Source: a virus. Taken from it: 53,821 nt of DNA. The translations under genes were made by a program, and so were the position numbers. Positions within the stretch are counted from its first letter, which is position 1. Every line of letters begins with the position of its first letter. A model generated the notes under the pieces. It searched no databases. It had not been told where the DNA came from and worked only from the letters and a program-made list of their open reading frames with translations. The stretch spans positions 1-53,821 of IMG/VR virus record IMGVR_UViG_3300006124_000002; one strand, given 5' to 3'. Shown piece by piece: positions 1 through 53,821 of the stretch.

Positions 1-120
1 AAACAATGGTTTCTTGAACTTGCCCTCATAGTTCAGCGTTTCCAACTCTAACAAAGGCTTTTTCCTTTCCTGTAACCATTCCCTAGCCAAACGGCAATTT
101 CTTAAGTTAGATGGGTCACG
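1..120. repeat. Left copy of exact 120-bp terminal direct repeat
   Basis: Bases 1-120 are identical to bases 53702-53821. The minus-strand glycosyltransferase frame continues unbroken across the joint and ends 6 codons later. This fits an assembly overlap of a circular or circularly permuted molecule better than a biological terminal repeat, although a short true direct terminal repeat cannot be excluded from sequence alone. Confidence 0.95.
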
Positions 121-1509
121 ATGGAGTCCATCACCTTCCCAAAAGGACGGATGCCATTCATGGTAGATCAGATTCTCTATTTCCCTTCCTTGGGAAAGAT
201 TGAATAACTCCCTCATGATGCGATCCCAAGAGTGTCTACCCAATACCATATCGGGGAAAAGGTGATGGTTTCTCCTCCACCACCCAACCCTCATAGCGAA
301 CAGATCACACCCTGCATACTTTGCTCCTGCACTAATCCGATCATAGGAAAGCGGTTCATCCAGCCTCTTGAAGTCATGACGATAAGCATATGCTGGCAAG
401 GTTCCCTCTAGCCTCTGGATAAAGTTAGAGGCTACACAAGTATCCGTATTGGTCATCACCAAGACATCCGTATCATCCCTGCCAAGGCAAGCCAATCGGA
501 GCATATCCTTGATCATGGGTATCCTACGCTTCTCATCTGGTATAACTTCAGCGGAGCTTCTTACAAAGCAGTTGTCATCCAACCCAAGATCCACCCATCC
601 GATTCCTTTCCAAGTCTTTTCAGCCAAGGCATTGCGCCGCTTCTCATCCCCTGTAGCCCAAGGCATCCTCTGATAAACATGGACGATATTTGGTAGTGTT
701 GGCTTTGGTCTAGGGGTACGGATCAGATCCAATATCCGAGTCACATCCCTTGGGAAGTTCCTGTACCGGGTATATGAAGCGTAGAATGGTCTCCAAGCTG
801 TCCCATGCCACAGAGATGGTCTATCTGTCACGATTGCATGAACAGGCTTTGTAGTGGCGTATGCGAGGTGTAGAGGGCCGCTATCGGTTAGGATGAGTTG
901 CGCCGTGTTAGGATGATCCATGATACCTAAAATATCATAAAACTTTTCAGCCTTGATTTCAGCTAGGTCAATGATGTGGAACTCTGGAAGGCAGTTCTTT
1001 AAGATCTCCCATAGCAAATCATTGTATGGAAATGGTGAGGAGTTTCCCCCTGTAGACACAACGATCCAAGGCTTTGTCTTTGGAATGCCCCTGTACAGTC
1101 TCTTTTCCCTTTTCTTGTCCCGTATATCGAATACCAAAGGCAATTGGCGGGGCCATAGATCCAGCTTGTTAGCCAACCTCCAAGCATCTTGTTGGAAAGA
1201 GTCACAAATAATAGCAGGGCCATGATGGTTGCCGTAGACTTGGCTGACGATGACATCCGTAATCCCGACAACTTGGGTTGTGGTTACTGTATGCCCTAGC
1301 GTCTTGGCATAATCCAATGCGCCAGCAATGTCCTCAAAGGGGCCATCGTAGACTATTGGCTCCACATAAGAAACCCCATCTAGGATTTCAGCGTAGTCCT
1401 TGGATATGATCAGACTAGGTTTTGTGCCTGTCTCGTTGTACTCATTTTGGAGAACAGGAAGGAATGAGCATACATCTCCGTACCTTCCGAGGTTGAGATA
1501 TGTAGCCAC
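1..1509 (-). CDS. Two-domain glycosyltransferase (GT9-like N-terminal half), cut by window edge
   Basis: My translation starts at GTG 1509, three bases after the stop of the upstream 100-aa gene and in the same frame. It runs 503 codons to base 1; on the circle it adds KQTNS and stops at 53684, giving 508 aa. The first ~270 residues look like a GT-B glycosyltransferase of the ADP-heptose transferase (GT9) type: an N-terminal NLGRYGDV loop and the donor-site signature DSGPLHLAYATTKPVHAI. From about residue 285 (NIVHVYQ...) the second half resembles a GT-A-like domain, with a TNTDTC segment where a DxD-type motif might sit. No SD is visible, so translational coupling is likely. It probably modifies a sugar on the virion or host surface; the substrate is unknown. 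Confidence 0.7.
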   Translation of the reverse strand, partial: MATYLNLGRYGDVCSFLPVLQNEYNETGTKPSLIISKDYAEILDGVSYVEPIVYDGPFEDIAGALDYAKTLGHTVTTTQVVGITDVIVSQVYGNHHGPAIICDSFQQDAWRLANKLDLWPRQLPLVFDIRDKKREKRLYRGIPKTKPWIVVSTGGNSSPFPYNDLLWEILKNCLPEFHIIDLAEIKAEKFYDILGIMDHPNTAQLILTDSGPLHLAYATTKPVHAIVTDRPSLWHGTAWRPFYASYTRYRNFPRDVTRILDLIRTPRPKPTLPNIVHVYQRMPWATGDEKRRNALAEKTWKGIGWVDLGLDDNCFVRSSAEVIPDEKRRIPMIKDMLRLACLGRDDTDVLVMTNTDTCVASNFIQRLEGTLPAYAYRHDFKRLDEPLSYDRISAGAKYAGCDLFAMRVGWWRRNHHLFPDMVLGRHSWDRIMRELFNLSQGREIENLIYHEWHPSFWEGDGLHRDPSNLRNCRLAREWLQERKKPLLELETLNYEGKFKKPLF

Positions 1510-1512
1510 GAC

Positions 1513-1815
1513 TTACTCGTACTTCTTATGGAAAATCAGCGTCAGCGGAGGGAAGTCTTTCTTCTCTTCTGGTTCTGGAGTCTCCTCCTGTTGCGGAGGG
1601 AGTTGACCATATTGCTTGGCATAACGGAGAGTCTCAACAACAAAGTAGTTCCTCTGCTCCAGCAGGGCGATAACGATAGCTTGGTAGAAGCTAACCTCTG
1701 GCAATTTGTTCTTCTCTCCCTGCTCACGAATCTCTCGTAGATTCAGATCGCCGGGGAACTCTGATTGTTCAAAGGGATATTTAAGGGAAGGAGGCAGTAT
1801 GTATTTTTTGCTCAT
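1513..1815 (-). CDS. Small hypothetical protein, 100 aa
   Basis: This gene lies between the 2218-aa virion protein and the glycosyltransferase on the late strand. It is soluble, with a helical middle (residues ~25-65) and a Pro/Glu-rich stretch (PPQQEETPEPEEKK) before an aromatic C-terminus (IFHKKYE). I recognise no family. Its stop (1513-1515) is followed after 3 bases by the GTG of the glycosyltransferase, so the two are probably translationally coupled. The 53-base gap to the upstream gene contains no clear SD or promoter. Confidence 0.65.
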   Translation of the reverse strand: MSKKYILPPSLKYPFEQSEFPGDLNLREIREQGEKNKLPEVSFYQAIVIALLEQRNYFVVETLRYAKQYGQLPPQQEETPEPEEKKDFPPLTLIFHKKYE

Positions 1816-1868
1816 GGCGTGGTTGGTTAAGCGGCAATCCTTTCCAATTTCTGTAAGGATGGCAAGGA

Positions 1869-4800
1869 TTATCGCATATCTCTCAAGAGATCCAATGCGG
1901 CGGCTGAAGTATCTTTTCTCCTGTCCTTTGCCCTATCATAAACAGATAGTTGTTCTTGGTTAAGACTGTTCAAGAAGTCTTTCACTTGATCCTTGTTTGG
2001 GAACAATCTCATAGAAGGATATGTGTTTTTATAATATTTTTGAATCGTTGAAGCTGGTTCTTTTTCCAGAAGTTTTTGCATTTCAATCCTAGCATTGGTC
2101 ATGTTTCCAATCATTAACGCATGATTTAGATCACGATATTTTGCTGAATGTCCAGCTTCCCTATCTTCAATTTTATTATCCAATTTGAAGTGATTTGCCA
2201 AAGTGTACATACGAGACTCATCACTAGGAGCTTGCTCAAGTTTAACACCAAATGTGGAGAACAATTGCTTTTGATATTGACCAGCAAATTGTTGATTCGG
2301 TTCACCACTAGCGGCTTCTTTAGCGGCTGAATAAATTGTAGCTCCAGCAATAGGAAGAGGAACAGAATCCTCTAGCATTCCTTTCCACTTCTGACCGGGT
2401 GCATAATATGTACCCAACATATTTTTGTTGGTAACAGCATCCCATACTGGACGCATAGGAACGGATGAACGACTACGGAAATAGTCCATTGCGGTTTGTA
2501 ATGCATCTCCAGTTCTCTCATATCCCTTCATCAAAAGATGAGTTGTTTCCATAGCAAGGGACATTGGATTAAGGAAGAACCCCGGCCCTCCCCAAGCATC
2601 TGGAATCCAAGCACTAATCTTTGCTCCAATTCCTTCCTCTGGATTTTCCCATGTAGGAGTTCCCCTTGTTGCGTAATTGATCATTTGGTTAGCAACAAAT
2701 TGTGCAACCATCATTCCACCAACTGATCGTGCAAGGACTCCAGCAAAAAGACGCTTGCCAGTTGCGGCATCAAGCAATGCCTTTCCTGTCTGACCCATTG
2801 CACCAAGTTCAGTACGGATTAGACCTTCGTTCCATTGAGGGGCAAGGAACATAAACCTAGCAGTATCTTGCATAGTTTTGCTTTTTAGAAGCCCCTGCCT
2901 TCCAAGATTTCCGAAACGAGTATTAAGATCCTTGCTTACCATCCTAGCGACATCAGCTTCTGGTAAACTTGGATAAGCATTACGATAGCGTTGGAACTCA
3001 AGCAACCAACTTTCGGACATTGCTCCACGCTGGAATTGATTAAAAAGCCAAGAGTTGAAGTCTCCAAGACCGGGTATTTTATGTACCCAATCTTGATGCA
3101 GAGCATCAGAAATACCACCAACATTGTATCCTGTCTTAACGGCAAGGTTTAAGAGACGCTTGTTTTCTAATAATCCTTTTGCCCATTTCTTTGGAATCTC
3201 TCCATTGGCAATCATCTTCTGCAACTCTGGTAATGATTGATCAAGAAGCGTTGCTCCTTTGCGATATGAAGGTACAGGAAGTTTGAATGTTTTAATTCCA
3301 AGTGCTTTGATCAAAGAATCCCAAATTGCAATACGACCAAGGTGATATGTATCCAACCCAAGAGTAATTGATTTGCCAGCACCAGCAGTCTTCTGAATGG
3401 TTTGACCAACCATGTTTTTGCTCCATGCAGAAGGGTCATTCAAAGCCCCAATAATGCCTTCATAACCATCTTTGATTGCCACACGCTGACCAGCAAGAGT
3501 CTCTTGTTTGTAACCTCTAGGAACTTGTAGATAGCTTGAACCATCTGGACGCTTGACGATTGAAACCTTGGTAGCAATAGGATCGCCAGATGCAGGGTCA
3601 ATAGTGCCTTTTAAGGAGTCAATCCAAGAACGATAGTTAATTGATTTCTGACCAGATGACAGACGCTTTTGGAGAAGATCAACAGCATTGATGCTCTTCG
3701 GGTCTATACCAGCGGCAATTGAATCAGCAAAGGTATCATAGGTACGCATTTTGCGAAAACCAGTTGCTGATCCTGCACCAGAACCACCAAAGAGTTCTTG
3801 TTCCTCTAGGTCTTGGTAGTGGGGAACATATCCATCACGCACAGGAGTATCTATTCCGTTAGCATTCTCTTGGGCTACTTGGTGAAGACCAATCTGTTCG
3901 TACTTTTGTGCTATAGGATCAAAGCGAGAGAAGTTTTTATCAGCAAAGTCAATTGCGGCTATGGCTTTCTTCTTCCATGCAGGATTTGCATCTGGAGAGT
4001 TTTCAATCTTTTGCCTCATGTTTGCCAACTCCATCTGATCTCCCTTGGCTTCAATTACGAATGAAAGAGCATCAGCGGCCTTATCTTTCTGGCCCTTGAA
4101 CTCACGCTTGAGATCATTAGCAACTTCATTGCTCTGTTGTTTTGAATAGATATTGGCGGCATTGTCACCAGCATCCCTCATGTATGAGATAGCTTCCTTG
4201 GCTGGCTTACGCTTGAAAGTATTTACGATGGTATTGCGAGTCTTCTTAACAACAGGTGTTGCTTGGAAACGAGTCTCAATCTCCTCCCGCTTCTTGGATG
4301 CCTCTTGTTCAGTAGGACGATCCTGCTGGAACATGGGCTGACCTTCTTTGGTCACGCTCTCACGCATCTCTGGCGTGATCTCGACTTTCCAGATTTTGGT
4401 AGCTGGTTTTTCTTCAACACGAATTTTGCCATCCAAAACATTATTTGAAAGATACTCTTCAGCAAGTTGCTTGTTTTGGAAATTTCTAGTTTTACCATTT
4501 TCAAGCTGAACTACATATTTACCAACATCACCTAAATCTGTTTCTTCAACCTTTGCGCCCCACTTCTTGACATACTTGCCAATCTCTTTGGGAAGGATCT
4601 GGTCGTAGAAGCCTTTCATGCCTTCGCCGCCTACTTTGAGGTCAACGCCTGAAAGGGTTCTAACTCCACCTTTGTATGGTGCATCGACAATCTTTTGTGC
4701 CGCTTCTTTTCCAATATAATCAGCTAATTTATCTGGAGTAACATCAGATGCTACTTCTCTTAAATGTATAGCATCTCCACCTTTTTCACGAACCCAAAGT

Positions 4801-7800
4801 TTTTTTCCAATAGGACTCCATTGAACTTCGTCAACTTGCTTACTCAAGTCATAGCGTTCGGACTGCGTGTCTCCTTTAGTCCAGCCTACCCACTCCTTGC
4901 CGCTTGCGATAGCATCACGCAAGGCTCGCTTAAACATCTGGACTGACCAATCTTTGCGGAAGGGAGCGTCAGGTACTCCAGATTTAGCCATAAGATCAGC
5001 CTTACGTTCTGCTTCTGCTTCGGTGTCTTCTTGACCTACAATTCTTCCATTTTCATCATAAATAGACCAGACCTCTCCCTCAATAGTATCTCTTGGCAGA
5101 ACCCTTAATTCTTTATTATTTTCTCCCTTATATCCTTGCTCCCTTCCCTGCTGATGCCTGTCAGACTGAATCTCTTCAATAAACAAGCCATTGCGTCCCT
5201 CGCTATCAGGACGCTCGTCTAGCCTCATGTGGGCTACATAGTTGGGGATGTCTCGGAAGTGAGAAGAGGTGTATTCAACTTTTGAACGACCCTGCGTTTC
5301 TTGTGAAAGGCGATTATATTCAGCAATGTTCTCTTCGGTATGTGGAAGAGATTTTAACTCGTTCATTCGCTTAATTCGCGAATCTGTTGAAGGCATCGTC
5401 AGCACAACCTCCCTGTAGTTTTCGCCATTAGGCAGAATCAAATCTCCTCTTTCATATTTTGGACGATTCTCAATACCAGCATCGTTAATCTCCAAGGCTT
5501 CCACACGGGCAGTCATGTGGTTAGCTTCTTTCCACAAGGCATTTGCCCTTGTCTGATTGCCAACACGCTGTGCTTGTCTAGCTTGCCTTTCAAATTCCTC
5601 TTGCTTTGCATACAGGGTATCAGCGGTACTCTTGTCACGGATGTTTTGAAGCCTCATTAACTCTTGGAATGTTCCGCTTCCAAGACGATCATCAATAGCA
5701 CCAAGAGGAGCCTTGGCATTTTCCTTCTCAAGATATGCAAGCCTTTCCTTATCGGCATTTGATAGAACTTCATCTGGTCTTGCACCAAGGCGAACCTCCT
5801 CAAACTTCACAGCACCCTCGTTCTTGAGGTAGTCAAGCACCTCCTCCTTGGTGACGCTCTTCTTGCCCTCTAGGAAGCCATCAATGTTGCTCCACTTGAG
5901 TTCGTCAGGCTTTACTCCACTTCCCTTTGCAGGGTCAATGATAGCCTTGATCTGCTCTACAGATGCCTTGTTCGGCATCTTGTCTGTTATCGTCCTTTGG
6001 AGTTGGGAGTAGAAGTCTTTGTTCCTTTTCTCTTCGTCCTGTTGGAACATTGGGCCTTTGCCTTCCTCTGGAGCAGACACAGGCTCATCCTTGCCTTCAG
6101 CAAACTTGCTCAATCCATCGACAAGCATATCCCTAGCCTTCTGGATGTCCTTGGTAAAGTCTCCACCCATCTTCCAATCCTTAAGTTGGTAGAGGAGTTT
6201 GTTCAGCCAATCAACGGTCTTGGTAGCAAGTTCCTTGAAAGACTTGGGATTCTTCTTGGCAAGATCATTCCAGAACTTCGGGTCTTGCATGGCATCCCCA
6301 AGGAAGTCTCCAATGTGTTCATCAAAGAAACGGGACTTGTCATAACCAGCCGCTTTGTATTTGGCTTCTAATCCTGCCCAATCCTTAATCAAAGGCGTAA
6401 TCTGCATTCGCAGACTATTTGCCAGCACAGGAGAGTTCAGTTCAATGTGATGCCACAATTCGTGACCAGCAGTAAAGAGATGCGGTCTAGCACCATCAAT
6501 CTTTAAGAAAATATAATCCTTGAGTGCAGGGTCAACACCCGTAGCACCATTGATCTTGGTTCCCTCTTCGCCTTTGTAGAGAACGATCTTCTTGCCAAAA
6601 ATCCCTGCTAATTTGTCTGCCAGTTTATAGGCAGGGTTGTTAATTAACTGGCGTAGATCTTGTAGGGTTGGGAGATGGAACCTTTGTCTGTTATTCGTTC
6701 GTGCATCTTCCTTATTGAGTCGCTGTAGTGCCTCGTTCGCTTCATCAAAGAAAGCCGTATTTGGCATCGCTGAACGCAGTTCAGCTTCGGTCGTTTGGCT
6801 TGTTTCACCTTCGCCTCCTACTTTTTCACCTTCACCTTGTGGCTGTGCAGTTCCCGCTTCAGCTTCTCCTTCTGGCTTGGCTTCAGCGGAGACACTTTCG
6901 ACAGAAGATACCCCACCTGTTTTTTGCTCTTGGTTTTGGGTTGTTGTTTCATCTTTTGGTGCAAATCGTTCATCACCTTGAGGGGTTGGAATCTCAATGT
7001 CAATGGGTTTTCCTTGCCTCAACAATTGCATCTGATCGGCAATCTTTGATGCTCTTGCCCTCAATGCAGGGCGGTCTTGATGATCTTCTGGCAAATTGCC
7101 AAGTTGATTTGCAACATCAGCGGCTTGTTGTTTCAACACACCCCATTGAGCATCCACCTTTTGTTGATCAACAGTCTGTGGTGCTGGAGCTTGATCATTT
7201 GCCCCGGCGTTAATCTTGGCTTCTTTTTCGTTTACAAAAGGATTTTTAGAAGGAGTCAATCCAGCATGAAGTCCAGCAAATGCACCAAATGCAATATCTG
7301 GAACAGCTTGCTCAATTGTAGGCATGACATTCTGTCCTTGAGCCGCACGAATGCCAGCAGATGTTGCCAGATTAACTCCAGCGGCGGCTGTACCTCCTGC
7401 AAGGCCCCTAACCAAAGGAGAAACCCCTTTTAACAAAGCACTTGTTGCTTTAGCAGTAAGTTCTCCACCAACTGTATATGCGGCAAGTGCAGGAACTGTG
7501 GCTAGTGCCGCTTCACTTCCTGCTCTGTGTCCAGCGGAATCAAGCTGTGATTGATCAGTCACTCCCTGCTGTTTTAATTCAGCAACCTTGGCATCATATC
7601 CTTCACCATAGGCTTGACTCCCACCCATAATTGCCATCGTTGGCAATGCCAATGGCCCTGCCAACATAGCTGGAGCTAATCCTACAACATTACCAACACC
7701 TCTTCCAAGCTGTGCCGCTATGGATGTGTCTTTTTGAGATACTCCAAATGCAGGAAACATTCCAGCGGCTTGTTCACTTAATACTCCCGCTTGCTGACCA

Positions 7801-8525
7801 ATCTGTTTCCTTTCCTGTATCAATGCTTGTTGTTGAGCATCAGAAGCGTATTGAGGAAGTTTAAGTGTTTGTTCTTTCTGTGCTTGAAGATCACCAATCT
7901 GTTGTTCCAGATCATTAATCTGATTTCCATATTCAGCAGTAGAGAATCCTTGCTTCTTAACAATCCCTTGAATGGCATCTAGGGATGCTTGCCTATCAGC
8001 AATTGCTTTATCAAAAGCAGATGTAGCTTCTTGAGTAGTTGCACCACGCTGGAAAGGAGCATTTACTCCAGAGATATCTGTTACTGGTGCGGCTCCTGCT
8101 CTCTCAAACCCACCAGCAGTTTGTATTGCTCCAGCGGCGGTCTGTGCGGCGGTAGACTTGGCAAGGTTTTCATACCAAGGAATTGCAGGAAGATTGATAA
8201 CCTTTCCTGTTTGCTCTGGAGCTACTACTGGCTCCATGAATTGAGCATACGGATTAGAACTTTGTTGTGGTTGCGGTGTAGCTTGAGGAACCGATTGCGT
8301 GTAATTGGAAGTCAGATCATTCGGATCAGACAATGGCAAGTTGTTAGAAGTTGCCTGTTGATTTAAGAATTGTTCATACGGATTAGCTCCATATGCATTT
8401 GATGCTCCAGTATTAGGAGGAAGATTTAATGGTTTACCACTTGGGCTAATTGGCCCTTCATCTGGAACTACAGCTTGCTGATCGTTTTGAGATGGAGCAA
8501 GGAACTGTTCATACACATTTGCCAT
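1869..8525 (-). CDS. Giant polyvalent virion/ejection protein, 2218 aa, zincin-like motif
   Basis: The largest gene of the window. Visible layout: three short repeats near the N-terminus (VYEQFLA at ~residue 4, NPYEQFL at ~47, NPYAQFM at ~91); a Gly/Ala-rich hydrophobic stretch at ~270-395; a metalloprotease-like HELWHH at 688-693 with the next helices; PMFQQD linkers at 825-830 and 1397-1402; between them a segment with KWSNIDGFLEGKKSVTKEEV (~870-895) and conserved blocks near HFRDIPNYVAHMR (~1090); a helical/hydrophobic C-terminal third with WENPEEG and GGPGFFLNPMS (~1945-1990). PMFQ linkers and these blocks are typical of large polyvalent phage proteins thought to be packaged and injected with DNA. 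It is last of three ejection-type genes. Protease activity is inferred from the motif only. Confidence 0.75.
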   Translation of the reverse strand: MANVYEQFLAPSQNDQQAVVPDEGPISPSGKPLNLPPNTGASNAYGANPYEQFLNQQATSNNLPLSDPNDLTSNYTQSVPQATPQPQQSSNPYAQFMEPVVAPEQTGKVINLPAIPWYENLAKSTAAQTAAGAIQTAGGFERAGAAPVTDISGVNAPFQRGATTQEATSAFDKAIADRQASLDAIQGIVKKQGFSTAEYGNQINDLEQQIGDLQAQKEQTLKLPQYASDAQQQALIQERKQIGQQAGVLSEQAAGMFPAFGVSQKDTSIAAQLGRGVGNVVGLAPAMLAGPLALPTMAIMGGSQAYGEGYDAKVAELKQQGVTDQSQLDSAGHRAGSEAALATVPALAAYTVGGELTAKATSALLKGVSPLVRGLAGGTAAAGVNLATSAGIRAAQGQNVMPTIEQAVPDIAFGAFAGLHAGLTPSKNPFVNEKEAKINAGANDQAPAPQTVDQQKVDAQWGVLKQQAADVANQLGNLPEDHQDRPALRARASKIADQMQLLRQGKPIDIEIPTPQGDERFAPKDETTTQNQEQKTGGVSSVESVSAEAKPEGEAEAGTAQPQGEGEKVGGEGETSQTTEAELRSAMPNTAFFDEANEALQRLNKEDARTNNRQRFHLPTLQDLRQLINNPAYKLADKLAGIFGKKIVLYKGEEGTKINGATGVDPALKDYIFLKIDGARPHLFTAGHELWHHIELNSPVLANSLRMQITPLIKDWAGLEAKYKAAGYDKSRFFDEHIGDFLGDAMQDPKFWNDLAKKNPKSFKELATKTVDWLNKLLYQLKDWKMGGDFTKDIQKARDMLVDGLSKFAEGKDEPVSAPEEGKGPMFQQDEEKRNKDFYSQLQRTITDKMPNKASVEQIKAIIDPAKGSGVKPDELKWSNIDGFLEGKKSVTKEEVLDYLKNEGAVKFEEVRLGARPDEVLSNADKERLAYLEKENAKAPLGAIDDRLGSGTFQELMRLQNIRDKSTADTLYAKQEEFERQARQAQRVGNQTRANALWKEANHMTARVEALEINDAGIENRPKYERGDLILPNGENYREVVLTMPSTDSRIKRMNELKSLPHTEENIAEYNRLSQETQGRSKVEYTSSHFRDIPNYVAHMRLDERPDSEGRNGLFIEEIQSDRHQQGREQGYKGENNKELRVLPRDTIEGEVWSIYDENGRIVGQEDTEAEAERKADLMAKSGVPDAPFRKDWSVQMFKRALRDAIASGKEWVGWTKGDTQSERYDLSKQVDEVQWSPIGKKLWVREKGGDAIHLREVASDVTPDKLADYIGKEAAQKIVDAPYKGGVRTLSGVDLKVGGEGMKGFYDQILPKEIGKYVKKWGAKVEETDLGDVGKYVVQLENGKTRNFQNKQLAEEYLSNNVLDGKIRVEEKPATKIWKVEITPEMRESVTKEGQPMFQQDRPTEQEASKKREEIETRFQATPVVKKTRNTIVNTFKRKPAKEAISYMRDAGDNAANIYSKQQSNEVANDLKREFKGQKDKAADALSFVIEAKGDQMELANMRQKIENSPDANPAWKKKAIAAIDFADKNFSRFDPIAQKYEQIGLHQVAQENANGIDTPVRDGYVPHYQDLEEQELFGGSGAGSATGFRKMRTYDTFADSIAAGIDPKSINAVDLLQKRLSSGQKSINYRSWIDSLKGTIDPASGDPIATKVSIVKRPDGSSYLQVPRGYKQETLAGQRVAIKDGYEGIIGALNDPSAWSKNMVGQTIQKTAGAGKSITLGLDTYHLGRIAIWDSLIKALGIKTFKLPVPSYRKGATLLDQSLPELQKMIANGEIPKKWAKGLLENKRLLNLAVKTGYNVGGISDALHQDWVHKIPGLGDFNSWLFNQFQRGAMSESWLLEFQRYRNAYPSLPEADVARMVSKDLNTRFGNLGRQGLLKSKTMQDTARFMFLAPQWNEGLIRTELGAMGQTGKALLDAATGKRLFAGVLARSVGGMMVAQFVANQMINYATRGTPTWENPEEGIGAKISAWIPDAWGGPGFFLNPMSLAMETTHLLMKGYERTGDALQTAMDYFRSRSSVPMRPVWDAVTNKNMLGTYYAPGQKWKGMLEDSVPLPIAGATIYSAAKEAASGEPNQQFAGQYQKQLFSTFGVKLEQAPSDESRMYTLANHFKLDNKIEDREAGHSAKYRDLNHALMIGNMTNARIEMQKLLEKEPASTIQKYYKNTYPSMRLFPNKDQVKDFLNSLNQEQLSVYDRAKDRRKDTSAAALDLLRDMR

Positions 8526-8531
8526 ATCATT

Positions 8532-9533
8532 TTATGATACCAGTTCTTGATCTTGACTGCTACCCTCAACTGCTTCTGATTCATCTGCCTGTTCTGGCGA
8601 TTGTTGAGCAACTTGACCACTCATTCCGCTATCAGTAGATGCTTGAGGATTAAGTAGTTGTTGTGCCGCACCATGTCCAAACATAGCATCAAAATCATTT
8701 GCTGTGTTTGGATTCTTTTTAAGATAATCAATAGCCCTTTGAGGAATAACAGGGCCAGTACCTTCTTTTGCGGCTGGCAATTGTCCACTAATTTGAGGAG
8801 CGTTTTGAAGAATGTTTATCTTGTTCTGCAATGATTCAATGTTGGCTTTATTAGGGCCACCCATTCCAAGAATGCTTTTTTTAGCTTGTTCAGTTTTTAA
8901 TTGATTCTTTAATGAAGATATATCAGTTGATGAATCTATTGGAGGAAGATTGACTTTGGCTCCAAGGCTGTTTCTTAAATTCTGCCTTTGTTGGATTATG
9001 TTGTTATAGGTAGCTTGATCATTTTTCCTCAATGCAGATGATTGATCTTGTTCCAACTTGGTATCTAAATCGTAAGCATTTTTAAGATCAGTAACAGTTG
9101 CGGATTTCTGTTGTCCCTGCCAACTAGGATTCATTCCAGCAGGGGGTTCCATTAATCCAGAACCATACTTTCCATATAAAGCGGCATTTCTACCTTGTAG
9201 ATACATTTGAGTCCTCAACAAATGTTGCGTGTTTAGATTGGCAGACTGTGCCATGTTCACAGCGTGATTTGCCATAGGAGCAAGCAAAGGGTTCTGTGAT
9301 CCAACTAATGCGGCATTGTAGACATCTCCAAGTCCATTAGGATCTCCAGAGGCAATCTTCTGCATACCCTGCTGGTACTGCTGTTGAAGCATTGGCAACA
9401 TTGCCTTTGCCGATTGCGTGGCGGCATGAGTCTCAATTGCATTGCCAATTTGTTGACCAAGGCCAGCAAGGGAATTAACCGTCTGGAGATTGGCTTGTTC
9501 GATTGTTGAAAATGGTGCGTATCCGATTGGCAT
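8532..9533 (-). CDS. Putative internal virion/ejection protein, 333 aa
   Basis: Gln/Asn/Ala-rich helical protein directly upstream of the 2218-aa protein (6-base gap) and 5 bases after the 335-aa Gly-rich protein. The N-terminal third (IEQANLQTVNSLAGLGQQIGN...) and a central coiled-coil-like part (~140-240) alternate with low-complexity tails; the C-terminus is acidic (ESEAVEGSSQDQE). There are no transmembrane segments or catalytic motifs. Position and composition match the second of three ejection proteins found in short-tailed phages, but I see no diagnostic signature. No SD is visible. Confidence 0.55.
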   Translation of the reverse strand: MPIGYAPFSTIEQANLQTVNSLAGLGQQIGNAIETHAATQSAKAMLPMLQQQYQQGMQKIASGDPNGLGDVYNAALVGSQNPLLAPMANHAVNMAQSANLNTQHLLRTQMYLQGRNAALYGKYGSGLMEPPAGMNPSWQGQQKSATVTDLKNAYDLDTKLEQDQSSALRKNDQATYNNIIQQRQNLRNSLGAKVNLPPIDSSTDISSLKNQLKTEQAKKSILGMGGPNKANIESLQNKINILQNAPQISGQLPAAKEGTGPVIPQRAIDYLKKNPNTANDFDAMFGHGAAQQLLNPQASTDSGMSGQVAQQSPEQADESEAVEGSSQDQELVS

Positions 9534-9538
9534 ATGTT

Positions 9539-10546
9539 TTAGTATCCCATGTTATACAATGCTCCCGGTGGAGCTTGTGAAATTGGAGTCATATTCATCC
9601 CATTGTATTGTGTTAATGGGCTTGTTGCGGCAGGAATTCCTCCAAGAGTTGCGGCGGCTCCCTGTCCAGAAGGACTCAACGAGTTCAAATAATTGGCTTT
9701 GTTCATTGCGGAGTATCCTTCCAACCCAAGTTGACCCAATTGTAATCCAAGCTGATTCTGTTGCTGGTTCTGCAACTGGTTGGCTTGATACTGGTTAAAT
9801 CCTGCTTGGTATTGACTCTCTGCCAATTGATTGCCTTGTCCAGCGGCGGCATTGGCAAGTTGTGCCCCTATTCCAGCGGCTGATAGCGTACCTTGCAATC
9901 CCGCTTCAAATCCAACAGTCGGGGAAACCACCATTGTATTTGCCAATTGTTGCCATGTAGGGGCGGCACTCAATCCATATTGGGAAAGGCCAAGGCTTGT
10001 CTGACCAATGTTACGGGCAAAATTCTGTGGGGCTTGTCCACCACCAGAGAAAAGATTGAATCCTCCACCAAGATTCTGTGCTACTTGGCGATTGATATTC
10101 TGCTGAACATCTTGTGGGATTTGACCTTGGATGTAGGAGTTGATTTGCTTTTGAGCAAGTTCCCTTTGCGCTTGTGATCCCGGCGTTACACGATTCTGGA
10201 GATTGATTTGCTGTTGAGTTGCTTGACGAGCAAAGTCTTGTCCAAGATTCAAAGCATTTTGAGATGCTTGACCATACAGATTCTGACCAAATTGGGATGC
10301 TTGTCCCGCCATTTGAGCATATTGTTTGTTCTCCAAATCCAATGCCTGTTGAGGATTGAATTGAGGAACACCAGATCCTGTACTAGATCCACCGCCAAGC
10401 AAACCAGAACCTCCTAATCCACCAATTAGCCCACCAGCAATTGCCCCCACAGCAGTACCAATACCGGGCACTACGGAACCCAATGAAGCTCCTGTTGCGG
10501 CTCCCCCTAAAGCCCCTCCTGCTGTTCCCATTGTTGAAAATGCCAT
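9539..10546 (-). CDS. Putative ejection protein with glycine-zipper N-terminus, 335 aa
   Basis: Residues ~7-55 are an almost uninterrupted Gly/Ala/hydrophobic stretch (GGALGGAATGASLGSVVPG, then further GG repeats), as in glycine-zipper membrane inserts of phage channel-forming ejection proteins. The rest is very Gln/Asn/Gly-rich, predicted helical and without Cys. The gene sits between the tail tube protein and two further ejection-type genes. Its role as a membrane-inserting part of a DNA delivery channel is inferred from position and composition. Confidence 0.6.
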   Translation of the reverse strand: MAFSTMGTAGGALGGAATGASLGSVVPGIGTAVGAIAGGLIGGLGGSGLLGGGSSTGSGVPQFNPQQALDLENKQYAQMAGQASQFGQNLYGQASQNALNLGQDFARQATQQQINLQNRVTPGSQAQRELAQKQINSYIQGQIPQDVQQNINRQVAQNLGGGFNLFSGGGQAPQNFARNIGQTSLGLSQYGLSAAPTWQQLANTMVVSPTVGFEAGLQGTLSAAGIGAQLANAAAGQGNQLAESQYQAGFNQYQANQLQNQQQNQLGLQLGQLGLEGYSAMNKANYLNSLSPSGQGAAATLGGIPAATSPLTQYNGMNMTPISQAPPGALYNMGY

Positions 10547-10577
10547 ATTCGTGTTATATTATATTTGTTTAATTATA

Positions 10578-11585
10578 TCAATAGGGCCATGTAGCCCCAT
10601 CATCCCACACATATGTCGGAATCAGAGCATTGAGCATCATGTTGTTTGAGAACTGGCGAATCGTGCTACCAGTAGGTTCTTCCCTATCAGCGGTTTCCCT
10701 ATTGACTTCAAATATTGCATTCTGGAGAGAGGTAGCATAAAGTTGGTCGCTACCTTTGTTCTCACGATAGACAACCGCCATCACAGCAGAGATCATTGCC
10801 TCTGGCGTAAACTCCACTTGGTCAGTCAGATTGAACAAGTCTTGGTAATTCTTCTTGCAGTACAGGATCACCGAATCCCTTACTCTACCCTGTATGGCAT
10901 ACTTCCTAAAGGATGGGTTGACATCCTGTGGTTGATAAATGGACAACAACATCAAGGCATTGTTGTCGGGATTCCAAGAATACAACCTTACCCTGCCAGT
11001 AGTTTGGGTCTTGGTGACTTGGAAAACGGTCTTGAAGAAGTTGGTCGAGTAAGTATATGCAGGAGCAACTCCAAGTGTGATCGTCTCGCTGATCCTCGTT
11101 CCGTATGCGTCTTCGCCAAAAAAGGTGAGTTGCGCCCCGGCATCGGTAGGAGACTCGGCTTCTATGGCGAGTTGATAGGGTGCGTAATCGTAATTCTGGA
11201 AGGTGATGTGTTTGCCGCCAATCTCAATGAACTTCTTGTTTCCACCATTCCAAGCATATCCCTGTCCCCAACCGTTCCCATATCCACCGCTCGCGGCATC
11301 GCCCCATGAGTCTTGGGGAATGCTCTGATACCATTCGTTGCCAAGGGATACAGGAACTCCATCAATCCATGCCAACCTTACTTGCTTGTACAGGCTAGGA
11401 AGCGTCAGAACATTGTTGACGCACTTGATGCAGACATATTCGCAAGTAGCATCCGTATCGGTCTTGTTCCAGAGCAATGATCTTGCCTTATTCATGTATT
11501 GCAATTGCAATACTTGGTTACAAGTGCCGCTATTTCCCGCATAGGGACGGATAGCGTTCAGAATGTATGCCACATCGTAGAGCAT
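10578..11585 (-). CDS. Putative tail tube/adaptor protein, 335 aa
   Basis: A mixed alpha/beta virion protein. It begins MLYDVAYIL with helical residues 1-45, has a beta-rich middle with Trp/Gly/Tyr (GGYGNGWGQGYAW at ~98-110), then a block of the type found in short-tail phage tail proteins (RVRLYSWNPDNNALMLL, then YQPQDVNPSFRKYAIQG at ~218-235) and a helical C-terminus. Together with the 733-aa nozzle-like protein it probably forms the tail tube, as the gp11/gp12 pair does in T7-type phages. Homology to gp11 is not demonstrable here. Confidence 0.5.
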   Translation of the reverse strand: MLYDVAYILNAIRPYAGNSGTCNQVLQLQYMNKARSLLWNKTDTDATCEYVCIKCVNNVLTLPSLYKQVRLAWIDGVPVSLGNEWYQSIPQDSWGDAASGGYGNGWGQGYAWNGGNKKFIEIGGKHITFQNYDYAPYQLAIEAESPTDAGAQLTFFGEDAYGTRISETITLGVAPAYTYSTNFFKTVFQVTKTQTTGRVRLYSWNPDNNALMLLSIYQPQDVNPSFRKYAIQGRVRDSVILYCKKNYQDLFNLTDQVEFTPEAMISAVMAVVYRENKGSDQLYATSLQNAIFEVNRETADREEPTGSTIRQFSNNMMLNALIPTYVWDDGATWPY

Positions 11586-11589
11586 AAGA

Positions 11590-11757
11590 TTAGATCATTT
11601 CGCCACGGTTAATCGGATGGCCCGCAAGATTGCGGGTCATTGGACGCTTTGGCCCTGTTACGGACTTCAAAGCATTGAGCTTAATTGATGGAGCCGCTTT
11701 AACCTTGAGCATTTTGCCCCTCATCGCTCCAAGTTTTGGGAGCTTTGGGAGAGGCAT
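11590..11757 (-). CDS. Small basic protein, 55 aa
   Basis: ATG at 11757 gives 55 codons ending TAA at 11590, filling the gap between two clear genes on the late strand. The product is very basic (MPLPKLPKLG..., 11 Lys/Arg) with several Met and no acidic residues until the last few. Its stop is 5 bases before the 335-aa tail gene. I recognise no family; it could be a minor virion component. Confidence 0.55.
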   Translation of the reverse strand: MPLPKLPKLGAMRGKMLKVKAAPSIKLNALKSVTGPKRPMTRNLAGHPINRGEMI

Positions 11758-11760
11758 ATG

Positions 11761-12012
11761 CTAGAGGAAATCGCTATGGAAGGGAGATCCCTTGCCCATA
11801 GAAGTCTCATTGGCGGGGCCACCTACAGAGAAAACTCTTTGGTTGGCTTCACCAATGGCTTTGATACGGGCGGTACGGGCATCCTTGTAAGCACGAATCG
11901 TAGGAATGTCTCCCTTGATCTGAACGCTCTGCATTGGTTGAGGCATTGCATGATCAGAGACAATCCCACGCTCGGTCTTATCAACCGTGTATTGAACGCC
12001 GTGAGATGCCAT
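11761..12012 (-). CDS. Small hypothetical protein, 83 aa
   Basis: I start it at ATG 12012 (MASHGVQYTV), one base after the stop of the upstream 60-aa gene, rather than at the ATG at 12072 that would overlap it. It is soluble with a central basic helix (AYKDARTARIKAIGEANQR) and no Cys. It belongs to a run of three small late genes between the tail nozzle/appendage genes and the tail tube gene. Function unknown. Confidence 0.5.
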   Translation of the reverse strand: MASHGVQYTVDKTERGIVSDHAMPQPMQSVQIKGDIPTIRAYKDARTARIKAIGEANQRVFSVGGPANETSMGKGSPFHSDFL

Positions 12013-12013
12013 A

Positions 12014-12196
12014 TTATTTCTTGGAAGATCCACGACCGGGGCTGGTCGGTTCGGGTTGGAGCTTGCCAGCATAGAAAATGCCGCTGAACTCCGTACCGCG
12101 AGGATTGTTGCTCATGTTTTCCTTGACGGTTCCACGGGTGGAAAAGCCTTCGGATTGGAGCTTGGGCTGTGTTGCCCTATTGATGTCCTTTGCCAT
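12014..12196 (-). CDS. Small hypothetical protein, 60 aa
   Basis: Short basic, Gly/Ser/Pro-rich protein (MAKDINRATQ...) between the 162-aa appendage protein and the 83-aa gene, separated from the latter by one base. It has a FSGIFYAGK patch and a disordered C-terminus (TSPGRGSSKK). No family recognised; the tight spacing on the late strand is the main support. Confidence 0.5.
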   Translation of the reverse strand: MAKDINRATQPKLQSEGFSTRGTVKENMSNNPRGTEFSGIFYAGKLQPEPTSPGRGSSKK

Positions 12197-12227
12197 ATGG
12201 GTTGTTTAGTTTGGGGTTATGTTGAGG

Positions 12228-12716
12228 TTAAGATGTTGTTAAAGAGAATACTTGCCAGTTAATGGAAGTAATTGCGTCACCAGCGGCTATGTCTGTTCTT
12301 AATGAAAATCCTGTGGCAGTTTTTGTTCCACCAACAATTGCCCACATTTGAGGAGTCGTTCCAGTATTTGTTGCAGTAGAAGATACAAATTCAATGTAAA
12401 TCTGATAATTTGAATTTGGCATTGGAGAGGAAAATGTAATTGCATTTACATTTGTTCCAGTAGCGGGAGATGGAATTGTTCCGCTTCTAATGTTGCTCGT
12501 CAGAGCATCATATTCATTCTGTAGATTCTGGATGTTCTGATTGATTGTAGCAATCTGTTGAGGCGTAACTTGTCCAAGGCCGGGGATATTTACCGTACCA
12601 TTGTTCAGATAAAGCTGAATAAAACTGTTCAGAATGTCACTCCACTTGCCCTCTGGACAATAGTTAGCTGGCACTACTGGAAACAATAGTTGGGCTGGTG
12701 AACTCTGATTCTGCAT
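12228..12716 (-). CDS. Putative tail appendage/fibre-tip protein, 162 aa
   Basis: Residues 1-75 contain a short structured start (NYCPEGKWSDILNSF) and a heptad-like helix (QIATINQNIQNLQNEYDAL), which could trimerise. Residues ~80-162 are a compact beta-rich Ser/Thr/Asn domain (ITFSSPMPNSNYQIYIEF) resembling small receptor-binding tip domains, possibly H-type lectin-like. It lies between the tail nozzle and the tail tube genes. The receptor-binding role is inferred from architecture. Confidence 0.5.
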   Translation of the reverse strand: MQNQSSPAQLLFPVVPANYCPEGKWSDILNSFIQLYLNNGTVNIPGLGQVTPQQIATINQNIQNLQNEYDALTSNIRSGTIPSPATGTNVNAITFSSPMPNSNYQIYIEFVSSTATNTGTTPQMWAIVGGTKTATGFSLRTDIAAGDAITSINWQVFSLTTS

Positions 12717-12760
12717 AATTGGTTAAGTTATAGAGTTGTTTTTGATTTGAAGCAATACTT

Positions 12761-14962
12761 TTAACCAGCAACTGAATATACCGCTGTGGACAGAGGGACA
12801 ATTCGGTAGTAATCAAGATCGGGTTGGCAGGAACATTGGATTGGAGTTGGATCATTATAGAAAGTATCCGGGCAATCTCCCTGTGGAAGATCCAGAGAGT
12901 CATTGAATATGCCAGAAAGCCTTACCCTATCGACAATGCACGAACCTTGAATATCAATCTTCAATTGAAACTCTGCTCCTTCTTGATTTGAGTTCTGTGC
13001 AAAAGTTTCACACTCATTGATGTCTGGAGAAGGGAATTTAAGTTGCTGATAGCGGGGCTGTGATACAGCAGGAACGCATCCGTTTGTCACAAGGGTACAT
13101 TCATCCAACCCAACCGTGATGGGTTGAGAAAGCGTGGTGAAGCAGGGATAAGAATCTGGTCTAAACTCGCAAGAGATAGTAACGGCTTCCTTTAGGTTTG
13201 AAATCCAGACTTCTCCACCAGCAAGTTGTTTGCGAACAAACTTTGATGCTCCGGGGTTGGGAACAAAGTCAAAACGCTTGGTAATAAAATATGATCCAAT
13301 TGGAACGCTACCATATTGGACAGAGTAATCATCAACTCCTGTGAGGAGTGAACTGCTGTTGGCAAGTTCATAAAGCCTGTTCACGCCATCAGCATCAAAC
13401 GAGAAAGCAAATCCACGCTGTACCCCATTGATTTGAGCAGTAGCAAGTTGTGTGGGTTGTGGCCCCTCCCAAAGACCATTCCAGCGAGTAGGCATGGAAG
13501 CATCTGGTGATATCCTGCTTTCTTGCTCCACATCCAGAACAATCATTGCCCTGCTAGGACGATGAAGCCCATAATTTGGATTGGAATTGGCAACTGTGAA
13601 TGGGGAAACCGTAGCAATCAGTCTATTGTCAAAGAACATTGCTGACTCAAATTGCCTCAACCAAGGAGTATCGTAATTAACCCAAGGCTGAACCTCACGG
13701 GAGATTTTGCGGAATGACAAAGCCTCATAGAAATCTACTTGAGCATTGTTATAGAAAGCCCATCCATCGTCAGAACGGAAATAGACATCGTTGTTTACTC
13801 CACAAATACTCCAAGGAGAACGGCAACCTCTTCCAATTAGGGATACCTTTTGAATGTTGTTGGCTTGCCAAGTTGTCCTGTCTTGAGAGAGATCAAGCGT
13901 GAATGATCCATTCTCACAAAAGACCACAAGTTCACCCTGTCCACGCACATTGATATTGAGTGAAGGCATTACCCTCATCCCTGTAATCAATCCAAGGTTA
14001 GCAGGGGGAGTAAATGATCCTCCCTCGGCCCAATAGGTTTGTTCCGTGAAGTTTTGGGTATTGGATGTGGTTGTGAATCCGTTTCCGTAAATGATGTCGG
14101 AAACATAAATGTTGTTTGCGGCGGTACTCACGGCTACGCGCCCGTATGCATATGCCATGATTGTCCCAATAGGCATCTGTTGCTTTACGGGATTGAGCCT
14201 GTATACCGTGTTGTTTTGTGCCGTTGTTTGGGAAATATTGGATGCGGCAGTCGTAGCAATGTTTGACCAAGGGGTAAACGATCCATCTGGATATACGCTA
14301 CGAACTTGGAATGCGTATGATTGAGTAGATGAAGATGCGCTAAAATTATAGCGGGTTTGATTGTATGGTACGGATGCCACATCAAAAAATACGCTACCGT
14401 TGTATTGGCATTGTATTTGATTGGTTTTTGCTCCCGGTGCATTGTCAGTCCAAGTCAATGCAATTGTTGTTAATCCATCCCCTTGTGCTTGAAGATTGGT
14501 TGGTGTTCCAGAAATGTCTCCAGACCATGCAATAGGATCTTGGTATCCATTTTGGATGTACATCCAATCCTCTGCTTGCACAAACCAAGTGTGCATCATG
14601 GTCGGATCGTTTCCGCTAATCAATTTATATAGCGTCCCAATGTTGTTGACTATGGAAAGGAAATAAATAGTTCCAGCAACAGCTACAACAAACCCATCCG
14701 CTGATCCTGTCTTTATTGATTTGTAGGGCCAAGCTCCTTGGAAGTTTCCAGTTTGGAAATCAGAAAGTATTGATGGGTCTTGCCCATATGCTGGCGTGAT
14801 TGGAATCTCCGTAAACGGAGGACGAGTCGAATTAATACCTTGGCGAAAGGATCTGTTTACGCAAGACGAAACATATTCTGCTGGCAAGATTGAAGGATGC
14901 GTTTCCGCATCCATTCCAATCGTTACAGTAGAGCCATCGTAAACTCTTCCATCCTGTGCCAT
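12761..14962 (-). CDS. Tail tube/nozzle protein B-like with fibronectin type III domain, 733 aa
   Basis: Beta-rich protein of the size of T7 gp12-type tail nozzle proteins. The N-terminal part has the pattern usual for these (a strand region, then HTWFVQAEDWMYIQNG at ~125-140). Residues ~150-240 form a fibronectin type III domain (TNLQAQGDGLTTIALTW ... YAFQVRSVYPDGSFTPWSN). After it come propeller-like repeats with long loops, and a Cys-containing C-terminus (CSCQP). Its stop is 44 bases before the next gene and its start is 3 bases after the upstream 469-aa fibre gene. Confidence 0.65.
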   Translation of the reverse strand: MAQDGRVYDGSTVTIGMDAETHPSILPAEYVSSCVNRSFRQGINSTRPPFTEIPITPAYGQDPSILSDFQTGNFQGAWPYKSIKTGSADGFVVAVAGTIYFLSIVNNIGTLYKLISGNDPTMMHTWFVQAEDWMYIQNGYQDPIAWSGDISGTPTNLQAQGDGLTTIALTWTDNAPGAKTNQIQCQYNGSVFFDVASVPYNQTRYNFSASSSTQSYAFQVRSVYPDGSFTPWSNIATTAASNISQTTAQNNTVYRLNPVKQQMPIGTIMAYAYGRVAVSTAANNIYVSDIIYGNGFTTTSNTQNFTEQTYWAEGGSFTPPANLGLITGMRVMPSLNINVRGQGELVVFCENGSFTLDLSQDRTTWQANNIQKVSLIGRGCRSPWSICGVNNDVYFRSDDGWAFYNNAQVDFYEALSFRKISREVQPWVNYDTPWLRQFESAMFFDNRLIATVSPFTVANSNPNYGLHRPSRAMIVLDVEQESRISPDASMPTRWNGLWEGPQPTQLATAQINGVQRGFAFSFDADGVNRLYELANSSSLLTGVDDYSVQYGSVPIGSYFITKRFDFVPNPGASKFVRKQLAGGEVWISNLKEAVTISCEFRPDSYPCFTTLSQPITVGLDECTLVTNGCVPAVSQPRYQQLKFPSPDINECETFAQNSNQEGAEFQLKIDIQGSCIVDRVRLSGIFNDSLDLPQGDCPDTFYNDPTPIQCSCQPDLDYYRIVPLSTAVYSVAG

Positions 14963-14965
14963 GAA

Positions 14966-16375
14966 TTAGAAGATGCTTAAACTGCAACCAGCAACAGTTA
15001 ATTGAATCAATGGGCTATTTGTCGTTCCCTGTGCAACTGCAAGATTGATATTGTATCCAAAAGAACCAGCAACAGGGACATCAAAATTAGCATAGTTTGA
15101 GCTATTTGCCGCTATTCCGGCAACCGTGCATGATCCATAAACTTCTTGATTGTATGCAACCCATGTATGGGTTGTTCCGCTTGTTCCATAACTATTGGAT
15201 ACGGCACAAGTTATGTATTGGTTTACTGGTTGATTTAGTGCGGACAAAAGCAATGTTGCTTTGGAGGCAATTGAAGCAGGAGGAAGTCCCGTAACTTGTC
15301 CACCAAAGAAAACATAAGTGCTTGCGTTTAAAGTGGGGGAACTTTGTGGTTGATCAGTTAAACCAAAATAAACATTTCTTCCGTATTGAGTATAATATGA
15401 AGAAATCTGGTTATTGAAACCACTATAGAAAACACCAATCAGCCTGTAATAACCTGTTGCTCCTCCATATCCACCAAGGTTTGTTTGGCTTGGTTGTGAG
15501 CTTTGGCTTGATCCAACAACACTAAATGAGGAAGTTGCGGAATTGTAAATGGCATAAACATAATAATAGTTACTTGCCGTTGTAACTGCTGTATCCATTG
15601 AACCAGCACCTGTAGCCGTATTGATGTTCAACTGATAAGTAGCTCCACTTCCACTTTTTACAATTTGCGCTCCTGTAGCAAAATTGGTCAATACCAAGCT
15701 ACCATAAGAAACAAGAATACTATTAGCTGTATTGTAAACCAAGCTGATTGATTGGGCATCAATGAAGGCTGGTGTATTTGGTGTGGCAAATGCGGGAACA
15801 CCGCTAACCATTGTCAAAACTTGACCATTAGTTCCAAGTGATGCCTCAGCAACCGTTCCACTAGACCTATAAACAACACCATCATTTGGGATAATGTTGT
15901 CAATGGTTCCCCAAGTAGTCGTGCTTCCGCTTGGAGCAACAACAGGGAATTGGGCTTTAGATAAAAGGCTTGATGCGGGAGCAAGTTCCACCAATTGCCC
16001 GGTTGCCGTTGTCGCTTGCAAACTAACTCCTGTAGTTCCATACACAGGAGATTGATATGCTTGACCCGTTGCCGTGTTGTCTGGAGGAGCAATATAAATT
16101 GGCTTGCTTGAAGAACCATCCCCCCAAGAAACATTTCCAACATTATTGTAGGTCAGAATGCTTTGCGCTTTAGTGTTTGTAGCAGTTGCAGTAAAAGTAG
16201 GAACTGTGTACTTGCAAAAAGAGGAATCTTCACCAACAAGACGAACAATATTCCCATCGTTAAGTGCGGTGCAATAAGTTGGGAAGTTGGGATTGCAAGC
16301 CGGGGGAGCATACTGAACGGTGTTTGCACACCCGCATCCTCCACCCCATCCGTTGTAGTTGTTTCCGCAAGACAT
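14966..16375 (-). CDS. Putative tail fibre protein with Cys-rich N-terminus, 469 aa
   Basis: The first 55 residues hold eight Cys in a Gly/Asn/Pro-rich setting (MSCGNNYNGWGGGCGCAN), followed by a block with WGDGSSSKPIYIAPP at ~82-97 and a long beta-rich Ser/Thr/Gly shaft. It shares the Cys-rich opening and the DGS..PI.LP block with the next two upstream genes, which suggests paralogous virion-attachment modules. The C-terminal ~120 residues have a different composition and may form the tip. Tail fibre assignment is by composition and position. Confidence 0.55.
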   Translation of the reverse strand: MSCGNNYNGWGGGCGCANTVQYAPPACNPNFPTYCTALNDGNIVRLVGEDSSFCKYTVPTFTATATNTKAQSILTYNNVGNVSWGDGSSSKPIYIAPPDNTATGQAYQSPVYGTTGVSLQATTATGQLVELAPASSLLSKAQFPVVAPSGSTTTWGTIDNIIPNDGVVYRSSGTVAEASLGTNGQVLTMVSGVPAFATPNTPAFIDAQSISLVYNTANSILVSYGSLVLTNFATGAQIVKSGSGATYQLNINTATGAGSMDTAVTTASNYYYVYAIYNSATSSFSVVGSSQSSQPSQTNLGGYGGATGYYRLIGVFYSGFNNQISSYYTQYGRNVYFGLTDQPQSSPTLNASTYVFFGGQVTGLPPASIASKATLLLSALNQPVNQYITCAVSNSYGTSGTTHTWVAYNQEVYGSCTVAGIAANSSNYANFDVPVAGSFGYNINLAVAQGTTNSPLIQLTVAGCSLSIF

Positions 16376-16423
16376 AGATCAATAAGTTGTATTTGGTTTA
16401 TGAGAAATTTGCAATATAGATTG

Positions 16424-17245
16424 TTATCTAACTCGACGAGCTTCAATTGTTCCAAAAGCAGATAAAGATCCAGAAAAATTAGAAGAGGCAATAAGATAAA
16501 CTACAGTTGTAGTAGATGCTGGAATATTTACCCTTTGAATCCTAATTGGCATACCAAGAGTGCTAACTCCAAGTACTCCTAAAGTAATTTGAGACATTTG
16601 CAAAATACTGTAAGTATCTTGGCCTCCAAAAGCATTTGGTGTTCCAACATTAATTCCTTGTTGGATAAGTGTTACCAGAGCAGTTGCTGTTGTAGATGGA
16701 TTAACATAATCTACTTGTCCTCGAACATCCCAATCTCCAGAAGTAAGAGTAATTGAAGTTACAGTTTTTGGAGCATTTCCACTTAAAGCTACTGCTGATG
16801 CTTGAGCAACAGATGATGTAATAAACTCTCCATACAATCCAGTTCCACCAACTGCTGTATTTGTGCCATTGCTTGTAGATCCATTTGTAACTCCTGTTAC
16901 TCCTGTTTGCCATAAAGTTGCAGTTCCACTAGAATTAGTAGTAAGGATTTGATTTGGCGTTCCCAATCCAGAAACAGTTTGATTATAAAAACCCCATTTT
17001 CCAGAAGAATTTGCACCTAAAATAAATGTTGGAGAACCAGATACTTGTTGAATGTTTGGCAACGAAATAGGAGATTGCGCTGACCCATCACCAAATCGGG
17101 TAACGCTACCATCGAACAATACCAACGATGGGTTTAATGGCGAATTAAGCCTGTTGATCTGGCTACCATTCTGCCATACAAGCGGCCCCTGTCCCTGGGC
17201 GGTAGGAGGGATAATGCTAATTGGTACTGTATTGAAGCAGGGCAT
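16424..17245 (-). CDS. Putative tail fibre/appendage protein, 273 aa
   Basis: I place the start at ATG 17245 (MPCFNTVPIS), one base after the TGA of the upstream gene (17249-17247), rather than at an ATG at 17272 that would overlap it. Residues ~40-70 contain FDGSVTRFGDGSAQSPISLP followed by NIQQ, matching a block in the 91-aa neighbour. After a Gly/Thr/Asn-rich shaft (~100-140), the C-terminal ~130 residues are a beta-rich domain ending EARRVR. Likely a trimeric appendage; the receptor is unknown. Confidence 0.55.
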   Translation of the reverse strand: MPCFNTVPISIIPPTAQGQGPLVWQNGSQINRLNSPLNPSLVLFDGSVTRFGDGSAQSPISLPNIQQVSGSPTFILGANSSGKWGFYNQTVSGLGTPNQILTTNSSGTATLWQTGVTGVTNGSTSNGTNTAVGGTGLYGEFITSSVAQASAVALSGNAPKTVTSITLTSGDWDVRGQVDYVNPSTTATALVTLIQQGINVGTPNAFGGQDTYSILQMSQITLGVLGVSTLGMPIRIQRVNIPASTTTVVYLIASSNFSGSLSAFGTIEARRVR

Positions 17246-17246
17246 A

Positions 17247-17522
17247 TCAGTTAAATGAGGATACAGGCACAAGAGAAAGAGTGCCAGTAGCGGTTACTCC
17301 AACCACAAATTGGATGTTGGAACGAGTAGTTTGCTGAAGGTACGGAAGGGAAATAGGAAGCTGAACCGATCCATCTGCCACAACAAACGCTTGACCATTC
17401 CATGTCTGGAGAGATGGGTTAGATCCCGGCACAATTGGATACGGTTGCCCACAACCACAATAGTTACTGCTCCCGCCAAGCGGGTTGTTACTGCAACAAG
17501 ATTGTCCGTTCTGGTAATTCAT
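17247..17522 (-). CDS. Small Cys-rich virion-appendage protein, 91 aa
   Basis: The N-terminus carries five Cys (CCSNNPLGG..., CGCGQ). The second half (ADGSVQLPISLPYLQQ, then NIQFVVG) closely matches a block of the 273-aa neighbour, as if it were an attachment module without the distal domain. Its start at 17522 overlaps the stop of the lysin gene by one base. It may be an adaptor or a truncated fibre paralogue. Confidence 0.55.
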   Translation of the reverse strand: MNYQNGQSCCSNNPLGGSSNYCGCGQPYPIVPGSNPSLQTWNGQAFVVADGSVQLPISLPYLQQTTRSNIQFVVGVTATGTLSLVPVSSFN

Positions 17523-18079
17523 TATGCAAAGGTTTTGACCATCTGCTGGTCACGATTCAACCAACCGCGCAGATTATTACGCAAGTCGGGCCTTCTGTCA
17601 GCAATATCTTTATAATGCTGATCATTGTATTCAGCAATCTTGAGTGCCAGTTGGTGAGCATCTTCTTGAGATGCGGCTTTTTCTGTTTGAGGGCCAATCT
17701 TTCCATCAATCGTGATGTGAACTCCCAAAGCATTGATTGATTGTTGGAGGATCTTAAAAGCGGTTCCTAGCCCCTCATTTACGGCTATATTGGCAATCTC
17801 TTCTCCTACTCCATTGGGAAGAAGATCAGCCCTAGATTCAGCCCAATAGCTATCATGATAAGTATCTGCAACCCATTGAGGAGTGGGATGGTCTGGAAGC
17901 TGATCATCCCTTTGGGTCAGTCCACAGAATGTGATCCCGGCCCCATCGTGATCATCCTCCCTCAAAATGTTTCCATCCTGTCCAATCGTAGCTTCAGCCT
18001 CACAAATGAAGTTCAACCAAAAACAAAACCTTTCGGGGAATTTTGTTTTAGCCGCACTAATGATGTCGCTGATTGTCAT
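17522..18079 (-). CDS. Endolysin: GH108-type muramidase with peptidoglycan-binding C-terminus, 185 aa
   Basis: Residues ~15-60 follow the GH108 (secretion-activator/N-acetylmuramidase) pattern: a helix ending in ICEAEATIG with candidate catalytic Glu27 or Glu29, then an Asp-rich loop and GAGITFCGLTQ. Residues ~110-135 (INALGVHITIDGKIGPQTEKA) match the family's peptidoglycan-binding segment. There is no signal peptide, so export would need a holin. It cleaves murein at the end of infection. The four membrane/lipoprotein genes upstream make this a lysis cassette. Its start overlaps the upstream stop (ATGA-type). Confidence 0.8.
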   Translation of the reverse strand: MTISDIISAAKTKFPERFCFWLNFICEAEATIGQDGNILREDDHDGAGITFCGLTQRDDQLPDHPTPQWVADTYHDSYWAESRADLLPNGVGEEIANIAVNEGLGTAFKILQQSINALGVHITIDGKIGPQTEKAASQEDAHQLALKIAEYNDQHYKDIADRRPDLRNNLRGWLNRDQQMVKTFA

Positions 18080-18381
18080 AGATCCTTGGTCTGAATTGGG
18101 TGAGTTGGTTCTATTGATTCGTCTTGATTATCAATGGAGTCAGACTCAAATGGCTTCTGAATCAGCTTTGATCCACGATTGGCGGCAAAAATGGATGCTA
18201 CCCAAGTCAATGCTGATGAAGGATTAAATTGATTCTCTGGATGGAAGTGATGAGAAATCACGGTGTATCCAATAAGAACAGTAAAGGCACAAACAAGAAT
18301 AATTTCCCACACAAGAAAGGAAATACGGAGACTTGATGGAGTCCCGTTGCTTTCGCTTATAATGCCCTTAATGAAATTCAT
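18076..18381 (-). CDS. Holin-like membrane protein, 101 aa
   Basis: I choose ATG 18381 (MNFIKGIIS), which overlaps the TGA of the upstream gene in an ATGA, over the ATG seven codons earlier. One clear transmembrane helix (~residues 20-43, LRISFLVWEIILVCAFTVLI) and a weaker one (~58-72) are followed by an acidic tail. Short membrane proteins with an SLR..F start upstream of a lysin are common putative holins. It probably permits lysin access to murein, by position and topology. Confidence 0.55.
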   Translation of the reverse strand: MNFIKGIISESNGTPSSLRISFLVWEIILVCAFTVLIGYTVISHHFHPENQFNPSSALTWVASIFAANRGSKLIQKPFESDSIDNQDESIEPTHPIQTKDL

Positions 18382-18815
18382 GGGATAAAGTGAGAAGCCC
18401 AAACAAGGAAATATCTTCCAGCGGCATATGCGGCGGCAAATCCTAGTGCAAAAAATCCTGCTTCAATTGCCCATTTCCAAGGAGGAAGCACAGGAATCTG
18501 GAAGTTTTGGTATCCAGAAAGGAACCAGAATCCGCATATCACGCTGAACAAATAGATAAGAACATCTCGTTGTTTTGCGTTAGCGTGAGCTTCAAGTTGC
18601 CATTTGTTGGCAAGAAGTGTTTGTTCTTGGAGTTTGATTGCCTGTTCTTGATAATCCGCTTGCGCTTTTTGGAGTTGGATTTTTTCGTCCTGTGCCAACG
18701 CTTGCATATGGCGAACGGTTGCCAGAATATCTGCTCTGCTGATTTCGGCTTTTGATGTGTAAAGAAATGTCGAAAACATCGACATAACGGCAATGATGTG
18801 TACGAGTTTTCTCAT
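18378..18815 (-). CDS. Lysis-cassette membrane protein: signal peptide, coiled coil, two TM helices, 145 aa
   Basis: It starts with a basic, hydrophobic signal-like segment (MRKLVHIIAVMSMF) and a plausible cleavage site after TSKA. Residues ~27-82 are a Gln/Ala-rich coiled coil (QKAQADYQEQAIKLQEQ), followed by TM helices at ~86-103 and ~113-135. A periplasmic coiled coil next to a lipoprotein recalls spanins, but two C-terminal membrane spans are not the usual i-spanin plan. The start and stop overlap both neighbours by 4 bases, so it is translationally coupled. Confidence 0.5.
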   Translation of the reverse strand: MRKLVHIIAVMSMFSTFLYTSKAEISRADILATVRHMQALAQDEKIQLQKAQADYQEQAIKLQEQTLLANKWQLEAHANAKQRDVLIYLFSVICGFWFLSGYQNFQIPVLPPWKWAIEAGFFALGFAAAYAAGRYFLVWASHFIP

Positions 18816-18976
18816 TTTGTAGACATGAGGTATTTTTCTACAACGACTGCTTTTCCATCTATCCTATCAATATCAGAAATGGCGGCATTCAAATGCGGGT
18901 CTTGTGTGGGGAATGTACTCACAGGGGCATGAGTGCATCCAACAAAAAACATAACAATGAATGGAAGGTATTTCAT
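18812..18976 (-). CDS. Small outer-membrane lipoprotein, o-spanin-like, 54 aa
   Basis: ATG 18976 overlaps the TGA of the upstream gene. The protein begins MKYLPFIVMFFVGC, a lipoprotein signal peptide with the lipobox FVGC, leaving a ~41-residue mature lipoprotein ending VVVEKYLMSTK. Small lipoproteins in phage lysis cassettes act as o-spanins that disrupt the outer membrane. This one lies between two membrane-protein genes and upstream of the lysin, and it points to a Gram-negative-type host envelope. Confidence 0.65.
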   Translation of the reverse strand: MKYLPFIVMFFVGCTHAPVSTFPTQDPHLNAAISDIDRIDGKAVVVEKYLMSTK

Positions 18977-19248
18977 CGACCAGAAGGAGACTCGCCCTTG
19001 ATGTGGCTTTGAGTTGCGTCCACACTTTCCGACATATCTGGATGACTCTTGTACCAAAGTGATTGAACTCTTGGCTTCATCCAATCGGTATCTTCCGTAA
19101 CCCTTACAAGACTGAAGTGATCTACCAGAACAAACCAAATACCAGCAAAGAAAATAGAGATTGTAGCCAATCCATAAGCCTTGATGTACCCAAGGATTAG
19201 ATTTAGTATTGCTGGTACATCATTATTTGGAGGAAATTCGTTTGCCAT
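18973..19248 (-). CDS. Single-span membrane protein in lysis cassette, 91 aa
   Basis: One transmembrane region at ~residues 12-48 (LNLILGYIKAYGLATISIFF, then a second hydrophobic part ending before VDHFSLVR) and a soluble tail. It is 3 bases after the 123-aa gene and overlaps the lipoprotein start by 4 bases. It could be a second holin or antiholin; nothing in the sequence decides this. Confidence 0.5.
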   Translation of the reverse strand: MANEFPPNNDVPAILNLILGYIKAYGLATISIFFAGIWFVLVDHFSLVRVTEDTDWMKPRVQSLWYKSHPDMSESVDATQSHIKGESPSGR

Positions 19249-19251
19249 AAA

Positions 19252-19623
19252 TTAAGATGTTGGATTTGATGGTTTAGCAGGAGGAGTCTTAACTGCTGGA
19301 GGAGTCTTGTATAGCTTCTGCAACGATGCGGAAATATCTTCTGGTGTAGATCCAAGTAGTTCAGTCAATCGGTTGTTGACATCAGTATCGGTAAACTCTC
19401 CAGCGGCATCGTATGCGGCTCCAGACCAAAGATTGACCACAAGATTGACCTTTTTGATGATGGCAAAGGCAATCTTTTTGGAGTTGTCATAGGTGACTTG
19501 ATAATCAAGATCCCCAGTAATTGTTATTGGATCAAAAGTTTTTACCATTCCATCCTTTTGGGTAAGGGGAGGAGGTGTAACAACTATGGTTTTTGGTGTT
19601 GGGGCTATAGGAAGAAGGCTCAT
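19252..19623 (-). CDS. Hypothetical protein, 123 aa
   Basis: Beta-rich core (ITITGDLDYQVTYDNSKKIA) and helical middle (~85-105) between Pro-rich ends (PPPLTQ and TPPAVKTPPAKPSNP). It lies between the LamG fibre and the lysis genes on the late strand, 3 bases from each neighbour. I recognise no family; it may be a minor virion or fibre-assembly protein. Confidence 0.5.
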   Translation of the reverse strand: MSLLPIAPTPKTIVVTPPPLTQKDGMVKTFDPITITGDLDYQVTYDNSKKIAFAIIKKVNLVVNLWSGAAYDAAGEFTDTDVNNRLTELLGSTPEDISASLQKLYKTPPAVKTPPAKPSNPTS

Positions 19624-19626
19624 AAG

Positions 19627-22152
19627 TTATTTGTTAATATAAAACGGCAGTTTCAACAATGACGAAACTCCAAAAGGATTGGTTTTCCCAAGAATGTAGT
19701 TGAGTGGGAATGGGAAGTTCAGCATCACAAAAATGTTTACCGTGGGTTTGCTGGTAGCACCATGATAAGTAATGGTTCCAAGAACGGTAGCTTGGAGGGG
19801 TGTCTGTGCCGGGTAGTAAACATTTGCGTTGCCTGTAATCAAACACACAGGGATTCCGCTTGCTCCCGTATTTTGGACAAAGATGGCATTTCCTGTCACA
19901 GTTGCTCCAGACTGCATGAAGTCCGTCCCTTGGAACTTCCAAGTCGTAATGACATTGTTTGCGGAGTCGTAGGTTAATCCATTGACCGGGCCGTTTGCAT
20001 ATCCCGTAATGTCTACAGCAACACCGCTGGTTGCAGTAACATAACGGAAACGAGCATTTCCAGTAACCAATCCAATGTTGATTGAGGTATCATTAAAGTC
20101 TCCGTTGGATATTGCTCCTACATATCCTGTAAATGGATATGTGCGTCCTGCCCCGCTATTGTAAAGGGCAGTTACTTCAGATTGGGACAAGGCACGATTC
20201 CAAATACCAATTTCATCCATCTGCCCATTAATAAAATAAGCTCCATCATTTTCTGAACCAAACAAACTTCCAGATGTGTTTCTAATATTAACAACATCAC
20301 CACTTGTAGAATTAAAGAAAACTTGTGTTCCATCCAAATACACAGCAACAGTTCCACCATTAACTTTTCCAGTTATAATAACATTATGCCAATTTGAATC
20401 AGAAATTGTTGCACTTGTTGAATATCCAGTTGGGCTACCTCCATATAAAGCAAGCGCAATAACTCCAGATGGATCAAGATAGCATTGCATTGCCAAAGAT
20501 GGAATTGTTCCGCAAAAAACTTGGTAAGTTCCAGTTGCTGGATTAACAAACTTTACCCATTGAGAAATAGACCATTCTCCAGTTGTTTGATTAGAAAGTG
20601 TTGGAATGCCAAGTGTATTTGTTCCATTAAAAACAGCATCTCCTCCAATAATTCCAGTTCCTAAAGCAACGCCACCATTGTTAGTTAGCGTGTTTCCATT
20701 TCCAGTAGAATCTAAAAGACTTACTCCACCAGATCCATTGTTGTTAAGATTCCAATATGCCAATGCTCCAGCAGTCAAAGGATCACCACCAATTACTCCT
20801 TGGTTTTGGGAAGCATCGTGGAAAGATGCCGTAGTGCCTCCAGCAGTTCCTACTTGTCCAGAGTTGTAGGAATTTCCATAGAAAGCACTTGTTCCAGTTA
20901 CAATGCCAGCATTGTGGGAGTTGTCTCGGAAGGTAAGAGATATATTATATCCAGTACCGGGATAACTGATTGTTCCGTTATTGTAGCTGTTGTTAAAAAA
21001 CTGAACAGTTCCATTGGTTAGCGTTCCAGCATTGTAACTGGAATCATAAAAATATACTTGTTGAGCATTTCCTCCAGTAGACCCTGTGCTGGTAAAAAAC
21101 GATGTGTTATAAAAATACGCATCTCCAAAAATTGCTATAGGAATAGCAAATTGAGTAGGGCCATGAAGATATAGTGCTAGAAGAGATGCGCTTCCAGATG
21201 AGTCTTGTGTAGGCCAGCAGTCAAAGAAAGTTACTTGGTCATCATTTGCGGCAGTAGGGATAGCGTTTCCGCTAATTCCATCATTGCCAAACCAGTTTGT
21301 ATATTCATTCCATTCACCGTTAAATTGTCCTCCCGGCCCGTAATCACTAAAATAGACACCATATCCAATATAAACTGCCCCTCTATTACTATTTGTATTA
21401 TATTGCCCACCAACTACCACATTAGGATTTGGATAAACTACGAAAGGAAGATAATCTAATGTTCCAAAGTTTTGGGAGTAGTCATGAAAACTAGCACTTC
21501 CAAAAATATAACTATAATTAGCTGTGGAATTGTAAAAACGAATATCTATATCTCCTTGAGTTCCTCTTTCATTTTCCATGTATCCATGAAAATCAGTATT
21601 AATAAAATTAACAATTTGAATTAAATGATTAGCAGAGTCATATGCTCCTCCATCAGCCCACCCAACTCCATATCCAGTAACATCAGTTATTTGCCATATC
21701 CCACCATTTAATGTTGCCGTAAGGTAATTAAATTTTGCAGTTCCAGAAACCCCATACCCACAATATGAAGTATTATTAAATATAGCGTTTCCAGCTAATC
21801 CATTATTATTTGATATTAAAGGAGAAGAAACTGGATCTGTATAAGAATTACCATTAAATGTGGCTAAATTACAAGCCAATCCATATCCATAATTTGGATT
21901 AATATTAGTTGCTAAATAAGTATTGTTATTAAATACTGCTGTATTAACTCCTATAACCCATGATTGTCCTCCATCTCCGGGTGTTGTAACATAGCTACTA
22001 TCTCCAAAAATTGGAGTCTGGACAATAATATTGTCCGTAGCAACAGGCAATACGCCAGCAGGAACCGTAGCTCCTACATTTGTCCACCAGTTAGCGGTGT
22101 TCCCGTAATCACCATCCCCGCTTACTGTAGCGTTAAAATAAAGCGTTGCCAT
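19627..22152 (-). CDS. Tail fibre/adhesin with degenerate tandem repeats and inserted LamG domain, 841 aa
   Basis: The protein is built from short repeats of the form F-x-(D/N)-x-S-x-N-x-G-x-(V/I)-x-G (YDSSYNAGTLTNG, NNSYNNGTIS, DNSHNAGIVTG, GNSYNSGQVG, HDASQNQGVIGG at ~360-450). A concanavalin/LamG-like domain (~460-690: ALAYWNLNNNGSGGVSLLDS, WSISQWVKFVNP, WHNVIITGKVNGG, MDEIGIWNRALSQSEV) follows. The repeat pattern then resumes (NDTSINIGLVTGNARF). The LamG fold commonly binds glycans, so this is a good receptor-binding candidate. The C-terminal ~60 residues are a separate hydrophobic tip. Confidence 0.65.
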   Translation of the reverse strand: MATLYFNATVSGDGDYGNTANWWTNVGATVPAGVLPVATDNIIVQTPIFGDSSYVTTPGDGGQSWVIGVNTAVFNNNTYLATNINPNYGYGLACNLATFNGNSYTDPVSSPLISNNNGLAGNAIFNNTSYCGYGVSGTAKFNYLTATLNGGIWQITDVTGYGVGWADGGAYDSANHLIQIVNFINTDFHGYMENERGTQGDIDIRFYNSTANYSYIFGSASFHDYSQNFGTLDYLPFVVYPNPNVVVGGQYNTNSNRGAVYIGYGVYFSDYGPGGQFNGEWNEYTNWFGNDGISGNAIPTAANDDQVTFFDCWPTQDSSGSASLLALYLHGPTQFAIPIAIFGDAYFYNTSFFTSTGSTGGNAQQVYFYDSSYNAGTLTNGTVQFFNNSYNNGTISYPGTGYNISLTFRDNSHNAGIVTGTSAFYGNSYNSGQVGTAGGTTASFHDASQNQGVIGGDPLTAGALAYWNLNNNGSGGVSLLDSTGNGNTLTNNGGVALGTGIIGGDAVFNGTNTLGIPTLSNQTTGEWSISQWVKFVNPATGTYQVFCGTIPSLAMQCYLDPSGVIALALYGGSPTGYSTSATISDSNWHNVIITGKVNGGTVAVYLDGTQVFFNSTSGDVVNIRNTSGSLFGSENDGAYFINGQMDEIGIWNRALSQSEVTALYNSGAGRTYPFTGYVGAISNGDFNDTSINIGLVTGNARFRYVTATSGVAVDITGYANGPVNGLTYDSANNVITTWKFQGTDFMQSGATVTGNAIFVQNTGASGIPVCLITGNANVYYPAQTPLQATVLGTITYHGATSKPTVNIFVMLNFPFPLNYILGKTNPFGVSSLLKLPFYINK

Positions 22153-22160
22153 AAGTTGTC

Positions 22161-22400
22161 CTAGCTACGGACAACCGAAGTCAGATTGCCGCTACCATCG
22201 TAAGTAAGGGTCAATGTCAAAACGACACTACCATTGGCATCAAAATACTGAACCGTACCGGGATTGGTTCCCGAATAATTAGAAAGGGTAATGCTTGTCC
22301 AAGCTGGATTGGTTCCAGAGATAGCATTAAAAATCTGCCAATTTTGTTCACTACTTGTGGTATCAACAAATGGGGCGAATGCAAGAGGAGTATAAGACAT
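22161..22400 (-). CDS. Small virion-associated hypothetical protein, 79 aa
   Basis: Beta-rich Thr/Ser/Asn protein (VQYFDANGSVVLTLTLTYDG) located 8 bases upstream of the LamG fibre and just downstream of a strong hairpin (22420-22445). Its composition fits a small fibre or capsid accessory. No family recognised. Confidence 0.5.
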   Translation of the reverse strand: MSYTPLAFAPFVDTTSSEQNWQIFNAISGTNPAWTSITLSNYSGTNPGTVQYFDANGSVVLTLTLTYDGSGNLTSVVRS

Positions 22401-22419
22401 GACAGATTATAGTTAGATG

Positions 22420-22445
22420 TAGCGGGGGCTTTTACACCCCCGCTA
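22420..22445 (-). terminator. 9-bp GC-rich hairpin downstream of capsid block
   Basis: TAGCGGGGG (22420-22428) and CCCCCGCTA (22437-22445) form a perfect 9-bp stem with an 8-base loop in the only sizeable gap between the small virion genes and the fibre gene. There is no downstream U-tract, so it may be a partial terminator, an RNase barrier or an mRNA-stabilising end that separates abundant capsid transcripts from fibre and lysis genes. Confidence 0.5.
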
Positions 22446-22458
22446 TATCAATCAGTTT

Positions 22459-23151
22459 TTACTGAAGAAGACCGACAACATACACATCACCCGTCAGCGC
22501 ACCAATGCGTCCAGCGGTATCAGCCGTGGAAGCCTCGGTCGTGAGGGAAGGATTGTAGTACGAGAAGGTCGTGCTAGTCGTGGAAATAACAGTAACAAAA
22601 CCGTTATAAGCTGCATTGCCAACCGTAAGAACCTTGACTTGAACACCAGGAACCAGCCAAGAAGGAACACTAGACACCGTGAGGGTGCTGATGTTGTTGG
22701 CAGTAACACGATTTGTAGTAGCCAGCGCAGGAATAGCGGCGGTGGTAACATTGACTCGCAGATACTGTGTAGCGGCGGCTCCATTACTAGGAATTGTCGT
22801 GGAAACAGGAACTTGTCCAAGGACATAACCGTTTCCGCTTGCGGCTTGTGCAGTAAGAAGCTGTTGCGACAAGTTTCCAATAGCATTTGGGCTAGTAGCA
22901 ACAGGTGCGGCAATCAGCGTTCCCGTAGCAATGTTTTCGTTGGTGGTTCCATTGTCAATGGCAACAACGGCTTGAGTGCCATTGGTTCCAAGGGCATTGG
23001 TGTAAACAATGAACGAAGCGGTGGGAATAAAAGTATTCTCATCGTAGTTAATGTTTCCAAGGTCATAAGTCCCGGTCTTTGTGAAATCGACCGAAAGAGG
23101 GCCGAAACGAACAAAGGTGAGATTATTAGGAGTGGGTTTAGGGACGGACAT
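22459..23151 (-). CDS. Putative head-decoration/virion protein, 230 aa
   Basis: Beta-rich, Ala/Thr/Asn-rich, with no Cys. It has an N-terminal strand region (FVRFGPLSVDFTKTGTYDLG) and a C-terminal compact region (VPSWLVPGVQVKVLTVG...). It is encoded two genes after the probable major capsid protein, where head-decoration or neck proteins are usual. The assignment is positional. Confidence 0.45.
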   Translation of the reverse strand: MSVPKPTPNNLTFVRFGPLSVDFTKTGTYDLGNINYDENTFIPTASFIVYTNALGTNGTQAVVAIDNGTTNENIATGTLIAAPVATSPNAIGNLSQQLLTAQAASGNGYVLGQVPVSTTIPSNGAAATQYLRVNVTTAAIPALATTNRVTANNISTLTVSSVPSWLVPGVQVKVLTVGNAAYNGFVTVISTTSTTFSYYNPSLTTEASTADTAGRIGALTGDVYVVGLLQ

Positions 23152-23171
23152 ATTTTTTAGTTTGTTAAGTT

Positions 23172-23504
23172 TTAGTAGTAGCTAGGAGTGTTGTAAATGA
23201 CATTGTTCAGAGTATAGCTGACATAGACATTGTCCGATCCCACATCCGATACAACAATCGGGTTTGCGAGAGGGCCATTTCCAGACAGACTAGCAGAACC
23301 AACAAGAGAAACTCCATTGACCGTGCAAGATCCCGTTCCATTAGCCGTAACCGACCATGAAAGCGCACTTGTAGGAATGGTGAAACTATTGCCAGTTGTG
23401 ACTGAAACAAAGTACGGAGTCAACGGTTGCCCGTACCCTGCGTAAAGCAGGGCCGGGGCGTTGAGGACACTCGACGGAGCGTAATTAGCGTTATTGAGTG
23501 ACAT
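23172..23504 (-). CDS. Putative small virion protein, 110 aa
   Basis: Beta-rich Ser/Asn/Val protein (VTTGNSFTIPTSALSWSVTA) with two Cys-free hydrophobic strands and an Ig-like feel. It is 19 bases downstream of the capsid gene and could be a decoration protein. No signature recognised. Confidence 0.45.
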   Translation of the reverse strand: MSLNNANYAPSSVLNAPALLYAGYGQPLTPYFVSVTTGNSFTIPTSALSWSVTANGTGSCTVNGVSLVGSASLSGNGPLANPIVVSDVGSDNVYVSYTLNNVIYNTPSYY

Positions 23505-23523
23505 AGGATGTTACCGTATTTGA

Positions 23524-24933
23524 TTAGATGGGCTGGCTAACCGTGCTGGAGCAAGCGTAGCAATCCGGGGTGTATTGCGGGGCGTAGCTCGGAGACAGGG
23601 TGCAAGGAGCAGGGATGATGAGCCTGCTGGTGTTCAACCTGTGAAGGATTGAGTGCATCAGCGTAGGATCTTGGAACTGCATACCCATACGGAACTGGTT
23701 CCAGAAGAAACCTTGGTCACGCTTGATGTTGCACTCCCAATCCGGGTTCTTCCACTCCCAATCACCAGCGTAGTTCTGGGTCATGCCTTGGGCTTCACCG
23801 ATTCCGCTCTGGGACGGGCTGATCCACTTGATCATTGCCTTGTTGACCCAAGGGTTGGTGATTCCGAAGTCCGCATTGTTGTAAGCGGGGTTTTGGACAT
23901 ATTTGCAACCAAGCTCGGTCGTGACAGGGATGTACGGAAGAACACGCACCAGACGGGGCCAAGTGGTCGGATCATTCACATTGAAGGTAGGAAGGGATGC
24001 ATTGTACACCCAATCCACCGCAAGGCGAACACCGTTGATGTCGTTGCAGAAAGCGTAGTTTCCGATCACGCGATCAATACCCAAGGAGTACTGAAGTTGC
24101 TTGTCATCGAAATCGCTAACGCTCTCCCACCATCCACCGCTTTGCTTGGCATACTGCCAAAGCTGACGAAGGACACGGGCATCTGGAACGATCACCTCAA
24201 GAAGAGGGCGACCAGCGGCTTCAGAAACATCCAGACGATAAGCATCGTCCTCACGCTGAAGGTTGATGAGGATGTCATCAAGCGTATCAAGCGAGAGAAG
24301 GCCAATGTTACCAAGCTGGCTGGCAGGGAGTTTCACATAAACATAGCCCATGTTGAAGGAACCCTCGTTTGTTCCCTCGAAAGGCTGAACGATGAACATC
24401 TGATCATCTTCAGCAACGCAAGAGACAAGGCTCTGACCGTTGGAGATAGGAACCCACTTGTGACCAGCACCACCGATCCAGTTGGAACGGGCGAACTCCT
24501 CATGGACATTCTTGGTGATGTTGACATTGGTAGCCATGATGTGATCCATCTCCTCTTGAGGGAAGAGACGATACATGAAATCAGTAAGCTGATACCAATC
24601 GGTACGCATTGCCTTGGTGAAGAGGCTGAAGCTATACGATTCGGTTCCGGGGTGAGCAATCGTCTCAAACTGAACATCGTCAGCATTCTGGATGCAACGA
24701 CCACTTTGAACTTGCTCCCAAGGTTGATCGGGATTGTACCATCCACGACCGAAGCGGAATGCTTTCTGTGTCGGGAGAGTATTCAGAGGCCAAGTCTCTG
24801 TCTCAAGACGACCATAATAGATCGAATTGATTGCCATCTTTTTGATAAAAAACGGGTTGTAGTACGTCCTAGCCTCACGGAAGAGGGTATCGACATCTTG
24901 GCAACTCGAAAAAGTTACACCATTTTGTGCCAT
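23524..24933 (-). CDS. Probable major capsid protein, 469 aa
   Basis: It follows portal and scaffold genes in the normal head-gene order and has a suitable length and composition for an HK97-fold capsid protein, with an N-terminal arm (DTLFREARTYYNPFFIKK), many Trp/Tyr, and a Cys-containing C-terminus (CYACSSTVSQPI). It has its own candidate promoters and a structured 5' leader (24934-25184), fitting a highly expressed product. I cannot confirm the fold by eye, so the call rests on synteny and size. No SD precedes the ATG. Confidence 0.7.
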   Translation of the reverse strand: MAQNGVTFSSCQDVDTLFREARTYYNPFFIKKMAINSIYYGRLETETWPLNTLPTQKAFRFGRGWYNPDQPWEQVQSGRCIQNADDVQFETIAHPGTESYSFSLFTKAMRTDWYQLTDFMYRLFPQEEMDHIMATNVNITKNVHEEFARSNWIGGAGHKWVPISNGQSLVSCVAEDDQMFIVQPFEGTNEGSFNMGYVYVKLPASQLGNIGLLSLDTLDDILINLQREDDAYRLDVSEAAGRPLLEVIVPDARVLRQLWQYAKQSGGWWESVSDFDDKQLQYSLGIDRVIGNYAFCNDINGVRLAVDWVYNASLPTFNVNDPTTWPRLVRVLPYIPVTTELGCKYVQNPAYNNADFGITNPWVNKAMIKWISPSQSGIGEAQGMTQNYAGDWEWKNPDWECNIKRDQGFFWNQFRMGMQFQDPTLMHSILHRLNTSRLIIPAPCTLSPSYAPQYTPDCYACSSTVSQPI

Positions 24934-24973
24934 ATAATTAAATTGTTGTTGGTTTGGTTATGTGCCTCAAAGA

Positions 24974-25013
24974 AGTCGCCTTCTCCAAAACACGGTTTTG
25001 GTTTGAAGCGACT
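24974..25013 (-). promoter_or_regulatory. Nested hairpin in capsid-gene leader
   Basis: In the minus-strand leader of the capsid gene, AGTCGC and GCGACT close a 40-base element whose inner part is CCAAAAC-CGT-GTTTTGG, with TTC/GAA pairing in between. It ends 40 bases before the ATG. It may stabilise the capsid mRNA or limit read-through from the upstream HNH gene. Confidence 0.5.
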
Positions 25014-25026
25014 GGCAACCTCGCAG

Positions 25027-25055
25027 GATCTTTGTTTTCCAATTGCTGATGTCAA
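25027..25055 (-). promoter_or_regulatory. Candidate sigma70-type promoter for capsid gene (proximal)
   Basis: Consensus TTGACA at 25055-25050, then a 16-17 base spacer and AAAGAT/AAGATC as a weak -10. The resulting transcript would contain the nested hairpin and the capsid gene. Confidence 0.35.
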
Positions 25056-25157
25056 CCTCACACCCCGCTTATTTTTTTACATCGGTCGCTATCCGATACG
25101 GTGCTTTGGCTGAAATCAGTAATTGTTAAAACAATGACCAATCCAGATGTTGTGACG

Positions 25158-25184
25158 ATTATAAGAAAACTCAAAAGTCGTCAA
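25158..25184 (-). promoter_or_regulatory. Candidate promoter with perfect TATAAT (distal, capsid leader)
   Basis: TTGACG (25184-25179, overlapping the HNH stop) and a perfect TATAAT (25163-25158) are separated by only 15 bases. The short spacer lowers confidence, but it is the only exact -10 hexamer on the late strand in this leader. Confidence 0.4.
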
Positions 25185-25684
25185 CTATATTTTTTTATGT
25201 ACTCAATTGCTTTAGAAAGAAGCTCAACGGAATCTTTAAGTTTTCCTATTCCTGTATTGCATTCTACACACAATAGACCCCTTACCTTTCCTGTCCTGTG
25301 GCAATGATCAACTGATAATGCATATCCAGATGGACAACTTTTATTGCAGATCTGGCATACACCATTTTGTGAAATCAGCATTTGGTTGTACTCATCAAGA
25401 GTAATTCCATATCTGTATTTCAAAAATTGATTTCTATATTTTGTGGGATTTTTTTTGTAAGACTCTCGACTTCTTTTCAGTATTTTTTCTCTGTTTTTAA
25501 GCCTCGTTTTGTCCAAATGAGCTTTAATTTTGTCTGTATTTTCGGATGCCCATTTTCTTTTTGCATCTTTCATTTTGGCAAATGTGGATGGTTTCATCCA
25601 GCATTCACCATTCTTGCTATTTTTATCGTAACGATAAAATATTTTGCCATCATCTCTAATGGCTCCTCTTTTAAGATCTCCCAT
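25181..25684 (-). CDS. HNH endonuclease, endonuclease VII type, 167 aa
   Basis: Residues 1-75 are Lys-rich and helical, likely a DNA-binding extension starting with a GDLKRGAIR block and several Lys/Arg helices. Residues ~90-150 give the recombination endonuclease VII pattern: YGITLDEYNQML, then CQIC, VDHCHRTGKVRGLLC, and CNTGIGKLKD. The four Cys bind zinc and the DHCH region holds the active site. Inserted between scaffold and capsid genes (TAATG overlap with the scaffold stop), it looks like a free-standing homing nuclease; it could alternatively be a structure-specific resolvase. Confidence 0.85.
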   Translation of the reverse strand: MGDLKRGAIRDDGKIFYRYDKNSKNGECWMKPSTFAKMKDAKRKWASENTDKIKAHLDKTRLKNREKILKRSRESYKKNPTKYRNQFLKYRYGITLDEYNQMLISQNGVCQICNKSCPSGYALSVDHCHRTGKVRGLLCVECNTGIGKLKDSVELLSKAIEYIKKYS

Positions 25685-27006
25685 TACTTATTGCGAAACT
25701 TGGCAAAAAGGGCGGCAGGAGTACGTTCTTCAACGTCTTGTGCTTTGCCAGCAGAAGATGATCCGATTGTGCCTTCACTTGTGGAAGACCCTCTCATCTT
25801 CTTAATTGTTTCTTGCAATTCAGCAATTTGTTTTTCTTGTGCAAAAGAATAAGCCTTTAGTTTTTTATATTTCGAGCCTTGGGTAAGAACCTTCGTTATT
25901 TGTTCTGGAGCATAATTGCTATTTTCACGCAATGCGGCTTCAGCAATCATCTCATCTTCCGTTGTGTCATCATCAATGCTTTGTGATGCAATGATCTTGG
26001 CGATCTCTTCCGGGTATTTTACGGAATCTTCAAGCGACTGTTTGGCTTGAATAAAAGCATCTTGCCAACGCTTTTGAATTTGATTCTTGCTCATGGATGC
26101 ACGACGAGCCTTTTCCTCATCAGCCTGTGCTTTGGTTACTTCCCAATTTTGGAGAGCATTGATACGAGCCTCGACTTTGCCAAGTACATCGTAAGCCGTG
26201 CTATTGAATTTAGCCTGTTCCATAGGAGACAGATTCTCGTAGATGGAATTAAGAGTCTGTTTGGAAATCTCACGCTGTCTGACTCGTTCATTTGGATCTT
26301 GAGTGCGGAGTGATGTTTCGTATGCGGCAACTGCTTTCTCAAATTCGGTGATGCTGGTCTGATCATCACCAATGATCATTTTGACTTGGTTGTAACCGTT
26401 TAGAATTGGCGCATCATAGCTTTCCTTAAAGACAGGATCAGCAGGGAGATTAAGGAATGCGTTTGCCTTGCGAAGTTGCTCAAGATCGTTTGTGAGGGAT
26501 TCTTCACGCTCCTGCTTTTCCTTGACTGCCAATTCCAATTCTTTCTGGAGCTTCTCCATTTGCTTCTTGGTTTCGGAGTCATCAATCTTTGCCCGAAGCT
26601 CCTCGATTTCAGCTTTCGATTTCTCATATTCTGCAACCTTTGATTTGAGTTCAGCGGCTTCTTTAGCAAGCTGTTCATTGGTTTGTTTAAGGGATTTGAT
26701 GTATCCCGGCTTTTTCTCATCATCAACAAGCGAAGATTTGACTTCTGGTTCAGGACGGTTTTCTTCCGCTTCAAGTCTAGCTTGCTTTTCTTCATCAACT
26801 TTTTCTTGGAATGCAGACGAATCTTGATTGAGCTTCTCTGCCATCTTTTTGAAAAGATCAGATGGATTACCCTTGGGGGCTTCACTCATCTTTCCCTTAA
26901 AAAAGTTATCCGCTTGCTTTACAGCGGCATCCCTCGCGGCTTTATCAGCGGCAGATGCGGCGGTAAGATTAGGATTCAATGCGGGTTCAGCTACAGCTTC
27001 AGACAT
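25684..27006 (-). CDS. Scaffolding protein, 440 aa
   Basis: Highly charged, Cys-free, with a disordered acidic N-terminus and a long coiled coil at ~100-195 (EELRAKIDDSETKKQMEKL and following heptads), then further helices and a basic C-terminus (TPAALFAKFRNK). A coiled-coil protein with a basic tail between portal and capsid genes is the usual scaffold arrangement; the tail would contact the capsid shell. No protease motif is visible. Confidence 0.75.
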   Translation of the reverse strand: MSEAVAEPALNPNLTAASAADKAARDAAVKQADNFFKGKMSEAPKGNPSDLFKKMAEKLNQDSSAFQEKVDEEKQARLEAEENRPEPEVKSSLVDDEKKPGYIKSLKQTNEQLAKEAAELKSKVAEYEKSKAEIEELRAKIDDSETKKQMEKLQKELELAVKEKQEREESLTNDLEQLRKANAFLNLPADPVFKESYDAPILNGYNQVKMIIGDDQTSITEFEKAVAAYETSLRTQDPNERVRQREISKQTLNSIYENLSPMEQAKFNSTAYDVLGKVEARINALQNWEVTKAQADEEKARRASMSKNQIQKRWQDAFIQAKQSLEDSVKYPEEIAKIIASQSIDDDTTEDEMIAEAALRENSNYAPEQITKVLTQGSKYKKLKAYSFAQEKQIAELQETIKKMRGSSTSEGTIGSSSAGKAQDVEERTPAALFAKFRNK

Positions 27007-27030
27007 ATTTTTTGTGGTTGTTTGTGGTTG

Positions 27031-27315
27031 TTATTTGCGACTAGAAAGTTCTTCTTGAGTCAAGGAGTCATCAAGATCGGGATCAAGATCCAAGTCGTGT
27101 GTGCTTACCCTTGAGACAACGGATTTAGGTCTCTCAATCTTCTCAAATTTATTGTCTTCTGCTTCCGTTGCCCACTCTTGGAGTGTCTTGAATACAGCTA
27201 CTACGGTTGCGTGGTCTTTGTTGACCAACTCCTCATAGATTGCCGTCTTTAGATCCGAATACCTTTTATCGTTTACGATAGATGCCGATAGGTTTGTTGC
27301 GTTAATGTCAGCCAT
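27031..27315 (-). CDS. Small hypothetical protein, 94 aa
   Basis: Acidic, mostly helical protein (YSDLKTAIYEELVNKDHATV) with a charged C-terminal tail rich in Asp (LDLDPDLDDSLTQEE). It overlaps the end of the portal gene by 8 bases and precedes the scaffold gene, so it is co-translated with head-assembly proteins and may be an assembly factor. No family recognised. Confidence 0.55.
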   Translation of the reverse strand: MADINATNLSASIVNDKRYSDLKTAIYEELVNKDHATVVAVFKTLQEWATEAEDNKFEKIERPKSVVSRVSTHDLDLDPDLDDSLTQEELSSRK

Positions 27316-29923
27316 TTTCTTGCCCGATGCCGGGATTTTGCGTGGTTACTTGTTCTTGTTGTGCAATAGCGGCTTGCTGTGCCGCCATGTCTTGAGCGTT
27401 CATCTGCTGTTGCTGATCAAGCTCCTGTTCATGTTGATCCTGCATGGCTTGCATATTGTGTGAAGCCTTTGCCCTGTGAATCTGAATATCGTTTGCGGCT
27501 TTTGCCCTCTTGGTTGCAAGGTCAGTTGATGCTTTCTCCATTGCATTGACATTATGAAGTTGGGCTTTCTGTGCCATTGCCGCCAGCTTGATGTTTTCCT
27601 TCTTCTGTAATGTGTCGGTAATGATTGCTTCCTTGGCAACAAGTGCTTGCAACTTGATCGTGTGAGGATCTTTATCTCCACCTTGACCCTGCTGTTGCTG
27701 ATTGGCTTTCTCAATCTGTGCAAGCTGGCTACCAAGCTCATCAACTCCACGCTGAAGCTGTTGCATCTGCTGACCAAACTGTTGAGCAATTTGCTTCTTG
27801 GTAGGATCTTTCTGGATGAATCCAAGGTGAGCAACAAGATGTGGCCCCTTGAAGCGCATGAGGCAAGCGTAGATGTCCTTGATAAGCTCCACAGCTTCCT
27901 CGGATACTCCTTGTGCGGCTTGCCCACGGGTTGGTGCTTGAGGATTAACGCCGGCACTTTGAAGGGCCGCTTGAGCCTCCTGCATTGATACGGCGGCATC
28001 TTGGATGTGACCCTTAAAGTGTTCCACATGGTTCTGATCTGGATACACCCTAAAGTTTGCGGCGTTTCCTTTTGGATCAGTCATACCAATGTTTTCCATT
28101 GAGATGATTCCTTGTTCGTCTGGAATATCAACCTTGGTGTGTTGGAAATAACGGGTGACATTTTGGCGACCATTGAGTGCGGCAATCGCATCTTCAATGG
28201 CGTTGGCTTGACCATCATTCATTGGTGTCATGCCCGTGAGAGAAACAGTCTGCTGTGCCGCCATCAGCTTGTAGGACGGGCTACCAGAACCAGCAAGCAT
28301 ATTGGACTCAAGATTCTCAATGTTTTCCCACTTCCATGCTTCTTTTGGAACTCCATTTTCATCCATGAACTCCACAAAACGCTGTTTGAGTTTATAACCA
28401 TATCCACCTTTTGTGGTACGGCTCATGCGTTTGTACAGGAGTTTAAGCCAACGGGTTTGATTATCATTGAAGCGGCGAATCTGTGTGCCTTGAAGTTTGG
28501 CACTTTCAGCCGCATCAAGTTGTGCTTCTCCTTTTGTCCTTTGCTTTCCACCCTTATTTGCCATTCCAATGTTGTAAGCACCAATTCCACGATAGAGATC
28601 GGATTGGTAGAATTGAATGCCAGAAAGAACCTCATTGAATGGTATGTTTACATTAACTTGAACAGGATCAACATCTTGTGGCAAGATAAGCATTGGCGAC
28701 CATTCCATTTGCTTCAGCTTTTTGGTTGCTTCAGCAGAACCACCCTTGAACATTAACCGGGTATTCCAATCAACAGCATCCATGAAACGGTTCATATGGA
28801 TGTCGTATGCTCGGCATTGGATAAAAATAGCTTCAGCAAGACCTTGAATCTCATGCCAGATTCCAGATCCAGTTGAATCAGTCATGGGAGCAATAATGTC
28901 TTCCCAACCATCTTCATCCTTTTCTACCCAATCTTTCTTATAATAAAGGAATCCAGTTTGGTCACGATACTCTTCTTCCGTAAGATCCTTGCGTCCATTT
29001 TCTTTGTAACCAAGGACAAGCCCACCGTAATTCTGGAGGAGCATCATCTTGGAAATGCTTCCGTTGAACTCCATGATGTAAAGCTCATACAATTCAATGC
29101 GGAGCGTATATAATCGGGAAAGGTTCATGTTGCCGCTTGCCACATCCCTCAACCATTCGGTGTTGGTATATGTGTTGCGGTAGTTTGTGGTGAACATTCG
29201 GAGTGCATCCACACAAGCCCAAAAGTTCCAACCCATATCGGTTGCGTGTTGCTGTGCTTTTTCTGGATCTTCTTCTCCACCCGTAATCTTCAACCAGAAC
29301 TCAAGTGGCGTATAGCTACGCTTGATACACATTTCGCCAAGGTTGGTAAGATCGGCAAATGTCTTGTCTGGAATAAGAACATTGGAGTTATGGAAACTTT
29401 TTGTGGGCCACCCGTCCCGGTCTTCAGCAATCTCAAAACCTTTTCCATACAGGCTCATTTCCTCAACATCCAATTCAACATTGTAGTTGTAGGATGACCA
29501 AGATCGGAGCATTCGATCAAATCCAACGCCAATCAAATCACTCCAAATTTTCTTTTCGGTAGGATTTCCAATCTTGGTTGTAATGGTAGCGGCGGTATTG
29601 CGCTCCATCACCATGTCAACAAAGCTGGACTTTTGATTGTCCACAATGAACTTCATTTGACGGAACGGGACATTGCTTTGTCCCTGCATCTGCCTTGCCG
29701 CTACTTGGCTATAATCGGTAGGGGGGAAACCTTTGTAACATTTGTAGATGCGTCCCCACTTGCGCTCACGACCGGCATTATCAAGACGCAAGTTCCAACA
29801 AATTGTAAACGCATCATTGGCAGTTTGGACTCGGCTAGTAGGAGCAACGCCATTTGAGTTGATGGTATTGAAACCCCAACTTGAAACTCCCTCCCGATTA
29901 ACGATGCGTTTTGTTTTTGCCAT
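27308..29923 (-). CDS. Portal protein, 871 aa
   Basis: Large alpha/beta protein in the portal position, next to terL's divergent promoter and upstream of scaffold and capsid genes. It has the portal-like N-terminal segment (PFRQMKFIVDNQKSSFVDMV), a wing-like middle with Trp/Tyr, and a long Gln-rich helical C-terminus (~700-871; QQQGQGGD, MQDQHEQELDQQQQM) of the barrel kind found in podoviruses. It would form the dodecameric DNA channel and the docking site for the terminase. The length exceeds most portals but fits the P22-like large class. Confidence 0.8.
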   Translation of the reverse strand: MAKTKRIVNREGVSSWGFNTINSNGVAPTSRVQTANDAFTICWNLRLDNAGRERKWGRIYKCYKGFPPTDYSQVAARQMQGQSNVPFRQMKFIVDNQKSSFVDMVMERNTAATITTKIGNPTEKKIWSDLIGVGFDRMLRSWSSYNYNVELDVEEMSLYGKGFEIAEDRDGWPTKSFHNSNVLIPDKTFADLTNLGEMCIKRSYTPLEFWLKITGGEEDPEKAQQHATDMGWNFWACVDALRMFTTNYRNTYTNTEWLRDVASGNMNLSRLYTLRIELYELYIMEFNGSISKMMLLQNYGGLVLGYKENGRKDLTEEEYRDQTGFLYYKKDWVEKDEDGWEDIIAPMTDSTGSGIWHEIQGLAEAIFIQCRAYDIHMNRFMDAVDWNTRLMFKGGSAEATKKLKQMEWSPMLILPQDVDPVQVNVNIPFNEVLSGIQFYQSDLYRGIGAYNIGMANKGGKQRTKGEAQLDAAESAKLQGTQIRRFNDNQTRWLKLLYKRMSRTTKGGYGYKLKQRFVEFMDENGVPKEAWKWENIENLESNMLAGSGSPSYKLMAAQQTVSLTGMTPMNDGQANAIEDAIAALNGRQNVTRYFQHTKVDIPDEQGIISMENIGMTDPKGNAANFRVYPDQNHVEHFKGHIQDAAVSMQEAQAALQSAGVNPQAPTRGQAAQGVSEEAVELIKDIYACLMRFKGPHLVAHLGFIQKDPTKKQIAQQFGQQMQQLQRGVDELGSQLAQIEKANQQQQGQGGDKDPHTIKLQALVAKEAIITDTLQKKENIKLAAMAQKAQLHNVNAMEKASTDLATKRAKAANDIQIHRAKASHNMQAMQDQHEQELDQQQQMNAQDMAAQQAAIAQQEQVTTQNPGIGQENG

Positions 29924-29924
29924 T

Positions 29925-30368
29925 TTAGAGTTTCATTCTATTCAAATGCTCTCGATTTGTAAAAGTTTTTATTCTATGGCAATTTGCACATCGAACAACA
30001 CACTTTGCAATCTCGGTTAATGCCAAGTCCCAATTGTTGTATTGGGATACGCATCTGGTTTTTTTACCATTAACATGATCAAACTCAAGTGCATAAGCAT
30101 TTTCTTTATACCCACAATCTATGCAACCCAATGCCAACTTGTATTCATCAGATTTTTTTCGGAACTCTTCTCGTTTTTCTTTAGTGTATTTTTTGTAATA
30201 CTTTTGCCCATTTTTTTCGTAATTTTTACGACCATTTTTACGGCATTGTTCAATATTTTTGTGATAGTATTCTCTAGCTTTTTTGTTTTCTTTGTCTTTG
30301 TTTGCCCTTCTTTTTTCATTCCTGTTTTTGTTATACAGGGCAATTTGTTCAGGAGTTTTTTTTCTCAT
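29925..30368 (-). CDS. HNH endonuclease, homing-type, 147 aa
   Basis: I start at ATG 30368 (MRKKTPEQI), which overlaps the TGA of the upstream gene as ATGA; a start 16 codons earlier is possible. The N-terminal half is a long Lys/Arg/Glu helix. The C-terminal half has the HNH/zinc pattern: CIDC, ALEFDHVNGKKT, and VRCANCHRIKT. It lies one base from the portal gene start and is the second HNH gene in the head operon, most likely a mobile free-standing nuclease. Confidence 0.8.
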   Translation of the reverse strand: MRKKTPEQIALYNKNRNEKRRANKDKENKKAREYYHKNIEQCRKNGRKNYEKNGQKYYKKYTKEKREEFRKKSDEYKLALGCIDCGYKENAYALEFDHVNGKKTRCVSQYNNWDLALTEIAKCVVRCANCHRIKTFTNREHLNRMKL

Positions 30369-30754
30369 CCCAAAACTTGATTTAATGCCTGTCTTCTTTT
30401 TTGACACGCCGTGCAACCTTTTGCAGTTTGTTCAAGATTGCTATTCACTCCCAAACTTTGGGCAACCCTATCTCCCAAACTTGCAAAACTGTGTATCACA
30501 TTCGCAACTTTGTCTCCTGCTTCTTGCCAGCAGTATTGGCTAGGAATCCTACCGCAAATTTGTTGTTCGATCAAGTAATCTAAATTATCTGGCACAGCAA
30601 CATTGTTAATTGTCATGTCGCTTGCAACTTTTTGGGAGAACAATCTTCCATAAGTCATCTCCATTCCATTTACACGATAGCGGTTGCCTTTATCGTCGGA
30701 GTATTCGTACCAGAGTCCTTGTGGGATTGGGCCGTTACGGTCTTTTAATCGCAT
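30365..30754 (-). CDS. First gene of late unit, hypothetical 129 aa
   Basis: Starts at ATG 30754, 11 bases from a candidate -10 box, and ends in the ATGA overlap with the HNH gene. Residues 1-30 include aromatic patches (GLWYEYSDDKGNRYRVNG); the rest is helical with four Cys, two in CTACQKRRQALNQ near the C-terminus. Function unknown; its position before portal suggests a head-completion or packaging accessory. Confidence 0.55.
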   Translation of the reverse strand: MRLKDRNGPIPQGLWYEYSDDKGNRYRVNGMEMTYGRLFSQKVASDMTINNVAVPDNLDYLIEQQICGRIPSQYCWQEAGDKVANVIHSFASLGDRVAQSLGVNSNLEQTAKGCTACQKRRQALNQVLG

Positions 30755-30765
30755 AGTTGATGCAA

Positions 30766-30795
30766 ATACTTGTCTTTGTTTCTAAAAGTTGTCAA
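30766..30795 (-). promoter_or_regulatory. Candidate late promoter in divergent terL/late intergenic
   Basis: A perfect TTGACA lies on the minus strand at 30795-30790, followed 17-18 bases later by CAAGTA/AAGTAT and then, 11 bases on, by the ATG of the first late gene. The -10 is poor, so a phage or alternative sigma factor may be needed. It is the only long-range starting point visible for the ~30-kb late unit. Confidence 0.4.
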
Positions 30796-30806
30796 TACTT
30801 TTGGAC

Positions 30807-32732
30807 ATGGAATATAACGGATTTTCTTTAGAGCAACCAAAAGATACAAATTACGGAATACCAAATTTGATTCATGTTCCACAAATGTTTCGTGAGCTAA
30901 CGGCATATCGTTTGACTCGTGGAGAGTTTGGAAGACGTGAAAGAATCAAAAATGGTATTAAATTAGAACAATCTGGTTTGTTAAATCCTGCACAGCACAT
31001 GATCAATGCCTTCCAATTGATCTACGGCAATGATGTTTTGCTCCATTCTCAAGGAATACCCAACAATTATGCCATAGACATTATTGATTTGTTTTGTAAT
31101 GAGAACGATTGGGGCATTGCAGGGTGTGCAAGTAGTGGAAAAACCTTTTCAGTTGCCGCTTGCATTGTGATTGATTGGCTTTGCGCCCCCGATTGTACAT
31201 CCACATATGTTGCTTCTACCTCTTTGGACGCATCAGAAGACCGTCTTTGGGGTAAAGTATGTACGCTTTACCGTACAGCAATGAGGAATATTCAAGCCCA
31301 ATATGGTGCAAATCAGAGTATTGGAAACCTTGTAGAGTACCGTAGAATGATTGTTTTTGAGACAATTGACACCAAAGATACGGAACGAGACTATACAAAT
31401 GCTATTAAAGCATTGGCTTTTCCCAAGGGTGGTGAAGGAAAACGGTCTGTAGAAAATACACGGGGTAGAAAGAATGCCAGAATGCGGTTGTTTTTGGACG
31501 AATTGGCTGAAATGGATCTCTACGCATTGGATACCCGTGTCAACCTTGGTGCTAACCCCGATTTTATCTTTGGCGGCATGGCAAACCCAGCGGCTACCGC
31601 AAACAATCCCCATACGGAGCTATGTCAGCCCGATGATCCTATGGAATGGGATGCCGTAACCCGTTACACAAAGAAATGGAAGACTCGTACAGGAGTAGCA
31701 TTGCATCTTTCTGGAGAAGATAGTCCAAACTTCAAGGTTCCAGATGCTGAAATACCCCCATTTGATCGTTTCCTTACCGTCCAAGGAGAGGCCGCTACTT
31801 TAAAACGATGCTATGGCAATAAGAATGCCCTAGAATACTGGCGAAATGTCTATGGATGGTGGCCCGATTCTTCCGTAGAACTCACAATCTTCTCAAAACA
31901 GTTCATTCAAGCGTGTGATATTAATTGGGAACCCGTATGGAGTAACAGAACACGGGTAGTTTGCGGCTTTGACCCTGCATTTACGGCAGGAGGAAACAGA
32001 TGTGCGGCTACATTTTGCCGATTTGGGCCAAATGATACCGGGAGAAACCTTGGATTCTACCTTGGAACCCGTGAATATACCTCATCTGTGGGTGATGTTT
32101 TTGAGGAAAGCATTGCAATGCAGTTGGTTAAAGATTGTTTGGAATATGGAGTCCATCCAAGGGACTTTGGATTGGATATTTCGGGTGATGGCGGCAAGAT
32201 GATGAGGGCAATTATCATCGAATGGAGTAAGTTCCATCCAGAAGCCATGTTTGTATTCCCCATTTCCTCAATGGGAATGCCTACGGAAAGGAAAATCAGC
32301 AATCTGGATAAGCGAACTTGTAAAGAAGCGTATGATCGGTTGGTTACGGAGTACTGGTTTGCCGTCCATACGGCCCTGTCTACACGCTCTTTGGTTGGTA
32401 TTGATGTAGAGAAGCACTCTCAAGTAGTAAACGAGTTGTGTAGCCGTCTGTACTACCACAAGGGAAGGAAGGTTGCCGTGGAAAAGAAGCTGGATATGAA
32501 GCATAGGTTGAAGAAATCTCCCGATTTGGCTGACTCTTTGACCTATGCCGTCCAGATGCTTCGCCGGGCAGGACTAGAGTTTTCGTTTGAGGAGGAGTCA
32601 GAATCTTTGGACATCCAAGAAATCAGCGATTGGGAGAACCGATTGATCCATTCCAAAAACAACACCCAAGAAAAACTTGAGGATGATGAATGGGGATATG
32701 GTGGCAAGGGTTGTGATGAGGACGGCTTCTAG
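30807..32732 (+). CDS. terL: Terminase large subunit
   Basis: ATG 30807 gives 641 aa (a TTG at 30789 would add six residues). The ATPase half has Walker A GCASSGKT (~106-113) and Walker B RLFLDELAEM with catalytic Glu (~227-236). The nuclease half has RNase H-like acidic residues in CGFDPAF (Asp389), GLDISGDGG (Asp457) and SPDLADSLTY (Asp573/576). It cuts and pumps phage DNA into the procapsid through the portal. It is transcribed away from the portal operon, and its small subunit is encoded 5 kb away on the other strand. No SD is visible. Confidence 0.93.
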   Translation: MEYNGFSLEQPKDTNYGIPNLIHVPQMFRELTAYRLTRGEFGRRERIKNGIKLEQSGLLNPAQHMINAFQLIYGNDVLLHSQGIPNNYAIDIIDLFCNENDWGIAGCASSGKTFSVAACIVIDWLCAPDCTSTYVASTSLDASEDRLWGKVCTLYRTAMRNIQAQYGANQSIGNLVEYRRMIVFETIDTKDTERDYTNAIKALAFPKGGEGKRSVENTRGRKNARMRLFLDELAEMDLYALDTRVNLGANPDFIFGGMANPAATANNPHTELCQPDDPMEWDAVTRYTKKWKTRTGVALHLSGEDSPNFKVPDAEIPPFDRFLTVQGEAATLKRCYGNKNALEYWRNVYGWWPDSSVELTIFSKQFIQACDINWEPVWSNRTRVVCGFDPAFTAGGNRCAATFCRFGPNDTGRNLGFYLGTREYTSSVGDVFEESIAMQLVKDCLEYGVHPRDFGLDISGDGGKMMRAIIIEWSKFHPEAMFVFPISSMGMPTERKISNLDKRTCKEAYDRLVTEYWFAVHTALSTRSLVGIDVEKHSQVVNELCSRLYYHKGRKVAVEKKLDMKHRLKKSPDLADSLTYAVQMLRRAGLEFSFEEESESLDIQEISDWENRLIHSKNNTQEKLEDDEWGYGGKGCDEDGF

Positions 32733-32737
32733 GAAAC

Positions 32738-32779
32738 ACGGGGCGTGAGATAGCTTGCATTGGCAGAGGCCCGCCCCGT
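32738..32779. other. 8-bp inverted repeat after terL
   Basis: ACGGGGCG and CGCCCCGT form a perfect 8-bp stem with a 26-base loop just after the terL stop. It lacks a U-tract on either strand; a weak terminator or RNA-processing element is possible. Confidence 0.4.
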
Positions 32780-32788
32780 CTCCTAAAA

Positions 32789-32865
32789 TGGCACAGCCTG
32801 TTGGAATCGAACCAACCCAGTCGGATTTGGAGTCCAACTCGCCCATCCTTGGAACATGAGACTGC
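32789..32865 (-). tRNA. tRNA-Trp (CCA)
   Basis: On the minus strand GCAGTCT pairs with AGGCTGT (two G-U), followed by discriminator G and encoded CCA (32791-32789). The T arm is GTTGG-TTCGATT-CCAAC, and the anticodon arm GTTGGA-CTCCAAA-TCCGAC reads CCA with a possible sixth stem pair. The D arm is weak (TGTTC/GGGCG with several G-U). The length is 77 nt. The irregular D arm makes it divergent, but the encoded CCA and T arm support a genuine gene. Confidence 0.75.
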
Positions 32866-32871
32866 GATAAA

Positions 32872-32900
32872 AATTTATTGTTGACGCATGGATTCGTCAA
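32872..32900 (-). promoter_or_regulatory. tRNA-Trp promoter
   Basis: TTGACG (32900-32895), 17-base spacer, TAAATT (32877-32872), then 6 bases to the first nucleotide of tRNA-Trp. The spacing puts the start site on or next to the mature 5' end, which strongly supports function. The -35 also lies in a palindrome (TTGACG/CGTCAA). Confidence 0.6.
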
Positions 32901-32949
32901 TGCCAAAGTCACTTCATTCTGAATGGTGACGCATTCTGACAAGACTTTC

Positions 32950-33000
32950 CTCACAACAAAAGAAAGCCCCGCTGTAGTGCGTCACCACTCGGCGGGGCTT
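32950..33000 (-). terminator. Intrinsic terminator/attenuator-like hairpin upstream of tRNA-Trp
   Basis: AAGCCCCGC (32964-32972) and GCGGGGCTT (32992-33000) make a perfect 9-bp stem with a 19-base loop; on the minus strand it runs into TTTCTTTTGTT. The loop base sequence TGCGTCACCA (32978-32987) is complementary to TGGTGACGCA at 32924-32933. No minus-strand gene lies upstream within the window's next 3 kb, so what it terminates is unclear; TATAAC about 10 bases upstream could be a local -10. Confidence 0.6.
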
Positions 33001-33116
33001 GTCCGTTATAGCAAGTGAGGATGGATGTGAATGCGTACCACATGATCCAATAACTCGGCTCTGGAGAACCAAAACTCCTTACCCGACGAGAATGAAAAGA
33101 AGCGAACAGCATCCAG

Positions 33117-33167
33117 CATAGCGGGGTGTTGTGGTTTCTTTTCCTTACTCTTTCCTTTCCCGCTATG
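33117..33167. other. 9-bp inverted repeat before pentein promoter
   Basis: CATAGCGGG (33117-33125) and CCCGCTATG (33159-33167) are perfectly complementary around a 33-base pyrimidine-rich loop, followed by two runs of six G (33172-33177, 33182-33187). The rest of 33001-33224 shows no convincing gene. Role unknown: possibly an operator or an end structure for terL mRNA. Confidence 0.4.
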
Positions 33168-33224
33168 GAGTGGGGGGTAATGGGGGGTGTTTCCTTTCTC
33201 CTTCGGTTTTCTTTAGCGTTAAGA

Positions 33225-33253
33225 TTGACCAGTTAATAAAACACAGGCATAAT
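33225..33253 (+). promoter_or_regulatory. Strong sigma70-type promoter of pentein gene
   Basis: TTGACC, 17-base spacer, CATAAT (5/6 to each consensus hexamer). The ATG follows 10 bases after the -10, so the expected start site is about 4 bases before the ATG and the mRNA has practically no leader. No SD fits in this space. Confidence 0.7.
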
Positions 33254-33263
33254 TTTAACACTT

Positions 33264-34232
33264 ATGGCGAAATTCACACCGCAAGATTACAAGAATGGAT
33301 CATCTATCCCATCTGTACTTGTGGGTGACTCATCTGTTGCCTCCCTTATCAAAGGCTCTTCTTCTGGTATTGCACCTAACCATACCGCAGGAGAACTCTA
33401 CAAAAGGAAACCACAATTCGTGATGTGTCCTCCAAAGTATCTTTCCACTCGCATTCCGAACAATGTGTTCATGAAAAATGAGAAGGTGGATACGGAAAGG
33501 GCAATGCGCCAGTATACCCGGATCAAAAGAAAAATCACCGCACTTGATGTTCAAGTGTTGGAAATCCCCCCGCAGAAAGATTGTCAAGATCAACACTACA
33601 CCGCCAACATTGGCATAGCCTTAAACCCATTCATTGTTCTCGCCAAGTTTTCCGCTGATGGCAGGACACAGGAAGAAGCTCCAGCAAAAAAGTTTTTTGA
33701 AGGACGAGGCTATACGGTGATCCAGCCCCCACACCCATTTGAGGGAGAAGCCGACCTCAAGAAATGGCAAGATGGGGTGTATTTCGGCGGTCATGGAAAG
33801 TTCAGCGATTGGAAAGCGCATGAATGGATCATGAAAAAAACGGGTGTTGAGATTATCCCAATCCGTGAAACATCCGATTCCCTTTACCATCTTGATTGCT
33901 CACTCTTCGTGATTGATAAGGAAAACTTTATGGTGTGCAAGGGAGGCATGGATCGAGAGTCATTCAAGCGTCTTGAAAAGGTTGCCAACATCATTGTGGT
34001 TCCAGAGGATGTCATGGCTACAGGAGCAACCAACTTGGTCAAAATCCCAGGCAATAAGAAGATCATGTTGTCTGGTATGTTCCAGCCAGAGTTCCCCAAC
34101 TATAGAAAAGGAATGGAGTGGATGTTGACAACTATGGATAAGTTTGGCTATTCCATCATTTTCTGTGACATTGATGAAGCCGACAAATCCGGGGCCGACA
34201 TATCCTGTATGGTCATGCATTTGGATTTTTAG
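33264..34232 (+). CDS. Pentein-fold enzyme: dimethylargininase/amidinotransferase-like, 322 aa
   Basis: The sequence follows the DDAH/arginine deiminase/amidinotransferase superfamily. It opens with PQFVMCPPKYLSTRIPN (~50-66, the usual MCPP...N start), then PFEGEADLK (Glu162, Asp164) and GGHGKFSD, the catalytic-type His209/Asp211 in YHLDCSLFVID, and a C-terminal nucleophile Cys315 in SGADISCMVM. Such enzymes act on guanidino groups of arginine, methylarginine or related compounds; the exact substrate cannot be read from motifs. It has its own strong promoter with no leader and is separated from terL by tRNA-Trp, so it is independently expressed. Confidence 0.8.
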   Translation: MAKFTPQDYKNGSSIPSVLVGDSSVASLIKGSSSGIAPNHTAGELYKRKPQFVMCPPKYLSTRIPNNVFMKNEKVDTERAMRQYTRIKRKITALDVQVLEIPPQKDCQDQHYTANIGIALNPFIVLAKFSADGRTQEEAPAKKFFEGRGYTVIQPPHPFEGEADLKKWQDGVYFGGHGKFSDWKAHEWIMKKTGVEIIPIRETSDSLYHLDCSLFVIDKENFMVCKGGMDRESFKRLEKVANIIVVPEDVMATGATNLVKIPGNKKIMLSGMFQPEFPNYRKGMEWMLTTMDKFGYSIIFCDIDEADKSGADISCMVMHLDF

Positions 34233-34236
34233 ATCC

Positions 34237-34407
34237 ATGAACAATTTCCTCAAATGGTTAATTGGGGGAATTGCTTATCTTAACGGGAACTGTCCCGAAT
34301 GTTGGAAAGAAATGAATACTTGTCATGGTGATCCTTGCCACGTATGCCGTGTCGGTGGAATTTTCCCGCCCAAAGACATCTGGCGTAGATTTATACAATC
34401 AAAATAA
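34237..34407 (+). CDS. Small Cys-rich (zinc-binding-like) protein, 56 aa
   Basis: ATG 34237 follows the pentein stop by 4 bases. A hydrophobic start (FLKWLIGGIAYLNG) is followed by CPECW, TCHGDPC and CHVC, giving five or six Cys that could bind one zinc. It is co-transcribed with the pentein gene. No family recognised. Confidence 0.55.
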   Translation: MNNFLKWLIGGIAYLNGNCPECWKEMNTCHGDPCHVCRVGGIFPPKDIWRRFIQSK

Positions 34408-34413
34408 AAACCC

Positions 34414-34731
34414 ATGACACCAGAACAAGATGCCCATGAAATTTGGAACAAAGCATCAGAAGCTGGTTTAGAAAAATACTTTGCTGGAAGCAGGGAACAC
34501 AGAACCCAATTTTGGACTGCTGGTGCAGGATGGTATGCCAAGAACCTAAAGGACGAGCAATTAGATCTTGTCAGTTACCTTCACCATCTTACCAACAGGA
34601 TTGAATCCATCCAGTTCCTTGCCCAAATGATGGAGGAAGACAATGTGTCGTTGAGAGATGCGGCAACAATCCTAAAGGAACTTGTTTCCGATAGATCACC
34701 AAAAGACATTCCCCATCAATCCAATGACTAA
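34414..34731 (+). CDS. Hypothetical helical protein, 105 aa
   Basis: Soluble helical protein with aromatic clusters (EKYFAGSREHRTQFWTAGAG) and a C-terminal helix (LAQMMEEDNVSLRDAATIL). It overlaps the phosphoesterase start by 8 bases, hence probably translationally coupled. No motif identifies a function. Confidence 0.55.
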   Translation: MTPEQDAHEIWNKASEAGLEKYFAGSREHRTQFWTAGAGWYAKNLKDEQLDLVSYLHHLTNRIESIQFLAQMMEEDNVSLRDAATILKELVSDRSPKDIPHQSND

Positions 34732-35527
34732 AAAACCCATTGTCGGGGCAATTGTTGCATCCGATCTCCATTGCGGATCTACCGTTGGTCTATGGCCCGA
34801 CGGCTTTGAAACCAAAAGCGGCAACAAGGTTGGTCTTGGAAACAACCTTCACCAACAATGGTTATGGCAATGTTGGCAGGACTCCACGGAAAAGGCACTC
34901 AAGCACTTTGGTAAAGACCCGTTTGCCTTGTTCCTTAACGGCGATCTTCTTGAGGGACGGCATCATGGTACTGATCAAATCGTTGCCGCTGATTGTCTCG
35001 ATCATTCCAATGCGGCAATCCAATGTCTCCAACCTCTGGTTAAATCCGCATCTGTCATTTACCTTACCGCTGGTACGGAATGCCATGTCAAAGATTGGGA
35101 ACAGTATATTGCCAAACAAATTCATGGAAAGTGGTGTGGTGACAAAGCACTCATCGAAATCCACGGAACTCTCATTGACATGGCCCACCATATGCCAACG
35201 AGTTCTAGGGCATACCTAGAAGCAGGAGCAATGTCTATAACAATGGGCAACGCCCGTCAGAATTACTCCCGTGTCGGGCATAGGGTTCCAAAAGTTTATT
35301 TACGAGGCCATCGCCACACGGGGGGAATCTTTAACGATGGATCTGGAATCTTCATGGTCACACCAGCATGGCAACTACTGACCCGCTATGCCCACAAAGT
35401 TGTGGGGGATTCCATATGCCGTCCCGGTATTGGCATCCTAGATTGGCGTGGATGTGACCAAGGAGAATTACCAGCAACCAAACTAATCCAACATGAACCG
35501 AAAGAAACTAGACCCATCAGAAGCTGA
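34724..35527 (+). CDS. Calcineurin-like metallophosphoesterase, 267 aa
   Basis: Starting at ATG 34724, the metal-binding motifs appear in order: SDLHCGS (Asp14, His16), NGDLLEG (Asp74), AGTECH (His121, in the place of GNHE), AHH (His155/156) and RGHRHTGG (His196, His198). The family hydrolyses phosphomonoesters or phosphodiesters using two metals; phage members may trim nucleotides or DNA ends. The GTECH variant replaces the usual Asn-His-Glu, so substrate prediction is unsafe. It is co-transcribed with the pentein gene and overlaps the next gene. Confidence 0.8.
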   Translation: MTKKPIVGAIVASDLHCGSTVGLWPDGFETKSGNKVGLGNNLHQQWLWQCWQDSTEKALKHFGKDPFALFLNGDLLEGRHHGTDQIVAADCLDHSNAAIQCLQPLVKSASVIYLTAGTECHVKDWEQYIAKQIHGKWCGDKALIEIHGTLIDMAHHMPTSSRAYLEAGAMSITMGNARQNYSRVGHRVPKVYLRGHRHTGGIFNDGSGIFMVTPAWQLLTRYAHKVVGDSICRPGIGILDWRGCDQGELPATKLIQHEPKETRPIRS

Positions 35528-35786
35528 ACTACGCCAGAGTGCCATTGAATCAATCAAGGCAATCTTGACAATCCCAACGGAAGAAGAAATTGGAATAGGT
35601 GATTGGGTATCGGTAAACCAATTGGTCAAAGAATTTAAATTAAGCCGGGACATTATTGCCAAAAGATTGGATCGTAGGGTTGCGGCTGGCGAGATGGAAA
35701 TGAAGAAAGAATCCTGTTTGTCCAAGGGAAAAGTATGCGTCATGAACTTCTATCGCATGGCAAATGAAATTACCCGCCCGTATTAA
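35493..35786 (+). CDS. Putative winged-helix DNA-binding protein, 97 aa
   Basis: An acidic helical N-terminus is followed by a helix-turn-helix-like block (VNQLVKEFKLSRDIIAKRLD at ~42-61) and a wing-like segment (AAGEMEMKKE). It overlaps the phosphoesterase end by 35 bases and the next gene by 23. It could regulate the early unit; the DNA-binding call is from pattern only. Confidence 0.5.
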   Translation: MNRKKLDPSEAELRQSAIESIKAILTIPTEEEIGIGDWVSVNQLVKEFKLSRDIIAKRLDRRVAAGEMEMKKESCLSKGKVCVMNFYRMANEITRPY

Positions 35787-36015
35787 GATAGAAGATAGAA
35801 AATTGGGGAGGGAGCGCAATGACGGGCAAGCTACCTTTGCCGACAAAAAGATAGAAATAGATCCACGCCTCTCAACCAAAAAAAGGTTGAATATCGTTCT
35901 CCATGAAGGGATACACATCCTTGACCCTAACTTTCCAGAATTGAAAGTAAGAGCCTACGCCAACCGGCTCTCCGATCTGCTCTGGCGAGACAGGTGGAGA
36001 AGGCTGGAGAAATGA
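35764..36015 (+). CDS. Minimal zincin-like metallopeptidase, 83 aa
   Basis: The motif VLHEGIHIL (HExxH, ~45-53) sits after a basic, strand-like start (FADKKIEIDPRL). It is short for a peptidase but matches compact SprT/zincin-like phage proteins with a single HExxH helix; the third metal ligand is uncertain. Its TGA (36013-36015) abuts the stop of the convergent minus-strand gene with no spacer. Confidence 0.6.
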   Translation: MKLPARIKIEDRKLGRERNDGQATFADKKIEIDPRLSTKKRLNIVLHEGIHILDPNFPELKVRAYANRLSDLLWRDRWRRLEK

Positions 36016-36216
36016 TTATGTGTATTGCACCAATTGCCCTTGATGATGAGCAAGGAGTTGGAGTATTGCCTTTCCTTCCGCAGTAACGATATGACCGCTA
36101 CCTTGGCACTTCCAGCATGGTTCTCCACTTCCCTCATCGTACCAGTTACGACCCGTGCCTCCGCACTCATCGCAACTTTTCTCTAGGGCATTTGATGTAT
36201 TGAATAGTGCATTCAT
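36016..36216 (-). CDS. DnaJ-type zinc-finger protein, 66 aa
   Basis: Start at ATG 36216, supported by GGAGA 8 bases upstream; this is one of the few clear SDs. The protein has two CxxCxGxG motifs (CDECGGTG and CWKCQGSG) separated by 14 residues, as in half of a DnaJ zinc domain. The C-terminus is helical. It is the only minus-strand gene among plus-strand neighbours here and may have arrived separately. It probably binds unfolded protein or nucleic acid via zinc. Confidence 0.65.
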   Translation of the reverse strand: MNALFNTSNALEKSCDECGGTGRNWYDEGSGEPCWKCQGSGHIVTAEGKAILQLLAHHQGQLVQYT

Positions 36217-36273
36217 ACAAATCTCCAACTAGCAGATTTTTTATTTTCCCGCAATACCTTTTTTATTTTCTAA

Positions 36274-36501
36274 ATGAACAGACAAGACGATGCATTTGAG
36301 GAAGCAAAACAACTTGCCAGGGAAGGCAAGGAATATTCACACTTGATCAATCGGATGTGGGTAATAAACTCCGACCAGTTTGACCACTTCTTAACCACGC
36401 TAGACCCAGAGATTGCCACCAAAACCATTTACGGAATGCTGGCACTCAAACGGAGACAATCCAAAACAATCCCCAAAGGCCGGGGAAGACCACGCAAATA
36501 A
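36274..36501 (+). CDS. Small protein with AT-hook-like C-terminus, 75 aa
   Basis: Helical, charged protein (DDAFEEAKQLAREGKEYSHL) with a basic end, IPKGRGRPRK, containing the AT-hook core GRP flanked by Arg/Lys. AT-hooks insert into the minor groove of AT-rich DNA. The main body is not recognisable. It lies immediately upstream of tRNA-Gln and divergent from the DnaJ-type gene. Confidence 0.5.
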   Translation: MNRQDDAFEEAKQLAREGKEYSHLINRMWVINSDQFDHFLTTLDPEIATKTIYGMLALKRRQSKTIPKGRGRPRK

Positions 36502-36502
36502 G

Positions 36503-36530
36503 TTCATACTCTAATTTTATTGGTTAAATT
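36503..36530 (+). promoter_or_regulatory. Candidate tRNA-Gln promoter
   Basis: TTCATA, 16-base spacer, TAAATT, then 8 bases to the tRNA 5' end. The -10 hexamer is identical to the one placed before tRNA-Trp. Confidence 0.45.
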
Positions 36531-36538
36531 TTAGACTA

Positions 36539-36612
36539 TACCGATTGGTGTAACGGTAGCACAGGGGACTTTGACTCCCCTAGTCATGGTTCAAATCCAT
36601 GATCGGTAGCCA
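36539..36612 (+). tRNA. tRNA-Gln (TTG)
   Basis: The acceptor TACCGAT pairs perfectly with ATCGGTA (36602-36608), followed by discriminator G and encoded CCA. The anticodon arm GGGGA-CTTTGAC-TCCCC reads TTG (36571-36573); the T arm is CATGG-TTCAAAT-CCATG. All parts are canonical, 74 nt including CCA. Confidence 0.93.
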
Positions 36613-36918
36613 ATCAAAGGCTTTAGAAAAGGACGCATTTTCAATAATCCGTCCTTCTGAAAAGGATAGATACCCTGCTACCATTCAAGAGTGGTGGAAA
36701 TGGTTTACTCCCAAATTGTAGTAGGATGTCCAATCTACTTTTTTTGAAGGAAATAGTGGGTAGTTTTTCTTTCAGGAATGTAGCAGTTCATAGACATATT
36801 TGCGTTCACGGTAGCGCGAACACTACACTCGTCTTGTTTATCGTGCAGTCTGGAAGTGTAGCATGATTTGATTAGCGGATGCTGGGATAATCACCCATGA
36901 GGGGAATCCAACTACTAA
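36613..36918 (+). other. Non-coding stretch with small hairpins after tRNA-Gln
   Basis: No convincing gene. AAGGACG/CGTCCTT (around 36629-36655) forms a 7-bp hairpin that could end the tRNA transcript but lacks a U-tract. The rest is AT-rich with short inverted segments near 36800-36860. Confidence 0.4.
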
Positions 36919-36947
36919 TTGTAAACATTTTAGTAGTTCTTTATAAA
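36919..36947 (+). promoter_or_regulatory. Strong promoter reading into structured non-coding DNA
   Basis: TTGTAA, 17-base spacer, TATAAA (5/6 -10). Transcription would start near 36954, exactly where a series of GC-rich stems begins. No SD or clear gene follows. Confidence 0.55.
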
Positions 36948-36949
36948 TA

Positions 36950-37250
36950 AGAACCCCCCTGGTGCGCTTGCTCACAGGCAGAGGCGTGAGGGGTATAATT
37001 ATAAAATTGGAGTCCCGCTGGGCGAACCATGTGGAATCGAGTTTCCCCGATACGGGACTGTTGAGGACGGCCCGCTATTGTGCGACCTATCGCCTATCCT
37101 TTGGCTATACGGCTATTCCCCGATCCGTAAAGGGCTGGAATCGTTCGCTTCCGATTCTGTAAGGACTCATCTCTGGCGGTAGTTTCCTACCCTATGGGAG
37201 CGACCCACCATCGGATATTTCCAATGCAACCAGCAATGATTCCGATTGAA
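36950..37250 (+). ncRNA. Candidate structured non-coding RNA
   Basis: Right after the promoter, stems follow in a row: CCCC/GGGG around CTCAC/GTGAG (36955-36993); AGTCCCG/CGGGACT (37011-37059); GAATCG/CGATTC (37138-37156); GGTAG-TTTC-CTACC (37178-37191). The only frame open here (36962-37162, GTG start, 66 aa) has no SD and an Arg/Ser-rich composition unlike neighbouring proteins. I know no RNA family that fits; an RNA regulator, a packaging RNA or merely a structured DNA element are alternatives. Confidence 0.4.
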
Positions 37251-37264
37251 CTATTAGGAATTCC

Positions 37265-37474
37265 CTAAAAATTTGCAAGCCCCTTCTCAATACCAAAAGT
37301 AGCATTTTTCCACATCTTCACCTGTCCCGTATTAAAGTGCTTCACGCTCCCATCAGCACACATACACACCGTCCACACATCATTGTCAAATACCCCACTA
37401 CTCTCCACATAAATAGCATACCCATCTCCAACAGGAGTCAGCACAGGCATTGGATTACGGAATTCGTGGATCAT
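37265..37474 (-). CDS. Conserved-type small phage protein, 69 aa
   Basis: The pattern NPMPVLTPVGDGYAIYVESSG followed by WTVCMCADGSVKHF and QVKMWKNATFGI is of a kind often seen in phage genomes as a small beta-rich protein of unknown function. It follows the 71-aa gene by 5 bases and shares its promoter. The role is unknown. Confidence 0.65.
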   Translation of the reverse strand: MIHEFRNPMPVLTPVGDGYAIYVESSGVFDNDVWTVCMCADGSVKHFNTGQVKMWKNATFGIEKGLANF

Positions 37475-37479
37475 AAAAT

Positions 37480-37695
37480 CTACTCCAATCCCCGAATCAT
37501 ATCCCTATCCCAATCAGATAGCCTAGGATCATTTATATGCTCCTTCAAAATCTTACTCAACCTCTTCCTCTCCATCTTCGCCCCACCATAGCCTCCCGGC
37601 TCTTTACTAGCCGTTTCACCAAGCTCCGTAGCAAGACTCCTCAACAACATGATGCTAGGCTTTGTAAACTCTTCTGGAGGGTATCTCAAACTCAT
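37480..37695 (-). CDS. Small hypothetical protein, 71 aa
   Basis: Basic helical protein (MERKRLSKILKEHINDPRL) with a Gly-rich turn (EPGGYGG). The ATG lies 8 bases from the -10 of a promoter with consensus TTGACA, and there is no SD, so its mRNA is probably leaderless. First gene of a two-gene minus-strand unit. Confidence 0.6.
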   Translation of the reverse strand: MSLRYPPEEFTKPSIMLLRSLATELGETASKEPGGYGGAKMERKRLSKILKEHINDPRLSDWDRDMIRGLE

Positions 37696-37703
37696 TACAC
37701 ACT

Positions 37704-37732
37704 ACTTTGCACATTCAGCAATCTATTGTCAA
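37704..37732 (-). promoter_or_regulatory. Promoter with near-zero leader for the 71/69-aa genes
   Basis: TTGACA (37732-37727), 17-base spacer, CAAAGT (37709-37704), 8 bases, ATG. The -35 is perfect and the -10 weak. The spacing to the ATG is the same as before the terS-like gene. Confidence 0.5.
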
Positions 37733-37915
37733 TCTACTACACATCTACAAAGTTCTAAAATAAGGAGAAGTTTCCAGATACTGATTTTTTTTGGGTGGCC
37801 TATGTCGCACAAGCTAGCCCCGTATAATGGTGTATGTACCCCTCCCAACCACCCGTAAGGAATTCTTATGGGAGAGCCTACCATGAGAGGTTAGTTGCCT
37901 AGCTTAAACGGGAAA

Positions 37916-38461
37916 CTAACTAGGGATTATCTCTGATTCTATAGTGTTGGAGGGGCTTCCTAACTGTTGCTGATTCGTTAGGTTTATACCCTTGGAAAGA
38001 CCCACTATAAACTGGAAGTAATTAGTTGTCCCGGTGTCGTGCTTGTCAGAGAAGTTATCCCCTGCCATCTTGTTATCAATATTAATAGCTTCCAACTTGC
38101 TAACTACCTTCAACTTCCTAGTTGTCCCTTGCTCTCCTTGAGTCTCTACTAACTCCTGTATCAGGTCAGCATCGGGATTGCTAATGTCGCACCTAACTGC
38201 CCTAGCTAAAAAGTTACGCTTTTCGGCAAGAGTTAGTGCATTAGCTAGAAAGCTACTTTCCTTTAGAGTAGCAATATAGGAAGCTACTCTGTTATCTGCT
38301 TCTAACTTACAAGCGGCTGAACCAGCCTGTTCAGAGTTAGCGGCTTTATACCCTGCTAACAGATATGATCTAGCTTTGTTTTCACCCTTTGCTCTGTGAG
38401 TACAATAGGCTAGTTGTTTAGTTGTGAGGCTAGGAAGTGAAGTTGTTTTTTGCGTAGTCAT
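37916..38461 (-). CDS. terS: Terminase small subunit, 181 aa
   Basis: Residues ~10-90 follow the Terminase_2 small subunit pattern: LTTKQLAYCTHRAKGENKAR (HTH start), YLLAGYKAANSEQAGSAACK, LEADNRVASYIATLKE, and LAEKRNFLARAVR. It recognises the packaging site and hands DNA to TerL. The DNA is rich in CTAG tetranucleotides and GTTAGT-type words unlike the late operon, suggesting a different origin. It is transcribed from its own leaderless-type promoter, opposite to terL and 5 kb from it. Confidence 0.75.
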   Translation of the reverse strand: MTTQKTTSLPSLTTKQLAYCTHRAKGENKARSYLLAGYKAANSEQAGSAACKLEADNRVASYIATLKESSFLANALTLAEKRNFLARAVRCDISNPDADLIQELVETQGEQGTTRKLKVVSKLEAINIDNKMAGDNFSDKHDTGTTNYFQFIVGLSKGINLTNQQQLGSPSNTIESEIIPS

Positions 38462-38469
38462 TAGGGGTC

Positions 38470-38498
38470 TTTTTACCTAGCGAAATTATCTCTGTCAA
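38470..38498 (-). promoter_or_regulatory. terS promoter, leaderless type
   Basis: TTGACA (38498-38493), 17-base spacer, TAAAAA (38475-38470), 8 bases, ATG. A copy of the -10/start-site sequence TAAAAAGACCCCT lies inverted at 38659-38671. Confidence 0.6.
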
Positions 38499-38721
38499 TC
38501 TCCGTTGCTGGAACCTCGCTTCGCTCGCACGTTCGCTTCGCTCACTAGGTGTGAATTGTTAAGGTGTGTGAAATGTTTTGATCTGTTAAGAATCAGCACT
38601 TCCTCCGTGTTGTTGTGTTGTCTCCTCTCTGGTGTTCCTCGCCCGGTGGCTCGGAGTTTAAAAAGACCCCTTTTGAGTGTCAAGTCTTTTCTCTGTAATG
38701 GTCATTTGAGCTAGTGTTTAT

Positions 38722-38834
38722 GGGCTTACAGGGCTGGATGCTGATAGAATGGGCTTGTGCGGGTTGCTTTGATGCTTTTAGATTGTGCAAGGGCTTGTTA
38801 TAGTGTTGTTGTTTTGTGTATTACAAATGGGCTT
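38722..38834 (+). repeat. Four spaced GGGCTT direct repeats
   Basis: GGGCTT occurs at 38722-38727, 38751-38756, 38791-38796 and 38829-38834, each preceded by an A/T-rich dinucleotide (ATGGGCTT in three, AAGGGCTT in one). Intervals are 29, 40 and 38 bases. Possible initiator-binding iterons; no function shown. Confidence 0.35.
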
Positions 38835-38926
38835 TTGCGCTTGTGTTCATGCCCTATAAAAATAGTTAAAAGTTTTTTGTAGACAAGTTGCATGGGTTGA
38901 TATAGCTTTAATGAATCGACGGAGAA

Positions 38927-39076
38927 CTGGTGACGATCTCACCCGATGGTTTTCCCGATAGTCAGGACTCGATTCTGGCTTTGTTCTTTGACATTCTGAC
39001 CTTGCTGGTTGACTGGTTCATTCCCGAACTGGTTCCTGACCTTACCCTACCGACAAATGCTGGTGACGATCTCACC
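38927..39076. repeat. Twin palindromic 17-mers (operator-like)
   Basis: CTGGTGACGATCTCACC is present identically at 38927-38943 and 39060-39076 (133 bases apart). Its core GGTGA-CGATC-TCACC is a 5-bp inverted repeat around a 5-base centre, the usual form of a dimeric repressor site. It lies upstream of the ardC-like promoter. Confidence 0.55.
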
Positions 39077-39129
39077 ATGTGGCATTAGGTAGCAAGTGAC
39101 AATGGAACCCCCTCTAGGGTGAGCATTGG

Positions 39130-39159
39130 TTGTAAATCCGTTGCAAGAGACGCTATAAA
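39130..39159 (+). promoter_or_regulatory. Candidate promoter of ardC-like gene
   Basis: TTGTAA, 18-base spacer, TATAAA (39154-39159). It gives a leader of about 110 bases containing a 14-bp hairpin, unlike the leaderless promoters elsewhere. Confidence 0.45.
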
Positions 39160-39182
39160 CTCATAAAAGCTGTTTTGATAAA

Positions 39183-39214
39183 TTGCCCTTTTCTAGTTCG
39201 CTAGGAGAGGGCAA
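39183..39214 (+). promoter_or_regulatory. 14-bp hairpin with TTCG tetraloop in ardC leader
   Basis: TTGCCCTTTTCTAG (39183-39196) pairs along its whole length with CTAGGAGAGGGCAA (39201-39214; two G-U pairs) around TTCG. No U-tract follows, so it is an RNA structural element, not a normal terminator. It lies 62 bases before the ATG. Confidence 0.6.
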
Positions 39215-39276
39215 TAATCAGCACAGAAAGTGGTGAGCGTTCCCTACGCTTTAGGGTATCAAAATAAGGAGAAAAT

Positions 39277-40131
39277 ATGAGCAAAGAAAAAGTTGACGTA
39301 TATCAAATTGTAACTGACAGAATCATCGACTTGTTAGAAGATGGTGTTGTTCCTTGGCACAAGCCATGGGCGGGAGGTAGTAATCAACTACCCATGAACC
39401 TTGTGAGTAAAAAGGCTTACAGGGGACTAAATGTATGGTTACTCTCATGCTCTGGTTATGCTTCCCCTTATTGGGTAAGTTACAAACAGGCAACAGAGTT
39501 AGGTGGACAAGTTAGGAAGGGTGAGAAATCAACCCTTGTGGTCTACTGGAAGATGTTTGAAACAATCGACAAAGACACAAAGGAGAAAAAGGTTATCCCG
39601 ATGCTCCGTTACTATAATGTATTTAATGTTAGCCAATGTGACGGAATTAATGTCCCAGATACGGAGACGCAACCAACGATAGATTTCAATCCTATCGAAG
39701 AAGCGGAGAAAATCGTAGCTAATATGACGAAGGTTCCACGCATCACTCATATTGAGCAACAGGCTTATTATAACAGGTCAAGTGACCATGTTAATATGCC
39801 ACAGAAAGAAACCTTCAAAGGTGAGGCTGAATACTACTCGACCCTGTTTCATGAGTTGACGCACTCAACTGGCCATGAATCCCGGTTAGGGAGGTTTCAG
39901 AATCAAGTTAGTAAATTCGGTGATAGCAACTACGCAAAAGAGGAATTGATTGCCGAGATGGGAGCTAGTTATCTGTGCGCGATGGCTGGCATTGTTGATC
40001 GCACAATCGACAATAGTGCCGCTTATATTGCCAACTGGTTGACCAAGCTACGCAACGACAAAAAGCTAGTAGTTAGTGCGGCGGGAAAAGCCCATGCCGC
40101 TTGTGATTATATCCTTGGAGTTAGTGCCTAG
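39277..40131 (+). CDS. ArdC-like antirestriction protein, 284 aa
   Basis: Residues ~5-125 match the ArdC N-terminal ssDNA-binding domain (VYQIVTDRIIDLLEDGVVPWHKPW, in two parts: the helix and the VPWHKPW turn; then LNVWLLSCSGYASPYWVSYKQ). The C-terminal zincin-like domain has HELTH (192-196) within a longer FHELTHSTGH and a downstream Glu helix (KEELIAEMGASYL). ArdC proteins protect incoming DNA from type I or other restriction. A strong SD (AAGGAG) precedes the ATG, and the CTAG-rich base use resembles terS, so both may be acquired. It is flanked by strong hairpins on both sides. Confidence 0.82.
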   Translation: MSKEKVDVYQIVTDRIIDLLEDGVVPWHKPWAGGSNQLPMNLVSKKAYRGLNVWLLSCSGYASPYWVSYKQATELGGQVRKGEKSTLVVYWKMFETIDKDTKEKKVIPMLRYYNVFNVSQCDGINVPDTETQPTIDFNPIEEAEKIVANMTKVPRITHIEQQAYYNRSSDHVNMPQKETFKGEAEYYSTLFHELTHSTGHESRLGRFQNQVSKFGDSNYAKEELIAEMGASYLCAMAGIVDRTIDNSAAYIANWLTKLRNDKKLVVSAAGKAHAACDYILGVSA

Positions 40132-40136
40132 ATACA

Positions 40137-40162
40137 TAGCCCTCTCTGAAAGGGGAGGGCTA
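40137..40162 (+). promoter_or_regulatory. GAAA-loop hairpin downstream of ardC-like gene
   Basis: TAGCCCTCTCT pairs with GGGGAGGGCTA (G-U included) around GAAA, six bases after the stop. There is no U-tract. The segment GAAAGGGGAGGG recurs in another hairpin at 41843-41860. Confidence 0.5.
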
Positions 40163-40211
40163 GAATCTGTGCAATGACGCATAGAAACAAACAGCAAACA
40201 AAGGAGTAAAT

Positions 40212-40436
40212 ATGAACCACAGTATCAAAAAATCAGATATACCTAAACTTTCCCAATGCCTCCCCGTTGAGGGAGTGTGGACAAGTTCACGGGCACACGA
40301 TCAAATCGCGCAAGATATTGCCGACGAAATTCAGCAGTTTACCGATTTTTCGGTGACTGTAAAACTGTTCCGTGACAACGGCGAACACCTCCAAGGAGAT
40401 GAACGCACGGGCACAATGGTCGTGATCAGAGATTAA
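40212..40436 (+). CDS. Hypothetical protein, 74 aa
   Basis: Preceded by AAGGAG 6 bases before the ATG. Mixed alpha/beta, with a helical middle (DQIAQDIADEIQQFTDF) and a strand end (TGTMVVIRD). It follows the ardC-like gene behind a hairpin and may belong to the same acquired unit. No family recognised. Confidence 0.6.
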   Translation: MNHSIKKSDIPKLSQCLPVEGVWTSSRAHDQIAQDIADEIQQFTDFSVTVKLFRDNGEHLQGDERTGTMVVIRD

Positions 40437-40438
40437 TC

Positions 40439-40519
40439 ATGAATCTAATCATCAATGTTATTGGTATCCTATCAGTAGAGGCTTTAGTATCCTTTATCTT
40501 TTGGGCATTGTTAAGTTAG
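40439..40519 (+). CDS. Tiny membrane peptide, 26 aa
   Basis: ATG at 40439 just after the 40436 stop encodes a single hydrophobic helix (MNLIINVIGILSVEALV...) ending FWALLS. Short transmembrane peptides of this kind occur three times in this unit. No SD; the coding call is tentative. Confidence 0.35.
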   Translation: MNLIINVIGILSVEALVSFIFWALLS

Positions 40520-40602
40520 TCTCGACCCCCTGCTTCTGTAGCAATACAGGAGCAGTAGCCGAGGCAATTACGCCGAGGACAACACAACAACGAAAGGAAA
40601 CC

Positions 40603-40947
40603 ATGAAAACGCTACACATCACGCCAGAAATTTATTTCTGCAACAACACCACAGATGCTACGAAAACGCTTTTTGAACCGATCAACGGGCGCACCGCATC
40701 AGGAACATTCAAGAAACTAAAGAATCAAATCCGATTATTTGACCTATCAGGAAAGCTATTTGCTTCCCTTGTCAAAAATAAACACGGGGAAATTATGCTA
40801 GTATCCGCAATCCAAACGGAAAAGGGAGTTTTGTATTCTTTCGGACTAACCACGCCCGACGAAAGAACGCTAGGACTTTCGGGCCTTTCCTATTTTCAAA
40901 CAACGGAAGTTGTCGAAAAGCTATGGGAAACCGCCGTTGCTTTGTAG
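40603..40947 (+). CDS. Hypothetical protein, 114 aa
   Basis: ATG 40603 is preceded by AAAGGAAA. Beta-rich, with a C-terminal helix (FQTTEVVEKLWETAVAL) and a central IRLFDLSGKLFASLVKN. It may be a small regulatory or enzyme-inhibitor protein; no homologue is recognised. The 109 bases after it are AT-rich and empty. Confidence 0.6.
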   Translation: MKTLHITPEIYFCNNTTDATKTLFEPINGRTASGTFKKLKNQIRLFDLSGKLFASLVKNKHGEIMLVSAIQTEKGVLYSFGLTTPDERTLGLSGLSYFQTTEVVEKLWETAVAL

Positions 40948-41056
40948 TTAAAACAGAACAATCAATAAAACTTGTTTATCAAAAATCCTTTAATTTTAAC
41001 GACAACGCAAAAACGGAAAAAGAATAAAAAGAATAAACTAAAGAATAAAAAATAAT

Positions 41057-41278
41057 ATGACCACGCAAACCACGCCAGAAACCATAACAAACCCGAACGG
41101 ATGCAACGAAAACCATTGTTTCTGTGACCGACTCGACGAGTACGGAGACATTAATTGTGTCCTAGACAACCCACCCAAAGATATGTCCATTGAGGGCATT
41201 CTGAAGCGTTTAACGGATGCTTTAGACGAGCAAGCCAGACAGATTGAGGCAATCAAATCCACACTAGATCGCAAATGA
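41057..41278 (+). CDS. Hypothetical protein, 73 aa
   Basis: Asn/Cys-containing N-terminus (NGCNENHCFCDRLDEYGD) followed by a helix (ILKRLTDALDEQARQIEAI). It could bind metal through the Cys/His cluster. The next gene overlaps its stop by 4 bases. No known family. Confidence 0.55.
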   Translation: MTTQTTPETITNPNGCNENHCFCDRLDEYGDINCVLDNPPKDMSIEGILKRLTDALDEQARQIEAIKSTLDRK

Positions 41279-41499
41279 AAACCGAAACCAGAGAATTAGT
41301 CACCACATTGGAACCGCTATTTTATAGTCTCCTCCGAGGGGCCGAACACCACAATCTAGACGAAGTGTGTATCAGTACAGCTAGGGCAAGAGAGATCCAC
41401 ACGGATCTTTTAATACTAAAAAAGAAACTGAAAGAAACCACGCCACAAACAACCCCAATGACCATAGATCGGCATTTAGATTCGATCTTCAACCTATGA
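41275..41499 (+). CDS. Hypothetical helical protein, 74 aa
   Basis: Helical with a LEPLFYSLLRGAEHHNL segment and a Lys-rich helix. It overlaps both neighbours by 4 bases. No recognisable motif. Confidence 0.5.
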   Translation: MKTETRELVTTLEPLFYSLLRGAEHHNLDEVCISTARAREIHTDLLILKKKLKETTPQTTPMTIDRHLDSIFNL

Positions 41500-41621
41500 A
41501 TAACGATACCTTAAAAAAATATGATGAATTGCAGTACCAAATCTCCTTACTCAAACTTGAATTAGAAATACTTAATTCAAGATTGGATCGTTACGAACAA
41601 CTCTTAAATAAACCACAATGA
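41496..41621 (+). CDS. Small coiled-coil protein, 41 aa
   Basis: A continuous heptad-type helix (YDELQYQISLLKLELEIL) with ATGA overlaps at both ends. The overlap pattern on this strand supports coding despite the short length. Confidence 0.5.
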   Translation: MNNDTLKKYDELQYQISLLKLELEILNSRLDRYEQLLNKPQ

Positions 41622-41818
41622 TACTTGATTATACTTGCCGAGATTGCGAATGCGAACACGAATTTGAAATTCGTTACTATGCTTCCCAACCGCACCGGGG
41701 GATGCATGGCACATTTGAGGATGCCATACAGGGGCATGGAGCCTACACCGAGCCAGAAGAGTGTCCCAAATGCGGGAGAGATGTGGATACGGATGCCGTC
41801 GAGGAAAGATTCCTATGA
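41618..41818 (+). CDS. FmdB-type zinc-ribbon protein, 66 aa
   Basis: It begins MILDYTCRDCECEHEFE and ends with ECPKCGRDV, so the two CxxC pairs form a zinc ribbon of the FmdB/regulatory type. Such small ribbons are common in phages and may bind nucleic acid or a protein partner. ATGA overlap with the upstream gene. Confidence 0.65.
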   Translation: MILDYTCRDCECEHEFEIRYYASQPHRGMHGTFEDAIQGHGAYTEPEECPKCGRDVDTDAVEERFL

Positions 41819-41997
41819 GACTTCAGACACTTAAACAATACTCCTCCCCGAAAGGGGAGGGGTATAAACCCTGTATCTACTGGTTTGCTTTCCTTAAAAA
41901 AATGGAACGCAATCGTCGCTTTTTTCATTGCCCTCGATACCAGAAAACAATATACCCCCCTCTGAAAAAGAAGTTGACAGAAGCAACAAACTCTTAA
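41815..41997 (+). CDS. Doubtful small basic ORF, 60 aa
   Basis: ATG 41815 overlaps the previous TGA (ATGA), and the frame stays open for 60 codons (FFHCPRYQ, PPLKKKL). A strong hairpin lies inside its first third, and the promoter of the next gene overlaps its end, so it may be non-coding. Confidence 0.3.
   Translation: MRLQTLKQYSSPKGEGYKPCIYWFAFLKKMERNRRFFHCPRYQKTIYPPLKKKLTEATNS
41843..41860 (+). promoter_or_regulatory. Perfect CCTCCCC-GAAA-GGGGAGG hairpin
   Basis: A 7-bp GC stem closed by a GNRA tetraloop. It shares the 12-mer GAAAGGGGAGGG with the hairpin behind the ardC-like gene. It is followed by TATAAAC, not a U-tract. Confidence 0.5.
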
Positions 41998-42002
41998 AAG
42001 AT
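41974..42002 (+). promoter_or_regulatory. Candidate promoter of ribbon-helix-helix gene
   Basis: TTGACA, 17-base spacer, AAAGAT, 12 bases, ATG. The perfect -35 and short leader match the pattern at 33225, 37704 and 38470. Confidence 0.45.
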
Positions 42003-42014
42003 CATCACTCAATT

Positions 42015-42197
42015 ATGAATCCAGAAACAACCACACCAACCGAACCACTACAACTTAAAAGCAACAGTTACCTTGGCATCTACATTCCGACCGAGATCAA
42101 GTTGCGTCTTACTATCGCCGCAAAACAGGCAGATGTCTCTCTCTCAAAATATGCTGTTCGCCTGTTCAAGAGTCACCTAGAATCCCTCCCTCAATGA
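42015..42197 (+). CDS. Ribbon-helix-helix (Arc/CopG-type) protein, 60 aa
   Basis: ATG 42015 starts MNPETTTPT. Residues ~20-57 show the RHH pattern: a strand (YLGIYIPTEIKLRLTIA) and two helices (KQADVSLSKYAVRLFKSHL). RHH proteins bind palindromic operators as dimers, which makes this the best repressor candidate for the twin sites at 38927/39060. The functional link is inferred. Confidence 0.6.
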   Translation: MNPETTTPTEPLQLKSNSYLGIYIPTEIKLRLTIAAKQADVSLSKYAVRLFKSHLESLPQ

Positions 42198-42265
42198 GTC
42201 CACGCTTTGTTGCCGCTTTTATACTCGCACTCACTCTAATCACCCTCGCAATTTGTACCCTATGA
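42194..42265 (+). CDS. Tiny membrane peptide, 23 aa
   Basis: ATG overlapping the previous stop by 4 bases encodes a single hydrophobic helix (FVAAFILALTLITLAICTL). The overlap on both sides suggests it is expressed. Confidence 0.4.
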   Translation: MSPRFVAAFILALTLITLAICTL

Positions 42266-42408
42266 AAGATGGACTATACGCAAATATCGCTCGAAAGAGA
42301 GCCAGAATCAAAGCTGGTTCTGGTGAACACATGAGGAAGGTTGGTAGCAAGGGCGCACCAACAGCAAAGGCTTTTAGAGAAAGCAAGAAAACCGCTAAAA
42401 AGAAATAA
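42262..42408 (+). CDS. Very basic protein of conserved phage type, 48 aa
   Basis: MKDGLYANIARKRARIKAGS and HMRKVGSKGAPTAKAF form a pattern I have seen in small phage proteins; about 40% of residues are Lys/Arg. It starts by ATGA overlap. It may bind DNA or RNA. The related DUF6321-type protein follows 4 bases later. Confidence 0.6.
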   Translation: MKDGLYANIARKRARIKAGSGEHMRKVGSKGAPTAKAFRESKKTAKKK

Positions 42409-42412
42409 TACT

Positions 42413-42676
42413 ATGGCATCAGAAAAATGGCAGACAAAAGCAGGACAGAACCCCAAGGGTGGACTCAATGCCGCTGGTAGGGCATCCTATAATAAGGCTC
42501 ATGGAGGGCATCTAAAACCCCCTGCACCATCACCCAAGACCAAGGTAGATGCAGGACGAAAGGCTTCATTTTGCGCTAGGATGAAAGGACTCAAGAGCAA
42601 GCTGACAAGCGAGAAAACAAAGCGTGATCCCAACAGCAGGGTAAACAAAAGTTTAAGAGCTTGGAAATGTCACTAA
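42413..42676 (+). CDS. DUF6321-like basic protein, 87 aa
   Basis: WQTKAGQNPKGGLNAAGRAS, followed by ASFCARMKGLKSKLTSEKT and DPNSRVNKSLRAWKC, matches the DUF6321 family of small basic phage proteins. I start it at ATG 42413, 4 bases after the preceding stop. Function unknown, probably nucleic-acid binding. Its stop overlaps the next ATG (TAATG). Confidence 0.65.
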   Translation: MASEKWQTKAGQNPKGGLNAAGRASYNKAHGGHLKPPAPSPKTKVDAGRKASFCARMKGLKSKLTSEKTKRDPNSRVNKSLRAWKCH

Positions 42677-42894
42677 TGAGAACATATCTAAACGATCTTC
42701 TTGTATCAAAGTTGCTACAAGAGAAACCACAACAAACCAACACAATGACACTAGCCGAACTAAACAATATCGCACAGGAGATCGCCAATAAACTTGGTCA
42801 CATCTCACAAGAACTTCTTCTTGAGGTTCATGCCCTCATCCACAAGGACGAGGCTCCGACACCAGTAGCACCGACTCCTCACGCTTCCGAGTAA
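42676..42894 (+). CDS. Hypothetical protein, 72 aa
   Basis: ATG 42676 shares a base with the previous TAA; an upstream ATG at 42667 would add three residues. Helical (AELNNIAQEIANKLGHISQE) with a Pro-rich end. Translational coupling on both sides. Confidence 0.5.
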   Translation: MRTYLNDLLVSKLLQEKPQQTNTMTLAELNNIAQEIANKLGHISQELLLEVHALIHKDEAPTPVAPTPHASE

Positions 42895-43052
42895 TGTTGG
42901 ACGCTATCAAGGAACTGATTCGTAAAAAGCTGAATCATACGACCATCGAAACAAAAGAAATACCTCCTGCTAAAAAGCAGAAGATCCGTAAGGAAACAAC
43001 CAAACCAGAAACCAAGGGCCGAAAACCCAAAACCAAAACCAAACGCAAATGA
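42894..43052 (+). CDS. Lys-rich small protein, 52 aa
   Basis: TAATG start. A short amphipathic helix (MLDAIKELIRKKLNH) is followed by a Lys/Pro/Thr tail ending KGRKPKTKTKRK, reminiscent of histone-tail composition. It forms a set of basic peptides with its neighbours. Confidence 0.5.
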   Translation: MLDAIKELIRKKLNHTTIETKEIPPAKKQKIRKETTKPETKGRKPKTKTKRK

Positions 43053-43168
43053 AGAAGATGATGACCAAGGGCAAAATGCCCAAGATGGAGAAGGCCAAAC
43101 CCGCCGCAAAAGCAACCAAGATGAAGTCCGCTAGTTCAATGATGAACAAGGGCGCAAAGAAGAAATAA
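43049..43168 (+). CDS. Lys/Met-rich peptide, 39 aa
   Basis: ATGA overlap with the upstream gene. 14 Lys and 9 Met in 39 residues (MKKMMTKGKMPKMEKAK), low complexity. Likely disordered and DNA/RNA binding if expressed; AAGGAG-like sequence follows for the next gene. Confidence 0.4.
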   Translation: MKKMMTKGKMPKMEKAKPAAKATKMKSASSMMNKGAKKK

Positions 43169-43183
43169 GGAGTTAAAAAGGAT

Positions 43184-43213
43184 CGGGCGGGAGCCATGAA
43201 CAACTCCCGCCCG
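43184..43213 (+). promoter_or_regulatory. 10-bp hairpin holding the RecT-like start codon in its loop
   Basis: CGGGCGGGAG (43184-43193) and CTCCCGCCCG (43204-43213) pair perfectly; the 10-base loop contains the ATG at 43196. The AAGGA at 43178-43182 lies just outside the stem. The structure should strongly affect initiation. Confidence 0.6.
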
Positions 43214-44053
43214 AATATGCAGAGCAACCACGCACCACAATACATGAACACAAATACTAATACACTCGCTGTTAGTCAACCCTCTATGGGGGAAATGGAA
43301 AAGATGGCACTTGCCATCGCAAAATCGGGCCTTTTCGGGATGAAATCTCCCGAACAGGCACTCGCACTTGGACTCCTTGCAGTATCCGAGAACAAACCAT
43401 TCGCCAGCATTTGCGCCGAATACGATGTTATCCAAGGCAGACCAGCACTCAAGTCACAGGCTTGCTTGGCTAGGTTCCAACAGGCAGGGGGAACCATCCA
43501 ATGGATCACCCGCACCGATAAGGAATGCACCATCGAAGGCAAACACCCCGCTGGTGGTACTCTCAAAGTAACTTGGACTTGGGAAAGAGCGACCACCGCT
43601 GGACTTACGAACAAGTCAAATTGGAAGCAGTATCCGACTGCAATGCTATCTTCACGATGTGTTGCTGAATTGGTTAGGGCAATCTATCCCGCTTGCCTAA
43701 ATGGAGTGTATCTTGCCGAAGAGGTACAGGATTTTGATACCAAGCCGCTTGGAAGTCCTCTTGCTCGTATTGAAAAGCCTGTAATCAAGGCTGAAGAGGC
43801 AACCCCTATCGTTGCCGAGTTGGTAGCGGAAACCGAGCCACAGGAGGCTCCAGAACTTCCACAGACCCCGGTTGATATGCTCATTAGCATGATGACTACG
43901 GACAACATAAGCGACGATCATGTTTTGCATTTCCTGTATGCGAAGAAGGCAATCAAAGATCGGAATATCTACATTTTCGACATTCCCGAAAAGATAATAA
44001 ATCGTCTCATCGAAAAGTGGGATGATGTCAAAGCATTTAAGCCAGCAATCTAA
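43196..44053 (+). CDS. RecT-family ssDNA annealing protein, 285 aa
   Basis: Residues ~30-180 show the RecT-type core: GEMEKMALAIAKSGLFGMKS, then ALGLLAVSENKPF, DVIQGRPALKSQACLARFQ, the Trp-rich strands, WKQYPTAMLSSRCVAELVR and YLAEEVQDF. It anneals complementary single strands during recombination-dependent replication together with the exonuclease two genes downstream. The C-terminal ~90 residues are Pro/Glu-rich and variable. ATG 43196 is used here; ATGs at 43217 and 43244 would still include the core. Confidence 0.78.
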   Translation: MNNSRPNMQSNHAPQYMNTNTNTLAVSQPSMGEMEKMALAIAKSGLFGMKSPEQALALGLLAVSENKPFASICAEYDVIQGRPALKSQACLARFQQAGGTIQWITRTDKECTIEGKHPAGGTLKVTWTWERATTAGLTNKSNWKQYPTAMLSSRCVAELVRAIYPACLNGVYLAEEVQDFDTKPLGSPLARIEKPVIKAEEATPIVAELVAETEPQEAPELPQTPVDMLISMMTTDNISDDHVLHFLYAKKAIKDRNIYIFDIPEKIINRLIEKWDDVKAFKPAI

Positions 44054-44340
44054 TGATTAAAAACATAACCCACAGAGAATTAGTCTTAATCCTTTTGCAG
44101 ATTCATCAGGAGATTCCTTCAAAGTTTATTAAACATTGGATAAAAATCACGATAGTAAAACTTAATAGCTATGAAGAAAGATCCAACAAAGCAGAAAAGG
44201 AATTGGCTTTCTACAAACACTCTTTTGAGTTGATTCAGAAAGCAGAGAAAAAAAGCAAACAATACAGAAGGATTGAAGGAAATAACTTTATTCAAAGGTT
44301 TCTTCAATTTTGCAAAAAAACTGCTCAAAAAAATGACTGA
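44053..44340 (+). CDS. Hypothetical basic helical protein, 95 aa
   Basis: TAATG start; helical, Lys/Glu-rich (EERSNKAEKELAFYKHSFEL). It sits between the annealing protein and the exonuclease, overlapping the latter by 8 bases. It may be an accessory of the recombination pair. More AT-rich than its neighbours. Confidence 0.5.
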   Translation: MIKNITHRELVLILLQIHQEIPSKFIKHWIKITIVKLNSYEERSNKAEKELAFYKHSFELIQKAEKKSKQYRRIEGNNFIQRFLQFCKKTAQKND

Positions 44341-45406
44341 CGAACGCAAAGGAAAGCCGTCTTGTAGCGGAATCTCTCGACTTGCTCTCTGTGCAGGATC
44401 GTGGAACCTAGAGTCCACGCTACCTCCACAGGAGGAGAATAAGTATATGCAGTTGGGAACGGATATTCATGCCGTTTTAGCTGGTCAGAAAGACTTTGAT
44501 TCCCTCACCGAAGAGGGTCAAGAAATCGCAACCAGATGTTTATCTCAATACGGTGAGTTAATTGCTCAATTGGACTTGGGAGAACGCACTAGGGAGATTG
44601 TTGAAGAGCGGTATTGGTACAATGATCTATTCTCTGGAGCAATTGACAGGATCGACTTCTTTGGCGAGGAGACAGCACTCATCACCGATTACAAGACAGG
44701 TCGAAACGCACAGAGCAATGCCGCTGAAAATTACCAACTCCGAGCATATGCGGTACTGGTCAAGAAGGCATTTCCTCAACTTAAAACCATCTATGTTTCA
44801 ATTGTGCAACCAATGGCAGGGGGAAAGACCATTGCGGAATACAATAAGGATGAGTTAGCACAGGCTGAAAAGGAGATTGTTGGCATCGTTAATGCTTCAT
44901 CATTTCCTAATGCTCCAAGAACTCCTTCTCCAGATGCTTGTAAGTGGTGTCGCGCTAAAAGCATTTGTCCAGAGGCTTATGGCAACCAGCAAGCCGCTAC
45001 AACAACGCTACAGGTAGCCTCTACCGTTGCCGTATCGACCTTATCCAATGAGGAATTAGCTTCTTTGGATGCCAAGGCCGAGGTAGTTGAGGATTTCATT
45101 GACGAGATCCGAAAGGAACTAAAGGCAAGGCTTATTGCAGGAGCGCAAATTGCTGGACTGTCCCTGTCAAAAGGACGAACATCCAGAAGTGTCTCCGATA
45201 CAAATGCCGCTATCTCTGCACTTTCTGGTACTCTGTCACAAGATGCTATCTTATCTTGTGCAAAGATCAGCGTCACGGCATTGGAAAAGGCAATTGCAAA
45301 GGCAACTAACACAAAGGGCAAAGATGCAAAATCTAAACTCGACGAGGCACTTGGTTGGCTCATCGAAACAAGTGAAGGTGAACCATCCATCAAGCGTGAC
45401 AAATGA
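44333..45406 (+). CDS. RecB/Cas4-like PD-(D/E)XK exonuclease, 357 aa
   Basis: I start at ATG 44333 (MTDERKGKPS). The nuclease motifs are His46 in LGTDIHAVL, Asp105 in SGAIDRIDF, ITDYKTGRN (Asp119, Lys121) and Gln135/Tyr139 in YQLRAYA. CKWC (203-206) and Cys212, with Cys20, fit a 4Fe-4S cluster as in Cas4/AddB. It resects duplex ends to give single strands for the RecT-like protein. The C-terminal third (~225-357) is helical and Ala/Lys-rich. Confidence 0.8.
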   Translation: MTDERKGKPSCSGISRLALCAGSWNLESTLPPQEENKYMQLGTDIHAVLAGQKDFDSLTEEGQEIATRCLSQYGELIAQLDLGERTREIVEERYWYNDLFSGAIDRIDFFGEETALITDYKTGRNAQSNAAENYQLRAYAVLVKKAFPQLKTIYVSIVQPMAGGKTIAEYNKDELAQAEKEIVGIVNASSFPNAPRTPSPDACKWCRAKSICPEAYGNQQAATTTLQVASTVAVSTLSNEELASLDAKAEVVEDFIDEIRKELKARLIAGAQIAGLSLSKGRTSRSVSDTNAAISALSGTLSQDAILSCAKISVTALEKAIAKATNTKGKDAKSKLDEALGWLIETSEGEPSIKRDK

Positions 45407-45599
45407 ACCTAATCCAGATGATCGGGCATTGTATATCCAATTCAAAGGGCGGGAATGGATCGTCCTTTATAGCAAAAACAATTTCCTCGCAACTCCAGCA
45501 GACCATAGAAGGGTCAAGGAGCAAGAGGTAAGAAATCTGTTTCAGTACCTAACCAATGAAGGATTCATTGATGGTGGTGAACCAGCAACAACAACATAA
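45396..45599 (+). CDS. Hypothetical protein, 67 aa
   Basis: GTG 45396 overlaps the exonuclease end by 11 bases. The frame gives an aromatic-rich beta start (ALYIQFKGREWIVLYSKNN) and a helical end. An ATG at 45403 in another frame gives a less protein-like 42-aa product. Start codon uncertain. Confidence 0.5.
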   Translation: MTNEPNPDDRALYIQFKGREWIVLYSKNNFLATPADHRRVKEQEVRNLFQYLTNEGFIDGGEPATTT

Positions 45600-45610
45600 A
45601 AGCAACAAAA

Positions 45611-45937
45611 ATGATAACAGGAAAAATTGATGTAACGAAGATCCTCAAGGAAGAACTCTACCAAGGAAAGACTGCAAAGTATCTTGATCTGGTTATGTTC
45701 CCTAACAAGGACGAACTAGGCAACGAAGTTCCCGACCAGTACGGAAACGATGGAGTGATTAAGCAGTCACTATCCAAGGAGAGTCGTGATTCGGGTAAGA
45801 AAGCCCCTATCCTTGGAAACTACAAAGTGAAGGCCGCTAGGAGCTTTGCCGACAATATCAAACCAGCACCCGCATTCAAGAATCGTCCGAAGCCTGTTGT
45901 GCAGGAAGATGACGAGGATTCAGAAATACCTTTCTAA
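45611..45937 (+). CDS. Single-stranded DNA-binding protein-like, 108 aa
   Basis: OB-fold-like beginning (GKIDVTKILKEELYQGKTAKYL), a central IKQSLSKESRDSGKKAPILGNYKV, and an acidic tail ending EDDEDSEIPF, the classic SSB C-terminal tip. In the recombination/replication block it would coat the single strands made by the exonuclease. It is smaller than bacterial SSB, consistent with a phage type. Confidence 0.65.
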   Translation: MITGKIDVTKILKEELYQGKTAKYLDLVMFPNKDELGNEVPDQYGNDGVIKQSLSKESRDSGKKAPILGNYKVKAARSFADNIKPAPAFKNRPKPVVQEDDEDSEIPF

Positions 45938-45966
45938 CCACAACCCAACCAGCAACCACGCACCAC

Positions 45967-46221
45967 ATGACCACTAGAAAACCACGCACAAAGAAAGTAG
46001 CACCCATCTCCCTTGAGGAGAAAGTACTTCAATTAGAGGCAGGACTTGACTTTCAGAATCGGGAGTCAACCCATCTCCTTGAGACTGTTCGGCATCACCA
46101 CACAGAGATCCTTGAGATTCAAGAAAGAGTTGAGGATTTGCTGACGATTGGAAGAATTGTATTTATAGGACTTCTTCTTGGAGTCATCACTCTCATCACC
46201 ATTATTTCTCTCCACAAATGA
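45967..46221 (+). CDS. Coiled-coil protein with C-terminal TM helix, 84 aa
   Basis: Basic N-terminus, helix with heptads (~20-60), then one transmembrane segment (IVFIGLLLGVITLITIISL) at the very C-terminus. A tail-anchored membrane protein of unknown role. ATGA overlap with the next gene. Confidence 0.5.
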   Translation: MTTRKPRTKKVAPISLEEKVLQLEAGLDFQNRESTHLLETVRHHHTEILEIQERVEDLLTIGRIVFIGLLLGVITLITIISLHK

Positions 46222-46445
46222 TGGTTCCAAGGTATTGCTCCTGTCTGGAAGTCGCATTCCAGCAGGAGGTTCCTGTCTGGCATAACTGTGAATATATTGC
46301 CGAACGCAATAAACTCATACCAAATGCCGAGGCAGAAGCGAAAGCTATGTCTAAAACAGAAGCAGGAAAGCTGGATCAGAATAGGTTCACTTACCTTTTC
46401 TCAACATTCATGGATCGTGCGGCAATCGAAAATGGACTTGTATGA
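46218..46445 (+). CDS. Hypothetical protein, 75 aa
   Basis: Cys/His-containing start (YCSCLEVAFQQEVPVWHNCE) and a helical end. The three Cys and a His could bind zinc. Overlaps both neighbours by 4 bases. Confidence 0.5.
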   Translation: MMVPRYCSCLEVAFQQEVPVWHNCEYIAERNKLIPNAEAEAKAMSKTEAGKLDQNRFTYLFSTFMDRAAIENGLV

Positions 46446-46660
46446 ACTACTCTAGAGAAGCACATGAATACATCAATGGTGAACACATCCGTTTCCTTGG
46501 GGAGAATAATCGTATTCCCTCCTTGGAAGAAAGGGTCATGGCGGCATTCGATGCAGGGGTTAAAAGCGTCCACAGAAACAATTGGTACAATGCTTTTAGT
46601 AAGCTGAATGCCATTGCTTCAGATAAATGCAATATCAACTTTCCTAAAATCAATGAGTGA
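46442..46660 (+). CDS. Hypothetical protein, 72 aa
   Basis: Helical protein (SREAHEYINGEHIRFLGE) with a basic middle. It overlaps the next start by 8 bases. No family recognised. Confidence 0.5.
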   Translation: MNYSREAHEYINGEHIRFLGENNRIPSLEERVMAAFDAGVKSVHRNNWYNAFSKLNAIASDKCNINFPKINE

Positions 46661-46994
46661 CCAATTCGACTTTGACTTCTCCCCTATTGAGGAGAATCCC
46701 TTGGACGATATGGCATCCCGGTTTGACCGATTCCATGACAATAATCCCCATGTTTACAAAAACCTAGTCAACCTAGCTAGGAAGTTTCGGGAGCGTAGAC
46801 CAGATGCCGTAGTTGGTATCGGAATGCTTTACGAAGTACTCCGCTGGAACTACTACATGACCACAGAATCCGAGGAGGAATACAAACTCTCCAATGATTT
46901 TCGTGCGGCATATAGTCGTTTGATTATGAGACAGGAACCAGACCTTGAAGGCATCTTCAAGTGCAAGAAATCTGCATACGATGAGACGCTTTAG
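46653..46994 (+). CDS. Conserved-type phage protein of unknown function, 113 aa
   Basis: Acidic start, then the pattern HDNNPHVYKNLVNLARKFRE, GIGMLYEVLRWNYY, and YKLSNDFRAAYSRLIMRQEP, which I recognise as a recurrent small phage protein without assigned function. Located in the replication/recombination block. Starts at ATG 46653 in an overlap. Confidence 0.65.
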   Translation: MSDQFDFDFSPIEENPLDDMASRFDRFHDNNPHVYKNLVNLARKFRERRPDAVVGIGMLYEVLRWNYYMTTESEEEYKLSNDFRAAYSRLIMRQEPDLEGIFKCKKSAYDETL

Positions 46995-47322
46995 GGCTAG
47001 AGGAAACACTACCCGCCGAGTGGCGGGTAAGATGAACAAGACTGAAGAGGCTTATTCAAATACTCTACAAGAAAGGAAACTCCGAGGAGAGATTCATCAT
47101 TGGAGCTTTGAAACAATCACCTTAAGATTGGCAGACAGAACAACCTATACGCCAGATTTCTTTTTGATGTTACCTAACGGAGAGATCCAGTTCCATGAAG
47201 TCAAAGGTTTCTGGCATCAAGCTGGACGCATTAAAATAAAAGTAGCGGCTGAAAATCATCCTTGGTTTGACTTCCAAGCAGTACAACTCAAGAAAAAGGA
47301 GTGGGTCTATGAGCAGTTTTAA
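46981..47322 (+). CDS. DUF1064-like PD-(D/E)XK endonuclease, 113 aa
   Basis: The catalytic pattern is visible: Glu in KTEEAYSNTL, YTPDFFLML (Asp), then QFHEVKGFW (Glu, Lys). This fits small phage DUF1064/RusA-replacement nucleases that cleave branched DNA. It starts at ATG 46981, overlapping the previous gene by 14 bases, and its C-terminus overlaps the Mom-like gene. Confidence 0.65.
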   Translation: MRRFRARGNTTRRVAGKMNKTEEAYSNTLQERKLRGEIHHWSFETITLRLADRTTYTPDFFLMLPNGEIQFHEVKGFWHQAGRIKIKVAAENHPWFDFQAVQLKKKEWVYEQF

Positions 47323-48004
47323 TATTAATAATAAATGGTCTGTTCAACAGATTTCATTTTCTGATGTTGAGCCTTGGTTATTGAAACGCCATTATGCCAG
47401 AAGGATTCCACCTATTTCTTATGCATTTGGTGCATTTGAGGGTAATAATTTGATTGGAATTATTACATATGGAGTTCCTTTAAGCTCCACATTAAGAACT
47501 GGAATATGCGGTGAAGAATATGAACATTTAGTTCTTGAGCTTAATAGGCTTTGTTGCAGGAATGAAAAAAATATAGCAAGTAGATTAGTTTCCAACTCTA
47601 TGGATTTAATTCGAAAACCAAGAATAATTGTTAGTTATGCAGATACATCACAAGGTCATGTGGGATATGTGTATCAAGCAACCAATTTTATTTATACTGG
47701 ACTCACGGCAAAAATGATGGATTGGAAGGTTAGGGGTAAAGATTCTCTTCATCATTGTTCTATTGGTGATGAGTTTAGGGGACAGGAAAATAGATCCCAA
47801 AAAATGAAAGAAAAGTATGGAGACCTTCTTTACCAAGAGGAAAGATCCAGAAAGCACAGATATGTTTTTTTTATAGGAAATAAGAAAGAAAAAAAGAAAA
47901 TTAAATCAGTATTGAAATACGAAATAAAACCTTATCCAAAAGGTGAAACAAAAAAATATGATTCAAGCGGGTATATTGAAACTCAAATGCTTTTAATTTC
48001 ATGA
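47309..48004 (+). CDS. Mom-like DNA adenine modification protein, 231 aa
   Basis: GNAT-fold pattern of Mu Mom relatives: EPWLLKRHYARRIPPISYAFGA (read as LLKRHY..R then YAFGAF), LELNRLCC, IVSYADTSQGHVGYVYQATNF and YTGLTAK. Mom converts adenine to a hypermodified form resistant to many restriction enzymes. A clear SD (AGGAG) precedes ATG 47309. The gene is visibly AT-richer than both neighbours, indicating recent acquisition. No Com-like regulator gene is next to it. Confidence 0.72.
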   Translation: MSSFNINNKWSVQQISFSDVEPWLLKRHYARRIPPISYAFGAFEGNNLIGIITYGVPLSSTLRTGICGEEYEHLVLELNRLCCRNEKNIASRLVSNSMDLIRKPRIIVSYADTSQGHVGYVYQATNFIYTGLTAKMMDWKVRGKDSLHHCSIGDEFRGQENRSQKMKEKYGDLLYQEERSRKHRYVFFIGNKKEKKKIKSVLKYEIKPYPKGETKKYDSSGYIETQMLLIS

Positions 48005-48498
48005 ACGAGGAACATTCTGATGACAAATGCCCCTGCTGTGGGCGACCATATGATGAACCAGCAGGAAAGAAGCCTAGACGCAATCTGAAAGCTATTGGAG
48101 AGGCTTTTGATGTGTTCTGGAAGGCTTATCCTAGAAAGACAGGAAAGGGGGCGGCAAGGGCGGCATGGGCCAAGAACAACCTACCTCCACTTGAGGACAT
48201 CCTGGCGGCACTACGGAAGGCTATTGCCTCTCCAGATTGGCAAAGAGAACAGGGCAAGTTTATTCCTCACCCTTCCACATGGATCAATCAAGCTCGGTAC
48301 GAGGATGAAGGAATGGACTATGCGGCATTAAGCCAAAGACCACAAAGACCAGTATTCAATACTCCTGTATCGAATACGGACGCACAGGCATTCAGAGAAT
48401 GGATGATTGAACAGGGTTATCCAGCCCAATTTCTGGATACTCCGTTCAAGGATTGTCCTAGCCATGTTCAGCAACAATATAACAACCGAAACAAATGA
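48001..48498 (+). CDS. Replication-initiator-like protein with zinc N-terminus, 165 aa
   Basis: The start carries CPCCGRPYDEP (zinc-like) followed by FDVFWKAYPRKTGKGAA and FIPHPSTWINQARYEDE, a C-terminal module seen in phage replication-initiation/helicase-loader proteins. No ATPase or helicase motif is present, so it probably recruits host helicase. ATGA overlap with the Mom-like gene. Confidence 0.65.
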   Translation: MNEEHSDDKCPCCGRPYDEPAGKKPRRNLKAIGEAFDVFWKAYPRKTGKGAARAAWAKNNLPPLEDILAALRKAIASPDWQREQGKFIPHPSTWINQARYEDEGMDYAALSQRPQRPVFNTPVSNTDAQAFREWMIEQGYPAQFLDTPFKDCPSHVQQQYNNRNK

Positions 48499-48659
48499 GT
48501 GAAGATACGCAAACAGAATTAGAATCAGAACTACGACTCAAGATCATCTATCTTGAGGAGGTTATCAAAAAAGTTATGGAATTTAACAGTATGGGAAAGA
48601 CGCTGAAGATCCATGAACTCTGTGCAACGGCATTGGAAAACATGGAGGAAACCAAATGA
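48495..48659 (+). CDS. Small coiled-coil protein, 54 aa
   Basis: Helical with heptads (ELESELRLKIIYLEEVIKK). ATGA overlaps at both ends. It opens the run of coiled-coil genes but lacks the MNPDTT start. Confidence 0.5.
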   Translation: MSEDTQTELESELRLKIIYLEEVIKKVMEFNSMGKTLKIHELCATALENMEETK

Positions 48660-48916
48660 ACCCCGACACCACACCAACACCGAGGACGGAAATCTATATT
48701 CTCGACCCTCTTCCTCCATGCGTTCCCGCTGAATTTGCTTGTGATCTAGAACGCGAACTCACAGAGAAAAACAACGAGGTCGCAAGGCTCAGGAAGCTTC
48801 TGAACCGAGCGATTGAAGCCATTCCAGATTCTCTCATGGATGAAGACGGGGGGCTTTACGAGAACACCGAACACACGAAGCTCAAAGCAGAACTGATCAA
48901 AAAAAGCAAAATATGA
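48656..48916 (+). CDS. MNPDTT-family coiled-coil protein A, 86 aa
   Basis: Begins MNPDTTPTPRTE and continues with a coiled coil DLERELTEKNNEVARLRKLL (~28-48), then a less conserved helical end. The start and the EVARLR block recur in at least four neighbours with near-identical DNA, so it belongs to an expanded family. Function unknown; oligomerisation is likely. Confidence 0.65.
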   Translation: MNPDTTPTPRTEIYILDPLPPCVPAEFACDLERELTEKNNEVARLRKLLNRAIEAIPDSLMDEDGGLYENTEHTKLKAELIKKSKI

Positions 48917-49497
48917 GCGACAACGAATGGCGAGAGCTTGGCCCTGACGAGATCCCACAAACAGGAGACCAATCGTATGACGGCAATCTTTTTGAATGGG
49001 TTCATATTAAGTATTCAACCAAGGAGCCAGCGAGTAAGTTTTTGTTTCCTATCCGCACCCGCCGCCCGTTGCCAAAGCGGGAGGCGAAACCCATCGACAA
49101 CGAGATCGTAAGGCTCAAAGAGATGATTAAAGAAGCCGCAAAGCGTGGCGACGAAATGGCCGAGCATTGGAAAGAGCGAGCCGAGAAAGCTGAAGCACTC
49201 GTTAAACAACTCCACCACCTAGCAAAACTACTACCCGAAGCTAGTAAAACCGAATTACCACACACCGATAGTATGTCAACGAGCACAGACAATTTACAAA
49301 TGACAACGAACAATGACAGCGAGGTCGCAAGGCTCCGTGAGCTTTTGAGCCGAGCGATTGGTCATATATACCAACTGTATTTGGATATTGATCCATCTGA
49401 CTACCCAGAAGGCCACGAATATTATAAAAGAGAAATAGAAGACCTTGAAAAATTAACCCGACTCGCCCCCGCTCCAGAGGAACCTTGCAAATGTTAG
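48913..49497 (+). CDS. Composite protein with EVARLREL block, 194 aa
   Basis: The N-terminal ~50 residues (WRELGPDEIPQTGDQ, FPIRTRRPLPKRE) look like a separate small domain common in phage and plasmid proteins. Coiled coil follows (~62-100; NEIVRLKEM), then a second block SEVARLRELLSRAIGHI at ~136-152 and a C-terminal helix ending APEEPCKC. It appears to be a fusion of a foreign N-terminus to the repeated coiled-coil module. Confidence 0.6.
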   Translation: MSDNEWRELGPDEIPQTGDQSYDGNLFEWVHIKYSTKEPASKFLFPIRTRRPLPKREAKPIDNEIVRLKEMIKEAAKRGDEMAEHWKERAEKAEALVKQLHHLAKLLPEASKTELPHTDSMSTSTDNLQMTTNNDSEVARLRELLSRAIGHIYQLYLDIDPSDYPEGHEYYKREIEDLEKLTRLAPAPEEPCKC

Positions 49498-49544
49498 TTG
49501 AAAATCTACAAGAAATACTGAAAAACATTAGAGAATCTGTATGA
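49491..49544 (+). CDS. Possible 17-aa peptide
   Basis: ATG 49491 to TGA 49544 encodes MLVENLQEILKNIRESV, overlapping its neighbours by 7 and 4 bases. Too short for confidence; the overlap pattern alone supports it. Confidence 0.25.
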   Translation: MLVENLQEILKNIRESV

Positions 49545-49636
49545 GTATAATTTTTCCTCATACATTTTTAGAATGGGTTGCGCTTTTGTTAGGTTTCGCA
49601 ATTTATAAGCTAATTAAACACATAATAACAAAATGA
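49541..49636 (+). CDS. Tiny membrane peptide, 31 aa
   Basis: Single hydrophobic helix (LEWVALLLGFAIYKLI) with a basic end, overlapping neighbouring ORFs by 4 bases on each side. Third single-span peptide of this operon. Confidence 0.45.
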   Translation: MSIIFPHTFLEWVALLLGFAIYKLIKHIITK

Positions 49637-50043
49637 ACCCCGACACCACACCAACGCCGAGGGATGAGCAAATCTGGACAACCGAATATCACCATGAACT
49701 GTGTGATGTGGTTGATATGGAATTTGCCCAACAGCTAGAACGCGAACTCGCCGAGACAACCAACGAGGTCGCAAGGCTCAGGAAGCGGTTAGAAAAAGCC
49801 GAAGAACTAATCCGAGGTCTGCACGATGGGTGGAAAAAAGCAAGAAAAGCTCACCTTGAAACCTGTAAAAATGCCCAAGCGGAAATTGAAAAGCTCCACA
49901 CCGAAAATGTCTGCCTTCAGGAACTCATCCAAGAGTTCTACGAGTGGACTAGGCGAGACTACCCAACGGAAGCCGAAGTCCGAGAGATCATGGATCGCTA
50001 CTACGATCTACTAAACCATAACCCGAACAATAAACCATCCTAG
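49633..50043 (+). CDS. MNPDTT-family coiled-coil protein B, 136 aa
   Basis: Begins MNPDTTPTPRDE like protein A. Residues ~37-62 hold QQLERELAETTNEVARLR, followed by a long helix (KRLEKAEELIRGLHDGWKK) to the C-terminus (TEAEVREIMDRYYDLL). The first ~15 residues and the EVARLR block are nearly identical to those of protein A at DNA level; the rest has diverged. Confidence 0.65.
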   Translation: MNPDTTPTPRDEQIWTTEYHHELCDVVDMEFAQQLERELAETTNEVARLRKRLEKAEELIRGLHDGWKKARKAHLETCKNAQAEIEKLHTENVCLQELIQEFYEWTRRDYPTEAEVREIMDRYYDLLNHNPNNKPS

Positions 50044-50056
50044 TTTACTGAAACAC

Positions 50057-50081
50057 CACAACAAATAGAAACATCAACACC
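50057..50081 (+). repeat. 25-bp leader repeat, copy 1
   Basis: The 25-mer CACAACAAATAGAAACATCA plus ACACC lies just before the RNA ligase start and again at 50921-50945 before another family gene. Both copies are followed by an ATTCAATAA-type stretch and an ATGAACCCC start, so leader and start codon were duplicated together. Confidence 0.7.
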
Positions 50082-50096
50082 ACATTCAATAATAAT

Positions 50097-50729
50097 ATGA
50101 ACCCCGACACCACCAAAATGGAAACGCTAAATAAAGAACTCAACTTCATAGGCTTCCCTAAGATTGCACGGCTTAATCGCCAAGTCATCGTCACCGAGAA
50201 GATCGATGGAACTAATGCTCAGATACGCATCACTAAAGATGGTCAATTCCTAGTGGGGTCTCGCTCTCGCTGGATAACTCCTGATAACGACAACCACGGA
50301 TTCGCTAAGTGGGCATACGCCCATAAAGACTCCCTGATGGAGCTAGGCGTAGGCTCCCACTTCGGAGAGTGGTGGGGAAGTGGCATTCAGCGTGGCTATG
50401 GATACACGCAGGGAGAGAAATTCTTCTCCCTATTTAACGTACAGCGTTGGTGCTTGGAGGGAAGTGCCCCGCAAAAGATGCCTACCGCTGACCCTCGCAT
50501 TGAGAAATACCAAGACGTTCTTCCTGCTTGCTGTGGCCTTGTTCCGATTCTTGGAGTCGGAGACTTCAACGAGGCGAACAAGCAGATTGAGCGGCTAAAG
50601 ATCGAGGGGAGCCAAGCCGTAAAAGGATACATGAATCCAGAAGGAGTGATTGCGTTTCACGTTGCTGGAAATGTGGGATTCAAGGTCACGATTCAAAAAG
50701 ACGAGGAACCGAAAGGAAAAACAAAATGA
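50097..50729 (+). CDS. RNA ligase (Rnl2-like nucleotidyltransferase), 210 aa
   Basis: Nucleotidyltransferase motifs in order: motif I TEKIDGTN with nucleophile Lys35, GSRSRWITP (~54-62), motif IIIa EWWGSGIQ (~91-98), motif IV EGVIAFHV (~182-189), motif V GFKVTI (Lys196). It would seal nicked RNA, e.g. tRNA cleaved by host defence nucleases. It starts MNPDTTKMETL: the first seven residues match the MNPDTT family and an inner Met8 may be the ancestral start. No polynucleotide kinase is seen beside it. Confidence 0.82.
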   Translation: MNPDTTKMETLNKELNFIGFPKIARLNRQVIVTEKIDGTNAQIRITKDGQFLVGSRSRWITPDNDNHGFAKWAYAHKDSLMELGVGSHFGEWWGSGIQRGYGYTQGEKFFSLFNVQRWCLEGSAPQKMPTADPRIEKYQDVLPACCGLVPILGVGDFNEANKQIERLKIEGSQAVKGYMNPEGVIAFHVAGNVGFKVTIQKDEEPKGKTK

Positions 50730-50932
50730 ACCCCAACAACAGCATTACCGAGTTCAGCAATCAACTCCTCGACGTTTGCGTCGAGTACCGAAAGCAACTC
50801 GACGAAACAAACAACGAGGTCGCAAGGCTCCGTGAGCTATTGGAGAGGCTATGCGATTCCGTTTTTGAAAATTGGGATGAAGGTATCGCCAATTATTTCC
50901 GCGAGGAAGCCAACAAGCTACACAACAAATAG
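50726..50932 (+). CDS. MNPDTT-family related coiled-coil protein C, 68 aa
   Basis: Starts MNPNNSITEF, a variant of the family opening, and has CVEYRKQLDETNNEVARLRE (~22-41) followed by a helical end. The DNA of the block is identical for 16 bases to copies in proteins A, B and the 194-aa protein. ATGA overlap with the RNA ligase. Confidence 0.6.
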   Translation: MNPNNSITEFSNQLLDVCVEYRKQLDETNNEVARLRELLERLCDSVFENWDEGIANYFREEANKLHNK

Positions 50933-50945
50933 AAACATCAACACC
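50921..50945 (+). repeat. 25-bp leader repeat, copy 2
   Basis: Exact second copy of the sequence at 50057-50081, spanning the end of protein C and the short gap before the next MNPDT gene. Confidence 0.7.
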
Positions 50946-50960
50946 GAATTCAATAAGAAA

Positions 50961-51470
50961 ATGAACCCCGACACAAACAAATGCCCCAACTGCGGTGCTG
51001 AATTTGCAACACTCACAGACGGAACCACATTTACCTGCGGAACCAACCGCCACCCAGACGGGTCTCACTCTTGTTCCGACCTCTGCCGCGAGCGCGAGGA
51101 GAACACCAAGCTCCGAGAACTTCTCCATTGTGCGGCTGATGATCTCCAGCGGGATGATGCGGTTCGCGCACAGGCCCAGCGCGCACTTTACAAATTTCTG
51201 AAAAAGGGAGTCCGACTTACCCACGCTCCAGAGGAACCAACTAATCCGACTTGCCATAACACCACGCACAAATTCAGCCATTGCGATTGTAACGAACCTG
51301 TCAGTTTAGATCCTGCATCAAAAGTCACCCATGAGGGGAATGTCCATGCAAAGGATAAACAGCAAACCAACGAGATCGCAAGGCTCCGTGAGGAGATTGA
51401 TAAATTATGGGAGGCTTTATCAGAAAAAGAAGACCGAAGGACGTCAACGGCATGGTTCCAACTCAAATGA
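50961..51470 (+). CDS. MNPDTT-family protein D with zinc-like Cys clusters, 169 aa
   Basis: Starts MNPDTNKCPNCGAEFATL: family opening fused to a zinc-ribbon (CPNC, FTCGT). A Cys-rich middle follows (CHNTTHKFSHCDC at ~110-122), and TNEIARLREEIDKLWEAL at ~134-152 is the family's coiled-coil block. The combination suggests shuffling of short modules. Start chosen from the family alignment and the leader repeat. Confidence 0.6.
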   Translation: MNPDTNKCPNCGAEFATLTDGTTFTCGTNRHPDGSHSCSDLCREREENTKLRELLHCAADDLQRDDAVRAQAQRALYKFLKKGVRLTHAPEEPTNPTCHNTTHKFSHCDCNEPVSLDPASKVTHEGNVHAKDKQQTNEIARLREEIDKLWEALSEKEDRRTSTAWFQLK

Positions 51471-51874
51471 GCCAATTCACTCAAACAGAATGCGAGCTTA
51501 AAAGGCTTTATGGATCGCATGAGAATAAAAGAAAGCCAGTTCCTGCTCTGTTTGCAATTAGGCTGGAACAACAACTGGAAAAGAAAAAACTAAAATTTGA
51601 ATCACTAAAGCACCTTTTGAAATTACAAGAAAAGTCTTGTAAGAAGATGGGGCAAAAAATCAATAGCTTAAATAAAATAATATCTTCACAGAATGGTGCG
51701 TTAAATCAAATAACTGCGGACGCAATAAATCTCCGTGAACAACGAGACAGAGCGATTGAGATTGCGGATGAGTTTTGGAAAAACCAAAAGCAAGCCGTGA
51801 CCGTTTGGCATTATGAGTTGGCAGATGAGCTTCAAGCCATCCGAGACGAGATCCAGAAGCTGAAATCCAAATGA
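51467..51874 (+). CDS. Long coiled-coil protein, 135 aa
   Basis: ATGA start at 51467. Nearly the whole length is coiled coil (LEQQLEKKKLKFESLKHLL; AINLREQRDRAIEIADEF; DELQAIRDEIQKLK). NLREQRDRA echoes the family's RLREL block but the DNA is not identical. More AT-rich in the middle. Confidence 0.55.
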   Translation: MSQFTQTECELKRLYGSHENKRKPVPALFAIRLEQQLEKKKLKFESLKHLLKLQEKSCKKMGQKINSLNKIISSQNGALNQITADAINLREQRDRAIEIADEFWKNQKQAVTVWHYELADELQAIRDEIQKLKSK

Positions 51875-52101
51875 GCGACACACCACAGTCAGACAAATTC
51901 GGGGAAGCATTGCGCCACAACTGGATTGAAAACCCGCATTGGGAGGACACAAGGGATGCCCATGATCTGTGCAGGAAGATCGAAGGGCAACTCACTAGGG
52001 CAGTAGCAATCTGTGATGCTATGATGGCATGGGAAACCCCACAGGATGCTAGGAATACATCCAAGGATCTTTCTAAACTCAAAAAGGAAATCAACGAATG
52101 A
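51871..52101 (+). CDS. Hypothetical protein, 76 aa
   Basis: Charged helical protein (NPHWEDTRDAHDLCRKIEGQ) with a Lys-rich end. ATGA overlaps at both ends. It recalls the family's region between start and coiled coil, but no repeat is shared. Confidence 0.5.
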   Translation: MSDTPQSDKFGEALRHNWIENPHWEDTRDAHDLCRKIEGQLTRAVAICDAMMAWETPQDARNTSKDLSKLKKEINE

Positions 52102-52280
52102 CCGACATATCCAAATGCCAGAACACAGATTGTCCCTCGCATATTCAATGCTGGAGGTATCTAGCCCCGGCATCAGATTACCAAGCATATGCAGACTTTA
52201 AGCCAGAAGAAGGACAAGACAAATGCGAATACTTTGAACAGGCTGATTGGCACTACAGCAAAAAGGGATTCAAAAAATGA
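52098..52280 (+). CDS. Cys-containing conserved-type phage protein, 60 aa
   Basis: Pattern CQNTDCPSHIQCWRYLAP ... YQAYADF ... KCEYF, which recurs in phages as a short zinc-like protein with four Cys. ATGA overlaps. Function unknown. Confidence 0.6.
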   Translation: MTDISKCQNTDCPSHIQCWRYLAPASDYQAYADFKPEEGQDKCEYFEQADWHYSKKGFKK

Positions 52281-52567
52281 AATCACCAATTGATGACATA
52301 CTAAAAGAGATTGGGTTAGAGACTCCCGATCTTCCTCCAATAAACAAGCGGGAAGCTATCGAAATGGGTCTTGTAGAGGGTCGCGAGAAACCCAAGAAAG
52401 GCATTTGCGGCAAGAGTGTCTATCCCTCTCAAGCCAAGTGCAACCAAGCCATCAACCACTTACTCAAGAACGGCAATTCCAACACCAGTTTCCTCCGGGC
52501 ATACCAATGCGACGAGTGCAAAGGAGGATGGCATATGTCTAGCTTTAACCCAAACAAACGGAAATGA
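52277..52567 (+). CDS. Small protein with C-terminal zinc-like motif, 96 aa
   Basis: ATG 52277 (MKSPIDDILK). C-terminal half: CGKSVYPSQAKCNQAINHLL and YQCDECKGGWHMSSF, the four-Cys, GWH-ending motif of small phage zinc proteins. It probably binds nucleic acid. ATGA overlap with the previous gene. Confidence 0.6.
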   Translation: MKSPIDDILKEIGLETPDLPPINKREAIEMGLVEGREKPKKGICGKSVYPSQAKCNQAINHLLKNGNSNTSFLRAYQCDECKGGWHMSSFNPNKRK

Positions 52568-52776
52568 ACCCACTATACTCAATCATAACAGCAGGAGCTT
52601 TATACACGACTCCTATCCAAACACAGACCATCTATGTCTCTAACCTATCGGCAACAGATGGCAGGGATTGCGGAGCCTACTACCAGGTCACCACTCTTCC
52701 CCAAATCGTTCCCGTAACTCCAGCAGTTATCCCGTTAGAGCAACCAATCCAAGAACAGGAACACGAAAATGATTAA
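52564..52776 (+). CDS. Putative secreted or anchored small protein, 70 aa
   Basis: Hydrophobic start (MNPLYSIITAGALYTTPI), then a Thr/Pro/Val-rich stretch and acidic end (PIQEQEHEND). The signal-like N-terminus is weak. ATGA overlap upstream and 8-base overlap downstream. Confidence 0.45.
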   Translation: MNPLYSIITAGALYTTPIQTQTIYVSNLSATDGRDCGAYYQVTTLPQIVPVTPAVIPLEQPIQEQEHEND

Positions 52777-52978
52777 GCAACCTAAAACATTAACGACATT
52801 AAAGAAATATCGCTATGGAGTCACCGAGAAGTACCCCAAGGGGTCAGCATATGACCCGGCACTATGCGGTTGGGTAGTCGTTGACGAGAAAGCTAAAACA
52901 AGTTGGCAATGTTCTAGAAAGAATGGTTACGGAAGAGATGGTCTATGGTGCTGTAACCACGGGCCACAGACTATTTGA
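52769..52978 (+). CDS. Small Cys-rich basic protein, 69 aa
   Basis: Basic start (TTLKKYRYGVTEKYPKGSAY), then WQCSRKNGYGRDGLWCCNHG with Cys and His near the end. Possible zinc site; no family recognised. Its stop is 5 bases before the glycosyltransferase ATG. Confidence 0.5.
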   Translation: MIKQPKTLTTLKKYRYGVTEKYPKGSAYDPALCGWVVVDEKAKTSWQCSRKNGYGRDGLWCCNHGPQTI

Positions 52979-52983
52979 ATCAC

Positions 52984-53703
52984 ATGATCATTACCTCCCA
53001 ACCATTCCTTAACGAACTTGACCAACTAGAAATCAAGTTTGAAACACTAAAAGATGTTGTTGATCTCCATGTTGTATATGAATCTTCAGTAACATTTAGC
53101 GGGGTAAACAAGCCTCTTTACTTTGAGGAGAATAAGGAAAGGTTCTCCAAGTACCCTGTGCATTATATCAATGTTGATCATCTTAATGATAAGACAGAAA
53201 AGATGTACTGTTGGGACAGGGAATATGCTCAACGAGAAGCTGTAATCAATGAGCTAAATAAGATTAATCCAGAGATTGTAATCTTTGGAGATGCTGACGA
53301 AACAGTCAAACCAGAGATGGTTGAGAAATTCAAAAACCTCAAATGCGAAACTGCCAATTTGGAGCTAGATATGCTTCTCTATTATTTCAATCGAAAACAT
53401 ACAGATCCTTGGCCTTATCATCGCATCACCTATTACAGAAATAAAACTCCAGATAGAGGCAACTGGTCATTCCCAAAAATCACAGATGCTGGATGGCACT
53501 TTGAGTATTTTGGTAGTCAGCAAACTCTGTTAGAAAAGATCAATGCAACATCTCATGCCATTGAGACAGGAGGTAGAGAGTTTTATAAACAAGTCAGAAG
53601 GGGAGAGAAACCGGGGATTGAATTATGCTCTGAATATCCCGACCAAAATCTACCTAAATTCGTTTTAGAAAATAAACAACGATTTAAGAATTGGTTTGCT
53701 TAA
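52984..53703 (+). CDS. GT17-like glycosyltransferase, 239 aa
   Basis: ATG 52984 (MIITSQPFLNELDQLEIKF). Family 17 features: an early VVYESSVTFSGVNKPLYF, the metal-site-like IFGDADETVKPEM, YYFNRKHTDPWPYHR and GWHFEYFG. GT17 enzymes add beta-1,4-GlcNAc in eukaryotes; phage and bacterial members have unknown acceptors. Its stop overlaps the converging minus-strand glycosyltransferase stop by 20 bases on the circle. With that gene it may modify capsid, DNA-linked or host surface sugars. Confidence 0.72.
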   Translation: MIITSQPFLNELDQLEIKFETLKDVVDLHVVYESSVTFSGVNKPLYFEENKERFSKYPVHYINVDHLNDKTEKMYCWDREYAQREAVINELNKINPEIVIFGDADETVKPEMVEKFKNLKCETANLELDMLLYYFNRKHTDPWPYHRITYYRNKTPDRGNWSFPKITDAGWHFEYFGSQQTLLEKINATSHAIETGGREFYKQVRRGEKPGIELCSEYPDQNLPKFVLENKQRFKNWFA

Positions 53704-53821
53704 ACAATGGTTTCTTGAACTTGCCCTCATAGTTCAGCGTTTCCAACTCTAACAAAGGCTTTTTCCTTTCCTGTAACCATTCCCTAGCCAAACGGCAATT
53801 TCTTAAGTTAGATGGGTCACG
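53684..53821 (-). CDS. 3' end of the GT9-like glycosyltransferase (continues at base 1509)
   Basis: The last 46 codons, stop included, of the gene annotated at 1-1509. In this right-hand copy the frame continues past the 120-bp overlap with KQTNS and ends TAA at 53684, inside the end of the plus-strand GT17-like gene. Confidence 0.9.
   Translation of the reverse strand, partial: RDPSNLRNCRLAREWLQERKKPLLELETLNYEGKFKKPLFKQTNS
53702..53821. repeat. Right copy of exact 120-bp terminal direct repeat
   Basis: Identical to bases 1-120. See the left copy for interpretation. Confidence 0.95.

What the first reader, a model, noticed from the sequence alone, without database searches (positions are those of the whole stretch)
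33225..34232. Phage pentein enzyme (dimethylargininase/amidinotransferase-like) with its own leaderless promoter
The catalytic-type residues His209, Asp211 and Cys315 and the MCPP...N and FEGEAD motifs are all visible. Such an enzyme could consume arginine or methylated arginine, alter host arginine/agmatine levels, or act on a modified guanidino group. Its isolation from the terL transcript and strong promoter argue for a dedicated early function; I know of no assigned role for such genes in phages.
Basis: partly seen in the sequence, partly recalled or inferred. Interest (0 to 1): 0.75.

Follow-up and report, generated by a model that had tools for sequence, protein, structure and literature searches.

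The report
Phage arginine-dihydrolase-like pentein enzyme
A lake phage carries, behind its own promoter, a well-preserved enzyme of the kind that strips the guanidino group from arginine; in many other phages and some bacteria a relative sits beside a decarboxylase, which suggests a short, undescribed route from arginine to small amines during infection.

Summary
The gene at 33264-34232 encodes a 322-residue pentein (mean pLDDT 84; residues 1-46 disordered). The catalytic residues, including the Asn equivalent to ArgZ N71, are almost invariant in 190 distinct relatives, and the core is under strong purifying selection. The near-leaderless promoter recurs in most close relatives. The gene is an accessory cassette: 31 of 55 close terminase relatives have it, 24 have an empty site. 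In most distant relatives (129 of 155 with Arg at position 180) it neighbours a phosphatidylserine-decarboxylase-like gene; the two also co-occur in Campylobacter and Bacteroides phages. The window branch lacks that partner and has Phe180 in place of this Arg, with a basic residue gained at 226. I propose a guanidino dihydrolase yielding ornithine or putrescine plus ammonia and CO2. Fold and catalytic class are well supported; substrate, timing and purpose are inference. No activity was tested.

The parts
33225..33253 (+). sigma-70-type promoter, TTGACC-N17-CATAAT
33264..34232 (+). pentein of the ArgZ-like guanidino dihydrolase group; N67, D109, N115, R134, E160, H209, D211, C315 conserved
33264..33401 (+). 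N-terminal extension (residues 1-46), predicted disordered, shared by close relatives, in most pairs evolving faster than the core
30789..32732 (+). large terminase, conserved upstream neighbour of occupied and empty sites
34237..34407 (+). small Cys-rich ORF, first gene after the cassette; follows terL at empty sites
34414..34731 (+). ORF of 105 aa, conserved downstream neighbour

Best explanation
It is a guanidino dihydrolase of the ArgZ-like branch of the pentein superfamily, carried as an accessory single-gene cassette with its own promoter. By homology Cys315 attacks the guanidino carbon, with E160 and H209 handling protons, D109/D211 holding the guanidinium and N115 allowing the second hydrolysis, so that an arginine-type substrate becomes an amine (ornithine from arginine, or putrescine from agmatine) plus two ammonia and CO2. 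In relatives with a neighbouring phosphatidylserine-decarboxylase-like enzyme the pair would run arginine to ornithine to putrescine; the window phage would rely on host enzymes or act on a different substrate. Fold and residue conservation are shown; reaction, substrate and benefit are inferred.
For: Best PDB sequence matches are ArgZ/AgrE, profile E 4.6e-33 against 6.7e-06 for DDAH; fold Z 37.4 against 29.0 for AstB, also a dihydrolase, and 28.6 for DDAH. ArgZ N71 aligns to N115, and an N71S ArgZ was crystallised covalently bound to a reaction intermediate (entry title). D109, R134, E160, E162, H209, D211 are in 190/190 relatives, N115 in 188, C315 in 183 of 184 ungapped. Core dN/dS 0.025-0.064 where calculable. 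PS-decarboxylase-like neighbour in 129 of 155 Arg180 relatives; Pfam E 3.9e-27, catalytic Asp nearly invariant and His, Ser invariant; best folds E. coli PSD, then tryptophan decarboxylase PsiD. A PotD-like polyamine-binding protein lies nearby in ten Verrucomicrobia loci and an ODC-family decarboxylase in some cyanobacteria.
Against: NCBIfam arginine-dihydrolase and DDAH models both match below their cut-offs, the DDAH one slightly better (92.8 against 83.2 bits). The D/N and HxD signature also occurs in two actinobacterial proteins, one annotated dimethylargininase, so it does not by itself separate these groups. The window branch has Phe180 where nearly all other relatives, and the five outgroups aligned, have Arg, so binding of the arginine carboxylate is uncertain. 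No PSD-like partner in the window or 11 related records, some partial.
Confidence: 0.5

Rival explanations
1. The window branch has changed substrate, for instance to agmatine or a peptide-bound arginine, because the second carboxylate-binding Arg is lost.
For: F180 in all 34 distinct window-type sequences, none with the PSD-like neighbour; acidic 302/304/312 in nearly all. The five outgroups aligned have Arg.
Against: R134, the other presumed carboxylate ligand, is kept; a basic residue at 226 (34/34 against 3/155) may compensate. Mostly one clade of 33, support 1.0, plus L205 elsewhere, so few independent events.
Confidence: 0.25
2. Arginine deiminase or dimethylargininase activity: one hydrolysis to citrulline.
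For: Pfam DDAH_eukar 8.9e-12; NCBIfam DDAH model scores slightly above the dihydrolase model.
Against: N115 replaces the Asp, and HLD the HLK, seen in the P. aeruginosa DDAH aligned; fold is closer to ArgZ.
Confidence: 0.12
3. Amidinotransferase making a guanidino compound, as the Campylobacter phage annotation says.
For: Annotation of homologues; weak SxtG match.
Against: Amidinotransferases rank well below ArgZ in fold.
Confidence: 0.08

Closest known systems
ArgZ / AgrE arginine dihydrolase domain (Synechocystis Sll1336, Anabaena Alr4995)
   Same: fold, catalytic Cys/His/Glu, the Asn at N71, guanidinium Asp residues, R134
   Different: about 25% identity; no ornithine cyclodeaminase domain; F180 for the conserved Arg; disordered N-terminal extension; phage cassette
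Fletchervirus 'amidinotransferase' (NCTC12673 gp044) and Bacteroides phage DAC19_243
   Same: same family, 30-32% identical in alignment, same catalytic residues
   Different: Arg at 180; their genomes also hold the PSD-like gene, adjacent in DAC19, about 43 kb away in NCTC12673
Virus-encoded polyamine enzymes catalogued in PMC9992855
   Same: phage genes for arginine/ornithine to putrescine
   Different: a text search of that paper finds no 'dihydrolase' or 'phosphatidylserine'

Membership tests
Pentein / guanidino-group modifying superfamily | alpha/beta propeller fold with catalytic Cys, His, Glu | tested here: met
Arginine dihydrolase (ArgZ-like) | fold closest to ArgZ and Asn at the N71 position | tested here: met
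Arginine dihydrolase (ArgZ-like) | curated NCBIfam cut-off NF052232 | tested here: not met
   83.2 against 450 bits; so called 'like', not a member
Arginine dihydrolase (ArgZ-like) | conversion of arginine to ornithine, CO2 and 2 NH3 | not testable with these tools
   needs an assay
DDAH | HLK and Asp as in the P. aeruginosa enzyme | tested here: not met
   HLD and Asn
DDAH | NCBIfam cut-off NF045659 | tested here: not met
   92.8 against 300 bits
Amidinotransferase | transfer to an acceptor amine | not testable with these tools
   fold rank only

The most novel reading that the evidence does not exclude
Phages carry an undescribed two-enzyme putrescine route (pentein dihydrolase plus PSD-like amino-acid decarboxylase), and the window branch has lost the partner and shifted substrate, for example to agmatine.
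Probability: 0.25. Interest if true: 0.75.

Novelty: new variant of a known kind. Interest (0 to 1): 0.55.

Why it matters
It turns a vague 'amidinotransferase' annotation, in a family with at least 200 loci in a viral contig collection, into a testable prediction: an ArgZ-type dihydrolase, in most lineages paired with a decarboxylase, changing arginine and polyamine pools in infected cells. The presence and absence of the cassette in close relatives offers a natural comparison.

Tried and rejected
T4 alt.-3 weak matches (E about 0.2-3): on the strand opposite the annotated gene, taken as chance. The idea that the enzyme makes the deoxyinosine of Fletchervirus DNA: dropped on chemistry, since hydrolysis of guanine would give xanthine (own knowledge). 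Literature: 'agmatine dihydrolase' occurs in one held paper, a Bacillus genome announcement, and the two ArgZ/AgrE structure papers are not held, so ligand roles of ArgZ residues beyond entry titles rest on my own knowledge.

Full report
Observation. The open reading frame is real and as described. Its promoter, TTGACC-N17-CATAAT, is the single exact match in the window to the pattern drawn from relatives, and the -35, -10 and spacing recur in most of the distinct upstream sequences of close relatives, with the start codon about 6-12 nt downstream of the -10. A generic promoter scan alone would not have singled it out.

Accessory cassette. Of 80 viral loci with a related large terminase, 55 have at least 1.6 kb downstream; 31 carry the pentein and 24 do not. 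In the 24, terL is followed by the same small Cys-rich ORF and 105-aa ORF without it. The promoter pattern is in 26 of 31 occupied and 3 of 24 empty sites. Twelve of the empty-site records, all possibly partial, gave no pentein elsewhere.

Family. Pfam, NCBIfam and PDB sequence searches place it among DDAH/arginine-dihydrolase penteins. The AlphaFold2 model (pLDDT 83.6, pTM 0.80) superposes best on ArgZ (Z 37.4, 1.4 A, 260 residues), ahead of AstB 29.0, DDAH 28.6, arginine deiminase 26.8, SxtG 25.6 and AGAT 24.7. In 190 distinct relatives D109, R134, E160, E162, H209, D211 are invariant, N115 is in 188 and C315 in 183 of 184 ungapped. Pairwise core dN/dS is 0.025 to 0.064 where it could be computed; the N-terminal extension evolves faster in most pairs.

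Partner gene. A gene of about 240-280 aa matching PS_Dcarbxylase lies beside the pentein in many phages and bacteria: 129 of 155 Arg180 sequences have it within 500 bp. In the phage record collection the pentein is in 46 records and the decarboxylase in 45 of those same records, read by eye from the two lists; these are essentially two lineages, Fletchervirus and Bacteroides phages. Its catalytic Asp is nearly invariant and His and Ser invariant; the fold is nearest E. coli PSD, then PsiD (TM 0.41-0.48, a modest match). In genomes a MATE or ABC transporter often follows, in ten Verrucomicrobia loci a PotD-like protein is near, in some cyanobacteria an ODC-family decarboxylase stands instead.

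Window branch. All 34 F180 sequences lack the adjacent partner, and PF02666 was not found in the window or 11 related records, while it was in the two partner-bearing phage records searched alongside. Thirty-three of the 34 form a clade with support 1.0; L205 falls with Arg-type L070 and L080 at lower support. A basic residue at 226 is in 34/34 F180 and 3/155 Arg180 sequences. Five more distant plasmid-encoded relatives all have Arg at 180, so Phe looks derived. The same alignment shows the D/N plus HxD signature in two actinobacterial proteins, one annotated dimethylargininase, so that signature separates this family from P. aeruginosa DDAH but not from that group.

Comparison sequences. Of the ten plasmid hits I aligned five. 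The Mycobacterium ulcerans hit was left out because a virulence plasmid is not to be fetched as a yardstick; the others served.

Conclusion. Pentein fold and an intact ArgZ-like set of active-site residues: well supported. Dihydrolase activity: likely. Substrate, timing and benefit to the phage: inference. The counts above are of related sequences, not independent events.

Noticed in passing
window 47267-48004 (+): Mom-family DNA modification protein, Pfam PF25680, E 2.9e-40.
   Followed up: no
window 39277-40131 (+): ArdC N-terminal domain plus zincin-like domain, possible anti-restriction protein.
   Followed up: no
window 32789-32865 (-) and 36539-36612 (+): tRNA-Trp (CCA), lying between terL and the cassette, and tRNA-Gln (TTG).
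   Followed up: no
L138, L144, L150: Cyanobacterial loci with the pentein near an ODC-family decarboxylase, an agmatine-deiminase-like second pentein and an ABC transporter; possible export pathway.
   Followed up: partly
L015 (Bacteroides phage DAC19): By eye, neighbours of the pentein look like dUTPase, primase, dCTP deaminase and GMP reductase/IMP dehydrogenase genes; not searched against families.
   Followed up: no
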